A stretch of DNA of 64,000 bases from Haloarchaeobius salinus (GTDB taxonomy: Archaea; Halobacteriota; Halobacteria; Halobacteriales; Natrialbaceae), in assembly GCF_024464185.1 (NCBI RefSeq), contig NZ_JANHAU010000001.1, forward strand, positions 434,001 through 498,000. The letters run 5' to 3'. This document shows, one piece after another, positions 1-64,000 of this stretch. Every line of letters begins with the position of its first letter. Positions within the stretch are counted from its first letter, which is position 1. The notes under the pieces are model-generated. The model was not told where the DNA came from. It saw only the letters and a program-made list of their open reading frames with translations, and ran no database searches. Both the position numbers and the translations under genes were made by a program.

Positions 1-2
1 CG

Positions 3-248
3 CTCGGGAAGGTGCCCGCCGAACACCTGCTCGGGCGCTCCGTGGCGGTGACGAAGGAGGCCGGGGACCTCTCCGACGTTCGTATCGAGGGGGAGCCACG
101 ACGGCTGCTCGTCTGTGTCCACCCCGCCGCGACGCTGTACGACCCGAGCCAGAAGGAGACGTTCCTCTCGGCGCTCGAAACTGCCGCGGAACTGGTCGGC
201 GGCCGCGAGAACGGGAGCGACGGGCAGTCCCGTCTCGGCGAGTTCTGA
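3..248 (+). CDS. Uracil-DNA glycosylase, family 4/5-like (3' end only)
   Basis: Only the last ~81 codons lie in the window; the reading frame is open to the left edge. The segment LLVCVHPAATLYDPSQKETF resembles the C-terminal active-site region (HPA.....Y motif) of the Fe-S type uracil-DNA glycosylases, which remove uracil from DNA in base excision repair. The HPAA motif is the DNA-intercalating/catalytic loop of that family; the Fe-S cysteines would lie outside the window. A GTG at 12 is internal, not a start. The gene converges on phnE, with only one base between the two stop codons. The family call rests on a short segment, so it is moderately confident. Confidence 0.65.
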   Translation, partial: LGKVPAEHLLGRSVAVTKEAGDLSDVRIEGEPRRLLVCVHPAATLYDPSQKETFLSALETAAELVGGRENGSDGQSRLGEF

Positions 249-249
249 G

Positions 250-1233
250 CTACTTCCCGAGCGACTCCGTCATCCGCTGGGGGAACTCCTTCAGCAGCGT
301 GAGGAAGCTCTTCGTCTCGGTGTCGCTTCGGAGGTGTGCGCGGGTCCGCTGGGAGACCATCTCGACGGAGATGACCAGGATGAGGATGACGAGGATGGTC
401 GCCATCATGTTCGTGTAGTGGAACAGCTTGCGCTGGGTCTGGAGGACGTACCCGATACCGCCGCCACCGATGAGGCCCATCGTGACGGCGATGCGCGTGT
501 TGATCTCGAAGATGTAGAGCGTCCACGCGATAAAGGGCGTGAACACCTGCGAGAGCATCCCGAAGACGACCGTCTGTGGTTTGTCCGCGCCGGTCGACCG
601 GATCCCCTCGATGGGGCCCTCCTCGATCTCCTCCAGTTCGTCGGTGAACAGGCGACCGAGGTTCCCCATCGTGTCAGTCCCGATGGCCAGCGTCGCGGTG
701 AACGGCGAGACACCGCCGAGCGGGATGTAGATGAGCGCCCACACCAGCGCCGGGATGGCGCGGATGGTGGACATGATGCCACGGAAGATGAAGTTGAGCG
801 GGAACGGGAGCACCCGCTCCGAGCCCAGGATGCCCATGATGAGCGCGCCGGGGAAGCCGAGGACGGTCCCCGCAAAGCCCATCGCCAGGGTGACGATAGC
901 CTGCTCCAGGAGACTCGCCTCCTGGATGAAGTCGAAGTACGCCCCGACGTCGATGAACGGGATGCCGACGACTGGCGCGAGCGGGAAGAACTGGCCGAGG
1001 GCCTCGAAGAACTCGCCACGGTATCGGTACAGCTCACCGATGGTGAAGCCGACCTCGCCGAGTGCGAGATAGAAGAGGAACCCGAAGACGACCGCGCCGA
1101 CGAGCATCAGCAGCCGTCGGATGGTCTTGGCGCGCTTCAGCTCGATGAGCCGCTGTTCGACTGCTGTGTCGCCGGTGACGCCGAATCCGAAGCGGGCGAG
1201 GGTACCGCGCTCGGAGCCGTCGTCGGTACTCAT
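250..1233 (-). CDS. phnE: Phosphonate-type ABC transporter permease PhnE
   Basis: Membrane subunit of an ABC importer for phosphonate, phosphate-ester or related oxyanions. The 327-residue product has hydrophobic segments near residues 40-58, 112-138, 160-187, 228-250 and 275-293. The cytoplasmic coupling (EAA) loop is near 199-234 and contains the family sequence EGIRSTGADKPQ. The N-terminal ~35 residues are polar and cytoplasmic. The start ATG overlaps the stop of phnC (ATGA), which indicates translational coupling in a phnD-phnC-phnE operon. No C-P lyase genes are seen nearby, so the true substrate cannot be fixed; phosphite or phosphate esters are alternatives. Confidence 0.9.
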   Translation of the reverse strand: MSTDDGSERGTLARFGFGVTGDTAVEQRLIELKRAKTIRRLLMLVGAVVFGFLFYLALGEVGFTIGELYRYRGEFFEALGQFFPLAPVVGIPFIDVGAYFDFIQEASLLEQAIVTLAMGFAGTVLGFPGALIMGILGSERVLPFPLNFIFRGIMSTIRAIPALVWALIYIPLGGVSPFTATLAIGTDTMGNLGRLFTDELEEIEEGPIEGIRSTGADKPQTVVFGMLSQVFTPFIAWTLYIFEINTRIAVTMGLIGGGGIGYVLQTQRKLFHYTNMMATILVILILVISVEMVSQRTRAHLRSDTETKSFLTLLKEFPQRMTESLGK

Positions 1234-1994
1234 ACTGCGGCCTCCTCGCTCTCCGCACCGGAGTTCCGTGCGGCGTTGGTCTCCTGGCCGTAGATGCGGT
1301 CGACGGCCTCGATGGTGAGGTCGTCGAGCCCACCGTCGAACACCTTGTTCCCGTCTTTGAGGCCGATGAACCGGCTCCCGAACTCGCGAGCGATGTTCAC
1401 CTGGTGGAGGCTGGCGACCGTCGTGATGTCGCGTTCCTCGGCGGCCGTCCGGAGGTAGCTCATCACGGTCTCCGCGCTCGCGGGGTCGAGGCTCGCGACC
1501 GGCTCGTCGGCGAGCAGCGTGGTCGGGTCCTGGACGAGCGCACGCGCGATGCCGACGCGCTGTTGCTGGCCCCCGCTCATGCTCCCCGCCCGTTGGTCGG
1601 CCTCCGCGAGGAGCCCGACGGTGTCGAGCGCTTCGAGTGCCTCAAGCTTGTCGTCGTGCGAGTACATGCTCAGCATGCTCTTGAGGAACTGTGTCCGGTT
1701 GAGCGCCCCCGTCAGGGCGTTCGTGTAGGCGGAGGCCTCGGTGAGGACGTTGTGCTGCTGGAACACCATGGCGATGTCGTCACGGGGACCGACGACCTCG
1801 TTCCCGTCGATGCTGACGGTTCCCTCGGTCGGCGTCGTGAGACCGTTGAGACACCTGAGAAGCGTCGACTTCCCTGCTCCCGACGTGCCGAGGAGAATCG
1901 CGAACTCACCGGACTCGATGGTGAACGAGATATCTGATAGCGCTTGCACGTCCCCGTATGATTTGCTTAGATTTTCGACTTGTATGCGGCCCAT
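1230..1994 (-). CDS. phnC: Phosphonate-type ABC transporter ATP-binding protein PhnC
   Basis: Cytoplasmic ATPase that powers the PhnDE importer. Walker A GTSGAGKST is at residues 36-44, the Q-loop MVFQQ near 76-80, the signature MSGGQQQR at 139-146 and Walker B LLADEP at 160-165. The ATG at 1994 (MGRIQVENLSKSYGD) matches the family N-terminus and gives 254 residues, the usual length. The frame stays open upstream into phnD, but that stretch is basic and unlike the family, so I reject the longer start. The gene lies 74 bases after phnD and overlaps phnE by 4 bases. Confidence 0.92.
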   Translation of the reverse strand: MGRIQVENLSKSYGDVQALSDISFTIESGEFAILLGTSGAGKSTLLRCLNGLTTPTEGTVSIDGNEVVGPRDDIAMVFQQHNVLTEASAYTNALTGALNRTQFLKSMLSMYSHDDKLEALEALDTVGLLAEADQRAGSMSGGQQQRVGIARALVQDPTTLLADEPVASLDPASAETVMSYLRTAAEERDITTVASLHQVNIAREFGSRFIGLKDGNKVFDGGLDDLTIEAVDRIYGQETNAARNSGAESEEAAV

Positions 1995-2068
1995 TGTTGG
2001 TTCTGTGTCCGTGGCGAAATATGAAAGGTGTGAATTGTTCGAAGCGGGCGGTACGTGACTGCTACCGG

Positions 2069-3034
2069 TTACTGACCCAGTTCGACGCCGAGTGCGTCGA
2101 TGACGTTCTGGACGGGCTGGTAGTCTTCGACCGAACCCTCCGCGAGGCCGGTGAACCAGAGTTCCGCCTCCGCGTCCTCGTCGATCAGGTCGGACTCCTC
2201 GGCCGCCAGCAGGGCGTCGACACAGCGGCTCTTGACGTCGTCGTCGAGGCCCGAACGGATGAGGATGGGTGCACGGGGGATCGGGTCGGAGCAGCTGAGC
2301 AGCCGCAGCTCCTGCTCGTCGGTCGCGCTCCCGGCGTTGTCCCACTCCGCGGAGACCTCCTCGAACTGGGAGGGGAACTGGTCCTTGGGGACGTGGGCCG
2401 CGGTGGAGAACGCTCCGGTCCCGGCGGCGGCGACCTCGGACCGGTTGATGAGCGTCTCGCGAGCGGTGGAGTGGTCGGACCACTGGCCGGTGAAGTCCTC
2501 GGGCTCACCCTCGGGCGCACCGCCGGTGTCGAGACCGGCATCGTTCAGCATGTACAGCGGGAACAGCGAGCCGCTGGTCGACAGCGAGTCGGCGAAGGCG
2601 ATCGTCTCGCCCTCGAGGTCGGTGAGCTCCTCGATGTCGCTATCCGGCAGGGTCGTGATGAGCGAGAAGTACCGGGATGCACCGTAAGCGATGCGGATAC
2701 CGGCGACCTCGGCGATGTCCTGCTCGCCGGCCTGGAGCGCGATGGCCGGTGCCGCGTCCGCGATGTCCGACTGGTCGCTGTCGAGTGCCTGTAGGACCGC
2801 CGCGTAGTCCGCGGCGACGGTGGACTCGATGGTCACGTCGGCCTCGGACTCGAGGTAGTCGAACATCGGCTGATACTGCGTCTGAATGTCCACGTCGGAC
2901 TCCGCCGGAGTCAGCGTGAACGTGATCGTATTAGAACTGCCACCACCGAAGCTCCCGATGCATCCCGAGAGCCCGGCGATTCCGGCTGTTCCCACTGCAC
3001 CAGTTGCTTTGAGGAAGCTGCGTCGACTTTCCAT
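2069..3034 (-). CDS. phnD: Phosphonate-type ABC transporter substrate-binding lipoprotein PhnD
   Basis: Extracellular solute receptor of the importer and first gene of the phnDCE operon. The N-terminus carries a twin-arginine signal (MESRRSFLKATG) and a lipobox LSGC with Cys25, so the protein is probably exported folded by Tat and lipid-anchored. The mature 296-residue part has PhnD family features: PAESDVDIQTQYQPMFDYLE near the start and the SGSLFPLYML region that lines the ligand site. It is followed by phnC after 74 bases. The upstream region holds a TATA-like box and tandem palindromes (separate entries). Confidence 0.92.
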   Translation of the reverse strand: MESRRSFLKATGAVGTAGIAGLSGCIGSFGGGSSNTITFTLTPAESDVDIQTQYQPMFDYLESEADVTIESTVAADYAAVLQALDSDQSDIADAAPAIALQAGEQDIAEVAGIRIAYGASRYFSLITTLPDSDIEELTDLEGETIAFADSLSTSGSLFPLYMLNDAGLDTGGAPEGEPEDFTGQWSDHSTARETLINRSEVAAAGTGAFSTAAHVPKDQFPSQFEEVSAEWDNAGSATDEQELRLLSCSDPIPRAPILIRSGLDDDVKSRCVDALLAAEESDLIDEDAEAELWFTGLAEGSVEDYQPVQNVIDALGVELGQ

Positions 3035-3385
3035 TGCGAATCAATTCAAAGTTCTTGATATCGCTATTAAAAGTTCCTAATCTATCTACGTAGAACTACG
3101 TAGACCACAGGATCAACGGGTCTACACGCGCTGTTACGGGTTGGATGCCCGCAGTCAGTCGATTCCTGTTATTGGATGAGCGACACAAACTCGATAGACG
3201 GGAGCGGCCTGTTTCGAGCAGCCGGCTGTTCGGAAGCAACTCCTCGTGTCTATGTAGACCGACGTTCCTAATCACCGTCACCCCGCGCCGGAAAATCAGC
3301 ATCGGGCCGGACAGAATCGAACGGCGGTGTGGCGAGCGTGACCGCAACGGAAACGCACTTGCGCGCCGGGGCAGTACCCGTTCAC
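3035..3385. other. Intergenic region between phnD and hisH (promoters and palindromes)
   Basis: These 351 bases separate two divergent genes. The phnD side carries a TATA-like box (CTTTTAATAG on the minus strand, about 3064-3073), about 30-35 bases from the phnD ATG. Just upstream of it are two copies of the octamer CTACGTAG. A related CTATGTAGACC occurs at 3250-3260. The hisH side has no convincing TATA box that I can single out. No coding frame with haloarchaeal composition is visible. Confidence 0.6.
3085..3104. promoter_or_regulatory. Tandem palindromic octamers upstream of phnD (putative operator)
   Basis: CTACGTAG at 3086-3093 and again at 3096-3103, separated by AA. Each octamer is self-complementary, and the whole 20-base block TCTACGTAGAACTACGTAGA is a palindrome apart from the central pair. 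It lies about 12 bases upstream of the phnD TATA-like box, a usual place for an archaeal activator site. The bound protein is unknown; a phosphate-responsive regulator is an inference from the operon's substrate class. Confidence 0.5.
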
Positions 3386-4048
3386 ATGAGCACGCAGTCG
3401 CACTCACGCGAGCAGGAGACGCTCGCCGACGTCGTCGTCGTCGATTACGGGCTTGGGAACCTCCGGAGCGTCTCGCGCGGGATCGAACGCGCCGGCGCGT
3501 CGGTCAGTATCGACAGCGACCCCGAAGCGTTCGCCGAGGCGGACGGCGTCGTCCTCCCGGGCGTCGGCGCGTTCGGCGAGGGGATGGAGAACGCCGAGTC
3601 GGTGCGGGACGCGCTCGTCGAGGTGGCCGAGTCCGACACGCCGCTCTTTGGCATCTGTCTCGGAATGCAGATGCTCCTGACGGAGAGCGAGGAGGCGGAG
3701 CGCGAGGGCCAGGGCGACGTGAAGGGCCTGGACCTGATCCCGGGCCGCAACGTCCGGTTCGAGGCGGGCCAGACGGTCCCCCACATGGGCTGGAACGACC
3801 TCTCGGTGCAGCGCGAGCACCCCCTCGTCGAGGGCATCGACGGCCGCTACGCGTACTTCGTCCACTCCTACTACGCCGTCCCCGACGACGAGGGCGCGGT
3901 CGTCGCGACGACGGACTACGGCGTCGAGTTCCCCGCCATCGTCGCCAACGACGACGGCACCGTCTTCGGCACGCAGTTCCACCCCGAGAAGTCCGGCGAG
4001 ACCGGGCTGACGATACTGCGGAACTTCGTCGAGCTCTGTGCGGAGTAA
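3386..4048 (+). CDS. hisH: Imidazole glycerol phosphate synthase, glutaminase subunit HisH
   Basis: Glutamine amidotransferase half of the HisF-HisH enzyme, which makes imidazole glycerol phosphate in histidine biosynthesis. The 220-residue protein begins with an acidic ~13-residue extension, then VVVDYGLGNLRSV. It has the oxyanion strand GVGAFGEGM, the nucleophile elbow FGICLGMQ with catalytic Cys, and the His-x-Glu pair in TQFHPEKSG. I chose the ATG at 3386 (MSTQSH), because the in-frame GTG at 3329 adds only non-conserved residues. The gene stands alone here with no other his gene in the window, as is common in haloarchaea. Confidence 0.95.
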   Translation: MSTQSHSREQETLADVVVVDYGLGNLRSVSRGIERAGASVSIDSDPEAFAEADGVVLPGVGAFGEGMENAESVRDALVEVAESDTPLFGICLGMQMLLTESEEAEREGQGDVKGLDLIPGRNVRFEAGQTVPHMGWNDLSVQREHPLVEGIDGRYAYFVHSYYAVPDDEGAVVATTDYGVEFPAIVANDDGTVFGTQFHPEKSGETGLTILRNFVELCAE

Positions 4049-4103
4049 CCGGCACTGGACGTGGGTCGACTGACCTGCCAGCCACTGGCATTCCACATGT
4101 AGC

Positions 4104-4159
4104 TACGCCGAAATGGCTCGCGCCGTGAATGACGACTGATGTCCTCCGGTTTCGGCGTA
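4104..4159. repeat. 10-base perfect inverted repeat downstream of hisH
   Basis: TACGCCGAAA at 4104-4113 and its exact complement TTTCGGCGTA at 4150-4159, with a 36-base spacer, begin 55 bases after the hisH stop. This could be a transcript-stabilising hairpin or the remnant of a small element. There is no T-run directly after it, so it is not a typical terminator. Confidence 0.4.
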
Positions 4160-4289
4160 TGTACTCCCGTCACCCCACGTCTGTCGGCCGTAGCGGTCCC
4201 GAACGGGCGCTTCTCGGAGTCGACGTTTCCGGATTACGGGTACCCATCGACCAAAAGAATAATCACATGGAAACGTTCATCTCTGGACA

Positions 4290-6509
4290 ATGTCTCTCGA
4301 AGATGAACGACGGCGGTCGATACTGTTGGCCGGTGCAACGGCGCTGACCGGCGGGCTCGCCGGGTGTACGGGGCTCCTCGAAGAAGCAGCCCCCGAGGAC
4401 GGGACCGAGAACGGGACTGCGACGTCGACACCGACGGCTGCTCCGACGACGACTGCGGAACCCATCGACCTCCCCGTCGAGGGCGAGGCGACGCGCATCG
4501 AGTACGGTGCGACCGTCTCGGGTGAGCTCACGGCCGACACACCCTCGGACCCCCAGTTCGAGGGCCACTACGAGCCCTACACGTTCGTGGGCTCGGCCGG
4601 CGACATCGTGCACATCTCGATGAACTCCCCGGGCGGCGACACCTACCTCTACCTGCTCGACGAGCAGGGGAACGTCCTCGAGGAGAACGACGACGATGCA
4701 ACCAGCCTCAACTCCGCTATCACCGGGTTCGAGCTCCCGTCCGACGGCGGCTACGTCATCCTCGCGGCGAGCTTCAGCGACACCATCGACTTCGCGTACG
4801 AACTCTCGCTCACACAGGTGCGGAGCGACCTGCGCTCCATCGCCGTCGGGGAGACCCGGACGGGGGTCATCGACAGCAGCGACCCACAGAGCAGTCAGTT
4901 CAACGGCTACTACGAACCGGTCACGCTCGAGGTCGGGAGCGAGATGTCGGTGAACGTCTCGATGTCCTCCGTGGACGGCGATACCTACCTCTACATCCTC
5001 GACCCGGACGACAACGTCATCGGGGAGAACGACGACTTCAGCGGCCTCGACTCGTTACTCCTCAACTTCACCCTCCCCGAGGCAGGGGAGTACACCATCG
5101 TCGCGGCGAGCTTCGAGCCTGAAGGGACGTTCACCTACGAGCTCTCCGTCACCGACGCGACCGCGACGCAGTCCATCTCCGTCGGCGAGACCATCGAGGG
5201 CGAGCTCAGCAGCGACGACGGCCAGCTCCCGGCGCTCAACGGCTACCACGACTTCATCGACCTCGACGTCGACAGCGACGTCACGGTCGACATCGAGATG
5301 AGCTCCTCGGGTGGCGACACCCTCCTCGCGGTCCTCGATGCGAGCGGAACCGTCGTCGCGGCCAGCAACAGCCGCAACGCCGGTATCCCGCAGCTCTCGG
5401 TCCCTGCGAACAGCGACTACACCATCGTCGCAACCAGCTTCGATCCGACCGCGACGTTCGCGTACGAGCTGTCGGTCACCGAGAGTGAGTCGCTGCCGGA
5501 CCTGCGTTCCATCTCCGTCGGGGAGACGCGCACCGGCGGTATCGACACGAGCGACCCCCGCGAGAGTCGGTTCAACGGCTACTACGAGCCCGTCACGCTC
5601 GACGCACCCACCGGCACCACGGTGGACATCTCGATGAGCTCCGCGAACGGCGACACCTACCTCTACGTCCTCGACCCGAGCGGAACTGTCGTCGCTCAGA
5701 ACGACGACCACGACGGTCTCGACTCCCGTGTCTCACGGCTCACGCTCTCCGAGAGCGGCGACTACACCATCATCGCCACCAGTTTCTCCGAGGAGGGGAC
5801 TTTCGAGTACGAGCTCTCCGTCACGGAGGGGTCGGACCTGACGCCCACGCAGTCGATCGCGCCCGGCGAGACGCTGACCAGCGAACTGGACCCGAACGAT
5901 CCTCAGAGCGACCGGTTCAACGGCTACTACGAGCCCATCGCGCTCGACGCGCCGACCGGCAGCACGGTGAACATCTCGATGAGCTCCGACGACGACACCT
6001 ACCTCTACCTGCTCGGCCCCGACGGGCAGGTCGTCGCCCAGAACGACGACTACAACGGCCTCGACTCGCGGATATCGTCGTTCACGCTCTCGGAGACCGG
6101 CGAGTACACCATCATCGCCACCAGCTTCGACTCGGGTGCGACGTTCGAGTACGAGCTCTCCGTCGCCGAACTGGACGGCGACCTCCGGTCCATCTCCGTC
6201 GGCGAGACCCGTACCGGTGTCCTCGATACGAGCGACCCTCGTGAATCCCGGTTCAACGGCTACTACGAGCCCGTCACGCTCACCATCGACAGCGCGACGA
6301 CCGTCGACATCGAGATGACCTCGGCCGACGACACGTACCTCTACCTGCTCGGCCCGAACGACCAGATCATCGCGGAGAACGACGACTACAGCGGTCTCGA
6401 CTCCGCCATCGTCGACATCCCGCTCGACCCCGGCGAGTACACCATCATCGCGACGAGCTTCTCGGCCAGCGCGACGTTCGAGTACCAGCTCTCGGTCAGG
6501 CAGGCCTAG
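4290..6509 (+). CDS. Tat lipoprotein with six tandem PPC-type beta-sandwich repeats
   Basis: The 739-residue product starts with a Tat-like signal (DERRRSILLAGATALTGG) and a lipobox LAGC with Cys26. A Thr/Ala/Glu-rich linker to about residue 62 follows. The rest is six repeats of about 105-110 residues, at roughly 69-174, 181-288, 293-396, 404-511, 518-625 and 631-736. Each has the pattern VGET.TG, FNGYYEPVTL, GDTYLYLLD, ENDD..GLDS, EYTIIATSF and FEYELSV, which resembles the bacterial pre-peptidase C-terminal (PPC) fold. Repeat 3 is the most diverged and lacks the acidic NDD turn. No enzymatic domain is present, so a cell-surface binding or structural role is inferred. A TATA-like AAAAGAATAATC at ~4253 suggests a nearly leaderless transcript. 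Confidence 0.8.
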   Translation: MSLEDERRRSILLAGATALTGGLAGCTGLLEEAAPEDGTENGTATSTPTAAPTTTAEPIDLPVEGEATRIEYGATVSGELTADTPSDPQFEGHYEPYTFVGSAGDIVHISMNSPGGDTYLYLLDEQGNVLEENDDDATSLNSAITGFELPSDGGYVILAASFSDTIDFAYELSLTQVRSDLRSIAVGETRTGVIDSSDPQSSQFNGYYEPVTLEVGSEMSVNVSMSSVDGDTYLYILDPDDNVIGENDDFSGLDSLLLNFTLPEAGEYTIVAASFEPEGTFTYELSVTDATATQSISVGETIEGELSSDDGQLPALNGYHDFIDLDVDSDVTVDIEMSSSGGDTLLAVLDASGTVVAASNSRNAGIPQLSVPANSDYTIVATSFDPTATFAYELSVTESESLPDLRSISVGETRTGGIDTSDPRESRFNGYYEPVTLDAPTGTTVDISMSSANGDTYLYVLDPSGTVVAQNDDHDGLDSRVSRLTLSESGDYTIIATSFSEEGTFEYELSVTEGSDLTPTQSIAPGETLTSELDPNDPQSDRFNGYYEPIALDAPTGSTVNISMSSDDDTYLYLLGPDGQVVAQNDDYNGLDSRISSFTLSETGEYTIIATSFDSGATFEYELSVAELDGDLRSISVGETRTGVLDTSDPRESRFNGYYEPVTLTIDSATTVDIEMTSADDTYLYLLGPNDQIIAENDDYSGLDSAIVDIPLDPGEYTIIATSFSASATFEYQLSVRQA

Positions 6510-6880
6510 AGGAACTCCCTGACCTCGGAGTACCACATGTCGTGGTGGTCGACCGCGCCGACCCGCTCGGCGATGGGCACCGCCAGGGCGTGCCAGCACA
6601 GCTCGGTCGGGTCGGTCGGGTCCAGGTTGTACTCGGCGTCCTTGCACGTGCAGCCGCCGTCCTCGACGATGTACTCGTCCTCGTAGCCGACGACGACCGT
6701 GAAGTCCCGGTAGCGCTTCACACGCCCCTCCGAGACGGCCTCGATGGCGTGCTTGCCGCGGTCGCCGTGGACGTTCATTATCTGCTCGACCGCCTCTGGC
6801 GTCAGCTCGCCCGCCTCGTCGAGCATCCCCTTCCACGCCGCCACGGCACGCTCGCGCTCCTCGTCGGTCACGCGACCCAC
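6506..6880 (-). CDS. SWIM zinc-finger domain protein
   Basis: A 124-residue cytoplasmic protein with a SWIM-type metal site: Cys77-x-Cys79 (GGCTCK), then Cys95-x-His97 (ELCWHA), matching CxC...CxH. SWIM domains bind zinc and mediate DNA or protein contacts; in other organisms they accompany recombination proteins, but nothing in this neighbourhood supports a specific role. The N-terminal 50 residues are helical and charged. The stop codon overlaps the stop of the convergent PPC lipoprotein by 4 bases. The start ATG at 6880 is followed by [12 protein letters not shown]. Confidence 0.75.
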
Positions 6881-7007
6881 CCGGCGGCGATGCCCTCAAT
6901 CACTGTCGCGTCGTTCGGTCGGGGGTGTGAAAACAGTTCGGACGCCCCGGCGACCGTCGTCCCACCACATCGCATCCCTTTTCGCCCACCGCCACCCACG
7001 GACCCGC

Positions 7008-8117
7008 ATGGACGTCACGGAGGGCAACGTCACGGTCTCGGTGCCCGAGCAGGACGGCGAGGGCACCCACGAGTCGGTCTTCTTCAACCCGGTCCAGGAG
7101 TTCAACCGCGACCTGACCGTCGCGGTCCTCCGGGCGTACCGCGAGCGCGAGGACCGCGCCGACACCTACCTCGACGCGATGACGGCCTCCGGAGTCAGGG
7201 GGGCTCGCGCCGCCGCCGAGGGCTGGGAGGTGACCTGCTGTGACATCGACGAGGAGGCGGTCGAACTCGCCCGGGAGAACCTCGCCCGGAACGACCTCGA
7301 CGGCGCGGTCGTCCACCGGAACGTCAACGCGCTCATGCACGACGACTACTTCGACGTTGTCGACCTGGACCCGTTCGGCACGCCGATGCCCTTCGCCGAC
7401 GCCGCCTTCGCCAACACGCGGGACCTGCTCTGTGTCACCGCCACCGACACCGCGCCGCTCTGTGGCGCGCACTTCGACTCCGGCGTGCGCTCGTACGCCG
7501 CCGTCCCGCGCAACACCGACTACCACGCCGAGATGGGCGTGCGAATCCTGCTCGGCGCGCTCGCCCGGGCCGGCGCGCGCTGGGACACCGGCATCACGCC
7601 GTTGCTCACCCACGCGACCAGCCACTACGTCCGCACCTACCTCGACCTCTCCGGGCGGGCCACCGACGCCAACGCCAGCATGGACGAGCTGGGCTTCCTC
7701 CACCACTGCGAGGACTGCCTCCGGCGCGAGGCCGAGCAGGGCCTCATCCCGCACCCGCCCGAGACGTGCCCGCGCTGCGACGGCAACCGGGTGCTCACCG
7801 CCGGGCCGCTCTGGCTCGGCTCCTACCGCGACCCCGAGTTCGTCGCCGACGTGCGCGACCGGGTCACCGACGACATGGGCACCGCCGACCGCGCACGCGA
7901 CCTCTGTGACACGCTCGAAGCGGAGCTCGACGAGCCCAGCCACTACGACCAGCACCGCCTCTGCAAGCTCTGGGGCCGCGGCGCGAGCGGGATGGACGAG
8001 TTCCTCGACGCGCTCCGGAACGCCGGGTTCTCGGCCTCGCGGGCGCACTACGGCGGCACGACGTTCAAGAGCGACGCGACGATTCCGGAGATGCGCGCGG
8101 CGACAGCGGATATCTGA
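7008..8117 (+). CDS. trm1: tRNA (guanine26-N2)-dimethyltransferase Trm1
   Basis: Transfers one or two methyl groups from S-adenosylmethionine to N2 of G26 at the tRNA hinge. The 369-residue product has the SAM site [20 protein letters not shown], the catalytic motif VDLDPFGTP, and a C-terminal zinc-binding region with CEDC (near 230) and CPRC (near 250). This is the full archaeal length. I chose the ATG at 7008 ([15 protein letters not shown]), which matches the family; the frame is open upstream, but that sequence is low-acidity and lies in the divergent intergenic space. A TATA-like CCCTTTTCG at ~6977 fits this start. Confidence 0.95.
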
Positions 8118-8237
8118 CCCCGGGTTCTCGTCGGGACGGATGCGTGTCGGCCGTGGACGACCCCGGCGTCTCCAGTGGCCCGCATCCGCACCGTCTTCGA
8201 CGACGGGCTTTTTGGGCGAGTCGTCGTAGTCGGAGGT

Positions 8238-9122
8238 GTGTCACTCCCGTCAGCGGTCAAGCGCGTCGTCTCGCTCGTCGTGGCGGTCGTCGCCATCGCG
8301 CGCGACGAACAGCTGACGTTCCTCGCGGCGGCCATCGCCTACTACGCGTTCGTCTCGCTGTTCCCGCTCGCGCTGCTGGTCGTCGCGGTGGCGACCGCGG
8401 TCGGCGGCGAGCAGCTGGCGAACGACGTGGTCGCGATGGGCGGGGAGACCCTCACGCCGGCGAGCCAGGAGGTGCTGCGGAACGCGCTCGTCGGCGGCCA
8501 GGGCCGTGGCGGCGCGACCATCGTCGGGCTCGTGGTGCTGGTCTGGAGCTCGCTGAAGGTGTTCCGTGCCATCGACCGGTCGTTCTCGGCGGTGTACGGC
8601 CACGGGCTGGAGCAACCACTCGGCGACCAGCTCGTCGACGCGGGCATCGGCCTCGCGGCGGTCGGCCTCGCCGGCGGGGTCGCGGCCGTGGTCACCATCG
8701 CGGTGAACCTGCTGAACCTGCCGTACGGGGGCGTCGTCGGCGGGGTGGTCACCGTGGTCGCGCTCGGGCTGGTGTTCTTCCCGCTGTACTACATCTTCCC
8801 GCACGCCGACGTGACCGTTCGCGAGGCCCTGCCCGGCTCGGCGTTCGCGGCGCTGAGCTGGACCGTCCTGAGCGTCGTCTTCTCCGTCTACGCGACGGAG
8901 TACGCGACGGGCTACGCGGTGTACGGCGTCGTCGGCGGTATCCTGCTGCTGGTGACGTGGCTCTACCTCGGCGCGCTCGTCCTGCTCGTCGGGGCGGCGC
9001 TGAACGCCGTGCTGGCCGGTCGCAACCTCGCGACGGAGGAGCTGGACGCGACTCTCGACCGGCACCTTCAAAGCGCGGGCCTGCGACAAGACGAAGCGAC
9101 AAGGAACAGCGACGATGCCTGA
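8238..9122 (+). CDS. YihY/BrkB family integral membrane protein
   Basis: The product is about 294 residues with roughly six hydrophobic helices and the family pattern of YihY (formerly, and wrongly, called RNase BN). This includes an early FLAAAIAYYAFVSLFPLALL segment and a WSSLKVFRAIDRSFSAVYG region. The function of the family is not established; transport or envelope roles are proposed. A TTTTTGG box at ~8210 places a leaderless start at GTG 8238. The upstream in-frame GTG at 8175 would add 21 residues but precedes the box. The hydrophilic C-terminus overlaps the next gene by 8 bases, suggesting co-translation. Confidence 0.85.
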   Translation: MSLPSAVKRVVSLVVAVVAIARDEQLTFLAAAIAYYAFVSLFPLALLVVAVATAVGGEQLANDVVAMGGETLTPASQEVLRNALVGGQGRGGATIVGLVVLVWSSLKVFRAIDRSFSAVYGHGLEQPLGDQLVDAGIGLAAVGLAGGVAAVVTIAVNLLNLPYGGVVGGVVTVVALGLVFFPLYYIFPHADVTVREALPGSAFAALSWTVLSVVFSVYATEYATGYAVYGVVGGILLLVTWLYLGALVLLVGAALNAVLAGRNLATEELDATLDRHLQSAGLRQDEATRNSDDA

Positions 9123-9786
9123 GGACGAGACGGACGACCCCACCGAGCAGGGCACCGACGCGACCGAAGACGACGCACCAGCGAGCGAGGAGGACGCGGG
9201 CGAGGAACCGCCCGCGGACGACGGACCGGACGATGGCGATACCTCCGGCGACGCTGGCGGCACGGGTGGCGACGAACCCGGCGATGGGGGTCCAGACGGC
9301 GACGGCGGCACCGGCAGCGGCGGCTCCGAGGACGACGACCGGACCGACCGCGAACGCGAGATCGACCGGCTGTACGAGCGGCTGGCCGACCTCGAGGACG
9401 AGGTCGAGGGCAGCCGCGCCAGCAAGGACTCCGTCGCCGACCTCCGCGAGGAGCTCGCCGAGTTCGAGGACGACGTGCAGTCCCGCACCGTCAACCGCGA
9501 CGAGATGCGGGGCGAGCTCAAGCGCTACGTCCGTCGGAAGCTCCGGCGCGGCCACGCCCGCGGCTGGGGTCCGTACGTCGTGCTGCTCTACGGCACCGTG
9601 ATGACGCTCGGGCTGCTGTACACGCCCCGACTCCAGGGCGACGGCTGGGTCGTCCTCGCCATGATCATCATCTGGCTGTCGACGCTCGGGCTGTACGTCC
9701 TGTTCGTGCTGTTCGGACTGACGTTCTCCGTGCTCGGTATCCCGGGCCGGCTCCGGGACCGCGTGCAGGAGTGGCGGTCGAGCTAG
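9115..9786 (+). CDS. Acidic membrane protein with disordered N-terminus, coiled coil and two TM helices
   Basis: This 223-residue product is not from a family I can name. Residues 1-78 are almost only Asp, Glu, Gly, Pro, Thr and Ser and should be disordered. Residues ~79-125 form a charged coiled coil (DREREIDRLYERLADLEDEV). Then comes a basic stretch (KRYVRRKLRRGHARG), and two membrane helices lie at about 152-170 and 180-207. Both ends are probably cytoplasmic, by the positive-inside rule. The gene overlaps the BrkB-like gene by 8 bases, so the two are likely one operon and may act together. It converges on glnA. Confidence 0.7.
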   Translation: MPEDETDDPTEQGTDATEDDAPASEEDAGEEPPADDGPDDGDTSGDAGGTGGDEPGDGGPDGDGGTGSGGSEDDDRTDREREIDRLYERLADLEDEVEGSRASKDSVADLREELAEFEDDVQSRTVNRDEMRGELKRYVRRKLRRGHARGWGPYVVLLYGTVMTLGLLYTPRLQGDGWVVLAMIIIWLSTLGLYVLFVLFGLTFSVLGIPGRLRDRVQEWRSS

Positions 9787-9833
9787 ACCGGGTCTGAACG
9801 GGGTATCGACGCGGCGAAAATACGATTCGGGTT

Positions 9834-11186
9834 CTAGAACTTCTCGAGGTACCGGTCGAGCTCCCACTCGGAGACGTCGACGAGGTAGTCCTTGAACTCG
9901 GCACGCTTGGCCTCGGTGAACTTCTCGTAGACGTGGTCGCCGAGCGCGTCGGCGACGACCTCGTCCTCCTCGAGGGCGTCGACGGCCTCGCCGAGGTTCG
10001 TCGGGAGCGTCTCGATACCGTACTCCTCGCGCTTCTGTTCGTCGAACTCGTAGATGTTCTCGCGGACCGGGTCGGGGCACTCGAGGCCCTGCTCGATGCC
10101 GTCGAGGCCGGCGTGGATGAGCGCGGCGAACGCGAGGTACGGGTTGCACGACGGGTCGGGGAAGCGCGCCTCGATGCGGCTCGCCGCCGGGACGCGGGCG
10201 GCGGGCTTGCGGATGAGCGCGGAGCGGTTGCGGTCGGACCACGCGACGTACACCGGGGCCTCGTAGCCGGGGACGAGGCGCTTGTAGGAGTTCACGGTCG
10301 GGTTCGTGACGGCGGTGATGGCCGGCGCGTGTTCGAGGACGCCGGCGGTGAACTGCTTGGCCGTCTCGCTCAGGTTGAACTCGTCGTCGTCGTCGTGGAA
10401 CGCGTTCTCGCCGTCCTCGAACAGCGAGATGTGGGTGTGCATGCCGGAGCCGTTGATGCGCGGGATGGGCTTGGGCATGAACGTCGCGTGCAGCTCGTGC
10501 TCGGCCGCGATGGCGCGGACGACGGACCGGAACGTCGCGACGTTGTCGGCCGTCGAGAGGGCGTCGTCGTACGTGAAGTTGATCTCGTGCTGGCCCTCGG
10601 CGACCTCGTGGTGCGAGGCTTCGATGTCGAAGCCCATCGACTCGAGGCCGTAGATGATGTCACGACGGACGTCGCTGGCGAGGTCCTTCGGCGCGAGGTC
10701 GAAGTAGCCGCCGGCGTCGTTGGTCTTGGTGGTCGCGCGGCCGTCCTCGTCCTCCTCGAACAGGAAGAACTCGGGTTCGGGCGCGGCGTTGATGTCGTAC
10801 CCGAGCTCCTCGGCACGCTCGATGGCACGCTTCAGGACGCCACGCGGGTCGCCGGAGAACGGCTCGCCGGTCGAGGTGTCCATCACGTCACAGATGAGGC
10901 GTGCCGCCGCACTGTCCTCGGTCTGCCGCCACGGGAGGATGGCGAAGGTGCTCGGGTCGGGCTCGAGCCGCATGTCCGACTCCTGGATGCGGACGAAGCC
11001 GTCGATGGACGACCCGTCGAAGTAGATACCCTCCTCGAACGCCTTCTCGGCCTGGCTCGCCGGCACGGAGACGTTCTTGACGGTGCCGAGGATGTCGGTG
11101 AACTGGAGCCGCAGGAAGTCCACGTTCTGTTCCTCGATCTGTTCGAGCACCGCCTCCTCGTCCGCGCTGAAGTTTCCGCTTGTCAT
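9834..11186 (-). CDS. glnA: Glutamine synthetase type I
   Basis: Makes glutamine from glutamate, ammonia and ATP, the main ammonium entry point. The 450-residue protein has the beta-grasp N-domain (about 15-100), with [10 protein letters not shown] near 54-63. The catalytic domain has [10 protein letters not shown] (metal-binding Glu), [23 protein letters not shown] and the Arg-rich NRSALIRKP, followed by [16 protein letters not shown]. The start ATG at 11186 ([10 protein letters not shown]) lies ~35 bases from a TATA-like box (GTTTTAGTAC on the minus strand, ~11217-11226). The gene is divergent from an Lrp regulator; in Halobacterium salinarum an lrp gene likewise sits beside glnA. Confidence 0.97.
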
Positions 11187-11312
11187 CTTTCTGGTCGCCT
11201 AATCCAACTATTGCCAGTACTAAAACCCTACTGTTACGCGCAAATCTCTACCTCTCCAGACGAAACTGGATGTTCGTAAACTTCTAATGGCTGGGGACGT
11301 ACCGTGGATACA
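11187..11312. promoter_or_regulatory. glnA-lrp divergent promoter region with inverted repeat TCCAG-N6-CTGGA
   Basis: These 126 bases hold both promoters: the glnA TATA-like box near 11217-11226 (minus strand) and an lrp box around 11278-11288 (CTTCTAATGG). Between them TCCAG at 11255-11259 pairs with CTGGA at 11266-11270, with a 6-base spacer. The size and position are what a dimeric Lrp site would need for joint control of both genes; binding is inferred. Confidence 0.45.
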
Positions 11313-11771
11313 ATGACGTACGAAAATCTCGACGCGAAGTTGGTGAATGCACTTCTGAACAACGGCGACGCGAGCCTGCGGAGCCTCGCCGAGCAGCTCG
11401 ACGTCTCCGTGACGACGGTCTCGAACCACGTCTCCGCCCTCGAAGAGGATGGCGTCATCCGGGGTTACACCCCGAAGGTCGACTACGACCTGCTCGGCTA
11501 CGACGTGACCGCCGTCCTCCAGCTCAAGGTCGAGGGGAACGCACTGCCCGACATCACCGAGCGGCTCCGCGCGGAGAAGCAGATGGTCTCGGTCTACGAG
11601 GTCACCGGCGACTACGACGTCATCGCCATCGGGAAGTTCACCGACACGGACGGGATGAACGACCAGATCAAGCGCCTGCTCACCGACCCCGACATCAAGG
11701 AGTCGAACACCAGCGTCGTGCTGAACTCCGTCTGCGAGAACGAGCAGTTCGCGCTCGAAGTGGACGACTGA
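11313..11771 (+). CDS. lrp: Lrp/AsnC family transcriptional regulator
   Basis: A 152-residue DNA-binding regulator of amino-acid and nitrogen metabolism. Residues ~4-60 form an AsnC-type winged helix ([20 protein letters not shown], then [17 protein letters not shown]). Residues ~68-140 form the ligand-binding and oligomerising RAM domain ([15 protein letters not shown]). I preferred the ATG at 11313 ([10 protein letters not shown]) over the GTG at 11304, because it is about 25-30 bases from the TATA-like box and gives the usual length. It is divergent from glnA across 126 bases, so glnA and its own gene are the likely first targets. Confidence 0.93.
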
Positions 11772-11916
11772 ACGGAACTCCTTCTCCGGCGGTCACACGC
11801 TCGGGAGTGGCGACGCTCGCGGTTCGCGGCGTCCGAAAAAACGGATCGGTTTCGCGTCGATGCGGCGTGGTGGGACGTGTGGCCTGGTGGCCGATGGAAG
11901 TCGGTCGTGGCCGAAC

Positions 11917-13569
11917 TTACATCGCGCCGCCCATGCCGCCCATACCGCCCATGCCACCCATGCCGCCGGGTGCGCCGCCCTCGTCGCCGCCCTTGTCGGT
12001 GCTCAGGTCGCCGGCGGCGATGATGTCGTCGATCTTGAGGACGAGGTTCGCGGCCTCCGTGGCGGAGGACAGGGCCTGCTCCTTGGAGTGCGCGGGCTCG
12101 ACGATGCCGGCCTCGAAGGTGTCCTCGACGTCGCCGCTGAAGACGTTCAGCCCGGCGCGCTTCTCGCCGCTCTCGTGGGCTGCGCGCAGGTCGACGAGCG
12201 TGTCGATGGAGTCCAGCCCGGCGTTCTCGGCGAGCACGCGCGGGACGAGCTCCAGGGAGTCCGCGAACGCCTCGACGGCGAGCTGCTCGCGGCCCTCGAC
12301 GCTGTCGGCGAAGTTGCGGAGGCGGTCCGCGACCTCGACCTCGATCGCGCCGCCGCCGGCGACGACGCGGCCGTCGGAGACGGTCTGTGCGACGACGTCG
12401 AGCGCGTCGGTGACGCCGCGCTCCAGCTCGTCGACGACGTGGTCGGTGGAGCCACGCAGGAGGAGCGTCACGCCGTGGGCGTTCTCCGCGCCCTTCACGT
12501 AGAACAGCTCGTCCTCCTCGTCGCGGCTGACGGTGCCGAAGCCGAGGTCCTCGGGACCGAAGTCGTCGAGGTCCGAGACGATGTTCGCGCCGAGGATCTC
12601 ACGCAGGAAGCGCACGTCGGCCTTCTTGACGCGGCGCACGGCGAGGATGCCCTCCTTCGCGAGGTAGTGCTGGGCGAGGTCGTCGATGCCCTTCTGGCAG
12701 AAGACGACGTCCGCGCCGGAGTCGACGATCTGCTGGACCTTCTGCTTGAGCTGCTTCTCCTCCTGGTCGAGGAACTGCTGGAGCTGGCTCGGGTCCGTGA
12801 CGTTGACCTCGGTGTCGACGTCGGTCTCCTCGATCTCGACGGCCTCGTTGAGGAGGAGGATGTTGGCGTCAGTCGCCTCGGTGGGCATGTTGTCGTGGAC
12901 GGGGTCCTTGTCGATGACCGCGCCCTTCAGGAGCTCTGAGTTGGAGGCCGACTGACCCGTCTGGGTCTCGATGTTGAGGTACTCCATGTCGACCTGCTCC
13001 TCGACGGTGACCGACTGGATGGCCTCGACGATGATCTCGGCGAGGTGCTCCTTGTCGAGCTCGGCACCCTTGCCGGTCATCGAGGTCTCGGCGACCTTCC
13101 GGAGGAGGTCCTCGTCGTCGGCGTCGACGTCCTCGGAGATGTCGTCGATCTCCTCGCGGGCCTGCTGGCTGGCGAGGTGGAAGCCCTTGATGATGGCGGT
13201 CGGGTGGATGTCCTGCTCGAGGAGGTCCTCGGCGTTCTTCAGGAGCTCGCCCGCGACCGCGACGGCCGTCGTGGTGCCGTCGCCGGCCTCGTCCTCCTGC
13301 GTCTCGGCGACCTCGATGATCATCTCGGCCGTCGGGTTGTCGATGTCCATCTCCTTGAGGATGGTGACGCCGTCGTTCGTGATGGTGACGTCGCCCATCG
13401 AGTCGACGAGCATCTTGTCCATCCCTTTCGGGCCGAGTGTGGAGCGTACGGCCTCGGCGACCGCGCGCGCGGCCTGGATGTTGTAGTCCTGCGCGTCGCG
13501 GTCCTTGACGCGCTGGGAGTCCTCGCTCATCACGATCATCGGCTGTCCCTGCTGCATTCGCTGGCTCAT
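11917..13569 (-). CDS. ths: Thermosome (group II chaperonin) subunit
   Basis: ATP-driven chaperonin subunit that folds cytoplasmic proteins in a double ring. The 550-residue protein shows the nucleotide loop [16 protein letters not shown], the catalytic [12 protein letters not shown] and the later [10 protein letters not shown] motif, so all three domains are complete. The C-terminus ends in a Gly-Met run ([16 protein letters not shown]) that projects into the cavity in this family. An in-frame GTG sits 6 bases upstream, at 13575; I prefer the ATG at 13569. The promoter is a strong TATA box (see separate entry), consistent with heat-shock or high constitutive expression. It is an orphan here with no second subunit nearby. 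Confidence 0.96.
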
Positions 13570-13593
13570 GGTCACCCGAAGCTATGAATGTGA

Positions 13594-13606
13594 TTCTATA
13601 TAAAAG
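13594..13606 (-). promoter_or_regulatory. TATA box of the thermosome gene
   Basis: Read on the minus strand the sequence is CTTTTATATAGA, an excellent archaeal TATA box, centred about 31 bases upstream of the ATG at 13569. Transcription should start a few bases before the ATG. A second similar box, CTTTTATATA on the plus strand at 13745-13754, points the other way. Confidence 0.7.
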
Positions 13607-13773
13607 TTGGTGTTCGGGTTCGATGGGGAGCCCGTCGTCGGACAGCCAGTGAACGGAGAAAACGCAACACGGTGGCCGATTCGCCGACCGACTTTGACAA
13701 CAACTAACACGAACCAGACGGATGAGCGGTGCTCCACGCCCGGGCTTTTATATACTTTCGATGGTCCGGGAGG

Positions 13774-14520
13774 CTACCTCGCCGCGTCGACCGGCTCGAC
13801 CACGACCGGGCTGTCGTTCGACGGGTCGTTCACCGCCGTCGACACCGGGTACGCCCGCATCGCGTCGGCGGGGTAGGGGTCGAGTAGCGTCTCGGCCTCG
13901 TCGGCGTCGCCGTGGAGCCACGTCTCGTACTCGTCGGGCGCGAGCAGCACCGCCATCCGGTGATGGAGCTCCGAGACGAGTCCGTTCGGCTCCGTCGTCA
14001 GTACGGTGAAGGAGACGTGGCGTTTCCTCTCGGGCTCGGCCGACCCGCCCCCGAAGGCGTCGAGCCCCGGCTGGCGCTCGACGCCCTCCCAGACCGCGAA
14101 CAGCCCCGCCATCGCGAACGGGGCGTCGTCCCGCATCGCCACCCGGTAGGGCTGCTTGCGGTCGCCGCCCGTCTCGACCCACTCGTAGAAGCCGTCGGCG
14201 GGGACGAGACAGCGGCCGGCCGCGAGCTCGTCACCCCCGCTTTCTGTCCCGGATTCGAACGCCGCCCGGAACGTCGGCTTCTCGCGTACCGTCTCCGACC
14301 GCGCGTTGATGGGCTTGCTCGCGTCGGCCGGGTCGTCGGCCCACGACGGGACGAGCCCCCAGTTCGCGTACGAGAGCTCGTCGTCGCCGTCGCTCCGAAT
14401 CACTGGCAGGTCCTGCGACGGCGCGGCGTTGTACCGCGGCTCGAACCGCTCGGGCACCCGGACGCCGAACGCCGAGGCCAGCTCGTCGGGTTCGACGAAC
14501 AGACTGTACCGTCCACACAT
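13774..14520 (-). CDS. SRAP domain protein (YedK/HMCES family, abasic-site shield)
   Basis: Proteins of this family covalently cap abasic sites in single-stranded DNA through the N-terminal cysteine, protecting replication forks. The 248-residue product has all the key residues: Cys2 (MCGRYS, exposed after removal of Met1), NAAPS at 31-35, Asn72 and Arg74 in KPINARSET, Glu113 in PADGFYEW, and the His of ELHHRM near 186. It has an acidic insertion near 155-166. The call is firm. The start ATG must be the one at 14520, because Cys2 is essential. The 3' end lies about 200 bases upstream of the thermosome start. Confidence 0.93.
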   Translation of the reverse strand: MCGRYSLFVEPDELASAFGVRVPERFEPRYNAAPSQDLPVIRSDGDDELSYANWGLVPSWADDPADASKPINARSETVREKPTFRAAFESGTESGGDELAAGRCLVPADGFYEWVETGGDRKQPYRVAMRDDAPFAMAGLFAVWEGVERQPGLDAFGGGSAEPERKRHVSFTVLTTEPNGLVSELHHRMAVLLAPDEYETWLHGDADEAETLLDPYPADAMRAYPVSTAVNDPSNDSPVVVEPVDAAR

Positions 14521-14545
14521 GGCCGCACGTACGTGCGGGAACTAC

Positions 14546-15661
14546 TTACGACCGTGCATCGCGGTCGTCGTCATCGTCGTCGTCGTCCGCCCGACGGTCG
14601 CGCCGCCGTCGGCTCCGGTCACGCCCCCCTCGACGTCGTTCGCTGTCACGGCGGTAGCGACGCTCGTCCGAACCACGACGCTCACGACGCTCGTCCGAAC
14701 CACGACGCTCGCCGCGGCTGCGTCCGGTGTCGCGGTCCTCCCGGTCGCTCCGCCCGCGGCGCTCTCGACGGTTCTCGCGGTCGCGCCGGCGTCGATTCCG
14801 GCCCTCGCTTCGGTCGCGCCCGCCCCGCCGGTCAGCCCGCTCGCGGCGCTGGTCCGGCTCACGTCGGCTCGTCGGTGCCTCGTCAGGCTTCGCTGCCGCG
14901 GACTCGATGTCGGGGTCGTAGCTCCCGTCGCTGCCGCCGGAGCCGCTCCCGCGCCGGTCGGCCACCGCCGCCGCCGTCTTCGATTTCACCGTCCCGCCCG
15001 CGTCGACGCTCTTCTTCGCGGTCCCCTTCGCGGCGAGCCACGTCGTGTGCAGCGACTCGAACGTGTAGAAGCCCGCGAGGATGCAGCCGACGAACAGGAA
15101 CAGCACGGCGTCGACCTGGCCGCCGAGCATCGGCACCGTCACGTTGTACTCGACGCCGATCAGGCTCAGCGCGAGCGTCGCCGCCCCGCCGACGCCGAAC
15201 CCCGCGTACCGGCTCACCTTCTCGGCGGCGGTCAGCAGCGTCCACACCAGCCCCGCCAGTGCCGCGATAGAGGCCACCGCATCGAACAGCTGTGCGGCGT
15301 ACTCCTCACCGACGAGCAACCCGATGGTCCGGCGAGCCAGCCGCCGTCCGACCACCTTCGCGGTGACGACGAGCAGGCTCCCGGTGCCGAACACGAACAG
15401 CCCGGTGACCAGCGTGTTGCCCTCGGCCAGTCCGAGGACGGTGTCCGCCACCGCCAGGACGAACCCCAGCGCGAGGCAGTACGCGGTCCCGGCGACTGCG
15501 TACCGTTTCCGCTCCGCCGTCGCGAGCAGCATCGGCACGATGGCCGCCGTCATCCCGAACAGGAGCGGGATCGCTGGGGCAGTCGGTAGCAACGCGAGCG
15601 TGACCAGTGTCACGACGACCCCTATCGCCGTCGCGTGTCGGAAGTCGAGGTCCTCCTTCAT
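14546..15661 (-). CDS. Multi-pass membrane protein with long Arg/Asp-rich repeat tail
   Basis: The family is not recognised. Residues 1-~205 contain about six hydrophobic helices, such as HATAIGVVVTLVTLALL and VDAVLFLFVGCILAGF. Residues ~245-371 are an extreme low-complexity tail of Arg, Asp, Glu, Ser and Gly ending in DDDDDDDD then RDARS. The tail includes a 9-residue duplication ERRGSDERR encoded by a 27-base tandem DNA repeat. Such a basic-acidic tail is unusual for acidic halophile proteins and may bind nucleic acid or phospholipid. The ATG at 15661 fits a TATA-like TTTTAT at ~15690; a GTG at 15676 is the alternative. Confidence 0.75.
   Translation of the reverse strand: MKEDLDFRHATAIGVVVTLVTLALLPTAPAIPLLFGMTAAIVPMLLATAERKRYAVAGTAYCLALGFVLAVADTVLGLAEGNTLVTGLFVFGTGSLLVVTAKVVGRRLARRTIGLLVGEEYAAQLFDAVASIAALAGLVWTLLTAAEKVSRYAGFGVGGAATLALSLIGVEYNVTVPMLGGQVDAVLFLFVGCILAGFYTFESLHTTWLAAKGTAKKSVDAGGTVKSKTAAAVADRRGSGSGGSDGSYDPDIESAAAKPDEAPTSRREPDQRRERADRRGGRDRSEGRNRRRRDRENRRERRGRSDREDRDTGRSRGERRGSDERRERRGSDERRYRRDSERRRGGRDRSRRRRDRRADDDDDDDDRDARS
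14659..14710. repeat. 27-base tandem repeat inside the Arg/Asp-rich tail
   Basis: GACGCTCGTCCGAACCACGA begins identical 25-base blocks at 14659-14683 and 14686-14710. They give two in-frame copies of the 9-residue unit in the C-terminal tail of the membrane protein. Exact identity at the DNA level points to a recent slippage duplication. Confidence 0.7.
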
Positions 15662-15911
15662 GTCCCTCGCCAACACGCCTCTGTGCGATAAAATTACTGC
15701 CCACTGTCAGGAACGGCTCGGGGGATCGGGAGCCGCTGGAGTCGCTATGGAACCGGGAGTCACTTGCGTGGCCTCGCCCTGCTCGCGGGTTACTACGTTC
15801 CCCGCTCGCTGTTCCGAGGCCGACTCCTCCACTTCGTTCAGTCGTCGGCCTCGCCCTGCTCCACGGCTCCCTGACGGTCGCCGTTCCGCTACGAGGCTTC
15901 GCTCCCTGCGG
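15662..15911. other. Spacer with repeated GGCCTCGCCCTGCTC blocks
   Basis: This 250-base region lies downstream of the rhodanese gene ending at 15912. The 15-base word GGCCTCGCCCTGCTC occurs near 15769 and again near 15850, and a related GCCTCGCCC lies in the last codons of the rhodanese gene. On the minus strand the region is purine-rich (GAGCAGGGCGAGGCC). No ORF of convincing composition is visible. It looks like a degenerate duplicated gene end or a low-complexity haloarchaeal spacer. Confidence 0.45.
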
Positions 15912-16772
15912 TCACTCAGCCTCGCCCGTCTCTATCGGCGCGCCGACCAGGTTGCCCCACTCGGTCCAGGAGCCATCGTAGTTGATGGCGTCCTCGTAGC
16001 CGAGCAGTTCGTGGAGCGCGAACCAGGCGACCGACGAGCGCTCGCCGATGCGGCAGTACGCGACGGTCGTCGAGTCGCCGTCGATGCCCTTGTCGGCGTA
16101 GAGCTCGCGGATCTCCTCGGCGGTCTTGAACGTGCCGTCGTCGTTCGTCACGGCCGCCCACGAGATGTTCTGTGCGCCGGGGATGTGGCCGCCGCGCTGG
16201 GCGGTCTCCTGCAGTCCCGGGGGTGCGAGAATCTCGCCGGTGAACTCCTCGGGCGAGCGCACGTCGACGAGCGGGACGCCGCGCTCGATGGCGTTCTCGA
16301 CGTCCTCGCGGTACGCGCGGATGCTCTCGCGCGGGCCGCTGGCGGTGTACTCGACGGCGTCGAACTCCGGCACGTCCGTCGTGAGCGGGTAGTCGTGTTC
16401 GAGCCAGTAGTCGCGGCCGCCGTCCATGAGCTTCACGTCGTCGTGGCCGTAGTACTTGAACTGCCAGTACGTGTACGCCGCGAACCAGTTCGAGTTGTCG
16501 CCGTAGAGGACGACCGTGGAGTCCTCGGTGATGCCGTGGCTGCCGAGGAGGTCCTCGAAGTCGTCCTTCGTGAGGATGTCACGGGTGGTCTGGTCCTGGA
16601 GCTGTGTCTCCCAGTTGAAGCCGATGGCCCCGGGCGCGTGGCCCTCGTCGTAGGCCTCGGTGTCCACGTCGACCTCGACGAGTCGGTGTGCGGGGTCGTC
16701 GCTCTGGAACTTCTCGAGGTTGCTCTCCACCCAGTCGGCGGAGACGAGTACGTCTTTGGCGTATTCCGTCAT
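15912..16772 (-). CDS. Thiosulfate sulfurtransferase (rhodanese), two-domain
   Basis: Transfers sulfane sulfur from thiosulfate, or a similar donor, to a thiophilic acceptor. The 286-residue cytoplasmic protein has two rhodanese domains. The N-terminal one (about 8-130) is inactive, with GDNSN in place of the active-site loop. The C-terminal one (about 150-283) carries the catalytic Cys240 in AYCRIGERS. It is similar in design to the second rhodanese encoded divergently at 17048. I chose the ATG at 16772 (MTEYAKDVLV), 29 bases from a TATA box that lies inside a palindrome; the longer frame to 16814 runs into that box. Confidence 0.92.
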   Translation of the reverse strand: MTEYAKDVLVSADWVESNLEKFQSDDPAHRLVEVDVDTEAYDEGHAPGAIGFNWETQLQDQTTRDILTKDDFEDLLGSHGITEDSTVVLYGDNSNWFAAYTYWQFKYYGHDDVKLMDGGRDYWLEHDYPLTTDVPEFDAVEYTASGPRESIRAYREDVENAIERGVPLVDVRSPEEFTGEILAPPGLQETAQRGGHIPGAQNISWAAVTNDDGTFKTAEEIRELYADKGIDGDSTTVAYCRIGERSSVAWFALHELLGYEDAINYDGSWTEWGNLVGAPIETGEAE

Positions 16773-16789
16773 ACACACCCTACTTATCT

Positions 16790-16811
16790 CCACAGGGGTA
16801 TATTCCTGTGG
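16790..16811. promoter_or_regulatory. Palindrome CCACAGG-N8-CCTGTGG over the rhodanese TATA box
   Basis: CCACAGG at 16790-16796 and CCTGTGG at 16805-16811 are perfect inverted repeats. The 8-base spacer GGTATATT carries the TATA element (AATATACC on the minus strand). Within the 22-base block 9 of 11 positions are symmetric. A protein bound here would block TBP, so this is a good candidate repressor operator for the gene starting at 16772. The regulator is unknown. Confidence 0.6.
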
Positions 16812-17047
16812 CACCCCGGCATGACCCGCCGGTCATCGGCCGAACCGGAGAGAATCGCCGCGAGTTCGGGCTCGCGGTCGTGGGAGCGCGACCCACGCCC
16901 CGTCCCGTTGGCACAGCGACCCCCGACCTGTCCACGACTGGATACGTGTTCGCGACCCAACAAACGGTAACATCTGCCGGGCTCTACGAGACGGGGCGTT
17001 CCGCCGGCATCGTGGGTGCTTAACCGGGCCGAGCCGTAGCGCCACCC

Positions 17048-17827
17048 ATGACAGACGTGCCACGGGTGGTCCCCCGGGAGTGGCTCGCCGACGAACTGGA
17101 GGCGGTGCGGGTCGTCGACGTACGCGACGCCTGGGAGTACGAGGGCATCGGCCACATACCCGGCGCGGTCTCGGTGCCGTTCGACTCGTACCGCGACGAG
17201 GAGAGCGACGCCCCCGGCACCCTGCCCGACGCCGACGCCTGGAACGCGCTGCTCTCGGCGGCCGGCATCGCGAACGACGACACGCTCGTCGTCTACGACG
17301 ACACCCACGGCGTGTTCGCCGCGCGGTTCGTCGTCACCGCGCTCGCGTACGGCCACGACGACGTCCACCTGCTCGACGGCGACTTCTCGGCGTGGCGGCT
17401 CGACTATGCGACCGAGAGCGGCAGTCCCGAGGTCGCGCCGACGGAGTACGAGGGCCGGTTCGACGAGGGCTGGCCGCTGGTCGACGCCGAGGACGTGCTC
17501 GCCGCGCTCGACACCGACGCCGTCCTCGTCGACACCCGCGAGGACTGGGAGTACGCGGAGGGCCACATCCCCGGCGCGCAGCTGCTCGACTGGCGCGAGT
17601 TCGTCGACGAGGCGAGCCGCGGCCTCAAGCCCGAAGCCGAACTCAGGGAACTGCTCGAAGTACGCGGCATCACGCCCGACAGGCGGGTGATCCTCTACTG
17701 CAACACCGCCCGGCGCATCAGCCACACCTACGTCGTCCTCGACCACCTCGGCTACGACGATGTCTCGTTCTTCGAGGGGAGCCTCACCGAGTGGGAGACC
17801 GTCGACGGCCCGCTGGAGACGGCCTAG
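17048..17827 (+). CDS. Thiosulfate sulfurtransferase (rhodanese), second copy
   Basis: A two-domain sulfurtransferase of 259 residues. The N-terminal domain (about 8-120) has VVDVRDAWEYEGIGHIPGAV but DDTHG where the active cysteine would be. The C-terminal domain (about 143-255) has VDTREDWEYAEGHIPGA and the catalytic Cys218 in LYCNTARRI. The loop differs from that of the neighbouring paralogue (CRIGERS), so donor or acceptor specificity may differ. The gene is divergent from the first rhodanese with its own promoter (GCTTAACC at ~17019), and its stop overlaps the stop of the convergent AI-2E type gene by 4 bases. Confidence 0.9.
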   Translation: MTDVPRVVPREWLADELEAVRVVDVRDAWEYEGIGHIPGAVSVPFDSYRDEESDAPGTLPDADAWNALLSAAGIANDDTLVVYDDTHGVFAARFVVTALAYGHDDVHLLDGDFSAWRLDYATESGSPEVAPTEYEGRFDEGWPLVDAEDVLAALDTDAVLVDTREDWEYAEGHIPGAQLLDWREFVDEASRGLKPEAELRELLEVRGITPDRRVILYCNTARRISHTYVVLDHLGYDDVSFFEGSLTEWETVDGPLETA

Positions 17828-18993
17828 GCGTCGTCCGCAGTCGGGTCGTCGCCCGGAGTTCCCTCGCGGGCGTCGTCCACATCCGCCCCGCCGTCGGTGT
17901 TCGCACCGTCGGTGCCCGGCGGCGGCTCCTCGGCGCTGTCGGTCCAGTCGCCGTCGACGCCCTCGTCCGACGTCGCCTCGTCTGCCAGCGTCTGCTCGTC
18001 CTGCACGGGGACCTCTGCTACCTCTTTGGAGAGCTGCGTGACGCTCTCCGTGAACAGTGCGACTGCCAGCGGCCCCATGATGACCCCGACCGGGCCGACT
18101 GTGAGCAGGCCACCGATGAAGCCGACGAAGTAGAGACTGCCCGGCATGTCGGCGGTCATCGCCGCCAGCCGCGGCCGGATGATGGCGTCGGGCAGGTACG
18201 CGATGACGACGCCCCCGGCGATGACCATGAGGATCGCCGCGTTCACGTCGCCGACGCTCAGATGGTAGAGCGCGACCGCTCCGATGAGCAGGCTCGGCCC
18301 GATGACCGGGAGGAACTGGAGGATGCCCGCGATGACCGCCATCGTGACGGGGTAGTCGTAGCCCAGCGCCCAGAACGTCGGCAGCGCCATCGCGAACGTT
18401 CCGACGGCCGTGGCGATCTGGAGCAGGTAGATGGCCTGCAGCGTGTCCTTCGTACGTTCGTGGAGCGCGAGTGCGGCGTCCCGGTACCCGACGGGGACCA
18501 CACCGAGGGCGGTCTTATACGCGCGGTCCTGCCCGACGAGGAAGCCGAAGAGCACCATCACGAACACGAGTATCTTCAGACTGAGGTCCGGCGCGGCGCG
18601 TGCCGCGTCCTCCAGTAGCACCGTCAAGAAGTCCAGGGCCATCGATTGGGCCTCCTCCAACGAGAGCTCGTACGCGGTCCCCAGGACGACCAGTGAGAAC
18701 GACTCCGGCAGCGTCTCGACGAGACTGAACAGCTGCTCCCGGCGGAGGTACACGACCACGAACAGCGGCGAGAACACCACTACCCCGCCGACGAAGGTGG
18801 TGATGGTCGTGGCGACCGCCGCCCAGTACTTGGGGATGCCGCGGGCTTCGATCCGCTTCTGGAGGGGGAGCACGACGCTCGCGACCGTCAGCGCGAAGAA
18901 CACCGTCCCGAACACCTCGGAGATGACCCACCAGGTGAGTAGGCCCACGACGACGACGACCAGCGCGAGTCCGAGTCGACGGTCTAACTCCAT
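17824..18993 (-). CDS. AI-2E family transporter-like membrane protein
   Basis: A 389-residue protein with about eight hydrophobic helices. It shows the family sequences LPLQKRIEARGIPKYWAA near residue 45 and PVIGPSLLIGAVALYHLSVGD near 230, followed by PDAIIRPRLAA. The family contains exporters of small molecules or Na+/H+ antiporters; the autoinducer name does not establish the substrate here. The last ~75 residues are an acidic Gly/Asp/Thr-rich cytoplasmic tail typical of haloarchaea. A TATA-like GTATTTTTC at ~19023-19031 (minus strand) suits the ATG at 18993. Confidence 0.88.
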   Translation of the reverse strand: MELDRRLGLALVVVVVGLLTWWVISEVFGTVFFALTVASVVLPLQKRIEARGIPKYWAAVATTITTFVGGVVVFSPLFVVVYLRREQLFSLVETLPESFSLVVLGTAYELSLEEAQSMALDFLTVLLEDAARAAPDLSLKILVFVMVLFGFLVGQDRAYKTALGVVPVGYRDAALALHERTKDTLQAIYLLQIATAVGTFAMALPTFWALGYDYPVTMAVIAGILQFLPVIGPSLLIGAVALYHLSVGDVNAAILMVIAGGVVIAYLPDAIIRPRLAAMTADMPGSLYFVGFIGGLLTVGPVGVIMGPLAVALFTESVTQLSKEVAEVPVQDEQTLADEATSDEGVDGDWTDSAEEPPPGTDGANTDGGADVDDAREGTPGDDPTADDA

Positions 18994-19141
18994 CTGTTGA
19001 CTACGTCACCGCGAGGATAGAAAAATACACCGCCGTATCGAGACCGCTCGCAGTCTGCCGGAAATCACCGAGGACGACGACGTGACGGTCCGCCCCACAA
19101 CATCACGCCCCTTTTGTACCACCGAGTGCAATCACCCACTA

Positions 19142-20224
19142 ATGAGACGCAGAGCGTTCCTGAGTGGTGCAGGGTCGGTCGGCGCACTCTCGCTCGCCGG
19201 CTGCCTGACCCAGGTCGGTGGTGGGGGCGAGCCGAGCGGCACGCTGACGGTCGCGACGTACGAGTCCTTCGTCGACTCGCCGTCGTCCAGCCCCGGTGCG
19301 TGGATCAAGGACAACTTCGAGGCCGAGTACGACGACGTGACCGTCGAGTACGTCACGCCCGAGAACGGCGTCACGAACTACGTGCAGCGGAGACAGCAGG
19401 GCGCGTCGGTCGACGCCGACGTCTACGTCGGGCTGAACGTGGACGACCTCGTGACCATCGACGCCACGCTCGGCGACGACACGCGGCTGTTCCGCGAGAT
19501 CGACCGCGACTTCGTGCCGAACGCCGAGCACCTCCGCCCCGAGCTGGAGTTCGGCGACCCCCGGAGCCGCGTCCTCCCGTACGACACCGGCTACATCAGC
19601 CTCGTGTACGACGAGGGCGAGGTCGACGAGCCGACGACGTTCGCGGACCTGACGGACCCGGCCTACGAGGACGCCCTGCTGGCCCAGAACGCCCAGAGCG
19701 CCGACTCCGGGCAGGCGTTCCTGCTCTGGACCATCAACGAGTTCGGCACGGACGGCTACCTCGACTACTGGCGCGACCTCCAGGCCAACGGCGTGCGCAT
19801 CCTCGGCAGCTGGTGGGAGGCCTACAGCGCGTACCTCGAGTCCCAGCGCCCGATGGTCGTCTCCTACTCGACCGACCAGGTGTTCGCCAACGTCGACGAC
19901 CTCCCGATGAGCCGCCACCAGATCGGCTTCCTCGAGGACCAGGGCTACGCAAACCCCGAGGGGATGGCGGTGGTCGAGGGCACCGACAACGTCGACCTCG
20001 CCACGGACTTCTTCGACTTCATGCTCCGCGGCGAGACGCAGGCCGAGATCGCGGTCCGGAACGTCCAGTTCCCCGCCGTCACCGACGACCAGGTCGACCT
20101 CGAGGACTCGTTCGCACAGTACGCCTTCCGCCCGCCCGAGCCCGTCTCCTTCGGCTACGAGGAGCTCGAGGGGAACCTCTCGGGGTGGGTCGAGGAGTGG
20201 GCCCGCACCATCGCGAGCAACTGA
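19142..20224 (+). CDS. thiB: Thiamine-type ABC transporter substrate-binding lipoprotein
   Basis: Cell-surface receptor of an ABC importer whose nearest recognisable family is ThiB/TbpA (thiamine). The 360-residue product has a Tat-type start (MRRRAFLSGAG) and a lipobox LAGC with Cys21. The mature part begins GTLTVATYESFVDSPSS, matching the ThiB motif VxTYDSF; YDTGYISLVYDE and FLLWTINEFG also fit. I chose the ATG at 19142; the open frame further upstream (to 19082) lacks a signal. It is first in a three-gene operon, with the permease starting 4 bases after its stop. Iron or polyamine is possible but less likely. Confidence 0.8.
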   Translation: MRRRAFLSGAGSVGALSLAGCLTQVGGGGEPSGTLTVATYESFVDSPSSSPGAWIKDNFEAEYDDVTVEYVTPENGVTNYVQRRQQGASVDADVYVGLNVDDLVTIDATLGDDTRLFREIDRDFVPNAEHLRPELEFGDPRSRVLPYDTGYISLVYDEGEVDEPTTFADLTDPAYEDALLAQNAQSADSGQAFLLWTINEFGTDGYLDYWRDLQANGVRILGSWWEAYSAYLESQRPMVVSYSTDQVFANVDDLPMSRHQIGFLEDQGYANPEGMAVVEGTDNVDLATDFFDFMLRGETQAEIAVRNVQFPAVTDDQVDLEDSFAQYAFRPPEPVSFGYEELEGNLSGWVEEWARTIASN

Positions 20225-20228
20225 TGCG

Positions 20229-22145
20229 ATGAGCCGGGGCGAGCGGGGCGACGGCACCGGAGGCGGGCCGTCGGCCGACGACGGGAAGCGCGCGGTGTCG
20301 ACCGACCGCGCGCTCCGTGGGCTGGCCGTCGCCGCGACGGTCGTCACCGCGTTCGTCCTGCTGCTCGTCCTGTACTTCCCGGTCGGGCTGGTGTTCGCCG
20401 AGGCGTTCGGCGGGGCCCGCCCGTTCGACTCGTTCGTGACCACCCTCACGGACCCGTTCTACACCGGCGTGCTCGCCGAGGTGTTCGCCCGGCCGCTCGC
20501 CGTCGGCTACCACGTCGACAACGTGCTCTCGTGGTTCGGCGGGGTCTCCGTCGGGCTCGACGGAATCGACACCCCGCCGCTCCGGAAGGGGCTGTTCGGC
20601 TTCACCGCGTACCAGGCCGCGCTGTCGACGGTCGCAAGCGTCGCCATCGGCCTGCCCGGCGCGTACGTCCTCGCGAACTTCGAGTTCCGGGGGCGGCGCA
20701 CGCTCCGCTCGCTGACCATCGTCCCGTTCGTCCTCCCGGGCATCATGGTCGCGAGCGGCTTCTACGCCGCGTTCGGGCCGACCGGGCTGTTGAACGACAC
20801 GCTCGCGCTCGTCGGCGTCGGGCCACAGCAGCTCATCGAGACGAACCCGCTGTTCGTCGTGATCCTCGCCCACGCGTTCTACAACGCGCCGCTGGTCACC
20901 CGGGTCGCGACGGCGGCGTGGGAGTCCGTCGACTACCGGGCCGTCGAGACCGCCCGGAGCCTCGGCGCGAGCCGCCGGCGTGCGTTCCGCGACGTGGTGC
21001 TCCCGCAGCTACGGCCCGCTATCGCGACCGGGGCGCTGTTGACGTTCCTCTTCACGTTCCTCACGTTCCCCATCGTCCTCGCCATCGGCGGCCTCGAGCT
21101 GGCGACGGTCGAGGTCTGGGTCTACCACCGGCTCACCGAGACCCTCGCGTTCGAGGAGGCCGCGACGCTCGCGGTGCTGGAGACGGTCATCTCGCTCGGG
21201 GTGACCTACGCCTACCTGCGCTACGAGTCCGCCCAGCGCGCCGCGAGCCCCGGCGACGGGCCGCCGCGCGAGCCGCTGTTCGGCCGCGCGAGCGACGTCG
21301 CCGGCTCTCCCGCGGTCGGCTCCCGCCTGGCCGGCCTCCTCGACGGCCGGCGGCTCGCTATCGCGGGCTACGCCGTCGTCGTCTTCGTCCTGTTCGTCGG
21401 CCCGCTCGCGGCCATGGTGCTGGAGGGATTCACCGACGGGAGCGGGTTCACGCTCCGGCACTACGAGTTCCTCCTCCAGCGGCAGGCCACGGGCGCGAGC
21501 TTCCAGACGAAGCCGCTACCGGCCATCCGGAACTCGCTGCTGTTCGCCGTCGCGACGGTCGCCGTCGCGGTCCCGATGGGGCTCGTCGTCTCCGTGGCGA
21601 GCACCGGCGAGGGCCGCTGGCGGTCGCTGCTCGAGACGGCGACCATGCTCCCGTTCGCCGTCTCCGGCATCGTCTTCGGCATCGGCCTGCTCCGTGGACT
21701 CGTCTTCGGCGTCTCGCTGGCCGGTGGCTGGCGGTTCGTCATCACGGGTGGGGTCGCCATCGTCGCCGCCCACGCCGTCGCCGCCTACCCGTTCGTCGTC
21801 CGCAACGTCGCGCCACAGCTCGCGGGCATCGACCACCGGCTCGTCGAGTCCGCCCGGAGCCTCGGCGCGAGCCGGGTGCGGGCGTTCCTCGACGTCGAAC
21901 TCCGGCTGGCTGCGACCGGCCTCGTCGCCGGGGCGGCGTTCGCCTTCGCCATCAGCATCGGCGAGTTCGATTCGACGGTGATTTTGGCCAGCGACGCGGG
22001 GAGCTACACGATGCCCGTCGCCGTCGAGCGCTACCTCGGTCGCCGGTTCGGCCCCGCGATGGCGATGGGGACCGTGCTGCTCGTCGTCACCGCCGCCAGC
22101 TTCGTCGTGGTCGACCGCCTCGGCGGGAGGGTCGAGCGTGGCTGA
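20229..22145 (+). CDS. thiP: ABC transporter permease, fused two-domain (ThiP-like)
   Basis: A 638-residue membrane protein with two homologous permease halves of about six helices each. The coupling loops are VETARSLGASRRRAFRDV (near residue 240) and VESARSLGASRVRAFLDV (near 540). This duplicated layout is that of ThiP and of FbpB-type iron permeases. The two halves are joined by a polar linker near residues 335-370. The ATG at 20229 follows the thiB-like stop by 4 bases, and its end overlaps the ATPase start by 8 bases, so the three are co-translated. Confidence 0.82.
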   Translation: MSRGERGDGTGGGPSADDGKRAVSTDRALRGLAVAATVVTAFVLLLVLYFPVGLVFAEAFGGARPFDSFVTTLTDPFYTGVLAEVFARPLAVGYHVDNVLSWFGGVSVGLDGIDTPPLRKGLFGFTAYQAALSTVASVAIGLPGAYVLANFEFRGRRTLRSLTIVPFVLPGIMVASGFYAAFGPTGLLNDTLALVGVGPQQLIETNPLFVVILAHAFYNAPLVTRVATAAWESVDYRAVETARSLGASRRRAFRDVVLPQLRPAIATGALLTFLFTFLTFPIVLAIGGLELATVEVWVYHRLTETLAFEEAATLAVLETVISLGVTYAYLRYESAQRAASPGDGPPREPLFGRASDVAGSPAVGSRLAGLLDGRRLAIAGYAVVVFVLFVGPLAAMVLEGFTDGSGFTLRHYEFLLQRQATGASFQTKPLPAIRNSLLFAVATVAVAVPMGLVVSVASTGEGRWRSLLETATMLPFAVSGIVFGIGLLRGLVFGVSLAGGWRFVITGGVAIVAAHAVAAYPFVVRNVAPQLAGIDHRLVESARSLGASRVRAFLDVELRLAATGLVAGAAFAFAISIGEFDSTVILASDAGSYTMPVAVERYLGRRFGPAMAMGTVLLVVTAASFVVVDRLGGRVERG

Positions 22146-23160
22146 GCTCTCGCTCGACGGCGTCTCCGTCAGCTACGCGGGGACCGTTGCGCTCTCGGAC
22201 GTGAGCCTCGACGTGGGCGACGGCGAGTTCTTCACGCTCGTCGGCCCCTCCGGCTGCGGGAAGACGACGACCCTCCGTACTATCGCCGGGTTCGAGCGCC
22301 CCGACGCCGGGGAGGTGCGCTTCGGCGGCCGCGAGATGACCGGCGTCCCGCCCGAGGAGCGCGACGTGGGCGTCGTGTTCCAGAACTACGCGCTGTTCCC
22401 GCACATGACCGTCGCCGAGAACGTCGGCTACGGCCTGCGATTCCACGACGTCGGCGACCCCGACGAGCGCGTCGCCGAGCTGCTCGACCTCGTCGACCTG
22501 GAGGGCTTCGGGGACCGCGACCCGACCGAACTGTCGGGCGGCCAGCAACAACGTGTCTCGCTGGCCCGCGCGCTCGCCCCCGAACCCGACGTGCTCCTGC
22601 TCGACGAGCCGATGAGCGCGCTCGACGCGAGGCTCCGCGAGGAGCTCCGCCGCGAGGTGAAGCGCATCCAGACCGAACTCGGCATCACGACCGTCTACGT
22701 CACCCACGACCAGGAGGAGGCGCTGGCGGTCTCGGACCGTGTCGCCGTCATGCACGACGGCCGCGTCGAGCAGGTCGGCACGCCACGCGAGGTGTACCAC
22801 GAGCCCGGGAGCCGGTTCGTCGCCTCGTTCGTCGGCGAGAACAACCTGTTCGACGGGGAGCGCGTCGACGGCGGCGTGCGGGTCGACGGCACCTCGTTCA
22901 CCGTCGACGGCCTCGACGCAGCCGGCCGGAACACCGCCGGCCGCGCGACCCTCTGCGTGCGCCCGGAGCACCTCCGGCTGGACGCCACCGAGAACCGCTT
23001 TTCGGTCACCGTCGAGCAGTCGGAGTTCCTCGGCGAGGCGACCCGCGTCCACTGCGACTGGGACGGGCGCGAAGTCGTCTGGCGCACCGACGGCACGGTG
23101 CCCGAGCGTGGTGAGCGCGTCGAACTGGGCTTCGCTGCCGAGCACGGTCGTCTGCTGTAG
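22138..23160 (+). CDS. thiQ: ABC transporter ATP-binding protein (ThiQ/PotA-like)
   Basis: ATPase of the importer. It starts at a GTG (22138) overlapping the permease. The 340-residue protein has Walker A GPSGCGKT at 36-43, Q-loop FQNYALFPHMTVAENV near 81-96, signature ELSGGQQQRV at 131-140, and Walker B LLLDEPMSALDARLREEL. Unlike short ThiQ proteins, it has a C-terminal regulatory (TOBE-like) domain from about residue 240, as in PotA or FbpC. The substrate is inferred only from the receptor. Confidence 0.85.
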   Translation: MAELSLDGVSVSYAGTVALSDVSLDVGDGEFFTLVGPSGCGKTTTLRTIAGFERPDAGEVRFGGREMTGVPPEERDVGVVFQNYALFPHMTVAENVGYGLRFHDVGDPDERVAELLDLVDLEGFGDRDPTELSGGQQQRVSLARALAPEPDVLLLDEPMSALDARLREELRREVKRIQTELGITTVYVTHDQEEALAVSDRVAVMHDGRVEQVGTPREVYHEPGSRFVASFVGENNLFDGERVDGGVRVDGTSFTVDGLDAAGRNTAGRATLCVRPEHLRLDATENRFSVTVEQSEFLGEATRVHCDWDGREVVWRTDGTVPERGERVELGFAAEHGRLL

Positions 23161-23273
23161 AAGACGGTCGGGCCACAGGGGGAGACGGCCGGCGCGCACG
23201 CGAGATGGCGGGCTCTACAGTGCTGTGTCCGGTCCGTACCGTCGGGTCCGATCCGGGAGGTCCGACGGGCCCG

Positions 23274-23975
23274 TCAGCCCAGTCGCGCCACGAGGTCGGC
23301 CCCCTCGACGTACGGGATGCCCTCGCGGTCGGCGTACGCGCGTGCGTCGGCGGGCGTGAGCGCGCCGCCGGTCTCGTCGTCGAGCATCTCGCAGACGACG
23401 ACGGCAGGGGCGACCTCGCTCTCCTCGGCGAGCGCGACGCCGAGTTCGGTGTGGCCGAGGCGGTGGTCGAGCAGGCCGGGGGCGGCCCGGAGCAGGTGGA
23501 CGTGGCCGGGTGCGCGGAACTCGTCGACGAACGGGAAGCCGTCGGGGTCGGCGGCGGCCTCGGCGAGCTTCGTGATGGTGAGCGCGCGGTCGTCGTCGGG
23601 GATGCCGGTGAAGGTGTCGCGGTGGTTCACCGTCAGCGAGAACGACGAGCGCTCGTCGTAGCCGAGCTCGTGGTCGGCGGCGAGCGGGTGGTCCAGTTCC
23701 TCCTGCATGAACGGCAGGTCGAAGGCGTCGGCCACCTGGTCGGGCAGGGCGACACAGACGAGGCCGCCGGCGTCGTTGCGCATCCGCCGGACGGCGTCGG
23801 GCGTGACGCCGTGGGCCGGGTAGACGATGTCCGTCTCGCCCTCGCGGTCGGCGGCGTCGTGGATGCAGACCGGTTCGCCGGCGCGGAAGGCGGCGATGGC
23901 ACGGTCGACGGCGTCGTCGGCGTCGACCGGGACGTCCGCGTCGACCTCTCCGTCGTGGTGCTGTGACCGGTTCAT
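23274..23975 (-). CDS. ribB: 3,4-dihydroxy-2-butanone-4-phosphate synthase
   Basis: Converts ribulose 5-phosphate to the four-carbon unit of riboflavin, plus formate. The product of about 233 residues shows the family motifs DREGETDIVYPA (metal-binding acidic loop), RNDAGGLVCVAL, SFSLTVNHRDTFTGI and the late LGHTELGVALAEE. There is no GTP cyclohydrolase domain, as expected for archaea. The ATG at 23975 lies one base past the stop of the riboflavin kinase gene; an ATG at 23993 overlapping that gene is the alternative. Both genes form an operon likely controlled by the upstream kinase/regulator. Confidence 0.93.
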   Translation of the reverse strand: MNRSQHHDGEVDADVPVDADDAVDRAIAAFRAGEPVCIHDAADREGETDIVYPAHGVTPDAVRRMRNDAGGLVCVALPDQVADAFDLPFMQEELDHPLAADHELGYDERSSFSLTVNHRDTFTGIPDDDRALTITKLAEAAADPDGFPFVDEFRAPGHVHLLRAAPGLLDHRLGHTELGVALAEESEVAPAVVVCEMLDDETGGALTPADARAYADREGIPYVEGADLVARLG

Positions 23976-23976
23976 C

Positions 23977-24681
23977 TCACTGCTCCCGGACATTGACGGT
24001 CACCTCGGCGTCGTCTCCCAGATCGAGCGCGTCGCGGAGCTTCTCGGGCGCGATGACCTCCAGCTGGTCCTCGTCGTGGTGGGTGCGCTCGGGGGCGATG
24101 GTGTGTGCGTTCTCGTAGGTCGTCCCGTCGGCGGTCTCGACGGTGGCGGGGTAGCAGACGGCGGGTCCGTAGGTGCGGTCGTCGTCCTCCCAGCCGTCGA
24201 TGTGGACCGGCTCGATGGCGGACATGGCGGTGCGCCGGCGGACGCTCTCGTCGTCGAGTTCGACGTTGAGCGTGCCGAGGAACGGCTCGTAGCCCAGCTT
24301 GTCCTCGAACTGCCGCATGTAGCCCGGTAGGGAGATGTAGTGGCGACCTTCGCCCATCCCGCTGGTGACGACCCCCGAGAGTTCGACGCTCGTCTCGCCC
24401 TCGAAGACGCGACGGTAGTCCTCGTACTCGGCGCGCAGGGCGCGTTCGCCCTCGTCGGTGAGCTGGACCCACTGGCCGTCGCTGACGGTCTCGCGGGTGA
24501 TGTAGCCGGCGTCCTCGAGTCGCTGGAGGCGTCGGGAGGCGGTCTGGGTGGAGGCGTCGAGCCGCCCGGCGAGCCCCGAGCAGGACACCTTCAGCTCGCC
24601 GTCGATGGCTCCGTCGAGCGCGAGGAGCTTCGCGACGGCGAGTTCGTCGTGGCCGACCGCGTACGACGCTGTCTCTGACAT
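23977..24681 (-). CDS. ribK: CTP-dependent riboflavin kinase with N-terminal HTH (RbkR type)
   Basis: Makes FMN from riboflavin using CTP, and in this fused form also represses riboflavin genes. The 234-residue protein has a winged helix at about 10-85 ([23 protein letters not shown], with [10 protein letters not shown] as the recognition helix). The archaeal RFK domain spans about 98-232, with [20 protein letters not shown] and FLGTLNVEL. Fusion of MarR-like HTH and kinase is the RbkR architecture known from archaea. The ATG at 24681 is about 27 bases from a TATA-like box; an imperfect palindrome abuts that box (separate entry). The frame is open further upstream but loses conservation. Confidence 0.93.
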
Positions 24682-25006
24682 GACTCTGGATTGGGACCCG
24701 TTCCGGATAAGCGTACCGAATCCGGTATGCATAACGTATCTGTTGAGCACCGTCACGCTGTCGTGACGACATCGGAGAAACGAGACTCGTGTGGAAAGTT
24801 GTCGTCGCACGACTAAAGCGCGTCGGTCGCGGCGGGCGGTGGTCGCCGAGCGCTCGCCGCGGGTCCGGACTGCGTCGTCTGCGAGCACCGCGCCGACGTC
24901 GACGGACTCGCGGTCCCGCGTGCAGTGCGGCGGTCGAACTCGGGCTGCACCCCGCGTAGGCCAGAAACGTTATCCCCGGTGATGGGAAACCGACTGTCGA
25001 ACTATC
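24682..25006. other. Intergenic region between ribK and the histidine kinase gene
   Basis: 325 bases between divergent genes. The left ~50 bases hold the ribK promoter and palindrome. The right end has CGTTATCC near 24968, a possible promoter for the kinase gene at 25007. The middle is GC-rich with no ORF of haloarchaeal composition and no RNA I can recognise. A T-loop-like GGTCGAACTC at ~24932 is not part of any cloverleaf I could fold. Confidence 0.4.
24705..24730. promoter_or_regulatory. ribK promoter and abutting palindrome (putative RbkR operator)
   Basis: The TATA-like element (GCTTATCC on the minus strand) covers 24705-24712. Overlapping its upstream edge, 24711-24730 reads GCGTACCGAATCCGGTATGC. 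Its arms pair at 7 of 8 positions around a 4-base spacer, including the perfect core TACCG-AATC-CGGTA. This is where an autoregulating repressor would bind, and the first gene encodes a kinase fused to an HTH domain. The assignment is inference. Confidence 0.55.
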
Positions 25007-27538
25007 GTGTCGGAGACAGCGACGTTGCTCCACGTCCGTCGTCCCGGTCGCCCGTCGCCGAGTCTCCCCCCGGGTTGGGCCATCGACACCGTGTCCTCCG
25101 CGGCCGACGCGAACGACCGACTCGACCCGGACGTCGACTGCGTGCTCGTCGAACACGACCTCGACGACGGGGCCGACGGGCTCGCGGTCCTCGACGCCAT
25201 CGACGCCCGCTGTCCCGTCATCTATCGGACAATCGAGCCCGACGGCGAGGTCGCCTCGGCCGCCTCGGCACGGGGCGCGGTCCACTACCTCCACGGCGGC
25301 GACGACGTGGCCGAACGCATCCGGACCGTCGTCGGCGACGTGGCCACCCCCCACCGGCGCGGGCCCGATGCGGGGGCGGCCAGCGCCGCCGAATCGCCGG
25401 TGCTCGAACGCATCGACGAGGCGTACGTCTCCTTCGACGCCGACTGGCGGTTCACCGACATCAACGAGCGCGGTGCGGCGATGCTCGACACCGTCCCCGA
25501 GGCGCTCGTCGGCGAGGTCGTCTGGGACGTGTTCCCCGACGCGACCGACCTCGCCTACTACGAACAGTACGTGCACGCGGTGGAGACGGGCGAACCGGTC
25601 TCGTTCGAGGAGTACTACGAGCCGCTCGACCTCTGGACGTCCAACCGGGCGTATCCGACCGCGGACGGGCTCGTGGTGTTCTTCCAGGACATCACCGAAC
25701 GGAAGCGCTACCAGGAGATGCTCCCCGGGCTGTTACAGACGACCCACGAGATGATGCAGGCCGAGGGACCCGAGGAGATCGCCGGCCAGCTGGTGGCCGC
25801 GACCGAGGAGCTGCTCTCGCTCGACCTCTCCATCGTCCGCTTCCACGAGCCCGCCACGGACCAGCTCGTCCCCGTCGAAGGGACGACCGCGCTCTCCGAG
25901 ACCCTCGGTGACAGGCCGAGCTACGCCGTCGGCGAGGGTGGCCCCGGGGCGGTGTTCGAGTCCGGCGAGCCGACCTACTGCGACCCGGTCGACATCGAGG
26001 GCGTCTCGGCGGTGCTGTACCTGCCACTCGGCGACCACGGGACCCTCTCTGCCGGCGTCGCTCCCGGCGACGAGTTCGGGGCCGTCGAGCGCCAGACCGC
26101 CGAACTCCTGGCGGCGAACGCGACGACCGCGCTCGACCGGACCGAGCGGCGCGAGCGGCTCGAGCTGTTCGAGCGCGTCATCGAATCGATCGAGGACATG
26201 CTGTACGTGCTCGGTGCCGACGAACGGTTCGTCTACGTCAGCGAGCCGTTCGCGGAGTTCACGGGCTACGACCGCGACGAGCTCGTCGGCGGCACCCCCG
26301 CGATGGTCGTCGACCGGAAGACGCTCGAACGCGGGCGGGAGGTCGTCGCGGAGCTCCGACACTGCGACGAACGCTCGCGCACCATCCAGACGGAGCTCGA
26401 GACCCGCGACGGCGAGCGCCGACCCGTCGAGGTCGACGTCGCCCTGCTCCCGAACGGGGACGACGCCGAGCCCGGCACCGTCGCGGTCGTCCGCGACGTG
26501 AGCGCACTCCAGGAGACGCGACAGCGCCTCGCCATCGAGAACGAACGGTTCCGGTACCTGTTCGACCACATCCCCGATGCACTCGTCGAGTTCACCTTCG
26601 AGGGGACAGAGCCCGTCGTCGAGAGCGTCAACCCCGCCTTCGAGCGGACGTTCGGCATCAGCGCCGGCCACGCCGTCGGCGAGTCGGTCAACGATCTCAT
26701 CGTACCGGAGGAGTCCCACGACCAGGCGAAACAGCTCGACGAGGCCGTCGACGAGGGGTCGGTCCAGACGGAGGAGGTCGAGCGGCTGACGAGCACGGGC
26801 CTCGGCCACTTCCTCTTCCGTGGCGTCAGCTTCGGGACGGGGACGAGCCGTCGCGGCTTCTGCATCTACACCGACATCAGCGACCAGAAGGAACGCGAGA
26901 GCCGACTCGAGGTGCTGCACACCGTCCTCCGACACAACCTCCGAACCGAGATGAACCTCATCGAGGGGTACGCAGAGCAACTGCAGCGACGGTACGACGA
27001 CGACCCGGTCCTGCTCGACGCCATCCGCCGGGAGGCCAACCAGGTGGCGGACCTCAGCGACACCGCCCGGCGGGTCGAGCGCGCGCTCGACCGGGACGAC
27101 GACCGTCTCGTCGCGACGGACGTGACGCGGTACGTCGAGGAGGCCGCGGAGACGGCGCGGAAACGGTTCCCCCACGCCGACCTCACGGTGTCGACGCCCG
27201 AGTCGGCGACGGCCGTCGCGGACCGCCGGCTCGTGTTCGCGCTGTCGAACGCCATCGAGAACGCGGTCGACCACAACGACGCCGAACAGCCGTCGGTCGA
27301 CGTGACCGTAGAGACGACCGACGGAGGCGTCGAGATACGGGTCGCCGACGACGGGCCGGGCATCCCGAAGCAGGAGCGCGACCTCGTCACCGGCGAGCGC
27401 GACATCACCCAGCTCCAGCACGGCAGCGGGCTGGGGCTGTGGGCCATCAACTGGATCGTCGAGAGCTTCGGCGGGAGTATCTCGTTCGAGGTCCAGGAGG
27501 AGGGAAGCGTCGTCGTGCTGCGGTTCCGGGCTCAGTAG
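25007..27538 (+). CDS. Multi-PAS/GAF sensor histidine kinase with pseudo-receiver
   Basis: An 843-residue soluble signalling kinase starting at GTG 25007. Domain order: receiver-like (about 1-113), PAS (131-230), GAF (240-378), PAS (385-500), PAS (508-625), dimerisation/phosphoacceptor helix (633-695) with His643 in LRHNLR, and the HATPase domain (705-843) with N-box NAIENAVDHND, DDGPGIP and GSGLGLWAI. In the receiver-like domain the phospho-accepting Asp seems replaced by Glu49 (CVLVEHDL) and the conserved Lys is absent, so it should not be phosphorylated. There is no transmembrane helix and no partner response regulator nearby; the signal is unknown. The stop overlaps the convergent taw1 stop. 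Confidence 0.9.
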   Translation: MSETATLLHVRRPGRPSPSLPPGWAIDTVSSAADANDRLDPDVDCVLVEHDLDDGADGLAVLDAIDARCPVIYRTIEPDGEVASAASARGAVHYLHGGDDVAERIRTVVGDVATPHRRGPDAGAASAAESPVLERIDEAYVSFDADWRFTDINERGAAMLDTVPEALVGEVVWDVFPDATDLAYYEQYVHAVETGEPVSFEEYYEPLDLWTSNRAYPTADGLVVFFQDITERKRYQEMLPGLLQTTHEMMQAEGPEEIAGQLVAATEELLSLDLSIVRFHEPATDQLVPVEGTTALSETLGDRPSYAVGEGGPGAVFESGEPTYCDPVDIEGVSAVLYLPLGDHGTLSAGVAPGDEFGAVERQTAELLAANATTALDRTERRERLELFERVIESIEDMLYVLGADERFVYVSEPFAEFTGYDRDELVGGTPAMVVDRKTLERGREVVAELRHCDERSRTIQTELETRDGERRPVEVDVALLPNGDDAEPGTVAVVRDVSALQETRQRLAIENERFRYLFDHIPDALVEFTFEGTEPVVESVNPAFERTFGISAGHAVGESVNDLIVPEESHDQAKQLDEAVDEGSVQTEEVERLTSTGLGHFLFRGVSFGTGTSRRGFCIYTDISDQKERESRLEVLHTVLRHNLRTEMNLIEGYAEQLQRRYDDDPVLLDAIRREANQVADLSDTARRVERALDRDDDRLVATDVTRYVEEAAETARKRFPHADLTVSTPESATAVADRRLVFALSNAIENAVDHNDAEQPSVDVTVETTDGGVEIRVADDGPGIPKQERDLVTGERDITQLQHGSGLGLWAINWIVESFGGSISFEVQEEGSVVVLRFRAQ

Positions 27539-28509
27539 TCGACGAGCGGGTCCTCGGCCCAGAACTCGCTGTCCTTGTTCAGCTTCGGCACCCACGTGTC
27601 CGCGTCGCGAGCCAGCAGCGCGACCCGCGAGTTCGGCACGTCCTTGAGCTCGTCGTGCTCGGGCATGTGCTCGGCGACGTCCCCGGCGAACGCGAGCACG
27701 TCCTCGTGGTCGGGCATCGCCGACCGGTCGAGTCTCCCCCGCGAGTGCCCGACGTGCATGTACGCCTTCAGCTCCACGAAGTCCGGCTTCGCGCGCCGGT
27801 AGAACGCGGCGTACCAGTCCGGGTCGCGCATGTTCTCGCCATCCACCAGCGTCGTCCGCAGCACGGTGCGGGTCTCCTCCTTCTCGGCGAGCACGTCCAT
27901 CGTGTCGACGAGGCGCTCCCACGCATCGTCCTCGACGGCCTTGACCACGCTGTCGAACGTGTGGCGCTCCGGCGCGTCGACCGAGACGTAGAGCTGCGTG
28001 GGGTCACAGCGCGCCAGCAGCTCCGGGTTCGTCCCGTTCGAGACCAGGAACGTCGTGATGTCGCGTGCGTGGAACTCGTCGATGAGCTCCGGCAGGTAGG
28101 GGTACAGCGTCGGCTCGCCGTCGAGACTGATGGCGACGTGGCGCGGCTCCATCGCCTGCTCGAACACCTCCCGGGGCACCTCGTCGTTCCCGCCGTAGCC
28201 CGCCAGCAGCTCGCGCTGGAGTTCGAGGGTGGCGTCGGCCACGGCGGCCGGGTCGTCCCACTCCACGTCGCCCAGTTCGTACGCGTGGCCTGCGTGGTCC
28301 CGCCAGCAGAACACGCAGCGCTCGTTGCACTTCACCACCGGCGTCATCTGCATACAGCGGTGCGACTCGATGCCGTAGAACGCGTACTTGTAGCACTTCC
28401 CGTCCCCCGTCAGCGCGTTCTTCGTCCAGCCGCAGGTCTGGGCCGCGGTGTGGTTGACGCTGTGGTAGTTCGGGTCGTCGACCTGCATGGGGCCGTCGGA
28501 CTCGCTCAT
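27532..28509 (-). CDS. taw1: 4-demethylwyosine synthase Taw1 (TYW1-like radical SAM enzyme)
   Basis: Builds the tricyclic imidazopurine of wyosine bases at G37 of tRNA-Phe from N1-methylguanosine and pyruvate. The 325-residue protein has the radical-SAM cluster CNERCVFC (Cys61, Cys65, Cys68). It also has the three N-terminal cysteines that hold the second Fe-S cluster in archaeal TYW1 (Cys26, Cys39, Cys52). The motifs SLDGEPTLYPYL and LVSNGTNPE follow. There is no flavodoxin domain, as expected for archaea. It shares a tRNA-modification theme with trm1 at 7008 but is not linked to it. Confidence 0.94.
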   Translation of the reverse strand: MSESDGPMQVDDPNYHSVNHTAAQTCGWTKNALTGDGKCYKYAFYGIESHRCMQMTPVVKCNERCVFCWRDHAGHAYELGDVEWDDPAAVADATLELQRELLAGYGGNDEVPREVFEQAMEPRHVAISLDGEPTLYPYLPELIDEFHARDITTFLVSNGTNPELLARCDPTQLYVSVDAPERHTFDSVVKAVEDDAWERLVDTMDVLAEKEETRTVLRTTLVDGENMRDPDWYAAFYRRAKPDFVELKAYMHVGHSRGRLDRSAMPDHEDVLAFAGDVAEHMPEHDELKDVPNSRVALLARDADTWVPKLNKDSEFWAEDPLVDY

Positions 28510-28661
28510 TGCACGAGTGGACGGGTCCCAGTCCTAAAGAATCCGTTCCTCCCGTTCGCGGTCGGTCGTCGCTTCGATCCTGCGCGCTGCTCGCCCGGAG
28601 TGAGTCGAACCTCCCCCGTAATCACCGGTTACCTATGTCGGTCTTCGTCGAACGACCCCCC

Positions 28662-29936
28662 ATGACCCTCTACGCGCTGGAGGACGTCGACGACGCGTAC
28701 CGGGCGACGCGGAACCTCCTCACGCCCATCGACCGCACCATCTGGGTGAAGCTGGCGGTCGTCGTGTTCTTCCTGGGGCTGCCTGGGGTGAGCGGCAACT
28801 CCGGCCAGTTCGGCTTCGGCGGCGACTCCGGCGGCGGGACGATGCAGCCCGGGCAGCCGTTCCAGGACCCCGGGGGCGGCTTCTGGCTGGTCGTCGGGGG
28901 CGTCGTGCTGGTGGTGCTCCTCGTCGTACTCGCGTTCGCCTTCGTCGGCGCGGTGATGGAGTTCGTCTTCGTCGAGTCGCTCCGGCGGGAGACGGTCGAG
29001 ATTCGTGAGTACTGGACCGAGCACTGGCGGCGGGGGCTCCGGCTGTTCGGCTTCCGGCTGGTCCTCGGGCTGATCGTCGTCGGGAGCGTCGCCGTGCTCG
29101 CGCTGCCGTTCGTCCTCGCTGCACTCGGTCCCGGGCAGGGCGTCGGGGGGGTCGCGGTCGGCGCGTTCCTCCTGTTGCTCCCGCTGTTCATCGTACTCGC
29201 CATCGTCGTCGGCGTGGTCGACGGGTTCACCACCGTGTTCGTCGTGCCCATCATGCTGCGTGAGGAGCGCAACGTGCTCTCGGCGTGGAGACGGCTCTGG
29301 GGCTCCATCCGGCAGCACTGGACGCAGTACCTCGCCTACGCCGTCGCGGGGCTGGTGCTGTCGTTCGTCGGGGGGATGGCCGTCGCCATCGCCACCGGGG
29401 TCGTCGCGCTCGTCCTGCTGATCCCGTTCGGCCTGCTCGCCGTGCTCGGCGTCGGGCTGTTCGTGGTGTTCGAACCGGCCGGCATCGCCGTCGTCGTCGT
29501 GACCGCCGTCCTGTTCGGGCTCGCCGTCCTCGCGGCCGCCGCGCTCGTCCAGGTTCCGGTGCAGACCTATCTCAGGTACTACGCGCTGCTCGTCCTCGGC
29601 GACATCGAGCCCGGCTTGGACGTGGTACCGGACCAGCGCGCCGCGGTCCGGGAGACTGACGGCGACGACGACGACGACGAGACGGGTGGTTCCGGTGGTG
29701 ACGAGGACGACGATGGCGGTGACGACGGTGACGCTCGCGGTGGCAGCGACTCCGGCCCCCCCGATGACGACACCACTGTCGGGGCCGACGAGGACGAGCA
29801 CGCACGGTGGCGGGGCGACGATGACCGGGCCGCCGACGGCGGGGAGGACGACCACGCCCGCTGGCGCGGCGACGAGGAGCACGTCGGTCGCCGCTCGTCC
29901 GACGACGGCACGTCCGACCGACCGGACAGGGGGTAG
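28662..29936 (+). CDS. Haloarchaeal multi-pass membrane protein (DUF7544-like) with acidic tail
   Basis: A 424-residue product beginning MTLYALEDVDDAYRATRNLL, a pattern I associate with the haloarchaeal DUF7544 family. About six hydrophobic segments lie between residues ~25 and 330 (for instance GGFWLVVGGVVLVVLLVVLAF). A strongly acidic cytoplasmic tail follows, with two copies of DxHARWRGDxx. Its function is unknown. An in-frame ATG at 28635 is possible, but a promoter-like GGTTACCT at ~28628 favours 28662. The downstream 74-residue membrane protein starts 31 bases later and may belong to the same transcript. Confidence 0.72.
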   Translation: MTLYALEDVDDAYRATRNLLTPIDRTIWVKLAVVVFFLGLPGVSGNSGQFGFGGDSGGGTMQPGQPFQDPGGGFWLVVGGVVLVVLLVVLAFAFVGAVMEFVFVESLRRETVEIREYWTEHWRRGLRLFGFRLVLGLIVVGSVAVLALPFVLAALGPGQGVGGVAVGAFLLLLPLFIVLAIVVGVVDGFTTVFVVPIMLREERNVLSAWRRLWGSIRQHWTQYLAYAVAGLVLSFVGGMAVAIATGVVALVLLIPFGLLAVLGVGLFVVFEPAGIAVVVVTAVLFGLAVLAAAALVQVPVQTYLRYYALLVLGDIEPGLDVVPDQRAAVRETDGDDDDDETGGSGGDEDDDGGDDGDARGGSDSGPPDDDTTVGADEDEHARWRGDDDRAADGGEDDHARWRGDEEHVGRRSSDDGTSDRPDRG

Positions 29937-29967
29937 CTTCTTGCGCTATCGTGGTGTACGTTAGCGT

Positions 29968-30192
29968 ATGCTGCTCCGAACGTTCCTGGCGCTCGTCGGG
30001 CTGGCAGAACTGCTCGCACCACGTCGGTTCGTCGACTTCTGGATGCGACTCGCGACCAAGTCCGACGACGTCGAGCCCCGGCGGTGGGTGTACACGGTCG
30101 CCCGGCTCGAGGGACTGGTCATCCTGCTCTGGCTGCTGACCCGTGGCGACGACGAACCGGGCGAGGCCGTCGCCGTCACGGCCGAGACCTGA
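29968..30192 (+). CDS. Small membrane protein, 74 residues
   Basis: Product [18 protein letters not shown] and onward: a first hydrophobic helix (about 3-18), a polar Arg-containing middle ([14 protein letters not shown]), a second helix (about 45-58, [13 protein letters not shown]), and a short acidic tail. I do not recognise a named family. The composition is typical haloarchaeal, and the gene sits 31 bases after the previous gene and 47 bases before argS, so it is probably real. Confidence 0.65.
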
Positions 30193-30239
30193 TATCGCAT
30201 TCAGAAACCCCTTTACAGTCGCCAGCGGTACGTGGCGGT

Positions 30240-31994
30240 ATGTTCATCGCCGTCCGCGAGGAGGTCGCGGCCGCCATCGAGGACGCCCTCGACGCGCTCG
30301 ACCTCCCGACAGACGACCTCGGCATCGAAGAGCCGCCGGAAGACGTCGACGCCGTGCTGGCGTCGAGCGTCGCCTTCCGGCTGGCCGGCGAGGTCGGCGC
30401 ACCGCCGCCGAAGGTGGCCGCCGACATCGCCGACGAGATCGACCCCGACGCGTTCGAATACGTCGGCGACGTCACCACGCAGGGCCCCTACGTCAACTTC
30501 CTCCCGAGCGAGGCGTACTTCGAGGCGACGCTGTCGGCCGCACAGGACGCGGAGTACGGCCACCTTCCCGACCGCGACGAGAGCGTCGTCGTCGAGCACA
30601 CCTCCGCGAACCCGACCGGCCCCGTCCACGTCGGCCGCGCCCGCAACCCCATCGTCGGCGACGCCGTCGCGAACGTGCTGGAGTTCGCCGGCTACGACGT
30701 CGAGCGGCACTACTACGTCAACGACGCCGGCCGACAGATGGCCGTCTTCACCTGGGCCTACGAGCACTTCGACGAGGACGACCTCGACTCCGACCCGGCG
30801 CGCGACCGCATCGAGTACGACCTCGTGCGCTACTACCGCAAGGGCAACGCCTTCCTCGAGGACGGTCCCGCCGACCGGGTCGAGGAGGCCGAGGCCGAGA
30901 TACAGTCCATCATGCAGGGGCTGGAGGAGCACGACGAGGAGACCTACGAACGCGTCAGCGAGGTCGTCGACCAGGTGCTCTCGGGGATGCAGACGTGCCT
31001 CGCGCGCCTCCCCGCCGAGTTCGACCGCTTCGTCAAGGAGACGCAGTTCATGTTCGACGGCTCGACCGACGACCTGGTCGCACGACTGCAGGAACTCGAC
31101 GAGGCGGTCTACGAGGAGGACGCCTGGCAGCTCGACCTCTCGGAGCACGGCATCGACAAGAAGCTGGTGTTCCTGCGCTCGGACGGCACCAGCCTCTACA
31201 CCACGCGCGACCTCGCCCACCACGAGTGGAAGTTCGAGAACTACGACCGTGCGGTGACCGTCCTCGGCGAGGACCACAAGCTCCAGGCCGACCAGCTCCG
31301 CCAGGCGCTCTCCCTGCTCGGCGACGACGTCGACCAGCTGGAGAACGTCATCTTCTCGTGGGTCAACCTCCCCGGCGGGCTCGGGATGTCCACCCGGGAG
31401 GGCACCGGCGTCGACCTCGACGACCTGCTCGACGAGGCCATCGACCGCGCCCGCGACGAGGTCGAGACGCGCATGGAGGAGCGCATCCGCGACGACGACC
31501 TCACCGAGGACGACGTCGAGCGCATCGCCCACCAGGTCGGCATCGGCGCGGTCCGCTACGACATCGTCTCCAAGCAGCCGACGAAGGCGATCACGTTCGA
31601 GTGGGACCAGGCGCTCGACTTCGAGGCCCAGTCCGCGCCGTACGTCCAGTACGTCCACGCGCGCTGCTGTGGCATCCTCGACGAGGTCGACTCGGTGCCC
31701 GAGTCGGTCGACGCCGGCGTCCTCGAACGCGAGGAGTCCCGCGACCTGCTCCGGGTCATCGCGCGGTTCCCCGGCGTCATCGACGAGGCCGCGGACGACC
31801 TCGAGCCCCACACCGTCGCGACCTACACCCGGGAGTTCGCGGAGACGTTCAACGCGTTCTACCGCGAGTGCCAGGTGCTCGGCGCGGAGGACGAGGCCGT
31901 GCGGGACGCGCGCATCGCGCTCGTGGCCGCGGCTCGGCACACGGTCGCCAACGCGCTGTCGACGCTGGGCGTGGCCGCACCCCGCTCGATGTGA
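30240..31994 (+). CDS. argS: Arginyl-tRNA synthetase
   Basis: Class I synthetase that charges tRNA-Arg. The 584-residue protein has the N-terminal additional domain (about 1-85), then the catalytic Rossmann fold. The HIGH-type motif reads HVGR at residues 130-133 (within [20 protein letters not shown]), so the last His is Arg. The KMSKS equivalent is GMSTREG, and a helical anticodon-binding domain fills the C-terminus ([21 protein letters not shown]). The ATG at 30240 lies about 25 bases after CCCTTTACAG. An upstream open frame overlaps the small membrane protein and is rejected. Confidence 0.96.
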
Positions 31995-31995
31995 G

Positions 31996-32127
31996 CTAGA
32001 AGGGCGGTGCGGTCCAGGCCATCAGGCTTCCGCCGGCGAACATGACGGCCGCGACGCCCGCGCCGAGTGCCAGTGCGACGAACAGCAGTACCCAGGAGAG
32101 TGGAACCGAGTTATCGTCGTTTGCCAT
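31996..32127 (-). CDS. 43-residue single-helix membrane protein
   Basis: A short frame from ATG 32127 to TAG at 31996 encodes MANDDNSVPLSWVLLFVALA, then a Gly/Ala-rich helix and the end SLMAWTAPPF. An acidic N-terminal 7 residues precede one or two hydrophobic stretches covering most of the protein. Support: a TATA-like GTTATGGG (minus strand, near 32149-32156) about 25 bases upstream of a leaderless ATG, haloarchaeal composition, and neat packing between argS (stop one base away) and minD. I cannot name a family. Confidence 0.6.
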   Translation of the reverse strand: MANDDNSVPLSWVLLFVALALGAGVAAVMFAGGSLMAWTAPPF

Positions 32128-32180
32128 GCTCGATACTGCGACGTGGCGACCCATAACGGTTTCCAGTCTCGGCCGTCGGC

Positions 32181-33110
32181 CTACGAATCGGACTCGGCGT
32201 CGGGGATGTCGATGTGGGGCTGTCCGCTGTCGGTCTCGGAGTCGGCGTCGATCTCGGAGATGGCCGCGGAGACGTCGTCCTCGCTCGCGGCGCTGGCCCC
32301 GTCGGTGCCCTCGTCGTCACCCTCGTCCCCACGGTTCGGCTGTGCCTGTGAGCGAGACTGTGTCGGCTCCCCGAACGTCGGTCTGTCCTCGGGGTCGGCC
32401 TCGCCGACGAGCCGCGCCGCGAGGTAGCGGTACGCTCTGGACGCGGGGCTCTTGGGCTCGTGGACGACCAGCGGCGTCCCCGCGTAGACGCTCTCGCGCA
32501 CCGTGGGGTCCTCCGGGATGGTCACGAGGAGGGGAACGTCGAGCTTCTCCGCGATGCCCTCGTGGTCGATATCGCCCGACGGCCGCGTGCGTGTGAGGAC
32601 GACTCCGGCGATGGTCCCGCCGGCCCGGTCGGCCAGGTCACGGGTCTTCTGTGCGTCCTGCACCGACGCCGGCTCGGGCGTCGAGACGAGCACGACGGCG
32701 TCGGCCAGCCCGAGTGGGAGGACCGTCTCGTGGCTGACGCCGGCACCGACGTCCAGGAGGACGTAGTCGAACTGCTCGCGGAGCTCCGCCACGACCTCGC
32801 GGAGGTTCTCCGTCTTGACGGACGCGTAGCTGTCGAGCTCGATGCCGCTCGGGACCGCCCAGATCCCGTCCGCGAGCTCGTACGTCGCGTCCGTCACGTC
32901 GGCCTCCCCGGCGAGGACCTGATGGAGCGTCGTATCCTCCGGCGAGAGACTCACGAATCCGGCCAGGTTCGCCATGCCCAGGTCGACGTCGACGATCACG
33001 ACGCGGTTGCCCGCCCCCGCGAGGGCGGTGCCCAGGTTCACCGTCGTCGTGGTCTTGCCGACGCCGCCTTTCCCGCTGGCGATGGCGTACACCGTCTCCT
33101 GCGTGTTCAT
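32181..33110 (-). CDS. minD: MinD/ParA-family P-loop ATPase
   Basis: A cytoplasmic deviant-Walker ATPase that positions cell-surface or division machinery; haloarchaea carry several paralogues. The 309-residue protein has the deviant Walker A GKGGVGKT at 13-20, switch motifs VDVDLGMANLAG and LLDVGAGVSHETV, and ends in a long acidic tail (about 245-309) rich in Asp, Glu and Ser. Such tails vary between MinD paralogues, so I do not assign a number. The ATG at 33110 is about 30 bases from TTTTATTAG (minus strand, ~33137-33146). No MinE-like or partner gene is adjacent. Confidence 0.9.
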   Translation of the reverse strand: MNTQETVYAIASGKGGVGKTTTTVNLGTALAGAGNRVVIVDVDLGMANLAGFVSLSPEDTTLHQVLAGEADVTDATYELADGIWAVPSGIELDSYASVKTENLREVVAELREQFDYVLLDVGAGVSHETVLPLGLADAVVLVSTPEPASVQDAQKTRDLADRAGGTIAGVVLTRTRPSGDIDHEGIAEKLDVPLLVTIPEDPTVRESVYAGTPLVVHEPKSPASRAYRYLAARLVGEADPEDRPTFGEPTQSRSQAQPNRGDEGDDEGTDGASAASEDDVSAAISEIDADSETDSGQPHIDIPDAESDS

Positions 33111-33370
33111 GTACCTGGACAGAGTCACGGACGACTAATAAAACCTGAAGCCACGGCTCCGGAGTGGCGAGCAGGCGGCACGCACCACGCGCCCCGGGGG
33201 GTGCCGCACACCCGCCTCGCCCGCCGGGGCGGCCGTCGTCAGGTCACGCCGGTCCTGGCCGCCCGCTGGGCTATAAACCACGGGACGAGGTCCCCCCGAG
33301 AATCACCCGCATGCGAGGGTCTGCCGGGCAAGGAACAGTTACTTACCGCCAGCGGGGCCTAGAACCTCCA
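33111..33370. other. Divergent intergenic region minD / aRF1
   Basis: 260 bases. On the minus side there is a clear TATA box for minD at 33137-33146. On the plus side, CTATAAACC at 33270-33278 and GTTACTTACC at ~33340-33349 could each serve the aRF1 gene; the second fits a leaderless ATG at 33371. The middle is extremely GC-rich with short G and C runs. No additional gene is seen. Confidence 0.45.
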
Positions 33371-34609
33371 ATGAGTCAGCAGGAGGGCGAGGAGTCCGAC
33401 CGCAAGAAGTACGAGTTCCGGAAGGTGATCGAGGAACTCGACGACTACGAGGGGTCGGGCACGCAGCTCGTCACCATCTACGTCCCCGAGGACCGGCAGA
33501 TCAGCGACGTGGTCGCCCACGTCACACAGGAGCACAGCGAGGCGTCGAACATCAAGTCGAAGCAGACCCGGACGAACGTCCAGGACGCCCTCACCAGCAT
33601 CAAGGACCGGCTGCGCTACTACAAGAACCCACCCGAGAACGGCATGGTGCTGTTCTCGGGCGCGGTCGACTCCGGCGGCGGCCAGACCGACATGGTCACC
33701 AAGGTGCTGGAGGGGCCGCCCCAGCCCGTCGAGTCGTTCCGCTACCACTGCGACTCGGCGTTCCTCACCGAGCCGCTGGAGCACATGCTCGCGGACAAGG
33801 GCCTCTACGGCCTCGTCGTGCTCGACCGGCGCGAGGCCAACGTCGGCTGGCTCCGGGGCAAGCGCGTCGAGCCCGTCAAGTCCGCCTCCTCGCTGGTCCC
33901 GGGCAAGCAGCGCAAGGGTGGCCAGTCAGCACAGCGGTTCGCCCGGCTGCGCCTCGAGGCCATCGACAACTTCTACCAGGAGGTCGCCGAGATGGCCAAC
34001 GACCTGTTCGTCCCCGAGCGCCACGACCTCCAGGGCGTGCTCGTCGGTGGCCCCTCCCCGACGAAGGACGAGTTCCTCGACGGCGACTACCTCCACCACG
34101 AGCTCCAGGACAAGGTGCTCGGCAAGTTCGACGTGGCCTACACCGACGAGTCCGGCCTCTACGACCTCGTCGACGCCGCCGAGGACGTGCTCGCCGACGC
34201 CGAGATCATGGAGGACAAGGAGCTCATGCAGGACTTCTTCAAGCAGCTCCACGACGGCAACAAGGCCACCTACGGCTTCGAGCCGACCCGCGAGAACCTC
34301 GTCATGGGCTCGGTCGAGACGCTGCTCATCTCCGAGGACCTCCGCAAGGACGTCGTCACCTACGACTGCGGCGGGACCGACGAGTACGAGCTCATCGACT
34401 CCCGGAAGAACACGCCCACCCACACCTGCGACGACGGCACCGAGGTCGAGGCGGAGGGGCGCGAGGACGCCATCGAGTTCCTCATCAACATCGCCGAACA
34501 GCGCGGCACCGAGACGAAGTTCATCTCTACCGACTTCGAGAAGGGCGACCAGCTCTACAACGCCTTCGGCGGCATCGCCGGTCTGCTGCGGTACTCTACG
34601 GGAGTCTAA
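33371..34609 (+). CDS. prf1: Peptide chain release factor aRF1
   Basis: Recognises all three stop codons and triggers release of the finished protein. The 412-residue product has the decoding NIKS motif at 60-63, the catalytic GGQ at 183-185 (RKGGQSAQRF), and the C-terminal domain that contacts aEF1A/ABCE1. That domain contains a zinc-like region near 345-370 (TYDCGGTDEYEL, THTCDDGTEVE). The ATG at 33371 (MSQQEGEESDRKKYEF) is the family start; an in-frame ATG at 33311 is less conserved. Confidence 0.97.
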   Translation: MSQQEGEESDRKKYEFRKVIEELDDYEGSGTQLVTIYVPEDRQISDVVAHVTQEHSEASNIKSKQTRTNVQDALTSIKDRLRYYKNPPENGMVLFSGAVDSGGGQTDMVTKVLEGPPQPVESFRYHCDSAFLTEPLEHMLADKGLYGLVVLDRREANVGWLRGKRVEPVKSASSLVPGKQRKGGQSAQRFARLRLEAIDNFYQEVAEMANDLFVPERHDLQGVLVGGPSPTKDEFLDGDYLHHELQDKVLGKFDVAYTDESGLYDLVDAAEDVLADAEIMEDKELMQDFFKQLHDGNKATYGFEPTRENLVMGSVETLLISEDLRKDVVTYDCGGTDEYELIDSRKNTPTHTCDDGTEVEAEGREDAIEFLINIAEQRGTETKFISTDFEKGDQLYNAFGGIAGLLRYSTGV

Positions 34610-34653
34610 ATCTCTGCAGAAGACATTTACGGGGAGTGGCCATCGTCGGTGAC

Positions 34654-35250
34654 ATGAACCGACGCTCGGTGGTTGCTGCTGGTTTTTCTTCACTGTCAGC
34701 TGTTGGACTATCCGGGTGTTTGTGGAACACCGGAGGCACTTCGAAGATTCGGCTCGAATCCGAGCGGATGACCCAGTCTGACGTCTGCTCGTGGCCGTTG
34801 AAAGCGGTCGAGAACGTCGATAGGAGGCATATCGACCCTGTTGAAGAAGCAATCGAGACTGGGAACGCGACCGGCGACTACGCCTTCGAAGAGGCACTGT
34901 TCGTCAGCAGCGAGACGAACTACTTCTACATCGACATTACGATTACCGGTGACGACGAAGCGGAGTACAGTGTCGAACACGCTTTCGACACGCAGGAGCG
35001 GTTCTGCGAATTCACCCTCGACCGGCTCGTCCACTCCGTGGACCCGGTATCGGTCGATATCGAGGTTCTTGAGACGCTACGGACGACGATTCGAGACGGC
35101 ACGTTCGAGTCCGAGCCACCGAGCGACGCTGCCGAGGCGACCGTCGAATACCTCCGCAACACCGTCGGGACGCTGTTTGAGGACGAGTTCTTCGTCGAAC
35201 TCGACGACCAGTACTACCACATCCACTACCACTGGGAATCGGGCGAGTGA
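34654..35250 (+). CDS. Hypothetical lipoprotein, less GC-rich than neighbours
   Basis: A 198-residue product with a signal (MNRRSVVAAGFSSLSAVG) and lipobox LSGC with Cys22. The mature part is acidic and rich in aromatic residues (NYFYIDITITGDDEAEYSVE; the end is QYYHIHYHWESGE). There is no family I recognise. Codon use differs from adjacent genes: many codons end in A or T (for example the stretch GCTGCTGGTTTTTCTTCA), suggesting recent acquisition or weak codon selection. The start ATG at 34654 is 44 bases after the aRF1 stop. It is followed at 45 bases by a transcriptional regulator gene. Confidence 0.65.
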   Translation: MNRRSVVAAGFSSLSAVGLSGCLWNTGGTSKIRLESERMTQSDVCSWPLKAVENVDRRHIDPVEEAIETGNATGDYAFEEALFVSSETNYFYIDITITGDDEAEYSVEHAFDTQERFCEFTLDRLVHSVDPVSVDIEVLETLRTTIRDGTFESEPPSDAAEATVEYLRNTVGTLFEDEFFVELDDQYYHIHYHWESGE

Positions 35251-35294
35251 CTACCCATCAACGGTAAGTCGGTCCACACCAACGAGTTTGACGA

Positions 35295-36059
35295 ATGGTC
35301 GACGACCTGGCACGGACGCTGCACCGGCGGAGCGACCTGCTCGCGTTGCTGGTCACGGAACCGCTGGACAAACGCGCTCTCGAGGAGCGCGTCGAGTCCT
35401 CGCGCTCCACCATCGACCGGGGCATCCGCGACCTCGAAGCGGCCGGGCTGGTCGAGCGGACGAACGGCGGCTACGCGGCGACCGTCTCGGGGCGACTCGC
35501 CGCCGAATCGCGCGCGGCCCACGTCGCCGAACTCGACGGCCTGGACCGCGCCGGTCCGCTGATCGACCTGCTGGACGACGACGGCGAACTCGGCCGGGAG
35601 ATGCTGGCCGGCGTCGAGGTCGAGCGGGCCGAACCGCCGTCGCCGGCCGCGCCGCTTGACCGGCTGAAGGAGACCATCCGCCGGTCCGACCGCTACCTGG
35701 GGATGTCGGCGATGGACACCGGCACCGGGTTCGGCCAGTTCTTCCACGACCAGGTGGTCGAGGAGGGACTCGACCTCTCGTTCGTGTTCACCCACGAGAT
35801 GGCCGACCACCTGGAGTCGAACCTCGGCGAAAAACTCCCCCCGATGCGGGAGGAGCGCTTCGAGATGCGTGCTGTCGACGACCTCCCCTTCGGTCTCGGC
35901 GTGGGCTTCGCCGACGACTGGGCCGTGGCGGCCGTCCTCGTCTACGGCCCCTCGTCCCGACTCGCCGGCATCCTGTTCAACGAGAACCTGGTCGCCGTCG
36001 AGTGGGCGACCGGGGTGTTCGACAGGTACAGCGCGCGTGCCGAGACTGTTCCCCCGTAG
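35295..36059 (+). CDS. Winged-helix transcriptional regulator with FilR1-like (DUF1724) domain
   Basis: A 254-residue DNA-binding protein. Residues ~5-65 form a winged helix (LDKRALEERVESSRSTIDRGIRDLEAAGLVER, with SRSTIDRGI as the recognition helix). The remainder resembles the ligand/effector domain first named in the methanogen regulator FilR1, with SDRYLGMSAMDTGTGFGQFF and LPFGLGVGFADDWAVAAVLVY. Haloarchaea have many paralogues with mostly unknown targets. It starts at ATG 35295. No obvious target apart from the lipoprotein gene just upstream. Confidence 0.82.
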   Translation: MVDDLARTLHRRSDLLALLVTEPLDKRALEERVESSRSTIDRGIRDLEAAGLVERTNGGYAATVSGRLAAESRAAHVAELDGLDRAGPLIDLLDDDGELGREMLAGVEVERAEPPSPAAPLDRLKETIRRSDRYLGMSAMDTGTGFGQFFHDQVVEEGLDLSFVFTHEMADHLESNLGEKLPPMREERFEMRAVDDLPFGLGVGFADDWAVAAVLVYGPSSRLAGILFNENLVAVEWATGVFDRYSARAETVPP

Positions 36060-36183
36060 TCCGTCGACGACCTGCCCTGTCTGCCGCCGCATCGCACGGC
36101 GCTGGTTGCTATGACGAGTGCCGAAGTAGCGTTACCTCCCGACCGGACCACTCACCGGCCGAGTTCTGGTACAAAAAGGTTCG

Positions 36184-36576
36184 TCAACCCATGAGCTGCT
36201 CTAGTTGACTGCGGCGGCGGCCGATGGCGACGGAGGGTTTCAGGCTCGCGTCGGCTTCCAGCTCTTCGAGGACGAGCATCGGATCGACGCCGTGATCCTC
36301 GACGCGTTCGAGCAGGAGCTCGATCTTCGAACGGTTCAGCGCGAGCGAGGAGAGCAGCCCGACGACCAGTGCCATCTCGACGGCGGCCTCGCCGTCCACG
36401 TCGAACGCCTCGCTGACCTCGGTGAGGTCCGCGTCGTCGTCGGCCGACTCCACGGCGTAGACGCGTAGACAGGACGTACAGATGGCCGCCGCGGAGCCGT
36501 TGCCGGGTGCGAACTCCGAGACGTCGTCGGGGACGGTGAACTTCACCGTCTCAGAGCGACAGTTCGAACATTGCAT
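36184..36576 (-). CDS. Zinc-ribbon protein of haloarchaeal family (DUF6276-like)
   Basis: A 130-residue cytoplasmic protein. Two CxxC pairs, Cys3/Cys6 (MQCSNC) and Cys33/Cys36 (ICTSC), form a probable zinc ribbon. The rest is an acidic helical domain (VEMALVVGLLSSLALNRSKIELLLERVEDHGVD). It is conserved beside ATP synthase genes in my recollection of haloarchaea, but no function is known. I chose the ATG at 36576, which puts the first cysteine pair at the N-terminus; an upstream ATG at 36585 adds 3 residues. It lies 42 bases downstream of atpD and may be co-transcribed. Confidence 0.7.
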   Translation of the reverse strand: MQCSNCRSETVKFTVPDDVSEFAPGNGSAAAICTSCLRVYAVESADDDADLTEVSEAFDVDGEAAVEMALVVGLLSSLALNRSKIELLLERVEDHGVDPMLVLEELEADASLKPSVAIGRRRSQLEQLMG

Positions 36577-36618
36577 ACGCCCCACAAGGCAGGGCCACCT
36601 CTAAAATCTAGGCCGGAA

Positions 36619-37302
36619 TCAGTCCGCGCTGACGGCCTCTCGCTCGCGCTCCGCCTCGGCCTCGAGCTCGGCCTCCTCGGCCTCCTTCTTGTCCTTGATC
36701 TTCTTCATCCGGAAGATCTCCTCGCGCTCTTGCTCCTCGAGCTTCTGCTCGATGAACTCCTGGTTCCCCTTGAGCTCGGGCAGGAGCTTGAACTCCAGTG
36801 CGTTGACGCGGCGCTTCGTCGTCTCGATCTCGGTGAGCATCTTCTTCATCGCCGTCTCGACCTCCGCGGCGAGGATGATGCTCTCCAGCAGTTCCTCGTA
36901 GGCCTCGGCGGCCTCGTCGATGCGGGCCGAGGTGCCCAGCACGCCGTAGCCGCGCTCGCCGAGGGACTTCTTCACCTTCGAGGACTCGATCTGCGGGACG
37001 ACCACGCCCATGATGTTGTTCGACTCGGTGGTGATCTCGGGGTGTTCCTTCAGTGCCGCTGCAGCCCCACGGACCGCGACGTCGCCCTCCATGGCACGGG
37101 CCATGTTGATCTTCTTCTGGGCGGTGTCGTAGTCCGACTCCAGGTTCGAACGGACGTCCTGTGCCTCGTCGAGGATGTCCATGAACTCCATGATGAGGCC
37201 GTCGCGCTTCTGCTCCAGCGTGTCGTGGCCCCGCTCGGACAACTCGATGCGGTCCTCTATCGCCATCAAGTTCTTGCGAGTGGGCTTGACGTCCTTGGCC
37301 AT
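36619..37302 (-). CDS. atpD: A-type ATP synthase subunit D
   Basis: Central-stalk coiled-coil subunit that turns inside the A3B3 head and couples proton flow to ATP synthesis. The 227-residue product is almost entirely helical, with [20 protein letters not shown] at the start, [10 protein letters not shown] in the middle and [16 protein letters not shown] near 165-180. An acidic, Lys/Glu-rich C-terminal helix follows. It is separated from atpB by a zinc-ribbon gene, and by a small plus-strand gene. Confidence 0.95.
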
Positions 37303-37374
37303 TAGGGGAGGCTTGCGCGGCCAGCCTGTTAACCCTTTACGATTGTCCCCGCGTACGAACGCGAGAGAGCGGTC

Positions 37375-37593
37375 CTATCCGAGGAACAGGTCGGCCAGGT
37401 CGCCGTCGGAGGTCCCCTTGTACAGCTCGGCGTAGCCGCAGTTCACGCAGGAGATGACCTTGAACCGGCGGTTCTGGATGTCGAACATCTTCGAGAGGCC
37501 GGAGCCGGTGGTCGATATCTCGTCGATCTCCGTCTCGCGGTGGCCGCACTTCGGACAGCCGTCGTCGTAGCCGTCGGTGGGTGGAGGGCTCAT
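37375..37593 (-). CDS. 72-residue zinc-ribbon protein between atpB and atpD
   Basis: Product MSPPPTDGYDDGCPKCGHRE and onward. It has two CxxC pairs, Cys13/Cys16 and Cys49/Cys52 (ISCVNCGYAELYKG), which is the pattern of the nucleic-acid-binding zinc-ribbon family (formerly DUF2082). It is 72 bases upstream of atpD on the same strand and may share its transcript. A much longer upstream open frame has non-haloarchaeal composition and is rejected. Function unknown. Confidence 0.75.
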   Translation of the reverse strand: MSPPPTDGYDDGCPKCGHRETEIDEISTTGSGLSKMFDIQNRRFKVISCVNCGYAELYKGTSDGDLADLFLG

Positions 37594-37660
37594 ACGGGGT
37601 CGTACGGCACCGTCCCCTGAATATTTTGTCACCGCGTGGAGAACTGGCGAGCGGGTGACC

Positions 37661-37825
37661 ATGTCCGGACTGTTCGTCCTCCTGATACTCGTGTTCGTCG
37701 TCGTCGGCCCGCTGGTGCTCTTCGCGCTCATCCAGTCCGAGACGAGCGGCACCGAGGTACTGGACCGTGGCGACGCGGAACGGCAGGTCAGAAACGACAC
37801 GGACGACGGCGACCGCCGGGAGTGA
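37661..37825 (+). CDS. 54-residue single-pass membrane protein
   Basis: An ATG at 37661 gives MSGLFVLLILVFVVVGPLVL, one strong transmembrane helix, then an acidic tail (SGTEVLDRGDAERQ, ending DDGDRRE). An AT-rich box (GAATATTTTGTC, about 37618-37629) lies at about the distance expected for a promoter. It lies on the opposite strand to the surrounding ATP synthase genes, between atpB and the zinc-ribbon gene. Family unknown. Confidence 0.6.
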   Translation: MSGLFVLLILVFVVVGPLVLFALIQSETSGTEVLDRGDAERQVRNDTDDGDRRE

Positions 37826-37876
37826 CCGGTCGCGCCGCTGGTCGGCCGTCGAAACGGAGAGAGTAGAATCCCGAGT

Positions 37877-39292
37877 TCAGGCCTCGACGGCCTCGGCCTC
37901 GGTGTCTTCCTGGTAGTACTTCTCGATGAGCTCCTCGTCGACACGGTTGAGCTCCGTCTTCGGGAGCGTCGAGAGGAGGTCCCAGCCGATGTTCAGCGTC
38001 TCGTCGATGTCGCGGTTCGTATCGAAGCCCTGGTCGATGAAGTCGGACTCGAACTGGTCCGCGAAGTCGAGGTACTTGTTGTCGCGCTCGGACAGTGCCT
38101 CGCGACCGACGATGTTCACGAGGTCGCGCAGGTCCTGGCCCTCCGCGTACGCGGCGTAGAGCTGGTCGGAGACGCCACCGTGGTCCGCACGGGTGAGCCC
38201 CTCGCCGATACCGTCGTCCATCAGCCGGGAGAGGCTGGGCAGGACGTTGATCGGCGGCTTCAGGCCCTGGCTCTCCAGGTCGCGGTCCATCATGATCTGG
38301 CCCTCGGTGATGTAGCCGGTCAGGTCCGGGATCGGGTGCGTGTCGTCGTCACCCGGCATCGTGAGGATGGGGATCTGCGTGATGGAGCCCTCGACGCCCT
38401 TCAGGCGGCCGGCGCGCTCGTACAGCTGGGCGAGGTCGGTGTACATGTAGCCGGGGTAGCCACGGCGACCCGGCACCTCCTCGCGTGCGGCACCGATCTC
38501 GCGCAGCGCCTCACAGTAGTTGGTCATGTCCGTCAGGATGACGAGCACGTGGTACCCCTTGTCGAAGGCGAGGTACTCCGCGGTCGTCAGGGCGAGACGC
38601 GGCGTGACCGTCCGCTCGACTGCGGGGTCGTCCGCGAGGTTCATGAAGACGACCGAACGCTCGAGTGCACCGGTGCGCTCGAAGTCGGCCATGAACTCGT
38701 TCGCCTCCTCGGCGGTGATACCCATCGCGCCGAAGACGACTGCGAACTCGGAGCCGCCCTCGTCCTCCTCGCCCTCGTCCTCCTCCGGCACGGTCGCCTG
38801 CCGGGCGATCTGGAGTGCGAGGTCGTTGTGCGGCAGGCCGGACGCCGAGAAGATCGGCAGCTTCTGGCCGCGCACCAGCGTGTTCATACCGTCGATCCCC
38901 GAGATACCCGTCTGGATGAACTCCTCGGGGTACTCCCGTGCGTACGGGTTGATAGCTGCACCGACGATGTCCCGACGCTCGTCGGGGACGATGTCCGGGC
39001 CGCCGTCGATGGGGTTGCCGGAGCCGTCGAGCACCCGCCCGAGGAGGTCCTCGGTGACGGGCATCTTCATCGTCTCGCCCAGGAAGCGGACGGACGAGTT
39101 CGTGTCGATACCCTCGGTCCCCTCGAACACCTGGATGGCCACGAGGCCGCTGCTGGATTCGAGGATCTGACCGCGCTTGATGTCGCCGTTCGGGGTCTCG
39201 ATCTCGACGATCTCGTCGTAGCCGATATCCTCGTCGACCTCGGCGAACACCAGCGGACCGCTGATCTCCGTGATTGTCTGATACTCCTTCAT
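37877..39292 (-). CDS. atpB: A-type ATP synthase subunit B
   Basis: Non-catalytic nucleotide-binding subunit of the A3B3 head. The 471-residue protein starts [20 protein letters not shown], has [20 protein letters not shown] in place of a canonical Walker A, and the family sequence [34 protein letters not shown]. The ATG at 39292 lies 2 bases after the atpA stop; the frame stays open upstream through atpA but is not coding there. Confidence 0.97.
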
Positions 39293-39294
39293 TG

Positions 39295-41064
39295 TTAGTA
39301 CAGCTCCCGGAGCTGTTCGGTGATGTCGGCCTCGAGTTCGTCGATGAACTCCTCGGCCTCGTCGTCTTCGGTCGTCGCGATGCGGTTCAGCTTCGGTGCC
39401 GCGTCGATGTTCTGGATCTCCTCGACGGGGACGCCGGCGTCGAGCGCCTCGAACGCCTCGTCGTTGAAGTGCTTGATCGCCGTGAGGATGCCGTAGGTCT
39501 TCTCCGGCGGGCAGTACTGGTCGACCTCGATGAACGCGTTCTGCTGGAGCCACGCCTCGCGCAGGTAGCGCGCGACCTCGAGCGTGAGCTGCTGGTCCGG
39601 CGGCAGCGCGTCCTTGCCGACGAGCTGGACGATCTCCTGGAGCTCGCCCTCCTCGTCGAGCGTGTCGACCGCCCACTGGCGCACCTCGGGGTAGTCCTCG
39701 GCGACGTTGTCGCGGTACCAGGGGTCGAGCTGGTCCTGGTACAGCGAGTACGACTCGTTCCAGTTGATCGCGGGGAAGTGACGCCGTTCCGCGAGGTCGG
39801 CGTCCAGCGCCCAGAACGTCTTCACGATGCGCAGCGTGTTCTGGGTGACCGGCTCGGAGAAGTCACCGCCCGGCGGCGAGACAGCCCCGATGACCGAGAT
39901 CGATCCTTCCGTACCGTTGATGTTCTCGAAGTAGCCGGCCCGCTCGTAGAACTGCGAGAGGCGCGCGGCGAGGTACGCGGGGTAGCCCTCCTCGCCGGGC
40001 ATCTCCTCCAGCCGGGAGGAGATCTCGCGCATGGCCTCCGCCCACCGGGAGGTGGAGTCAGCCATCAGTGCGACGTCGTAGCCCATGTCGCGGTAGAACT
40101 CGGCGATGGTGATGCCCGTGTACACACAGGACTCACGTGCCGCCACCGGCATGTTGGACGTGTTCGCGATGAGGCAGGTCCGGGCCATCAGCGCGTTCCC
40201 CGTCTGGGGGTCCGGAAGCTCGGGGAAGTCGTCGATGACCTCCGTCATCTCGTTGCCGCGCTCGCCACAGCCGATGTAGACGACGATGTCCGCGTCCGAG
40301 AACTTCGCGAGGCTCTGCTGGGTGACCGTCTTCCCGGAGCCGAACGGCCCGGGAATCGCGGCCGTCCCACCCTTCGCGAGCGGGAACAGGCCGTCGAGGA
40401 TGCGCTGACCCGAGATCAGCGGCGTCGTCGGCGTCTGCTTGTCCTCGCTCGGGCGCGGGGACCGGACGGGCCACTCCTGGCGCATCTGGATCTCCTCGCC
40501 GTTGTCCAGCTCGGCGACCGTCTCCTCGACGGTGAAGTTGCCGGCCTCGATCGCGGTGACCTCGCCACCTTCGTAGCCCGGCGGCACCATGACCTTGTGG
40601 TCGATGGTGACGGTCTCCTCGACGATGCCGACCACGTCGCCGGGTGCGACCTCGTCGCCCTCCTCGACGGTGGGCTCGAACTCCCAGGTCTTCTCCAGGT
40701 CGATGCCCGGCGCGTCGACACCGCGGTCGAGGAACGCCGAGTCCATCTTCTCCTGCAGGACGTCGAGCGGGCGCTGGACGCCGTCGTAGATGGTGTCCAG
40801 CATGCCCGGCCCGAGGTCCACGGAGAGCGGCTCGCCCGTGTTCTCGACGGGTTCGCCCGGCGCGACCGCCGAGGTCTCCTCGTACACCTGAATCGTGGAC
40901 AGGTTCCCTTCGATCTCGATGACCTCGCCCATCAGGCCCTCGTCACCGACGTAGACGACGTCGTTCATCTTGGCCCCGAGGTCCGTGGCGGTCACGACCG
41001 GACCGCTCACGCTCTCGATGACACCGTCCTCGCGAACGGCCTCCGAATCTGTTGCTTGGCTCAT
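39295..41064 (-). CDS. atpA: A-type ATP synthase catalytic subunit A
   Basis: Catalytic ATPase subunit. The 589-residue protein has the beta-barrel start [19 protein letters not shown], the A-type insertion near residues 110-200, Walker A GPFGSGKT at 239-246, [11 protein letters not shown] (catalytic Glu) and [17 protein letters not shown]. There is no intein at the P-loop, a common insertion site in archaea. It lies between atpF (3 bases) and atpB (2 bases), so all are tightly coupled. Confidence 0.98.
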
Positions 41065-41067
41065 GTG

Positions 41068-41391
41068 TTAGTCTTCCTCCATCAGGTCGATACCGATGGC
41101 TCGCTTGATCTGTTCGCGCAGTCCGCTGCTGCCGGCCTCACCGCCGACGGTCACGAACGTCGGCTCGACGCTCGTGTCGACGATGCTACGGGGTTCGCGC
41201 GAGAGGTAGTCGAGGTCCTCCGCGTGCATCACGACGATGCCGACCTCCTGGTCCCGTGCGACCGACCGGACGGCGTCGTCCAGCTCGTTCGACTTCTCCT
41301 CCGGCGTGACGTTCTCGAACTTCCGAACGCCGGCCAGCCGGAAGCCGGTGGTGAACTCCGGACTGCCGATGACGGCTATCTCCTGGCTCAT
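41068..41391 (-). CDS. atpF: A-type ATP synthase subunit F
   Basis: Small central-stalk subunit of 107 residues, with MSQEIAVIGSPEFTTGFRLAG at the start and DQEVGIVVMHAEDLDYL in the middle. This Rossmann-like fold attaches to subunit D and regulates ATPase activity. Its ATG overlaps the stop of atpC (ATGA) and its stop lies 3 bases before atpA. Confidence 0.95.
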   Translation of the reverse strand: MSQEIAVIGSPEFTTGFRLAGVRKFENVTPEEKSNELDDAVRSVARDQEVGIVVMHAEDLDYLSREPRSIVDTSVEPTFVTVGGEAGSSGLREQIKRAIGIDLMEED

Positions 41392-42449
41392 ATCGTGACC
41401 AGCTCCGCTTCGATCTCCTCCTCGCTCAGTCCCGCTTCCTTGCCGCGTGCGATGGCGCGGATGTTGTCGGTCTCCCGCTCCTTCGTGATGATGTACGCGA
41501 GGACCGGGGTGATCGATATCGGGAACGAGTTCGAGAATTGGTCCGCGTACTCGGTCAGTGCCGCGTCGAGCGCGTTCTCGAACCCGATGAGGCTCTCGGC
41601 CCCCTCGAGCTCGTTGAGCGCAGCCGACAGGTCGTCGCCGTACGTGCTGTCGCGGATGCGTGCGACCAGCTCGTCGGTGTTGGTGACCAGCTGGGTCAGC
41701 TCGTCGGCGTCGAACAGCCGACCGCCCTCGATGAAGTACTCCGCGGGGTCGATGTCGGCCCCGCTGCGCGAGAGCCGGAGCGCGTTCCGGACGTTCCGGA
41801 AGTCGATCTCCGCCTGGAGGAACTCCAGGTAGAGTGCGGCCGGGCTGTCGACGTCGTTCACCGTCCCGACCTCGTCGAGCAGGTGCTCGTAGAACGCACG
41901 GTCGACGGCGTTCTCGAGCGGGACGAGGATGTCCAGCTCCAGATACTGGTCCAGCGCCTCGTCGAGCCCGGGGCCGAAGATGGTCCCCGAGCACGCTTCG
42001 ACGATGGCCTCGATGTCCTGCACCTCGAGGAGCTGGCCGAGGAACTCGTCGTCGAACTCCCCGGCCTGGATGAGGTCGGCCTCGATCTCCTCGCGTTTCG
42101 AGCCGGCGTACACGCCCCGAAGGATCGTCTTCAGGTTCCACGCGTCGAACTTGCGCAGGTACGCCGCGAGCTGGTCGTACAGCTGGCCGCCCGACCAGTC
42201 GAGGATGTCCTCGAAGTGCTTCGCGAGGTTGCGGTTCAGGGCGTACTCGATGAGGTCGACGCCACTGTAGCGGGCTCCGAGTGCGTTCATCTCGGTCTCG
42301 TACTCGGACTCCTCCATGTAGCGGGCGATCTCACCGGTCCCCATGCGGACGAGCTTGCGGTAGTCCTCGTCGTCGTAGAGCTTCGCACGACGCGCTCTGA
42401 CCCGGGCGTTGACGTACTCCGGATTGGAACCGCTGTCGCTCTTGTTCAT
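41388..42449 (-). CDS. atpC: A-type ATP synthase subunit C
   Basis: A funnel-shaped helical subunit (353 residues) linking the rotating proteolipid ring to the central stalk. Recognisable stretches are YVNARVRARRAKLYDDEDYRKLV near the start and YALNRNLAKHFEDIL. The C-terminal part includes ITPVLAYIITKERETDNIRAIARGKE, close to the C/AC39 signature. The ATG at 42449 overlaps the atpE stop by 4 bases; the longer open frame is rejected because it covers atpE. Confidence 0.95.
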   Translation of the reverse strand: MNKSDSGSNPEYVNARVRARRAKLYDDEDYRKLVRMGTGEIARYMEESEYETEMNALGARYSGVDLIEYALNRNLAKHFEDILDWSGGQLYDQLAAYLRKFDAWNLKTILRGVYAGSKREEIEADLIQAGEFDDEFLGQLLEVQDIEAIVEACSGTIFGPGLDEALDQYLELDILVPLENAVDRAFYEHLLDEVGTVNDVDSPAALYLEFLQAEIDFRNVRNALRLSRSGADIDPAEYFIEGGRLFDADELTQLVTNTDELVARIRDSTYGDDLSAALNELEGAESLIGFENALDAALTEYADQFSNSFPISITPVLAYIITKERETDNIRAIARGKEAGLSEEEIEAELVTI

Positions 42450-43030
42450 TGCTCGTCGAACAGTCGGGTGCTGATTTCCTTGAGTTCGTCCTCCCAGACG
42501 TCCTCGACAACCGAGTCGAACGTGTTGTTGACCCGGAGGCGGCTCTTCTCGCTCTCGACGACCACGCCGCCGAGGCAGTCGTACTCGCCGGCCCACTCGT
42601 AGCCGTCGTAGTCGGCGAGGATCTCCTCGACGAGCTCCTGGTCGTCGGCGCGACCGTGGACGAGGACGCTGGCCGCGTCGTCGAACTCGTCGGCCGCGTC
42701 GTCGAGCAGCGCGCGGGTCAGCTCCTCGCGGTCCTCGCCGTCGAGGTCGACGATGGCCTCCTCGACGGCGTCGCGGACCGACTCGAGCACGTCCCGGCGC
42801 GCCTCGAGACGCATCTGCTTGGCCTCGAGTTTCGCGCTGGACAGCTCGCGTTCGCGTTCCTGTGCCACGTTCCGTTCCGCCCGGCGCTTTGCCTCCTCCA
42901 GGGTCTCCTCGGCGTCCGCCTCCGCCGCCTCGACGAGCGACTCGGCCTCCGCCTCGCCCTCTTCGCGGATTTCCTCCGCACGCGCGCGGGCTTCCTCTCG
43001 TATGTCCTCAACGACTGTTTCCAAGGTCAT
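42446..43030 (-). CDS. atpE: A-type ATP synthase subunit E
   Basis: Peripheral-stalk subunit that pairs with H and holds the head still. The 194-residue protein has an N-terminal coiled coil of Glu/Ala/Arg (residues 1-~90, e.g. AEEIREEGEAEAESLVEAAE) and a C-terminal globular part with YDCLGGVVVESEKSRLRVNNTFDSV, the family signature. It is 19 bases after atpK and overlaps atpC by 4 bases. Confidence 0.95.
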   Translation of the reverse strand: MTLETVVEDIREEARARAEEIREEGEAEAESLVEAAEADAEETLEEAKRRAERNVAQERERELSSAKLEAKQMRLEARRDVLESVRDAVEEAIVDLDGEDREELTRALLDDAADEFDDAASVLVHGRADDQELVEEILADYDGYEWAGEYDCLGGVVVESEKSRLRVNNTFDSVVEDVWEDELKEISTRLFDEQ

Positions 43031-43049
43031 TGTAAGAAGGGGGAACGGT

Positions 43050-43328
43050 TTAGACGAAGAGCGCGACGAGCGCGAAGATCGCCAGGGTCTCCGGCAGGAC
43101 CGTCAGGAAGACGGCGATACCTGTGCTGATGGAGTCCTCGGCGAGTGCGCCGACGGCGGCTGCGCCGATACCACGCTCGGCGTAGCCCGCGCCGATGGCT
43201 GCGAGCCCGATACCGAGTGCTGCACCGGAGCCCTCCGGAATGGCCGGTGCGTTGCCCTGCATGTACGTGGACGCGAAGTCGGTTACGCTGTTCAGTGCTG
43301 TCGTGCCGATGTCAAGAGCTTCGAACAT
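43050..43328 (-). CDS. atpK: A-type ATP synthase proteolipid subunit K
   Basis: Membrane rotor subunit that carries ions. The 92-residue protein has two hydrophobic helices, at about 36-62 and 68-92. The ion-binding carboxylate is Glu80 in TVLPETLAIFALV. There is a single hairpin of two helices, so many copies are needed per ring. The first ~30 residues are probably processed or form a short leader. It follows atpI after 180 bases that contain a hairpin and promoter-like box (separate entries). Confidence 0.95.
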   Translation of the reverse strand: MFEALDIGTTALNSVTDFASTYMQGNAPAIPEGSGAALGIGLAAIGAGYAERGIGAAAVGALAEDSISTGIAVFLTVLPETLAIFALVALFV

Positions 43329-43373
43329 ATGTGTGTACCTCTAACCGGACATGCGGTATTCCCCGTAGTGGCT

Positions 43374-43382
43374 TCATAAAAC
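43374..43382 (-). promoter_or_regulatory. Internal TATA-like box upstream of atpK
   Basis: Minus-strand GTTTTATGA lies about 50 bases upstream of the atpK ATG, which predicts a leader of about 25 bases. A further T-rich, TATA-like stretch (AAGTATAAACC, minus strand, near 43438-43448) is upstream. An own promoter would allow extra proteolipid synthesis. Confidence 0.45.
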
Positions 43383-43395
43383 TTCCCAAAATAAC

Positions 43396-43409
43396 CGGCT
43401 GTCAAGCCG
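43396..43409 (-). terminator. Terminator-like hairpin between atpI and atpK
   Basis: Minus strand: CGGCT TGAC AGCCG, a perfect 5-base stem with a 4-base loop, followed within two bases by TTATTTT. It could terminate or attenuate transcripts from atpH-atpI about 100 bases after the atpI stop, just before the internal promoter for atpK. The short stem makes this tentative. Confidence 0.4.
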
Positions 43410-43508
43410 TCTAAACGCTATATGGCGGGTTGAAGGGGGTTTATACTTTCGATTATATTGCGGCAATCCACGCCGAACGACAGGAAGAATCGTGAAGGAA
43501 TGCCGAGG

Positions 43509-45698
43509 TCAGTCCTCAGTCGTGAACTCCCGTTCGTAGCCGAAGGGGTCGAACGCGCGCCCCTCGCCGTCGTAGAACTTGTCGAAGAACTCGACGTACT
43601 CGAGACGGACCCCCTGCAGGCCGGCGCTGGTGATGCCGAGCAGGAGCACGGCGATGTGGCCGACGACGAACACGAGGATGCCGACGAGCGCCATCGCGAT
43701 ACCACCGTGGAGCAGGCCGCCGAACATGATCTCGGTGACCTCGTAGTGGTGGTACTCGATGCCGGTCCCGCTCGGCATGCCGCCGGTCCCGAAGTGCCAG
43801 CCGCCCTTCGCATCGACCCACGCCCCGAAGAAGAGCAGGTTGACGACGAACGCCATCCCCGCCTTCGCCAGCAGCACGGCCGCGAGCCGGAAGTACGAGA
43901 GCACGTTGACGAGGACGTTCACGCTCTCGAGCGGGCCGACCACGAGGCCGGGTGCGCCCATGTGCTGGAACTCGCCGTAGGTCATCACGACGAGACCGAG
44001 GGCGAACATCCCGAGGCCGGCGAACGCAGCGACCTCCGGCATGCCGGTGTAGCCGAGATCGTAGGCCGCGTTCGGGCCGCCGAGCGTGGTGAACATGAAG
44101 TCGGGCTTGATCCCGCGACCCGCCGTGCTGAGGATGGCGAGCCAGAGCCCGAGCATCATCACGAGCCACGAGAGGTCGTCGTAGAGGACCTCCTCGATGC
44201 CGTGGCTGATGTGGTTGACGACGCCGAAGAAGTACCCCAGCGTCATGTGGGCGAGCCCGGCCAGCACGCTGACGAACAGCCACGTCTGGGCGTACTGGGC
44301 ATACGCGGGCTGGAGCCCCTTGTGCATCGGCGGGTTGCCGTTGAACAGCACGTCGCCGAGGACGTGCAGTCCGAATAACTCACCGTACAGGACACCGAAC
44401 AGCATCGTGAAGCCACCGGCCCACATGCCGATACCGCCGAGGGCGCGGATGGCGTCGCTGTCGAACCGGCTGTACATGTAGAAGCCGGCAACGGTGTAGA
44501 GGATACCGTAGCCGAGGTCACCGATCATGAACCCGAAGAACGCCGGGAACGTGAGCATGATGAAGAACGTCGGGTCGAGCTCGTCGTAGCTCGGCAGTCC
44601 GACCATCTTCGTCAGGAGCTCGAACGGCTCGGCGGGCTCCGAGTTGTCCATCATCGTCGGCGGCGCGTCGTTCATCGTGACGACGCCACCGTCGGTCGCG
44701 GCCGCCTTCCCGGAGCCCTCGCCCTCGGGGGAGACGTGCTCGGTGTCGGTCGCGTGGCCCTCGCGGTACTTCGCGCGCTCGATCTCGTCGACGTCGACGC
44801 GGTTCCCGACCGCGTCGGAGAGCTCGGCCTTCAGGTGGTCGACCTGGTCGGTCGGGATCCAGCCCTCGGCGACGAACGCGCTCTCGGTCGTCGCGAACTG
44901 GAGCGGTGCCTCGGACTTCTGGACGTCGATGGTCAGTCGCTCCTCGGCGGCCAGCAGGAAGCCGGCGGCGTCGAGACGCAGGTCGCCGATCTCGTCCTCG
45001 ATGGTCGAGAGCTTCGACTCGAGCTGCTGCCTGCGGTGCCGGAGCTCGTCGATGTACTCCGCGGCGTCGCCCTCGGCGTCCGGGACGTCCGTCCGCGTGA
45101 AGCTCGCCTGCACGAGCAGGTCGTCGAGGATGCTCTCGCGTGCGTTGGACTCGGGGTAGGCGAAGACGGCGACGAGTTCGTCACCGGTCTCGATGTCGAA
45201 CGAGCGGATCGCCTTCGAGTCGTCGAGAACGCGCTGCACGGCGGCCTGATCGCCCTGGCCGACGGCGACGTGCAGGGTGTCGTAGCCCGAGAGCAGGTCG
45301 AGCGGGACGCCGAGCGTGGTGAACGGCTCGACCTCGTCGATCTCCTCTTCGACCTCGCGGAGCTCCGATTCGATCTCGTTGCGGCGGTCGTCGAGCTCGT
45401 TGGCCTCGGTGCGGATCTCCTCGAGCTCCTCGTCGAGCGCCTCGTCGGTGACGATGCGGCTCGGGCCGGCGTCGTCCCCGTCGACGTCGAGGATGCTCTC
45501 GAGCGAGCGGACCGTCACGAGCTTCTCGGACGCGTCGTCGGCGTCCGAACGGGGCGTCCCGTTGTCGAACCCCTCCCAGGAGCCGTCGTAGTCGCTCAGG
45601 TGGACCCGGTTGAGGTCGTGTACCGTCTCGATGACCGGGTCCATGACCGCCTTGGACCCCGTCACCGAGACCTTGCTCATCTGCTCAGGTCTGAGCAT
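43509..45698 (-). CDS. atpI: A-type ATP synthase subunit I (a-subunit homologue)
   Basis: Membrane stator subunit that forms the ion half-channels with the proteolipid ring. The 729-residue protein has a cytoplasmic N-terminal part (about 1-370) with long coiled coils (EIRTEANELDDRRNEIESEL). About eight membrane helices follow, with MLTFPAFFGFMIGDLGYGI and a long final helix with NVLSYFRLAAVLLA carrying the channel Arg. I took the ATG at 45698 (MLRPEQMSKVSVTGSK), as in relatives; it overlaps the atpH stop by 14 bases. An ATG at 45680 is the alternative. Confidence 0.95.
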   Translation of the reverse strand: MLRPEQMSKVSVTGSKAVMDPVIETVHDLNRVHLSDYDGSWEGFDNGTPRSDADDASEKLVTVRSLESILDVDGDDAGPSRIVTDEALDEELEEIRTEANELDDRRNEIESELREVEEEIDEVEPFTTLGVPLDLLSGYDTLHVAVGQGDQAAVQRVLDDSKAIRSFDIETGDELVAVFAYPESNARESILDDLLVQASFTRTDVPDAEGDAAEYIDELRHRRQQLESKLSTIEDEIGDLRLDAAGFLLAAEERLTIDVQKSEAPLQFATTESAFVAEGWIPTDQVDHLKAELSDAVGNRVDVDEIERAKYREGHATDTEHVSPEGEGSGKAAATDGGVVTMNDAPPTMMDNSEPAEPFELLTKMVGLPSYDELDPTFFIMLTFPAFFGFMIGDLGYGILYTVAGFYMYSRFDSDAIRALGGIGMWAGGFTMLFGVLYGELFGLHVLGDVLFNGNPPMHKGLQPAYAQYAQTWLFVSVLAGLAHMTLGYFFGVVNHISHGIEEVLYDDLSWLVMMLGLWLAILSTAGRGIKPDFMFTTLGGPNAAYDLGYTGMPEVAAFAGLGMFALGLVVMTYGEFQHMGAPGLVVGPLESVNVLVNVLSYFRLAAVLLAKAGMAFVVNLLFFGAWVDAKGGWHFGTGGMPSGTGIEYHHYEVTEIMFGGLLHGGIAMALVGILVFVVGHIAVLLLGITSAGLQGVRLEYVEFFDKFYDGEGRAFDPFGYEREFTTED

Positions 45699-46017
45699 GT
45701 ACCTCCTCCTGGAAGGTCTCGAGGACGTACGCGACGACGTCGTCGACGCGACCGTCGGCACGGTCGCGAAGCTCCTCGCGCTCGGCTTCACCCTCCTCGA
45801 GGATCTGCTCGCGTTCCGCCTCGATCTCCTCTCTGGCCGATTCGAGCCGCTGCTCTTCGAGCTCGCGTGCCTCCTCTTCCGCCTCCTGACGGATCTCGTC
45901 GGCGCGCTGTCGAGCCTCGGCGATACGTTCGTCGCGGTCGGCCTCCGCCTCGGCGACGATCTCGTCGGCCGCTGTCTCGGCCTCCTTTATCTGTTCGAGA
46001 ACCTCTGGCCTCGGCAT
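45685..46017 (-). CDS. atpH: A-type ATP synthase subunit H
   Basis: First gene of the operon: a 110-residue, almost fully coiled-coil peripheral-stalk subunit (MPRPEVLEQIKEAETAADEI, then Glu/Ala/Arg heptads to the end). It pairs with subunit E. The ATG at 46017 lies ~34 bases from the operon TATA box. Confidence 0.93.
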   Translation of the reverse strand: MPRPEVLEQIKEAETAADEIVAEAEADRDERIAEARQRADEIRQEAEEEARELEEQRLESAREEIEAEREQILEEGEAEREELRDRADGRVDDVVAYVLETFQEEVHAQT

Positions 46018-46046
46018 AGATTGAACAGTCGAGAGTTTACACAGCG

Positions 46047-46055
46047 CCTATAAGG
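46047..46055 (-). promoter_or_regulatory. TATA box of the ATP synthase operon
   Basis: Minus-strand CCTTATAGG is centred ~34 bases upstream of the atpH ATG; transcription would begin about 9 bases before the start codon. No competing promoter is seen between atpH and atpI, which overlap. Confidence 0.55.
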
Positions 46056-46140
46056 TAGTTGCGAAAGGTGTCGGCCCCCTCGACGGCCGATTCGCGTCGT
46101 CACGACAGAACTTTGTGCCGACGTTCCCAACCCCCGACCA

Positions 46141-46935
46141 ATGGGTATCCTCGAAAACAAGGCGCGGGCGCGCCTGTTCTACAAGTATCTCTCGAAGGTG
46201 TACGACACCATCAACCCGTTCATCTGGAACGAGGAGATGCGCACCGAGGCCATCGGGATGCTGGACATCCAGCCGGGCGACCGTATCCTCGACGTCGGCT
46301 GTGGCACCGGCTTCGCGACGGAGGGGCTGCTCGCCCACGAGAACGTCGAGGAGGTCTGGGCGCTCGACCAGTCGCCACACCAGCTCGGGAAGGCGTACGC
46401 GAAGTTCGGCCGCACCGGCCCCGTCCACTTCCACATGGGGGACGCCGAACGGCTCCCGTTCGCGACCGACAGCTTCGACATCATCTGGTCCTCGGGCTCC
46501 ATCGAGTACTGGCCGAACCCGGTCCGCGCACTCCGGGAGTTCCGACGCGTCGTCAAGCCCGGCGGGCAGATCCTCGTCGTCGGGCCCAACTACCCGAAGA
46601 CGACGGTCATGCAGAAGATCGCCGACGCCATCATGCTGTTCTACGACGAGGAGGAGGCGGACGAGATGTTCCACGCGGCCGGGCTCGAGGACATCAGGCA
46701 TCGACTGATGGGGCCGAGCTACGACCCGGACGTCGCGATCACGACGATTGCACGCGTGCCGGGTGACCCGGAGACCGACGGCACCAGCCCTGCCGAGGAG
46801 ACCGAACCCGACATGGCGGGTGACCGGGACGGCGGCAGCGAGAGCGTCGAACCCGACGACGAAGTCACGCCCGACATGGCGGGTGACCGGGACAGCGGCA
46901 GCGAGAGCATCGAACCCGACGAGGCCGCCGACTGA
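46141..46935 (+). CDS. SAM-dependent methyltransferase, MPBQ/MSBQ-like, with repeat tail
   Basis: A class I methyltransferase of 264 residues. The N-terminus ARLFYKYLSKVYDTINPFIW resembles the plastidial MPBQ/MSBQ (VTE3) methyltransferases, and motif I is DVGCGTG at 51-57. DSFDIIWSSGSIEYW and RVVKPGGQILVVGP follow. Methylation of menaquinone or a related quinone is a fair inference but not proved. After the domain (about residue 205) comes a 60-residue acidic tail with two 21-residue copies of PDMAGDRDxGSESxEPD. The tail overlaps the convergent pilin-like gene by about 217 bases. Confidence 0.82.
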   Translation: MGILENKARARLFYKYLSKVYDTINPFIWNEEMRTEAIGMLDIQPGDRILDVGCGTGFATEGLLAHENVEEVWALDQSPHQLGKAYAKFGRTGPVHFHMGDAERLPFATDSFDIIWSSGSIEYWPNPVRALREFRRVVKPGGQILVVGPNYPKTTVMQKIADAIMLFYDEEEADEMFHAAGLEDIRHRLMGPSYDPDVAITTIARVPGDPETDGTSPAEETEPDMAGDRDGGSESVEPDDEVTPDMAGDRDSGSESIEPDEAAD

Positions 46936-47477
46936 CCGGACCTGTCCTCCCGCAGGGCCGCCGACCGCTGTCCGGTCCGACCCGCCGCGACCGACCGAAC
47001 GCTCGCGACGATGTTTCCTTCGACGACGAGCGTGACGACGACGACGGCCCCGTGAGAGACGACCGGACCGTTCGTCCCCGCGATCGCGAAGCTCGCCGAC
47101 TCGCCCGCCGTCCAGCGCTGGTCGGCCGCCACGTTGAACGGCCCGGTCGGCCCGGAGACGAACCCGCGCGCGGAGAAGAACGGCACGGGTGGCTGCCGGC
47201 GCAGTTCCTCGCCGTCGACCGTGACGACGAGCTCCAGCTCGTCCACGTCGATGGCCTCGCCGCCGCGGTGCGTGATGGTGACCCGGCCCGTCGACGCGTC
47301 CGCCGTCGCGTCGAACGTCGCCTGCGGTGGTGCCGTCTGCTCGGTCGCGAGGTCGAGCGCGCCGACGGCGACGACGCTCGACGTGACCACTGTGAGCGCG
47401 AGGAGGAGTGCGATCCCGACGACCGGACTGACGGCACGAGCGGCGAGCACGCCCGGTCTGGGTGCGGCATCCGACAA
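46719..47477 (-). CDS. Archaeal type IV pilin-like protein
   Basis: Up to 252 residues. The N-terminus has the prepilin pattern RAVSPVVGIALLLALTVVTSS: cleavage would precede AVSPVVG, and the hydrophobic helix drives assembly. A beta-rich region (about 50-165; DVDELELVVTVDGEEL) follows. The frame continues without a stop through a Ser-rich tail (SLPLSRSPAMSG repeated) antisense to the methyltransferase gene. The start is uncertain: TTG at 47477, 5 bases after the upstream gene's stop, or GTG at 47450 (MLAARAVSP), which is more like relatives. Likely co-transcribed with the DUF7096-like gene. Confidence 0.6.
   Translation of the reverse strand: MSDAAPRPGVLAARAVSPVVGIALLLALTVVTSSVVAVGALDLATEQTAPPQATFDATADASTGRVTITHRGGEAIDVDELELVVTVDGEELRRQPPVPFFSARGFVSGPTGPFNVAADQRWTAGESASFAIAGTNGPVVSHGAVVVVTLVVEGNIVASVRSVAAGRTGQRSAALREDRSGQSAASSGSMLSLPLSRSPAMSGVTSSSGSTLSLPPSRSPAMSGSVSSAGLVPSVSGSPGTRAIVVIATSGS
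46807..46932. repeat. 63-base direct repeat in the methyltransferase/pilin overlap
   Basis: Two copies begin with CCCGACATGGCGGGTGACCG, at 46807 and 46870, exactly 63 bases apart. They are nearly identical over the first ~52 bases. They keep both frames open: 21-residue units in the methyltransferase tail and SRSPAMSG-containing units on the other strand. Confidence 0.75.
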
Positions 47478-47482
47478 GAAGG

Positions 47483-48727
47483 TCAGGCCGAGACGCTGGC
47501 GTTGGTCGTCGTCTCGGGGGGGTCGATGGGAACGGTGACCGTCCCGTCGGGAGTCCGGACCGTGATGGTGTACGCCGCGGACGGCTGGAGTATCCAGAGG
47601 CTGCCGCCGGACCTGGTCTGCCCGACACGTTTGCCGTCGACCACGACCTCCGCGGAGACGGTGTTGCCGGTGAGGGCGTTCGTCGCGACGACCCTCGCGG
47701 GGCCGCCGTTCGGCGTCAGCTGGACCGACACCGTGGTCCCGTTCTCCGTCTCGGTGAGGCGGCTGCTGCGCGGGAGGTCACTCAGCCGGAGCGACTGGTA
47801 CTCCCGGTAGACGCCCTCGGTGCGGCCGTCGTTGTAGAGCCGGATGTCTCCCTGGTCGTGTGAGTTGACGTAGACGTTCGTGCCGTCGGTCGTCTCGTCG
47901 AGGTCGGCGTCGTAGGTCGTGACGTACGGGTACCGGTCGTTGAGCATGTCGAGGAACGCGTTCAGGCTGAACGTGTTCGGCCCCTCGTCGTAGTTGTCGA
48001 ACCGGATCGCTTCGCGATAGTGGTCGCGGCTGAAGCGCGACTCCGACAGCGCCTGTAGCACGACTCCCTGCGTCGACCCACGGACGTGGACCCGGAACGA
48101 CGTGTCCGCCTGTCCGGTGAACGCGTCACGGATCTGCGCCCGGATCGGTGTCTGGAGTTCGCCCGCCCGACGCCGGAGGTCGTCCGCGTTGAAGTCGGCT
48201 CCGTCTTCCTCGAGCCGTGTCGCTGCTGCCTGGATGGTCGCGGCGCGCGAGTGGACCACGGCGAGGCGGTGCAGCAGTTCGCGCTCCCCGATCTCGCCGT
48301 TCCCGTACGCCAGGAGGACCTCCCACTCCCGGTCTCGCAGTTCGTCGATGGCCCGATTGAGCCGTTCGACCTCCGCGTCCGCGATGGCCCGCCGCTGTGC
48401 CGCGGAGCCGACATGTTCGACGCGGACCGAGAGGTACTCGAAGCGGAGGCCCTGGTCGAGCTCCTGTCCGGTCACCGCGGCGGTGCTCGCGAGGTCAAGT
48501 CCGGGGGAGGAGTACGTCGCGCGGTCGACCGTCGGGAGGTCGAGCCGTCGTGTGGTGTTGTTCGCCTGTATCGTGACGACGGTCCCGGGCGACTCGGCGG
48601 TCGCCGCGGGCGCGTCGTCGGCGTCGTCGGGTGGGAGTGGGGGTGCGCCGCCGCCCACGCCGGCCACCGATGCGACCGGTGCGATGGCGAGGAGGGTGAG
48701 GAGGAGGGCGAGCGTGAGACGCGTCAT
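47483..48727 (-). CDS. Secreted protein of haloarchaeal DUF7096 type
   Basis: A 414-residue exported protein: signal peptide MTRLTLALLLTLLAIAPVAS, then an acidic linker. Next is a helical region (about 85-200; EVERLNRAIDELRDREWEVL), then a beta-rich C-terminal part ending in VRTPDGTVTVPIDPPETTTN. I associate it with the DUF7096 family found near membrane-anchored regulators in haloarchaea; its function is unknown. TATA-like ACTTTTTGTATC (minus strand, ~48752-48763) fits the ATG at 48727. It is divergent from the membrane-anchored HTH gene and directly upstream of the pilin-like gene. Confidence 0.7.
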   Translation of the reverse strand: MTRLTLALLLTLLAIAPVASVAGVGGGAPPLPPDDADDAPAATAESPGTVVTIQANNTTRRLDLPTVDRATYSSPGLDLASTAAVTGQELDQGLRFEYLSVRVEHVGSAAQRRAIADAEVERLNRAIDELRDREWEVLLAYGNGEIGERELLHRLAVVHSRAATIQAAATRLEEDGADFNADDLRRRAGELQTPIRAQIRDAFTGQADTSFRVHVRGSTQGVVLQALSESRFSRDHYREAIRFDNYDEGPNTFSLNAFLDMLNDRYPYVTTYDADLDETTDGTNVYVNSHDQGDIRLYNDGRTEGVYREYQSLRLSDLPRSSRLTETENGTTVSVQLTPNGGPARVVATNALTGNTVSAEVVVDGKRVGQTRSGGSLWILQPSAAYTITVRTPDGTVTVPIDPPETTTNASVSA

Positions 48728-48891
48728 CGCCGGCACGTACACAGTCGGGATACAAAAAGTGGTCGACCTGGATGCTTAGGGACACTCGGCCGACAACGAG
48801 ACGGGAGAACCCATGAGACGTTTCATAACGCCGTCTGACGTTTTATCAGGATGGAAAGCGTTTTTTCCTATGAGCCTCCACGTGCAGTCGT

Positions 48892-50181
48892 ATGCGGTCA
48901 CTCTCCGCGTTCGCTGTCGCCCTCCTCGCCCTCTCGCTCGTCGTCGCCCCCGCCGTCGGCGCGTCGAGCACCGGTTCCGCGCCGACCGAACTGTCAACGT
49001 ACCAGGACTCGGATCGGACACCGTTCGCCGAGGCGAGTCCGCACGTCGTCTACGAGGTGAACGTGACGGCCTCGGGCGACGCCCGCTGGTCCGTGACCTA
49101 CCGCTACATCCTGAACTCCTCGAACGAGACGGAGGCGTTCCAGCGGTTCGGTGACGACGTGGCGGCCGGGACGGGCGACGTCCAGCTCTCGCGTGCGACG
49201 TTCCAGCGGTTCGCGGACCAGGCCCAGTCGTGGACGGACCGCGAGATGACCATCGAGGCCGCCGGCTGGGAGGACGTCAGCATCGAGGAGCGGGAGATGC
49301 CCGAAGCGAGGACGACGACGCGGACGACGCGGTCGACGAACGAGACCGGGAACGAGACGACGACCTACGTCGGCGAGCTGACGTACTCCTTCGTCTGGAC
49401 GAACTTCGCGGCGGTGCAGGGGAACACTGTCAGCGTCGGTGACGCCTTCGGGACGGAGAACGAGACGTGGTTCAACCAGCTGTACGACGACCAGCGCCTC
49501 GTCCTGAACAGCCCGACGAACTACGGCATCCGCAACTCGCCCGACGACAAGGGCCCGGACAACGGGACGCTCGTGTGGGACGGCCCGGTGACGTTCGAGC
49601 CGGGCTACCTGGAGGCGACGTACTTCGAGCTCGCGCCCCCGAACACGAGCACGCCGACGGACCCCGGCCCGAACCCCAACGAGGAGGGGCTGTCCCCGTT
49701 CGTGCTCGTCGGGCTCGTCGGCGTGCTCGTCGCCGGCGCGGCCGGCGGCGCGTACATGTTCGCGAAGCGCCAGTCCGACCGGCCCGACGACGGCGACTCC
49801 GTGGCGACGCCCAACGGCGGTCACGGCCCGACCAGCGACGGGGGTGCGACCGGCGCGATGGCCGCGTCGGAGGACGAACCCACCGACGGAGCGGACGACG
49901 CCGACGAAGCGGCTGCCGCGGCAGCTGGGACCGACGAGCCCGACGAGATCGACGAGGAGCTGCTCTCCGACGAGGAGCGCGTGCTCCGCCTGCTCGACGA
50001 CAACGGCGGCCGGATGAAGCAGGCGAACATCGTCAAGGAGACGGGCTGGTCGAACGCGAAGGTGTCACAGCTGCTGTCGGGGATGGCCGACGACGAGGAG
50101 ATACGGAAGCTCCGCATCGGCCGCGAGAACCTCATCACGCTCCCCGGGGAGAGCCTCGGCGAGTTCGACGACGAGGTCTGA
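48892..50181 (+). CDS. Membrane-anchored winged-helix regulator (DUF7345/DUF7343 type)
   Basis: A 429-residue protein with a signal peptide (1-23), an extracellular domain (about 30-250; DARWSVTYRYILNSSNETEAF), a Pro/Thr stalk and one transmembrane helix (270-290, FVLVGLVGVLVAGAAGGAYM). A long acidic cytoplasmic linker (297-355) leads to a C-terminal winged helix (358-418; EERVLRLLDDNGGRMKQANI, then WSNAKVSQLLSGM). A sensor outside and a DNA-binding domain inside on one chain implies direct membrane-to-DNA signalling or release by proteolysis. The start ATG at 48892 follows GCGTTTTTTCC at ~48858. Confidence 0.8.
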   Translation: MRSLSAFAVALLALSLVVAPAVGASSTGSAPTELSTYQDSDRTPFAEASPHVVYEVNVTASGDARWSVTYRYILNSSNETEAFQRFGDDVAAGTGDVQLSRATFQRFADQAQSWTDREMTIEAAGWEDVSIEEREMPEARTTTRTTRSTNETGNETTTYVGELTYSFVWTNFAAVQGNTVSVGDAFGTENETWFNQLYDDQRLVLNSPTNYGIRNSPDDKGPDNGTLVWDGPVTFEPGYLEATYFELAPPNTSTPTDPGPNPNEEGLSPFVLVGLVGVLVAGAAGGAYMFAKRQSDRPDDGDSVATPNGGHGPTSDGGATGAMAASEDEPTDGADDADEAAAAAAGTDEPDEIDEELLSDEERVLRLLDDNGGRMKQANIVKETGWSNAKVSQLLSGMADDEEIRKLRIGRENLITLPGESLGEFDDEV

Positions 50182-50261
50182 GCGCACGCGGCCGGAAACG
50201 GTTCTCCGCGGACGGGCGGTTTCGTAACCATTTACGTAGGGGGCAGCGTTAGCTCCTGACG

Positions 50262-51059
50262 ATGAAAGTTCTCGTTACCGTCAAGGAGGTGGCCGCCGTC
50301 GAGGACGAGTTCCAGATCGCGGGCACGTCCATCGACGAGACGTACCTCGAATACGACCTCAACGAGTGGGACGACTACGCCGTCGAGGAGGCCGTCCAGC
50401 TCCAGGAGGCCGGCATCGCGGACGAAGTCGTCGCCGTGACCATCGGTCCGGAGCGGGCCGAGGAGACCATCCGGATGGCGCTCGCGAAGGGGGCGGACCG
50501 CGCGGTCCGCGTCTGGGACGACGCGCTGGAGGGTGCGGACCTGCTCGACGTCGGTGCGAAGACCGCCATCCTCGAGAAGGTCGTCGAGGAGGAGGACCCC
50601 GACCTCGTCCTCTCCGGTGTCCAGGCCGACGACGACGGCTTCGGCGCGACCGGCGTCTCGCTGGCCGACGCGCTCGGCTTCGAGTGGGCCGCGGTCGTGA
50701 ACCACCTCGACCAGGACTCCGTCGAGTCCGGCACCGCGTCGGTCCGCCGCGAGCTGGAGGGTGGCGTCGAGGAGCTCACCGACGTCGAGCTTCCGGCGGT
50801 CCTGACCATCCAGACGGGTATCAACGAGCCGCGCTACGCCAGCCTCCGGGGTATCCGGCAGGCACAGCGCAAGGAGATCGCGCCGAAGACGCTCGGCGAC
50901 CTCGGCCTCGACGCCGCGGCCGTCGAGAACGAACTCACACTCACCGACATGTACGAACCCGAGACGGAGAGCGACGCGACCTACTTCGAGGGCGGTCCCG
51001 AAGAGGAGGCGGCACAGCTCGCTGACCTGCTCCGCGAGAAGGGGGTGGGTGCACAATGA
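50262..51059 (+). CDS. etfB: Electron transfer flavoprotein beta subunit
   Basis: AMP-binding half of the ETF heterodimer, which carries electrons from acyl-CoA and other dehydrogenases to the quinone pool. The 265-residue protein starts MKVLVTVKEVAAVEDEF and has YDLNEWDDYAVEEAV, VLSGVQADDDGFGATGVSLAD and the signature region VLTIQTGINEPRYASLRGI. A TATA-like CATTTACG at ~50229 fits the ATG. etfA follows after 58 bases containing two hairpins. Confidence 0.95.
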   Translation: MKVLVTVKEVAAVEDEFQIAGTSIDETYLEYDLNEWDDYAVEEAVQLQEAGIADEVVAVTIGPERAEETIRMALAKGADRAVRVWDDALEGADLLDVGAKTAILEKVVEEEDPDLVLSGVQADDDGFGATGVSLADALGFEWAAVVNHLDQDSVESGTASVRRELEGGVEELTDVELPAVLTIQTGINEPRYASLRGIRQAQRKEIAPKTLGDLGLDAAAVENELTLTDMYEPETESDATYFEGGPEEEAAQLADLLREKGVGAQ

Positions 51060-51064
51060 TTTCC

Positions 51065-51115
51065 GTTGCACGCTTCGCGCGCAACGACGTCATCGCTCTC
51101 ACCGGAGGTGAGAGC
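51065..51115 (+). promoter_or_regulatory. Two hairpins between etfB and etfA; the second encloses the etfA Shine-Dalgarno
   Basis: Hairpin 1, 51065-51085: GTTGCACGC-TTC-GCGCGCAAC, 8 of 9 pairs. Hairpin 2, 51095-51115: GCTCTCACC-GGA-GGTGAGAGC, 9 perfect pairs with a 3-base loop. The sequence GGAGGTGA (51104-51111), a strong Shine-Dalgarno match 7-14 bases before the etfA ATG, is in the loop and 3' arm of hairpin 2. This can hide the ribosome site until the message is opened. Confidence 0.6.
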
Positions 51116-51117
51116 CG

Positions 51118-52074
51118 ATGACCGACGTCCTGGCCATCGCCGACCACCGGCGCGGCGAGCTCCGCGACATCTCGTTCGAACTCGTCACGGCGGGCCGCGA
51201 GCTGGCCGCCGAGACCGGTGGCGACCTCCACGTCGCCGTCATCTCCGGCGACACGGAGCGCTTCGGCGAGCAGCTCCAGCTCGACGGCGTCGACACGGTC
51301 CACACCGTCGAGGACGGCGAGGAGTTCAACCACGACGTGTACGCACAGGTCGTCACGCAGCTGTTCGACGCCGTGGAACCGCAGTTCCTGCTCATGCCCA
51401 ACTCGGTCAACGGTCTGGACTACGCGCCGGCCGTCGCGAACCGGCTCGGCCTCGCGTACGTCAGCGACGTCGTCGACATCGGGGTCGACGGGTCGACGCT
51501 GACGGCGACCCGCGAGATGTACGGCGGCAAGGTCGAGACGACGACCGCGGTCGAGGCCGACCAGGTCGCCGTCTCCATCCGCGGTGCCGAGTGGCCCGTG
51601 ACCGACGACACCGGCGACGCCGACATCGAGGCGTTCGAGGCCGATGTCGACGAGTCCGCCGTGCGCTCGACGGTCACCGGCTTCGAGGAGGTCGGCGGCG
51701 GCGACGTCGACATCAGCGAGGCGGACGTGCTCGTCTCCATCGGCCGCGGCATCGAGGAGGAGGAGAACCTCGACCTCGTGCGTGACCTCGCGGACGCGCT
51801 CGACGCGACGCTGTCGTCCTCGCGTCCCATCGTCGACGCCGGCTGGCTGCCGAAGAACCGCCAGGTCGGACAGAGCGGGAAGGTCGTCACGCCCGACGTC
51901 TACATCGCCATCGGCATCTCCGGGGCGGTCCAGCACGTCGCCGGCATGAAGGGCAGCGACACCATCGTCGCCATCAACACGGACCCGAACGCGCCCATCT
52001 ACGACATCGCGGACTACGGCATCGTCGACGACCTGTTCGACGTCGTCCCCGCGCTCATCGAGGAGTTCGAGTGA
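51118..52074 (+). CDS. etfA: Electron transfer flavoprotein alpha subunit
   Basis: FAD-binding half of the ETF. The 318-residue protein has an N-terminal domain (about 1-190) and the FAD domain with [33 protein letters not shown], and [18 protein letters not shown] followed by [19 protein letters not shown]. These match the ETF alpha signature. No extra ferredoxin domain is present, so it is the simple, non-bifurcating type as far as sequence shows. It depends on a strong Shine-Dalgarno, unlike most leaderless genes here. Confidence 0.96.
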
Positions 52075-52085
52075 CCACCGGACCG

Positions 52086-52128
52086 GGCGCTTCGAGCGCC
52101 TGAGGGCTGGAACCCGCCGCTTCGCGGC
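52086..52128 (+). terminator. Pair of short hairpins after etfA
   Basis: GGCGCT-TCG-AGCGCC (52086-52100) and GCCGC-TTC-GCGGC (52116-52128) are perfect stems with 3-base loops, 12 bases or more after the etfA stop. No long T-run follows directly, so they may stabilise the 3' end rather than terminate. Confidence 0.4.
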
Positions 52129-52189
52129 AATGATTGCTGGTTGGCGTGTTCCGTCACCTACTTTTCGCGGCGTTCCCAACGCTCTCGCG

Positions 52190-53032
52190 ATGGAGTTCCT
52201 GAAGCGTCGGCGCGAGCTGGTCGACGACCGGCTCGTCGAGGTGTTGGACGCCGTCGAGCCGTCGGAGCTCGCCGACGAGCTGCGACACGTCTCGCTCTCG
52301 GGGGGCAAACGGGTGCGGCCGACGGTGACGGTGCTGGCCTGCGAGACCGCGGGCGGCTGTCCGGAGGACGCCGTGGACTTCGGGGTCGGTATCGAGCTGG
52401 TCCACAACGCGTCGCTCGTCGTCGACGACATCATCGACCGTTCCGAGGTCCGTCGCGGCACGTCGGCGGCGTGGGCCGAGTACGGCTACGGCCCGGCGAT
52501 CATCGCCTCGGACGGCCTGCTCGGCGAGGCGTTCGCGCTGTTCTCGTCGGACCCGCAGGCGATGCAGATCGTCTCCGAGGCGATGGTCGAACTCGGCGAG
52601 GGCGAGGCGACCGAGCTCGCCGCCCAGCCGACGAACGAGCGGGAGTACATGGAGCTGGCGCGCCGGAAGACGGGCGCGCTGTTCCGTGCCGCCGCGGAAC
52701 TCGGTGCGGTCGCGGCCGACGCCGACGCGTACACGGTCGAGGCGCTCGGCGAGTACGCCGAACGGGTCGGCGTCGCGTTCCAGATCCGCGACGACGTGCT
52801 CGACGCGACGGCCGACGCCGACGACCTCGGCAAGCCCACCGGACAGGACGCCGAGATGGACCGCCCCTCGGTGGTGCAGGTGACGGACCTCACGCCCGAG
52901 GCGGCGAACGAGCGCGCGAAGGCCGAGGCGAACGCGGCGCTCGACGCGCTGTCGACGGTCGAATCGGGCAACACCGACGCCAGGGAGTACCTGGAGGACC
53001 TCGCGCGGTTCGTCGTCGTCCGCGAGCGGTAG
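52190..53032 (+). CDS. Polyprenyl synthetase family protein (short)
   Basis: A trans-isoprenyl diphosphate synthase of 280 residues, shorter than the usual ~345-residue haloarchaeal geranylgeranyl enzyme. It has LSGGKRVRP (substrate loop, about 37-44), the first Asp-rich motif DDIID at 79-83 and the second DDVLD at 201-205. Both are intact, so catalysis is likely. The product length (C15, C20 or longer) is not predictable. The start ATG at 52190 follows CCTACTTTTCG at about 25 bases; the longer frame to 52130 enters the hairpin region. Confidence 0.85.
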   Translation: MEFLKRRRELVDDRLVEVLDAVEPSELADELRHVSLSGGKRVRPTVTVLACETAGGCPEDAVDFGVGIELVHNASLVVDDIIDRSEVRRGTSAAWAEYGYGPAIIASDGLLGEAFALFSSDPQAMQIVSEAMVELGEGEATELAAQPTNEREYMELARRKTGALFRAAAELGAVAADADAYTVEALGEYAERVGVAFQIRDDVLDATADADDLGKPTGQDAEMDRPSVVQVTDLTPEAANERAKAEANAALDALSTVESGNTDAREYLEDLARFVVVRER

Positions 53033-53094
53033 GGGGGCGGTCGTCGCGCGCGACTGCAGGAGATTTACAACGGCCTCGGGTGAACCGCGGGACG

Positions 53095-53598
53095 ATGCCA
53101 GGCTCTCCGCAGCCCGTGCTCGGGTCCGACCTCGCGACGCTCGCGGCCGCGGTCGGTGTGGCCGCGGTCGCCGTCGCGGTCGTCGCCGTGCTCGGCAGTC
53201 GCGAGTCGCGGCCGCCCGTTGTCGCAGCAGTCGTCGGCGTCGCGTACAGCCTCCTCGCGCTCGGGGTGTACTTCGCCGCGCGGACAGGAGCACAGACGTT
53301 CCTCGACATGTCCCCGCCCGAGACGGCGGTGGCGTTCGCAGCCCTCGGCGTCGTTGTCGTCCTCCTGCAGGCCGCGGTCCCAGCGTACGGGTTCATCGAA
53401 CAGGGGTCGCCGGCGTGGCTCCTCGGGATGTTCGCCTCGACGACGTTCCTGTTCGCTCTCCTGCTCCGGGTCGGCGGCGAGAGCGACGTGCTCGTGCTCT
53501 ACCCGTTCTTCGGTTCGATGGCGCTCGTCGCGACCGTCGTCCCGGTCGCCGTCGAGCAGATGCTCGGCGCGCTGGGCGTGGTCGAGGAGTCGTCGTAG
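53095..53598 (+). CDS. Small multi-pass membrane protein, 167 residues
   Basis: Five or so hydrophobic helices: LATLAAAVGVAAVAVAVVAV, VVGVAYSLLALGVYFAA, AVAFAALGVVVVLLQAA, WLLGMFASTTFLFALLL and the C-terminal MALVATVVPVAVEQML. It is typical of haloarchaeal DUF membrane proteins; I do not recognise the family with certainty. A promoter-like GATTTACAACG lies at ~53072, about 25 bases upstream, so the ATG at 53095 should be leaderless. It abuts the convergent DUF373 gene. Confidence 0.65.
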   Translation: MPGSPQPVLGSDLATLAAAVGVAAVAVAVVAVLGSRESRPPVVAAVVGVAYSLLALGVYFAARTGAQTFLDMSPPETAVAFAALGVVVVLLQAAVPAYGFIEQGSPAWLLGMFASTTFLFALLLRVGGESDVLVLYPFFGSMALVATVVPVAVEQMLGALGVVEESS

Positions 53599-54684
53599 TC
53601 AGCCGGCCTCGACGCGCTCCGAGAAGTGCGTCTCCGCGATGGCGAAGGCGAGCGTGCTCGCCAGCCCAAGCAGCGTCCCGCCGGTGAGCACCGCTGCCAT
53701 TCCCGTCAGCACCATGAACTGGAGGAAGTAGGCGGCGACGGCGTGCAGGACAGCGCCCATGGCGACGACGTAGAACGGCGCGTTCAGGTAGCGCCACTCC
53801 AGCGTGCCGGCGATGTACTCGTCGGTGATCTGTCCGAGGCTGGTCGTGACGCCTGCCGCGGCGAACCAGCGCACGGCCCCGAACGTGAGCGCCGCGAGCA
53901 CCTCCGTCGCGGTGAGGTCGGTCGCGCTCGTGGCCTGGACCGCCTCCAGCTGTTCGACGCCTGAGACGCCGCCGACGACGAGCAGCGCCGCGGCGACGAC
54001 GTAGGAGATGAGCGTCATGCGGCCCGCGTACAGCCCGCGCCGGGCACGGTCGACGGCCCCGTCGAGGCGCTCGCCGAGGCCGAGCCCCCGCGAGATGAGG
54101 TAGAGGCCGAGCAGCGCCGAGGAGAGCCCCAGCATCGAGCCCGGCAGGTTCAGCAGGTCGCCCAGCAGCGCGAGCGGGTAGATGAGCACGAGGATGCCGA
54201 GGGGGACGAGGATGGTACCCCGGGTCTCGGGGTCGTTCAGCACCTGCTTGATGGTGTAGTACATCGACTCCAGGTCCTGGGCCTGCCGGACGACCACCCG
54301 GCGCACGCCGTCGACCTTCACCCGGGAGCGGATGACCGGGATGACGGACTCGTCCTGCGCGCCGTCGGTGACGATGAGCGCGGTGACCTCCTCGCTGGTC
54401 GACAGCCCGGCGAGCACCTCGTCGACCTCCTCGCCGACCTGTCTGTTCGCGCTCACGTCGCCGCGCTCGTTGCCCGCGACGGCGGCGACCTCGACGGACT
54501 CGGCGGCCAGCTCGTCGACGAGGTGGACCCCCTGGAACAGGACGTTGACGTCGCTGTCCTCGGGGTCCGCGGTGGCGAGCTTCACCGCCGCCTCTTCGAC
54601 GGCGTCACGGCCGACGACCGGCGTGCGGACGTCGGTCTTGCGGCCCACGTCGTCGTCGAGGTCGACGCACAGCACGAGCAGCAT
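53599..54684 (-). CDS. DUF373 family membrane protein
   Basis: A 361-residue protein of an archaeal family of unknown function. The N-terminal ~150 residues are a soluble alpha/beta domain (MLLVLCVDLDDDVGRKTDVR, with DDDVGRKT strongly conserved; VTALIVTDGAQDESVIPVI; VVVRQAQDLESMYYTIKQVL). The remainder holds about six membrane helices. The soluble domain looks like a nucleotide or phosphate binder, an inference only. An 18-base palindrome lies 12 bases upstream of the ATG (separate entry). Confidence 0.85.
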   Translation of the reverse strand: MLLVLCVDLDDDVGRKTDVRTPVVGRDAVEEAAVKLATADPEDSDVNVLFQGVHLVDELAAESVEVAAVAGNERGDVSANRQVGEEVDEVLAGLSTSEEVTALIVTDGAQDESVIPVIRSRVKVDGVRRVVVRQAQDLESMYYTIKQVLNDPETRGTILVPLGILVLIYPLALLGDLLNLPGSMLGLSSALLGLYLISRGLGLGERLDGAVDRARRGLYAGRMTLISYVVAAALLVVGGVSGVEQLEAVQATSATDLTATEVLAALTFGAVRWFAAAGVTTSLGQITDEYIAGTLEWRYLNAPFYVVAMGAVLHAVAAYFLQFMVLTGMAAVLTGGTLLGLASTLAFAIAETHFSERVEAG

Positions 54685-54695
54685 TCACCTCTCCG

Positions 54696-54713
54696 TTGGC
54701 CGGTACCGGTCAA
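54696..54713. promoter_or_regulatory. 18-base near-perfect palindrome upstream of the DUF373 gene
   Basis: TTGGCCGGTACCGGTCAA is self-complementary at 16 of 18 positions, with a perfect CCGGTACCGG core. It lies between a TATA-like box (AAAAGCACTT, minus strand, ~54712-54721) and the start codon at 54684, so a bound protein could block transcription start. Confidence 0.45.
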
Positions 54714-54808
54714 GTGCTTTTGGTTCCGTGTCAGTCTGTCGAGGTTCACGAGGAGGCCGTCTTTTGGCTGTGTATTGAAATAGGGTCCCGCCGTAGCCGT
54801 AACGGACA

Positions 54809-55426
54809 ATGGAAGCGACGGTCGGGTCGGCCCTCGACACGATTCCGGCGGGAACGAACGTGCTGGTCGCGGGGCCGCCGTTGACGGGCAAGCGGGAACT
54901 GCTGTACGAACTGCTGGGCGGCGATACGACCGACGGGACGGTGTTCGTCTCGACGCGCAAGCGGGCGTCGATCGTCGAGCGGGAGTACCGACAGCGGGCA
55001 CCGGAGCCGGCACTGCGGGTCGTCGACTGCGTGAGCGGGCAGTTCGGACGCCCCCAGCAGACGGGCCATCACCGGTTCGTCTCGAGCCCCGGTGACCTCA
55101 CCGGTATCGGCATCCGCGCCTCCGAGTTCATGCGTCAGCTGCAGGAGACCTGCGACACGGTCGGGCTGGGGATGCACACGCTGTCGACGTCGTTGATGTA
55201 CGTGGACCTCCGGCAGGTCTACCAGTTCCTGCACGTGCTGACGGGGCGGGTCCAGCACGCGGGGTTCCGGGGTGGGTTCGTCCTCGAGGACGTGGGCGAC
55301 CTGCGGTCGAACTCGGTGCTCGGGCAGCCGTTCGACGGGCTGGTCGAGGTGCGCGAGGGCGAGACCGGCCGCGAGGTGCGGGTCCGCGGGCTGGACATCG
55401 GCCCGCGGGCGTGGACGTCGCTGTAG
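54809..55426 (+). CDS. RecA/KaiC-like P-loop protein (haloarchaeal DUF7504 type)
   Basis: A 205-residue protein with an N-terminal AGPPLTGKRELLYELL Walker A region (about 21-36). A later strand (GGFVLEDVGDL) sits where the family ends its core. The layout is a single, shortened KaiC/RecA-like domain with no visible catalytic Glu pair. NCBI-style DUF7504 is my best match from memory. Related proteins in haloarchaea are linked to signalling histidine kinases, but none adjoins it here. A TATA-like ATTGAAATAGG lies at ~54774. It is convergent with the next gene. Confidence 0.7.
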   Translation: MEATVGSALDTIPAGTNVLVAGPPLTGKRELLYELLGGDTTDGTVFVSTRKRASIVEREYRQRAPEPALRVVDCVSGQFGRPQQTGHHRFVSSPGDLTGIGIRASEFMRQLQETCDTVGLGMHTLSTSLMYVDLRQVYQFLHVLTGRVQHAGFRGGFVLEDVGDLRSNSVLGQPFDGLVEVREGETGREVRVRGLDIGPRAWTSL

Positions 55427-55432
55427 CCGGGA

Positions 55433-55828
55433 CTACAGCTCGTCGTTCTCCAGGCTCTCGAGCGTCTGCTCGACGGTCTCGCTGTCGGCCCGGTCGGCGA
55501 CGACGACCACACCGGACCAGTCCTCGTCGGGGAAGAAGGCGACGACGACGGCGTCGTAGAAGCGCAGCGTCGCGTCGAGTTCGCCGAAGTCGAACAGTGA
55601 ACCGTCGCTCGGCGGGTCGCCCAGGCCCTTCATCATGAGCGTCTGTATCCGTCGCTCGAACTCCTCGTCGGTGAACCGTGCGCGCACGTCGTCGCGGACC
55701 TGCAGCAGGTCGTACGACTCGCCCTCGTAGCGGAAGGCGACGCGCACGTCGTCGCCGTGGAGGTCCACCGTCGAGAGGTGCTCGCGCAACACGGGGTCAG
55801 CAACGCCGTCGAAGTCGTCGTCGGTCAT
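55433..55828 (-). CDS. Hypothetical haloarchaeal cytoplasmic protein
   Basis: A 131-residue acidic protein beginning MTDDDFDGVADPVLREHLST. It has beta strands (DDVRVAFRYEGESYDLLQV; FYDAVVVAFF; WSGVVVVAD) alternating with helices, and ends ETVEQTLESLENDEL. It has no cysteine motif, signal or membrane helix, and I do not recognise the family. I chose the ATG at 55828; an upstream extension to 55915 is basic and unlikely. It is 6 bases from the convergent DUF7504-like gene. Confidence 0.6.
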   Translation of the reverse strand: MTDDDFDGVADPVLREHLSTVDLHGDDVRVAFRYEGESYDLLQVRDDVRARFTDEEFERRIQTLMMKGLGDPPSDGSLFDFGELDATLRFYDAVVVAFFPDEDWSGVVVVADRADSETVEQTLESLENDEL

Positions 55829-55961
55829 GGCCGACAGTTCGGCGGGTCGACACATAAAGGGTGTGCGCAACGGAGTCGGCCGCGCGTGTCGGCGGTCGTC
55901 AGCTGGGCCAGCCATGCGGGAACCTGAACCCCTTTAGGGGGGGATGGCGAACGGGGAGGCA

Positions 55962-56597
55962 ATGACGCTGGTCGCGTTCGACTTCGACGGGACGCTCTCG
56001 GACTCGGAGATGACGGTGCTGCTCGGCCGCCGCTACGGCGTGGCCGACCGGATGGAGGAGATCACCGAGCGGGCGATGAACGACGAGATCGGCTACGCCG
56101 AGAGCCTGCGCCAGCGCGCGGCGCTGCTCGAGGGGCTGCCGAACGAGGACGCACAGGCCGCCTTCGACGAGGTCCGCCTGCGTCCCGGCGCGGCCGACCT
56201 CGTCCGCGCGCTGAACGAGGCCGGCGTGACGACGGCCATCTTCACGGGCGGGTTCCAGCGTGGCGTCGAGGCCGCACTCGAACGCGAGGGCGTCACCGTC
56301 GACGCCATCGTCTCGAACCGGCTCCCGGTCGCCGACGGCGAGCTGACCGGCGATGTGGAGGGTCCGCTCATCGAGGGGACGAAGGACGACGCACTGGAGT
56401 CCCACGCCGCCGAACTGGACATCGACATGGCTGACACGGTCGCGGTCGGCGACGGTGCGAACGACCTGCCGATGCTCGAAGTGGCCGGGCTGGCCGTCGG
56501 CTTCGACCCGAAGCCGGCCGTCGCGCCCGCCTGCGACGAGACGGTGACGACGATGGCCGAGCTGCAGGACCTGCTGGAAGCGCGCGGCGTGCTCTGA
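55962..56597 (+). CDS. serB: Phosphoserine phosphatase-like HAD hydrolase SerB
   Basis: Last step of serine synthesis: removes phosphate from phosphoserine. The 211-residue HAD-superfamily protein has DFDGTLSDSE (nucleophile Asp7, acid Asp9), FTGGFQRGVE (motif II Thr region), a Lys in GTKDDAL and VGDGANDLPM (motif IV). GDGANDLPM is a typical SerB motif. I chose the ATG at 55962 because a TATA-like CCCTTTAGG at ~55930 predicts a start near 55957; the ATG at 55944 would precede it. It is upstream of the methionine cluster, so serine supply for sulfur metabolism is a plausible link. Confidence 0.85.
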   Translation: MTLVAFDFDGTLSDSEMTVLLGRRYGVADRMEEITERAMNDEIGYAESLRQRAALLEGLPNEDAQAAFDEVRLRPGAADLVRALNEAGVTTAIFTGGFQRGVEAALEREGVTVDAIVSNRLPVADGELTGDVEGPLIEGTKDDALESHAAELDIDMADTVAVGDGANDLPMLEVAGLAVGFDPKPAVAPACDETVTTMAELQDLLEARGVL

Positions 56598-56659
56598 GCC
56601 TGCGAACAGAGCGGCGCGAACCGCGAACTGCGACTGCAGACCGCGAAAACGAGTGCTCC

Positions 56660-57961
56660 TCAGTTCGTCGCCTGCGCGATGGCCTGGTCGAGGTCCGCGA
56701 CGATGTCGCCGACGTCCTCGACGCCGACCGACAGCCGGACCATGTCGGGCGTGACGCCCGCGGCGAGCTGTTCCTCCTCGGTGAGCTGCTGGTGCGTCGT
56801 ACTCGCGGGGTGGATGACGAGCGTCTTCGCGTCGCCGACGTTCGCGAGCAGGCTCGCCAGCTCGGTCGACTCGACGGTCGTCCGGGCGGCGTCGTAGCCC
56901 TGCGCCAGCCCGAACGTTATCATGCCGCCGTAGCCGCCGTCCAGATACTCGCTGGCGGCGTCGTGCGTCTCGTGGTCATCGAGCCCGGGGTAGTTCACCC
57001 ACGACACCTCGGGGTGGTCGGCGAGGTGCTCGGCGACGACCTGTGCGTTCTCGCAGTGGCGGTCCATCCGCATCGGGAGCGACTCGAGCCCCTGGATCGT
57101 CTGCCAGGCGTCGAACGGCGACTGCTGGTTGCCGAGGTCGCGCAGCCCGCGGGCGATGGCGGCGTAGGTGAACGCGGCCTCGCCGAACCGCTCGGAGAAG
57201 TTGACGCCGTGGTACGCCGGGTTCTCCTGTGCAATCTCGGGATAGTCGTCGGCGTACTCGTCCCACGGGAACGAGCCACCGTCGACGAGGACGCCGCCGA
57301 CCGTGGTGCCCGAGCCGTGGAGCCACTTCGTCGTCGACTCCCAGACGAGGTCCGCGCCGTGGTCGAGGGGCCGGCAGAGGTACGGCGTCGCGAACGTGTT
57401 GTCCACGAACAGCGGGACGCCGTGGTCGTGTGCGATGTCGGCGATGCGCTCGATGTCCGGCGTCACGAGCGCGGGGTTCCCGATGGTCTCGAAGTGGACG
57501 TACGCGGTGTCGTCGTCGATGGCCTCCGCGTAGGCGTCGTAGTCCAGCGTGTCCACGAATCGGGCCTCCACACCGTTGCGCGGCGCGGTGTGTGTGAAGT
57601 ACGTGTACGTCCCGCCGTAGAGCGAGGAGGCGGTGACGATGTTGTCGCCCGCGTCCGCCAGCAGGAACGTCGCGAGGTTGAGCGCGCCCATCCCGGACGC
57701 CGTCGCGACCGCGCCGACGCCGCCCTCCAGCGCCGCCATGCGCTCCTGCAGGGTGGAGACGGTCGGGTTCATCAGCCGCGAGTAGATGTGCCCCGGCTTC
57801 TCCAGGGCGAACTGGGCGGCGGCGTCCTCGGCGTCGTCGAACACGTAGGACGTCGTCTGGTAGATCGGCGGTGCCCGCGCGCCGGTCGTCGGGTCGGGTT
57901 CCTGTCCGGCGTGCAGCGAGTCCGTGGCGAACTGTCGCTCGTCGGAGTCCTCGTCTGTCAT
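56660..57961 (-). CDS. metY: O-acetylhomoserine aminocarboxypropyltransferase (sulfhydrylase), copy 1
   Basis: A PLP enzyme that makes homocysteine from O-acetylhomoserine and sulfide. The 433-residue protein begins ERQFATDSLHAGQEPDPTTG and has [12 protein letters not shown], the PLP Lys212 in [12 protein letters not shown], and DNTFATPYLCRPL. The C-terminal SVGVEDVGDIVADLDQA is characteristic. The ATG at 57961 was chosen because the frame, open for another ~1,140 bases upstream, there runs antisense to another gene. It is a close paralogue of the gene at 60421; one of the two may prefer another acceptor or act as cystathionine-type synthase. Confidence 0.9.
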   Translation of the reverse strand: MTDEDSDERQFATDSLHAGQEPDPTTGARAPPIYQTTSYVFDDAEDAAAQFALEKPGHIYSRLMNPTVSTLQERMAALEGGVGAVATASGMGALNLATFLLADAGDNIVTASSLYGGTYTYFTHTAPRNGVEARFVDTLDYDAYAEAIDDDTAYVHFETIGNPALVTPDIERIADIAHDHGVPLFVDNTFATPYLCRPLDHGADLVWESTTKWLHGSGTTVGGVLVDGGSFPWDEYADDYPEIAQENPAYHGVNFSERFGEAAFTYAAIARGLRDLGNQQSPFDAWQTIQGLESLPMRMDRHCENAQVVAEHLADHPEVSWVNYPGLDDHETHDAASEYLDGGYGGMITFGLAQGYDAARTTVESTELASLLANVGDAKTLVIHPASTTHQQLTEEEQLAAGVTPDMVRLSVGVEDVGDIVADLDQAIAQATN

Positions 57962-58099
57962 GGGCGCTCGTACGGGCGGCGGGGGTAGTAACGCGGTGGT
58001 AGCGGCCGGATTTGACGCTATGAGTGACGCCAGCGGGCGGGTACGAGCGTGTTGGGTGGTACCGCTGGTCTTGATACTCCTGCTGGCCGAAGGTGGCCC

Positions 58100-59155
58100 A
58101 TGGCATCCGACCTTCCGGACGCTGTCACGGCACGGCGCGTCGAGACCGAGCGACTGGCGACGAACGTACTCGTCTCGGGCGACCCGGACGGCACGCCCGT
58201 CTGCCTGGTGCACGGGAACGTCTCCTCGGCCCGATTCTGGGCGGAGCTGATGGCCGACCTGCCCGACGACTACCGGGTCGTCGCGCCCGACCTCCGCGGG
58301 TTCGGCGGCTCGGAGACGAAGCCCGTGGACGCGACCCGCGGGGTCCGCGACTTCACGGAGGACCTGACCGCGCTGTTCGACGAACTGGGCCTCGAGCGGC
58401 TGGCGCTCGTCGGCTGGTCCATCGGGGGCGGCGTCGCGATGCAGTACGCCATCGACCACCCCGAGCGGCTCAGCGACGTTGTCCTCGTCAGCACGATGTC
58501 GCCGTACGGCTTCGGTGGGACGACCCGCGACGGGACACCCTGCCGGCCGGACCACGCCGGCACCGGTGGGGGCCTCGCGAACGACGAGTTCGTCGAGCGC
58601 CTCGCCGCGGGCGACACGAGCGCCGAGGACGACGCGTCGCCGCGTACGGTGATGCACGCCTTCTACGTCGGCCCGGCCCACGAGTTCGACCCCGAGACCG
58701 CCGACGCCTACGTCGAGGCGATGTGCGATACGGCCGTCGGCGACGGGAACTACCCCGGCGACGCGGTCGCGTCGGAGCACTGGCCGGGGGTCGCACCGGG
58801 CGAGCACGGCGTGCTCAACGCGGTGTCGCCGAAGTACTACGATACGTCGGGACTGGTCGACATCGACCCGAAGCCACCGGTGCTGTGGGTGCGTGGCGAC
58901 GCCGACATGATCGTCTCCGACACCTCCTTCTTCGACGCCGGCTACCTCGGGCAGGCCGGGGAGCTGCCCGACTGGCCCGGCGAGGACGTCTTCCCGCCGC
59001 AGCCGATGAACGAGCAGACCCGGGACGTGCTCGAGGCGTACGCCACCGAGGGCGGCAGCTACACCGAGGAGGTGTTCGCCGACGTCGGGCACTCCCCGCA
59101 CATCGAACGCCCGGGACGGTTCCGCGAGCTGTTGACCGGCTTCCTCGCGGACTGA
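58100..59155 (+). CDS. Alpha/beta hydrolase
   Basis: A 351-residue alpha/beta-hydrolase fold protein: VCLVHGNVSSARFW (oxyanion loop, about 34-47), VVAPDLRGFGGSE, nucleophile Ser107 in GWSIGG, a late acidic loop WVRGDADMIVSD and the catalytic His in DVGHSPHIERP. A long insertion (about 140-230, rich in Gly, Asp and Pro) forms the cap. The substrate is unknown. It sits on the opposite strand between the two sulfhydrylase genes; MetX is also an alpha/beta hydrolase, so relation to the same pathway is possible but unproved. Start ATG 58100. Confidence 0.8.
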   Translation: MASDLPDAVTARRVETERLATNVLVSGDPDGTPVCLVHGNVSSARFWAELMADLPDDYRVVAPDLRGFGGSETKPVDATRGVRDFTEDLTALFDELGLERLALVGWSIGGGVAMQYAIDHPERLSDVVLVSTMSPYGFGGTTRDGTPCRPDHAGTGGGLANDEFVERLAAGDTSAEDDASPRTVMHAFYVGPAHEFDPETADAYVEAMCDTAVGDGNYPGDAVASEHWPGVAPGEHGVLNAVSPKYYDTSGLVDIDPKPPVLWVRGDADMIVSDTSFFDAGYLGQAGELPDWPGEDVFPPQPMNEQTRDVLEAYATEGGSYTEEVFADVGHSPHIERPGRFRELLTGFLAD

Positions 59156-59170
59156 CGCCGCGACGGCCGG

Positions 59171-60424
59171 TCAGTCCCCGAACAGGCTCGTGTGGACGGG
59201 GGCGAACTCGTCGCCGTCGTCGGTGGACTCGGCGGTGTCGGTGACGGCCTGCCCGGCGACGCCGTCGGCGATGAAGTCCGACAGCGGCGGGCCGACGCGC
59301 TCGGGTTCGACGAGGAAGGCGTCGTGGCCGTGGTCGGAGTCGACGACGTGGTGGGCGACGGGCACGTCGGCCTCGCGGGCGGCCTCGGCGAGCCCCTCCG
59401 ACTGGGCGACGGTGAAGTGCCAGTCGCCGGTGAACGAGAGGCAGAGGAGTTCGCCGTCGAACGCGCCGAGGGCGGCGGCGTCGGACTCGTAGCCGGCGGC
59501 GGCGTCGTACTCGTCCATCGCCCGGATGAGGTAGAGGTACGCGTTGGCGTCGAACCGCTCGACGAAGCGCTCGGCGTTGTAGTCGAGGTAGGACTCAACG
59601 TCCCGGTACGGGAAGAACGAGGCGGCGGGGTCGGGGACCTCGCGGGAGTGCCCCCGGCCGGCCGAGCGGCGGCCGAACTTGCCGTCCATGGAGGCCTTCG
59701 AGAGGTACATGATGTGGCCGATGCGGCGGGCCTGTGCGAGCCCGTCGTCGGGGTCGGGACGGTCGTCGCCGTAGTAGTCGCCGCCGTTCCAGTCCGGGTC
59801 GGTGGTGATGGCGCGGCGCGCGACCGTATCGAGCCCGAGGCACTGTGCGTCGAGGCGCGGTGCGGCGGCGACGACGGCGACGTGGTCCACGTCGTCGGGG
59901 TACCGCACCGCCCAGTCGAGCGCGTTCATCCCGCCGACGCTGCCGCCGACGACCGCCCGGAGTCGACCGACGCCGAGGTGGTCGAGCAGCCGGCGCTGGG
60001 CGCGGGTCCAGTCCGCGACGGTGACCGGCGGGAAGTCGGTGCCCCACGGCTCGCCGTCCGGACCCTCGGTCGGCGGGCCGGAGGAGCCGTAGCAGGAGCC
60101 GGGGACGTTCGCGCAGACGACGAACTGCTCGGTGGTGTCGATGGCCTTGCCGGGGCCGACCACGTCGCCCCACCAGGCACGGGCCTGGCCGGCGGTGTCG
60201 GTGCCGTCGCCCGCGTCGTCGCCGTCCACGCCCCGGTCCGGTCGCCGGGCGACGTGCTGGCTGCCGGTGAGCGCGTGGCAGACGAGCACCGCGTTGCCGG
60301 CGTGCCGGTCGCCGTCGGCGGGTTCGTACTCGCCGTAGGTCTCGTAGGCGATCTGCAGGTTCTCGATGGACTCGCCGCACTCGAACGTGAACTCGCCGAG
60401 GTCGGCGACGCCGCGCTCGTTCAT
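59171..60424 (-). CDS. metX: Homoserine O-acetyltransferase MetX
   Basis: Activates homoserine with acetyl-CoA (or succinyl-CoA) in methionine synthesis. The 417-residue alpha/beta-hydrolase-fold enzyme has [27 protein letters not shown], the nucleophile Ser162 in [16 protein letters not shown], and the Asp/His end [11 protein letters not shown]. An acidic insertion (about 60-82) is typical of halophiles. Its start overlaps the stop of the upstream sulfhydrylase by 4 bases (ATGA), so substrate maker and user are co-translated. Confidence 0.94.
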
Positions 60425-61746
60425 CGGGAGCCCTCCGGGCCGGTGTCGCCCCCGACTGGCCCGTCGTCGTCACCCGTCGCCGCCGCGATGGCCTGCGCCA
60501 CGTCGGCCAGCAGGTCCGTCGGGTCCTCGATGCCGACGGAGAACCGGAGCAGGTCGGGCGTGACGCCGGCGTCGCGCTGCTCGGCCTCGGTCAGCTGTGC
60601 GTGGGTGGTGCTCGCCGGGTGGATGACGAGCGACTTCGCGTCGCCGACGTTGGCGAGGAACGAGACCAGTTCGACGTTCTCGCAGAAGCGCTTCCCGCCG
60701 GCGTAGCCGTTCTCCAGGCCGAACGTGAGCATCCCGCCGTAGTCGGCGAGGTACTCGCTGGCGTTCCCGTGGGTCGGGTGTGAGTCGAGGCCGGGGTGTG
60801 AGACCCACGCCACGTCGTCGTGGTCGTCGAGGTACTCCGCGAGGACGAGCGCGTTCTCGCAGTGGCGGTCCATCCGCAGCGGGAGCGTCTCGATGCCCTG
60901 CAGGGTCTGCCAGGCGTCGAACGGCGACTGCTGGCTGCCGAGCGCGCGCAGCGACCGGTACTGCACGGCCTTCGCCAGCGGCGCGTCGAACCGTTCGGAG
61001 AAGTCGACGCCGTCGTAGCCCGGGCTCTCGCCGGCGAGCTCGTCGTAGCCACCGGCCGCCCAGTCGAAGTCGCCGCCGTCGACGACGACGCCACCGACGG
61101 TCGTGCCCGAGCCGTGGAGCCACTTCGTCGTCGACTCCCAGACGACGTCGGCCCCGTGTTCCAGCGGGCGACAGAGGTGCGGCGTCGCGAACGTGTTGTC
61201 GACGACGAGCGGGACGTCGTGGGCGTGGGCGAGCTCGGCGACGCGTTCGAAGTCCGGCGTCACCAGCGACGGGTTGCCGACCGTCTCGACGTGGACGAAG
61301 GCGGTGTCCTCGTCGATGGCCTCGGCGTAGGCGTCGTAGGAAAGGGTCTCGACGAACGTCGCCTCGATGCCGCGTCGGGGTGCGATGTTCGAGAGGTACG
61401 AGGTCGTCCCGCCGTAGGTGTCCGTCGAGCAGACGACGGTGTCGCCGGCCTCGGCGAGCACGAGCGTCAGCGCGTCGAGTGCGGCCATCCCGCTGGCGGT
61501 GGCGGTCGCGCCGGGCGCGTCGTGGAGCGCGGCGAGCCGTTCCTCGAGGCGGTCGACCGTCGGGTTGGAGATGCGCGAGTAGACGTGGTCGTCGCGGTCG
61601 AGCGCGTAGCGGGCGGCGGCGTCGTCTGCGTCCGGGAACGTGTACGAGGTGGTCTGGTAGATGGGGGGCGCGCGGGCCCCTGTCGCCGGGTCCGGCTCCC
61701 CGCCCGCGTGGAGCGTGCGGGTGTCGAAGCTGGCGTCGTCGTTCAT
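60421..61746 (-). CDS. metY: O-acetylhomoserine aminocarboxypropyltransferase (sulfhydrylase), copy 2
   Basis: A PLP enzyme of 441 residues, first in the metY-metX operon. It has [17 protein letters not shown] Lys208 in [25 protein letters not shown] and [19 protein letters not shown] short acidic tail ([17 protein letters not shown]) ends the protein. Much of the sequence matches the paralogue at 56660, with differences in the substrate region ([12 protein letters not shown] against ASSLYGGTYTY). The TATA-like GAGTTATACAC (minus strand, ~61776-61786) fits the ATG at 61746. Confidence 0.92.
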
Positions 61747-62131
61747 GTACGTGGTGCATATTACTACAAACGTGTATAACTCTCAGTTACGGCAATATTG
61801 GGTGGAACCGCCGGTGTGTCGACGTATCGCACGCGGATGCGGACCCGAAGCCGGGGCTGGCCGTCGGGACGTACTCGGCCGAAGAGTGGCACGGGAAAGA
61901 TAGAGAGAGTCGAATGGTGGTGGATTCAGCAGGCAGCCCCGGGTCGGTCGGGAGTCCGACCCGGATGGGTGCAGGGGCCGAGCCGGTCCGGTCCAACGAA
62001 CATGCAGATAGGCGCGGATGTCTCGGCCCGCTCTGTAGCTTCGCCGGCGGAGTAAAAAGAGGGGGTCGCCGATTCCGAGCGACTGGGAATCGGCGGGGGT
62101 CCTTCTACCGAAGCCCCCGTGACCACCGGTC
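61747..62131. other. Intergenic region between metY and the aldehyde dehydrogenase gene
   Basis: 385 bases. The left end holds the promoter of metY with a TATA-like box and an 8-base palindrome CAATATTG (~61792-61799). The right end holds the terminator hairpin of the aldehyde dehydrogenase gene. The middle has short open frames without haloarchaeal composition and no RNA I recognise; I see nothing else there. Confidence 0.45.
62050..62095 (-). terminator. Intrinsic-type terminator of the aldehyde dehydrogenase gene
   Basis: A perfect 10-base stem, CGCCGATTCC at 62067-62076 with GGAATCGGCG at 62086-62095, and a 9-base loop. On the minus strand it is followed by CTCTTTTTACT (62051-62061). It begins 36 bases after the gene's stop at 62132. 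Archaeal termination needs mainly the T-run; the strong hairpin is an extra feature. Confidence 0.7.
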
Positions 62132-63583
62132 TCAGTACAGGTTGACGTTGACGTTCTTGACCTGCGTGTACTCCTTGATGGCCTCCTCGCCCTGCTCGCG
62201 ACCGTAGCCCGACTCCTTGTAGCCGCCGAAGGGCGTCTGCGGGAACGTGACCGGGTACTCGTTGATGGAGACCATGCCGTACTCCAGGCGCTCGGCGACG
62301 CGATGTGCGCGCTTGATGTCGTTCGTCCAGATGCCGGACATCAGACCGTACGGCGAGTCGTTGGCGACCTCGATGGCCTCCGCCTCGTCGCTCACCTCGA
62401 TGACCGACAGCACCGGCCCGAAGATCTCCTCGCGGGCGACGGTCATGTCGTTGGTCACGTCGGTCAGGACGGTCGGCTCGACGAAGTGGCCGACGTCCTT
62501 GTCGTCGGGGACGCCACCGCCGGCGGCGACGGTCGCACCCTCCTCGACGCCCTGCTCGATGTACGAGAGGACCTCGTCCTGCTGGCTGGCCGATACCTGC
62601 GGGCCCATCCGGCCGTCGTCGTCGATGCCGGAGCCGAGCGGCATCGCCTCGGCCATCTCGCAGACCATCTCGACGAGCTCGTCGTGGACGTCCTCGTGGA
62701 CGACCAGGCGCGAGCCCGCCCAGCACATCTGCCCGCAGTTCATGAAGATGCCGTTGCGGACACCCTTCGACGTGGCGTCGAGGTCCGCGTCGGGGAAGAC
62801 GACGTGCGGGCCCTTGCCGCCGAGCTCGAGCGTGACGCCGGTGACGTGCTCGCTCGCGGTCTCCATGACGTGCTTGCCGATCTCGGTCGAGCCGGTGAAC
62901 GCGACGTGCTCGACGCCCTCGTGGCTGGCCAGCGCGTCACCCGCCGTGCTCCCGCGGCCGGGCAGCACGTTGAAGACGCCGTCGGGCAGGCCGGCCTCCT
63001 CGGCGGCCTTCGCGTAGTACAGCGCCGACAGCGGCGTCTCGCTGGAGGGCTTCAGGATGGCCGTGTTGCCGGCGGCCAGTGCGGGCGCGAGCGAGCGACC
63101 GGCGAGCTGGAACGGGTAGTTCCACGGGCTGATGTGGGCGGTGACGCCCAGCGGCTCGCGACGGGTGTAGTTCAGGCGCGGGCCGTCGACCGGGATGGTG
63201 TCGCCCTGGATCTTGTCCGTCCAGCCGGCGTAGTACCGGAACGTGTCGACGACCATGCCGACGTCGATGGACGCCTCGAACGGCGTCTTGCCGTTGTCGT
63301 GGGACTCGACGAGGCCGATCTCCTCGTCCATCGCCTCGATGGCGTCGGCCATCGCGTGCAGGTGCTGACCGCGCTCGCCCGGCCCCATGCGGCTCCACTC
63401 GCTGTCGTGTGCCGACGCGGCCTCGGCCGCCTCGACCGCGCGGTCCACGTCCTCGGGGCCCGCCGCCGATACCTCGGCGTACAGCTCCTCGGTCGCCGGA
63501 TCGTAGGTTTCGAGCGTCTCGCCGGACGCTGCATCTGTCCATTCGCCGTCGATGTACAGCTGTGTCGGGCCGTCGTATGCCAT
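62132..63583 (-). CDS. NAD(P)-dependent aldehyde dehydrogenase
   Basis: Oxidises an aldehyde to its acid; the 483-residue size and motifs fit the betaine/succinate-semialdehyde branch. Visible residues: Asn154-type SPWNYPFQLAGR, NAD loop FTGSTEIGKHVM, Glu253 in LELGGKGPH, and Cys287 in NCGQMCWAGSRL with a second Cys283. The end SGYGREQGEEAIKEYTQVKNV is typical of betaine aldehyde dehydrogenase relatives. The substrate cannot be named. I chose the ATG at 63583 (MAYDGPTQLYIDGEW); the upstream open frame is antisense to the next gene. It ends in a strong terminator. Confidence 0.93.
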   Translation of the reverse strand: MAYDGPTQLYIDGEWTDAASGETLETYDPATEELYAEVSAAGPEDVDRAVEAAEAASAHDSEWSRMGPGERGQHLHAMADAIEAMDEEIGLVESHDNGKTPFEASIDVGMVVDTFRYYAGWTDKIQGDTIPVDGPRLNYTRREPLGVTAHISPWNYPFQLAGRSLAPALAAGNTAILKPSSETPLSALYYAKAAEEAGLPDGVFNVLPGRGSTAGDALASHEGVEHVAFTGSTEIGKHVMETASEHVTGVTLELGGKGPHVVFPDADLDATSKGVRNGIFMNCGQMCWAGSRLVVHEDVHDELVEMVCEMAEAMPLGSGIDDDGRMGPQVSASQQDEVLSYIEQGVEEGATVAAGGGVPDDKDVGHFVEPTVLTDVTNDMTVAREEIFGPVLSVIEVSDEAEAIEVANDSPYGLMSGIWTNDIKRAHRVAERLEYGMVSINEYPVTFPQTPFGGYKESGYGREQGEEAIKEYTQVKNVNVNLY

Positions 63584-63721
63584 AGACGGTGGTTCGGTTT
63601 GCGGCGGATTAGTAGTACCGGAGCGTGGCAAGGCGCGCCGGGTCTCCCCGGTCTCCGGAGTCGACCGGAACGGGGCCGCCCACGAGACAGGCTTTTCACC
63701 CGGCGGCACGCGCCACCACGT

Positions 63722-64000
63722 ATGACAGCAGGCGACGTGAACGAAGTCACGACGGGCGAGTGCTCGGACCTGTACTACGTCGACACCGGCATGTACGGCA
63801 CGGCGGAGTACGGCGCGGTGTACGTCCTCGACGCCGCGGAGGTCGCGCTCGTGGACACCGGCATCGGGACGCATCACGACCGCGTCCTCGACGCGCTGGA
63901 CGAGCTCGACATCGCGCCCGAGGCGGTCGACCACCTCGTGGTGACGCACGTCCACCTCGACCACGCGGGCGGGGCGGGCTTCCTCGCCGACGCGTGCGAG
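63722..64000 (+). CDS. Metallo-beta-lactamase-fold hydrolase (5' part only)
   Basis: The first 93 codons run off the right edge. The product MTAGDVNEVTTGECSDLYYV continues to VALVDTGIGTHHDRVL and the metal motif HVHLDH at 76-81 (HxHxDH), followed by AGGAG. This is the start of a glyoxalase II-like zinc hydrolase. A TATA-like GGCTTTTCAC at ~63689 fits a leaderless ATG at 63722. It is divergent from the aldehyde dehydrogenase gene with 138 bases between them. Confidence 0.88.
   Translation, partial: MTAGDVNEVTTGECSDLYYVDTGMYGTAEYGAVYVLDAAEVALVDTGIGTHHDRVLDALDELDIAPEAVDHLVVTHVHLDHAGGAGFLADACE

Follow-up and report, generated by a model that had tools for sequence, protein, structure and literature searches.

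Coding minisatellites are in-frame tandem repeats whose copy number varies. For convergent genes that overlap, the excerpted text of PMC2174442 sets out a stop-codon mutation model and has phase (123:213) becoming commoner as overlaps lengthen, while the excerpt of PMC2478687 classes 124 of 178 convergent overlaps of >60 bp as 3′ extensions, which are treated there as misannotation or sequence error.

The locus analyzed here lies in Haloarchaeobius salinus, within a stretch of 64,000 nt (assembly GCF_024464185.1, contig NZ_JANHAU010000001.1, positions 434,001 to 498,000) that we call the window and to whose first letter all positions below are referred. As in the stop-codon mutation model, so far as the excerpt of PMC2174442 describes it, the two genes are convergent, one of them appears to have lost its stop and to read on to the next stop inside its neighbor, and the phase is (123:213). 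Unlike in that description, the overlap appears also to have grown by an in-frame minisatellite that lengthened both genes at once, and the replacement stop falls repeatedly at conserved Tyr codons of the neighbor. The locus resembles the 3′-extension class, in the form in which the excerpt of PMC2478687 presents it, in that one gene is 3′-longer than its orthologs; it differs from that class in that five species have the extension, which speaks against an error, and in that both genes exceed most of their orthologs. Among the titles of the literature matches listed, none concerned this locus or a prokaryotic repeat open on both strands (a weak negative, ten of the listed papers making no mention of Haloarchaeobius).

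The gene pair and its two tails

The features of the locus, by position and strand, are as follows.

46141..46935, + strand: SAM-dependent methyltransferase ORF, 264 aa (Pfam Methyltransf_11, 2.7e-25; relatives)
46719..47477, − strand: pilin-like ORF, 252 aa, TTG start (Pfam Pilin_N, 2.4e-17)
46719..46935, both strands: convergent coding overlap, 217 bp, phase (123:213)
46762..46932, + strand: C-terminal methyltransferase tail, acidic (net charge about −35 per 100), 57 aa
46983..47477, − strand: conserved part of the pilin-like protein, 165 aa, N-terminal helix plus beta domain
46722..46982, − strand: Ser-rich basic pilin tail, 87 aa by alignment (90 by HMM end)
46719..46721, − strand: pilin stop TAG, antisense of methyltransferase codons AGC-TAC (Ser-Tyr of GPSYDPD)
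46807..46869, both strands: 63-bp repeat copy 1 (+ strand, PDMAGDRDGGSESVEPDDEVT)
46870..46932, both strands: 63-bp repeat copy 2 (+ strand, PDMAGDRDSGSESIEPDEAAD)

The sequence-only reading had described a 217-bp antisense overlap between a methyltransferase and a convergent pilin-like gene, and the ORF coordinates (46141-46935 on the + strand and 47477-46719 on the − strand) bear it out; the phase is one in which third codon positions lie opposite one another. Judged by family match and conservation, both ORFs are real genes. The pilin-like protein scores 64 bits against Pilin_N, above the curated cut-off of 25.2, and its residues 1-176 are matched in 124 of 125 family genomes; with the NCBIfam archaellin/pilin N-terminal model it reached 16.2, below the cut-off of 20. 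Aligned pilin orthologs end at about 46983, and the ancestral stop would accordingly have been near 46980.

The predicted folds of both proteins end about where the outgroup proteins end. In the methyltransferase model, residues 212-264 have a pLDDT of <50, and the part of the predicted fold that falls within the overlap comprises only about residues 194-211. In the pilin model, the last predicted strand covers residues 155-163, and ten-residue blocks over residues 181-252 have a mean pLDDT of 42-61. Both models derive from shallow alignments (25 and 24 rows in all, few reaching the tails), so that low confidence in the tails is partly expected. In composition, the pilin tails of the five overlapping Haloarchaeobius species have a pI of 11.4-12.0, versus 4.4-5.1 for their domains, and a basic tail is as expected from the antisense of Asp/Glu-rich codons. 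The contrast between basic tail and acidic domain is not general, given that the pilin domains of three pairs outside the genus (L056, L076, and L080) have pI values of 11.3, 6.4, and 10.9.

Several observations concern the surroundings of the pair. A gene for a DUF7096/DUF7094/Fn3_arc protein (47483-48742, − strand) ends 5 bp ahead of the TTG start of the pilin-like gene, a spacing at which the two may be translated jointly. Adjoining the methyltransferase on the opposite strand are apparent A-type ATPase genes (42446-46017, − strand), among them V_ATPase_I at 43509-45791 (− strand; 79.4 bits) and an ORF at 45685-46017 (− strand) with sub-cut-off matches only, to ATP synthase and V-ATPase stalk families. 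Elsewhere in the window, a 345-bp tandem array within a 739-aa ORF (4290-6509, + strand) encodes repeated PPC domains, and the start of this ORF looks like a lipoprotein signal.

Overlap and repeat among the haloarchaea

The pair set consists of loci at which the two genes, each detected with its own HMM, are convergent and within range: 108 rows, many of them duplicates, reduced to 78 unique pairs, of which 72 lie outside Haloarchaeobius. A convergent pilin neighbor was present at 59 of 80 methyltransferase loci (the other 21 were dropped), and 30 loci were taken from the 124 genomes matching the pilin-like protein; in row L051, the pilin frame is short and incomplete.

Outside the genus, the median stop-to-stop gap is 44 bp (72 pairs). 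The gap exceeds 0 in 62 of these pairs, meaning that the orthologs of the extended pilin mostly stop short of the neighboring gene; it is −4 to 0 in 5 pairs, and the remaining 5 overlap by more (29, 55, 55, 133, and 1419 bp), so overlap as such is not unique to Haloarchaeobius. Comparison with relatives had been proposed in the sequence-only reading as the way to find ancestral stop positions, and it is informative: the pilin stop lies 1-4 residues past the domain in 63 of the 72 outside pairs. Methyltransferase tails are similarly short there, with 1-3 residues in 61 of 72 pairs and 4-25 in the other 11.

Three of the larger outside overlaps belong to three species of Halarchaeum (L056, L077, and L076), in which the pilin-like gene reads 55, 55, and 133 bp, respectively, into a methyltransferase that has a 3-residue tail and no repeat there. 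The other two (L078 and L080) are in phases other than (123:213). At L080, from Halomarina halobia, the pilin-like ORF (2236-4230, − strand) continues for 510 stop-free codons past the domain, antisense through the entire methyltransferase and beyond, and either stop loss or a fault in the sequence could account for this long frame. The phase at L080 is the one with the scarcest antisense stops (0.0029 per codon), and because it is almost devoid of them, we do not use this locus as support.

Within Haloarchaeobius, the methyltransferase carries a tail of 25-99 residues in all six species, and the pilin a tail of 70-132 residues in five of them. Four species bear the 63-bp repeat: in G000, G002, G004, and G003, the copies number 2, 2, 3, and 4, and the overlap spans 217, 217, 280, and 343 bp, respectively. 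In G005, the genes overlap by 202 bp without the repeat. In G001 there is no overlap; the pilin ends four residues past its domain, and the two stops are 4 bp apart.

In a tree built from the concatenated cores of 24 pairs, the four repeat-bearing species group together (support, 99.9/100), G001 and G005 are sisters (99.9/100), and the genus is separate from the outgroups (98.6/100). In the nearest sampled relatives of Haloarchaeobius (L032, L034, and L059), any overlap is no longer than 4 bp, and Halarchaeum, represented in the tree by L056 and L077 only, is placed apart from Haloarchaeobius, although deeper branches are weakly supported; we read the Halarchaeum overlap as an event separate from that in Haloarchaeobius. 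As G001, without overlap, and G005, with overlap, are sisters, the stop was either lost twice or regained in G001, and comparison by eye of the two sequences at the junction reveals a frame-shifting indel. A further difference at the junction concerns the stretch from the pilin domain to the methyltransferase stop (46936-46982 of the window, − strand), where about 15 additional pilin codons are present in the window species and in G003; these are strongly divergent between the two and are missing in G002 and G004.

The positions at which the extended pilin frames end are themselves regular. Read on the + strand, the pilin stop of each of the five overlapping Haloarchaeobius species is CTA, formed by a methyltransferase NNC codon followed by TAC; the codon pair encodes Ser-Tyr in four species and Phe-Tyr in G005, whose stop lies further in and whose first Tyr is preceded by GAG. 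The three Halarchaeum pilin stops are also antisense to NNC-TAC (Ser-Tyr, Thr-Tyr, and Phe-Tyr). At 74 of 84 methyltransferase loci (six from Haloarchaeobius and 78 from elsewhere), the majority of them non-overlapping, the nearest stop on the antisense strand in this phase falls on a Tyr codon (the ten non-Tyr rows include L054, with its broken frame); stop sites of this kind are thus generally available.

As to the repeat, a 63-base unit encoding PDMAGDRD on one strand and SRSPAMSG on the other had been noticed from the letters alone, and both motifs are present as described. The two window copies are spaced by 63 bases and are identical at 54 of 63 bases, including 51 of the first 54. At its default threshold, Tandem Repeats Finder did not report the 63-bp array; the repeat is nevertheless real rather than a product of chance, since it is present at this locus in four Haloarchaeobius species. 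The unit corresponds to 21 codons and lacks stops in both coding frames, and because its length is a multiple of three, one copy more or less shifts both tails by 21 residues. With one genome per species, copy numbers over the six species are 0, 0, 2, 2, 3, and 4.

Similarities among copies, computed from the first 54 bases of each, bear on how these numbers changed. The two window copies are 94% identical, and those of H. iranensis are 98% identical. Those of G003 pair as 1 with 3 (94%) and 2 with 4 (98%), as if a two-copy block had been doubled. The first two copies of G004 share 96% identity, whereas its copy 3 matches the H. iranensis copies at 91 and 93%, versus 87 and 89% for those of its own genome, so two or more copies may be older than that split. 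The array therefore resembles coding minisatellites in its unit of 3n bases, in a copy number that differs among close relatives, and in the window and H. iranensis copies being closest within their own genomes; it departs from them in being open on both strands and in the position of G004 copy 3. A single origin of the repeat in the common ancestor of the four species, followed by changes in copy number, is the simplest history.

A search with a 126-base query lends no support to the repeat being a dispersed element: among the matches listed, strong ones occurred only at this locus, in 4 of 6 genomes, the others covering ≤57 bases at E values of about 4e-5 or worse (about 40 candidates were scored per genome). 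At the 78 non-Haloarchaeobius loci, the methyltransferase tails showed no repeat in any of the 77 that could be read (L054 being the exception, with an early break from its start position); the DNA repeat search covered the six Haloarchaeobius genomes.

Tests of constraint on the two frames and the open antisense frame

One rival account, in line with the treatment of 3′ extensions in PMC2478687, is that a sequencing or assembly fault, such as a false indel, hides the pilin stop. The overlap recurs, however, in five Haloarchaeobius genomes with different copy numbers and different junctions; a sequencing error common to five species is unlikely, and we regard an artifact of this kind as extremely improbable.

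The sequence-only reading also held that the repeat is what keeps both frames open, a claim that did not survive: composition suffices. In the shared segment, four of the six frames are stop-free when the terminal stop of each gene is allowed. Over 49 window genes, the antisense phase in question is open in 3907 of 15410 sliding 72-codon stretches and over the last 72 codons of 14 of the 49; this null set consists of heuristically called ORFs, with the methyltransferase included and the pilin gene absent, and at least one of its members, the ORF at 42449-43129 that lies antisense to an ATPase gene, is doubtful. When the last 70 methyltransferase residues were randomly recoded with synonymous codons, the antisense frame was open in 5000 of 5000 recodings, and the overlap in G005 exists without any repeat. 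The same phase is open through the methyltransferase tail of G001, where it is left unused by the pilin. An open antisense frame is thus unremarkable here, as composition is sufficient to produce it.

Selection on each frame was assessed by four-way site counting, an idea taken from the literature, in two close species pairs and four between-clade comparisons, with the upstream region, in which the antisense is unused, as the control. In the overlap of the close pairs, methyltransferase-only changes numbered 2, versus 12.7 expected (P ~0.001). Pilin-only changes numbered 2.5, versus 1.6 expected, at about 18 weighted opportunities and hence with very low power; the corresponding ratio was 1.55 in the overlap and 1.63 in the control. 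Codon alignment is uncertain wherever copy numbers differ. Between clades, the methyltransferase-only ratio was 0.76 in the overlap, versus 0.16 in the control, and the pilin-only ratio was 0.92, versus 2.17, the latter comparison being based on 3 changes in pairs that are not independent. Over the first 54 bases of the 11 repeat copies, third positions vary at 12 of 18 sites, compared with 3 of 18 first and 5 of 18 second positions. Constraint on the methyltransferase frame is detectable in the close pairs and weak between clades, and the between-clade pilin ratio could hint at constraint on the second frame.

That hint is among the points that favor selected dual coding, in which the Ser-rich pilin tail would be functional (for example, as an exposed spacer of a surface protein) and the repeat would be kept as a means of varying both lengths. 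The overlap has also persisted in five of six species with both frames intact, copy number varies between species, and the antisense SRSPAMS core is almost invariant in the 11 copies, its sole change being to SWSPAMS, in three of them. This core is, however, the complement of the conserved methyltransferase PDMAGD. Moreover, pilin-only changes in the close pairs are not depleted relative to either expectation or control, G001 does without a tail even though the phase lies open there, and a basic tail on an acidic domain, in five species, is what the antisense of an acidic tail predicts. We consider selected dual coding unlikely.

Less likely again is that only one tail is made, with the pilin transcript ending inside or before the overlap to leave a non-stop or truncated message. 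A single terminator-like site at 47198-47181 (− strand), inside the pilin gene and far ahead of its stop, is compatible with such an ending (0.2 expected in shuffles), although it was scored against a bacterial consensus of doubtful relevance to an archaeon; the same scan, of 46400-47500, found no terminator-like site near the two stops. Across five species, the pilin gene is conserved and lacks any other in-frame stop, so it would have to rely on non-stop messages. We regard this account as very improbable.

Origin of the overlap and its meaning

What is very probably the best reading of the locus is that the pilin-like gene lost its stop codon and that an in-frame minisatellite then lengthened both tails, with the pilin tail being near-neutral. 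Stop loss and shared duplication had been offered earlier as alternatives; both hold, one after the other, the former in the repeat-free overlap of G005 and the latter in the four species with 2-4 copies. The starting point would have been two old convergent neighbors whose stops lay close together. In Haloarchaeobius, the methyltransferase would have gained a disordered acidic tail, and the stop directly behind the domain of the pilin-like gene would have been lost, probably by substitution or by a small indel. The pilin would then have read antisense through the methyltransferase tail, with third codon positions facing, until halted at a conserved methyltransferase Tyr codon which, behind a codon ending in C, presents TAG on the other strand. 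The 63-bp minisatellite would have formed inside the overlap at a later point, in the common ancestor of the four species (out of six) that carry it. The gene layout, the overlap in five of six species, the differences in copy number, and the state of the outgroups are observed directly; we infer the direction of these changes, the near-neutrality of the pilin tail, and the production of both tails.

A more far-reaching interpretation would treat the minisatellite, translated on both strands, as one switch for two unrelated tails, one on an intracellular acidic enzyme and the other, basic and Ser-rich, on a probably surface-located pilin, with both lengths mattering. We think this very unlikely; the locus is a tidy evolutionary series rather than a new kind of system, with the pilin side probably neutral.

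As such a series, it offers an unusually well-staged origin of a long antisense overlap: the outgroups represent the likely start, one species has the overlap without the repeat, and four have the repeat at varied lengths. In haloarchaea, overlap of this gene pair seems to have arisen on more than one occasion, namely in Haloarchaeobius, in Halarchaeum, and possibly in two others, and in both named genera conserved tyrosine codons of the enzyme decide where the reading ends. If the pilin tail is made, it illustrates how a surface protein can gain new sequence, predictable in its composition, from antisense reading.
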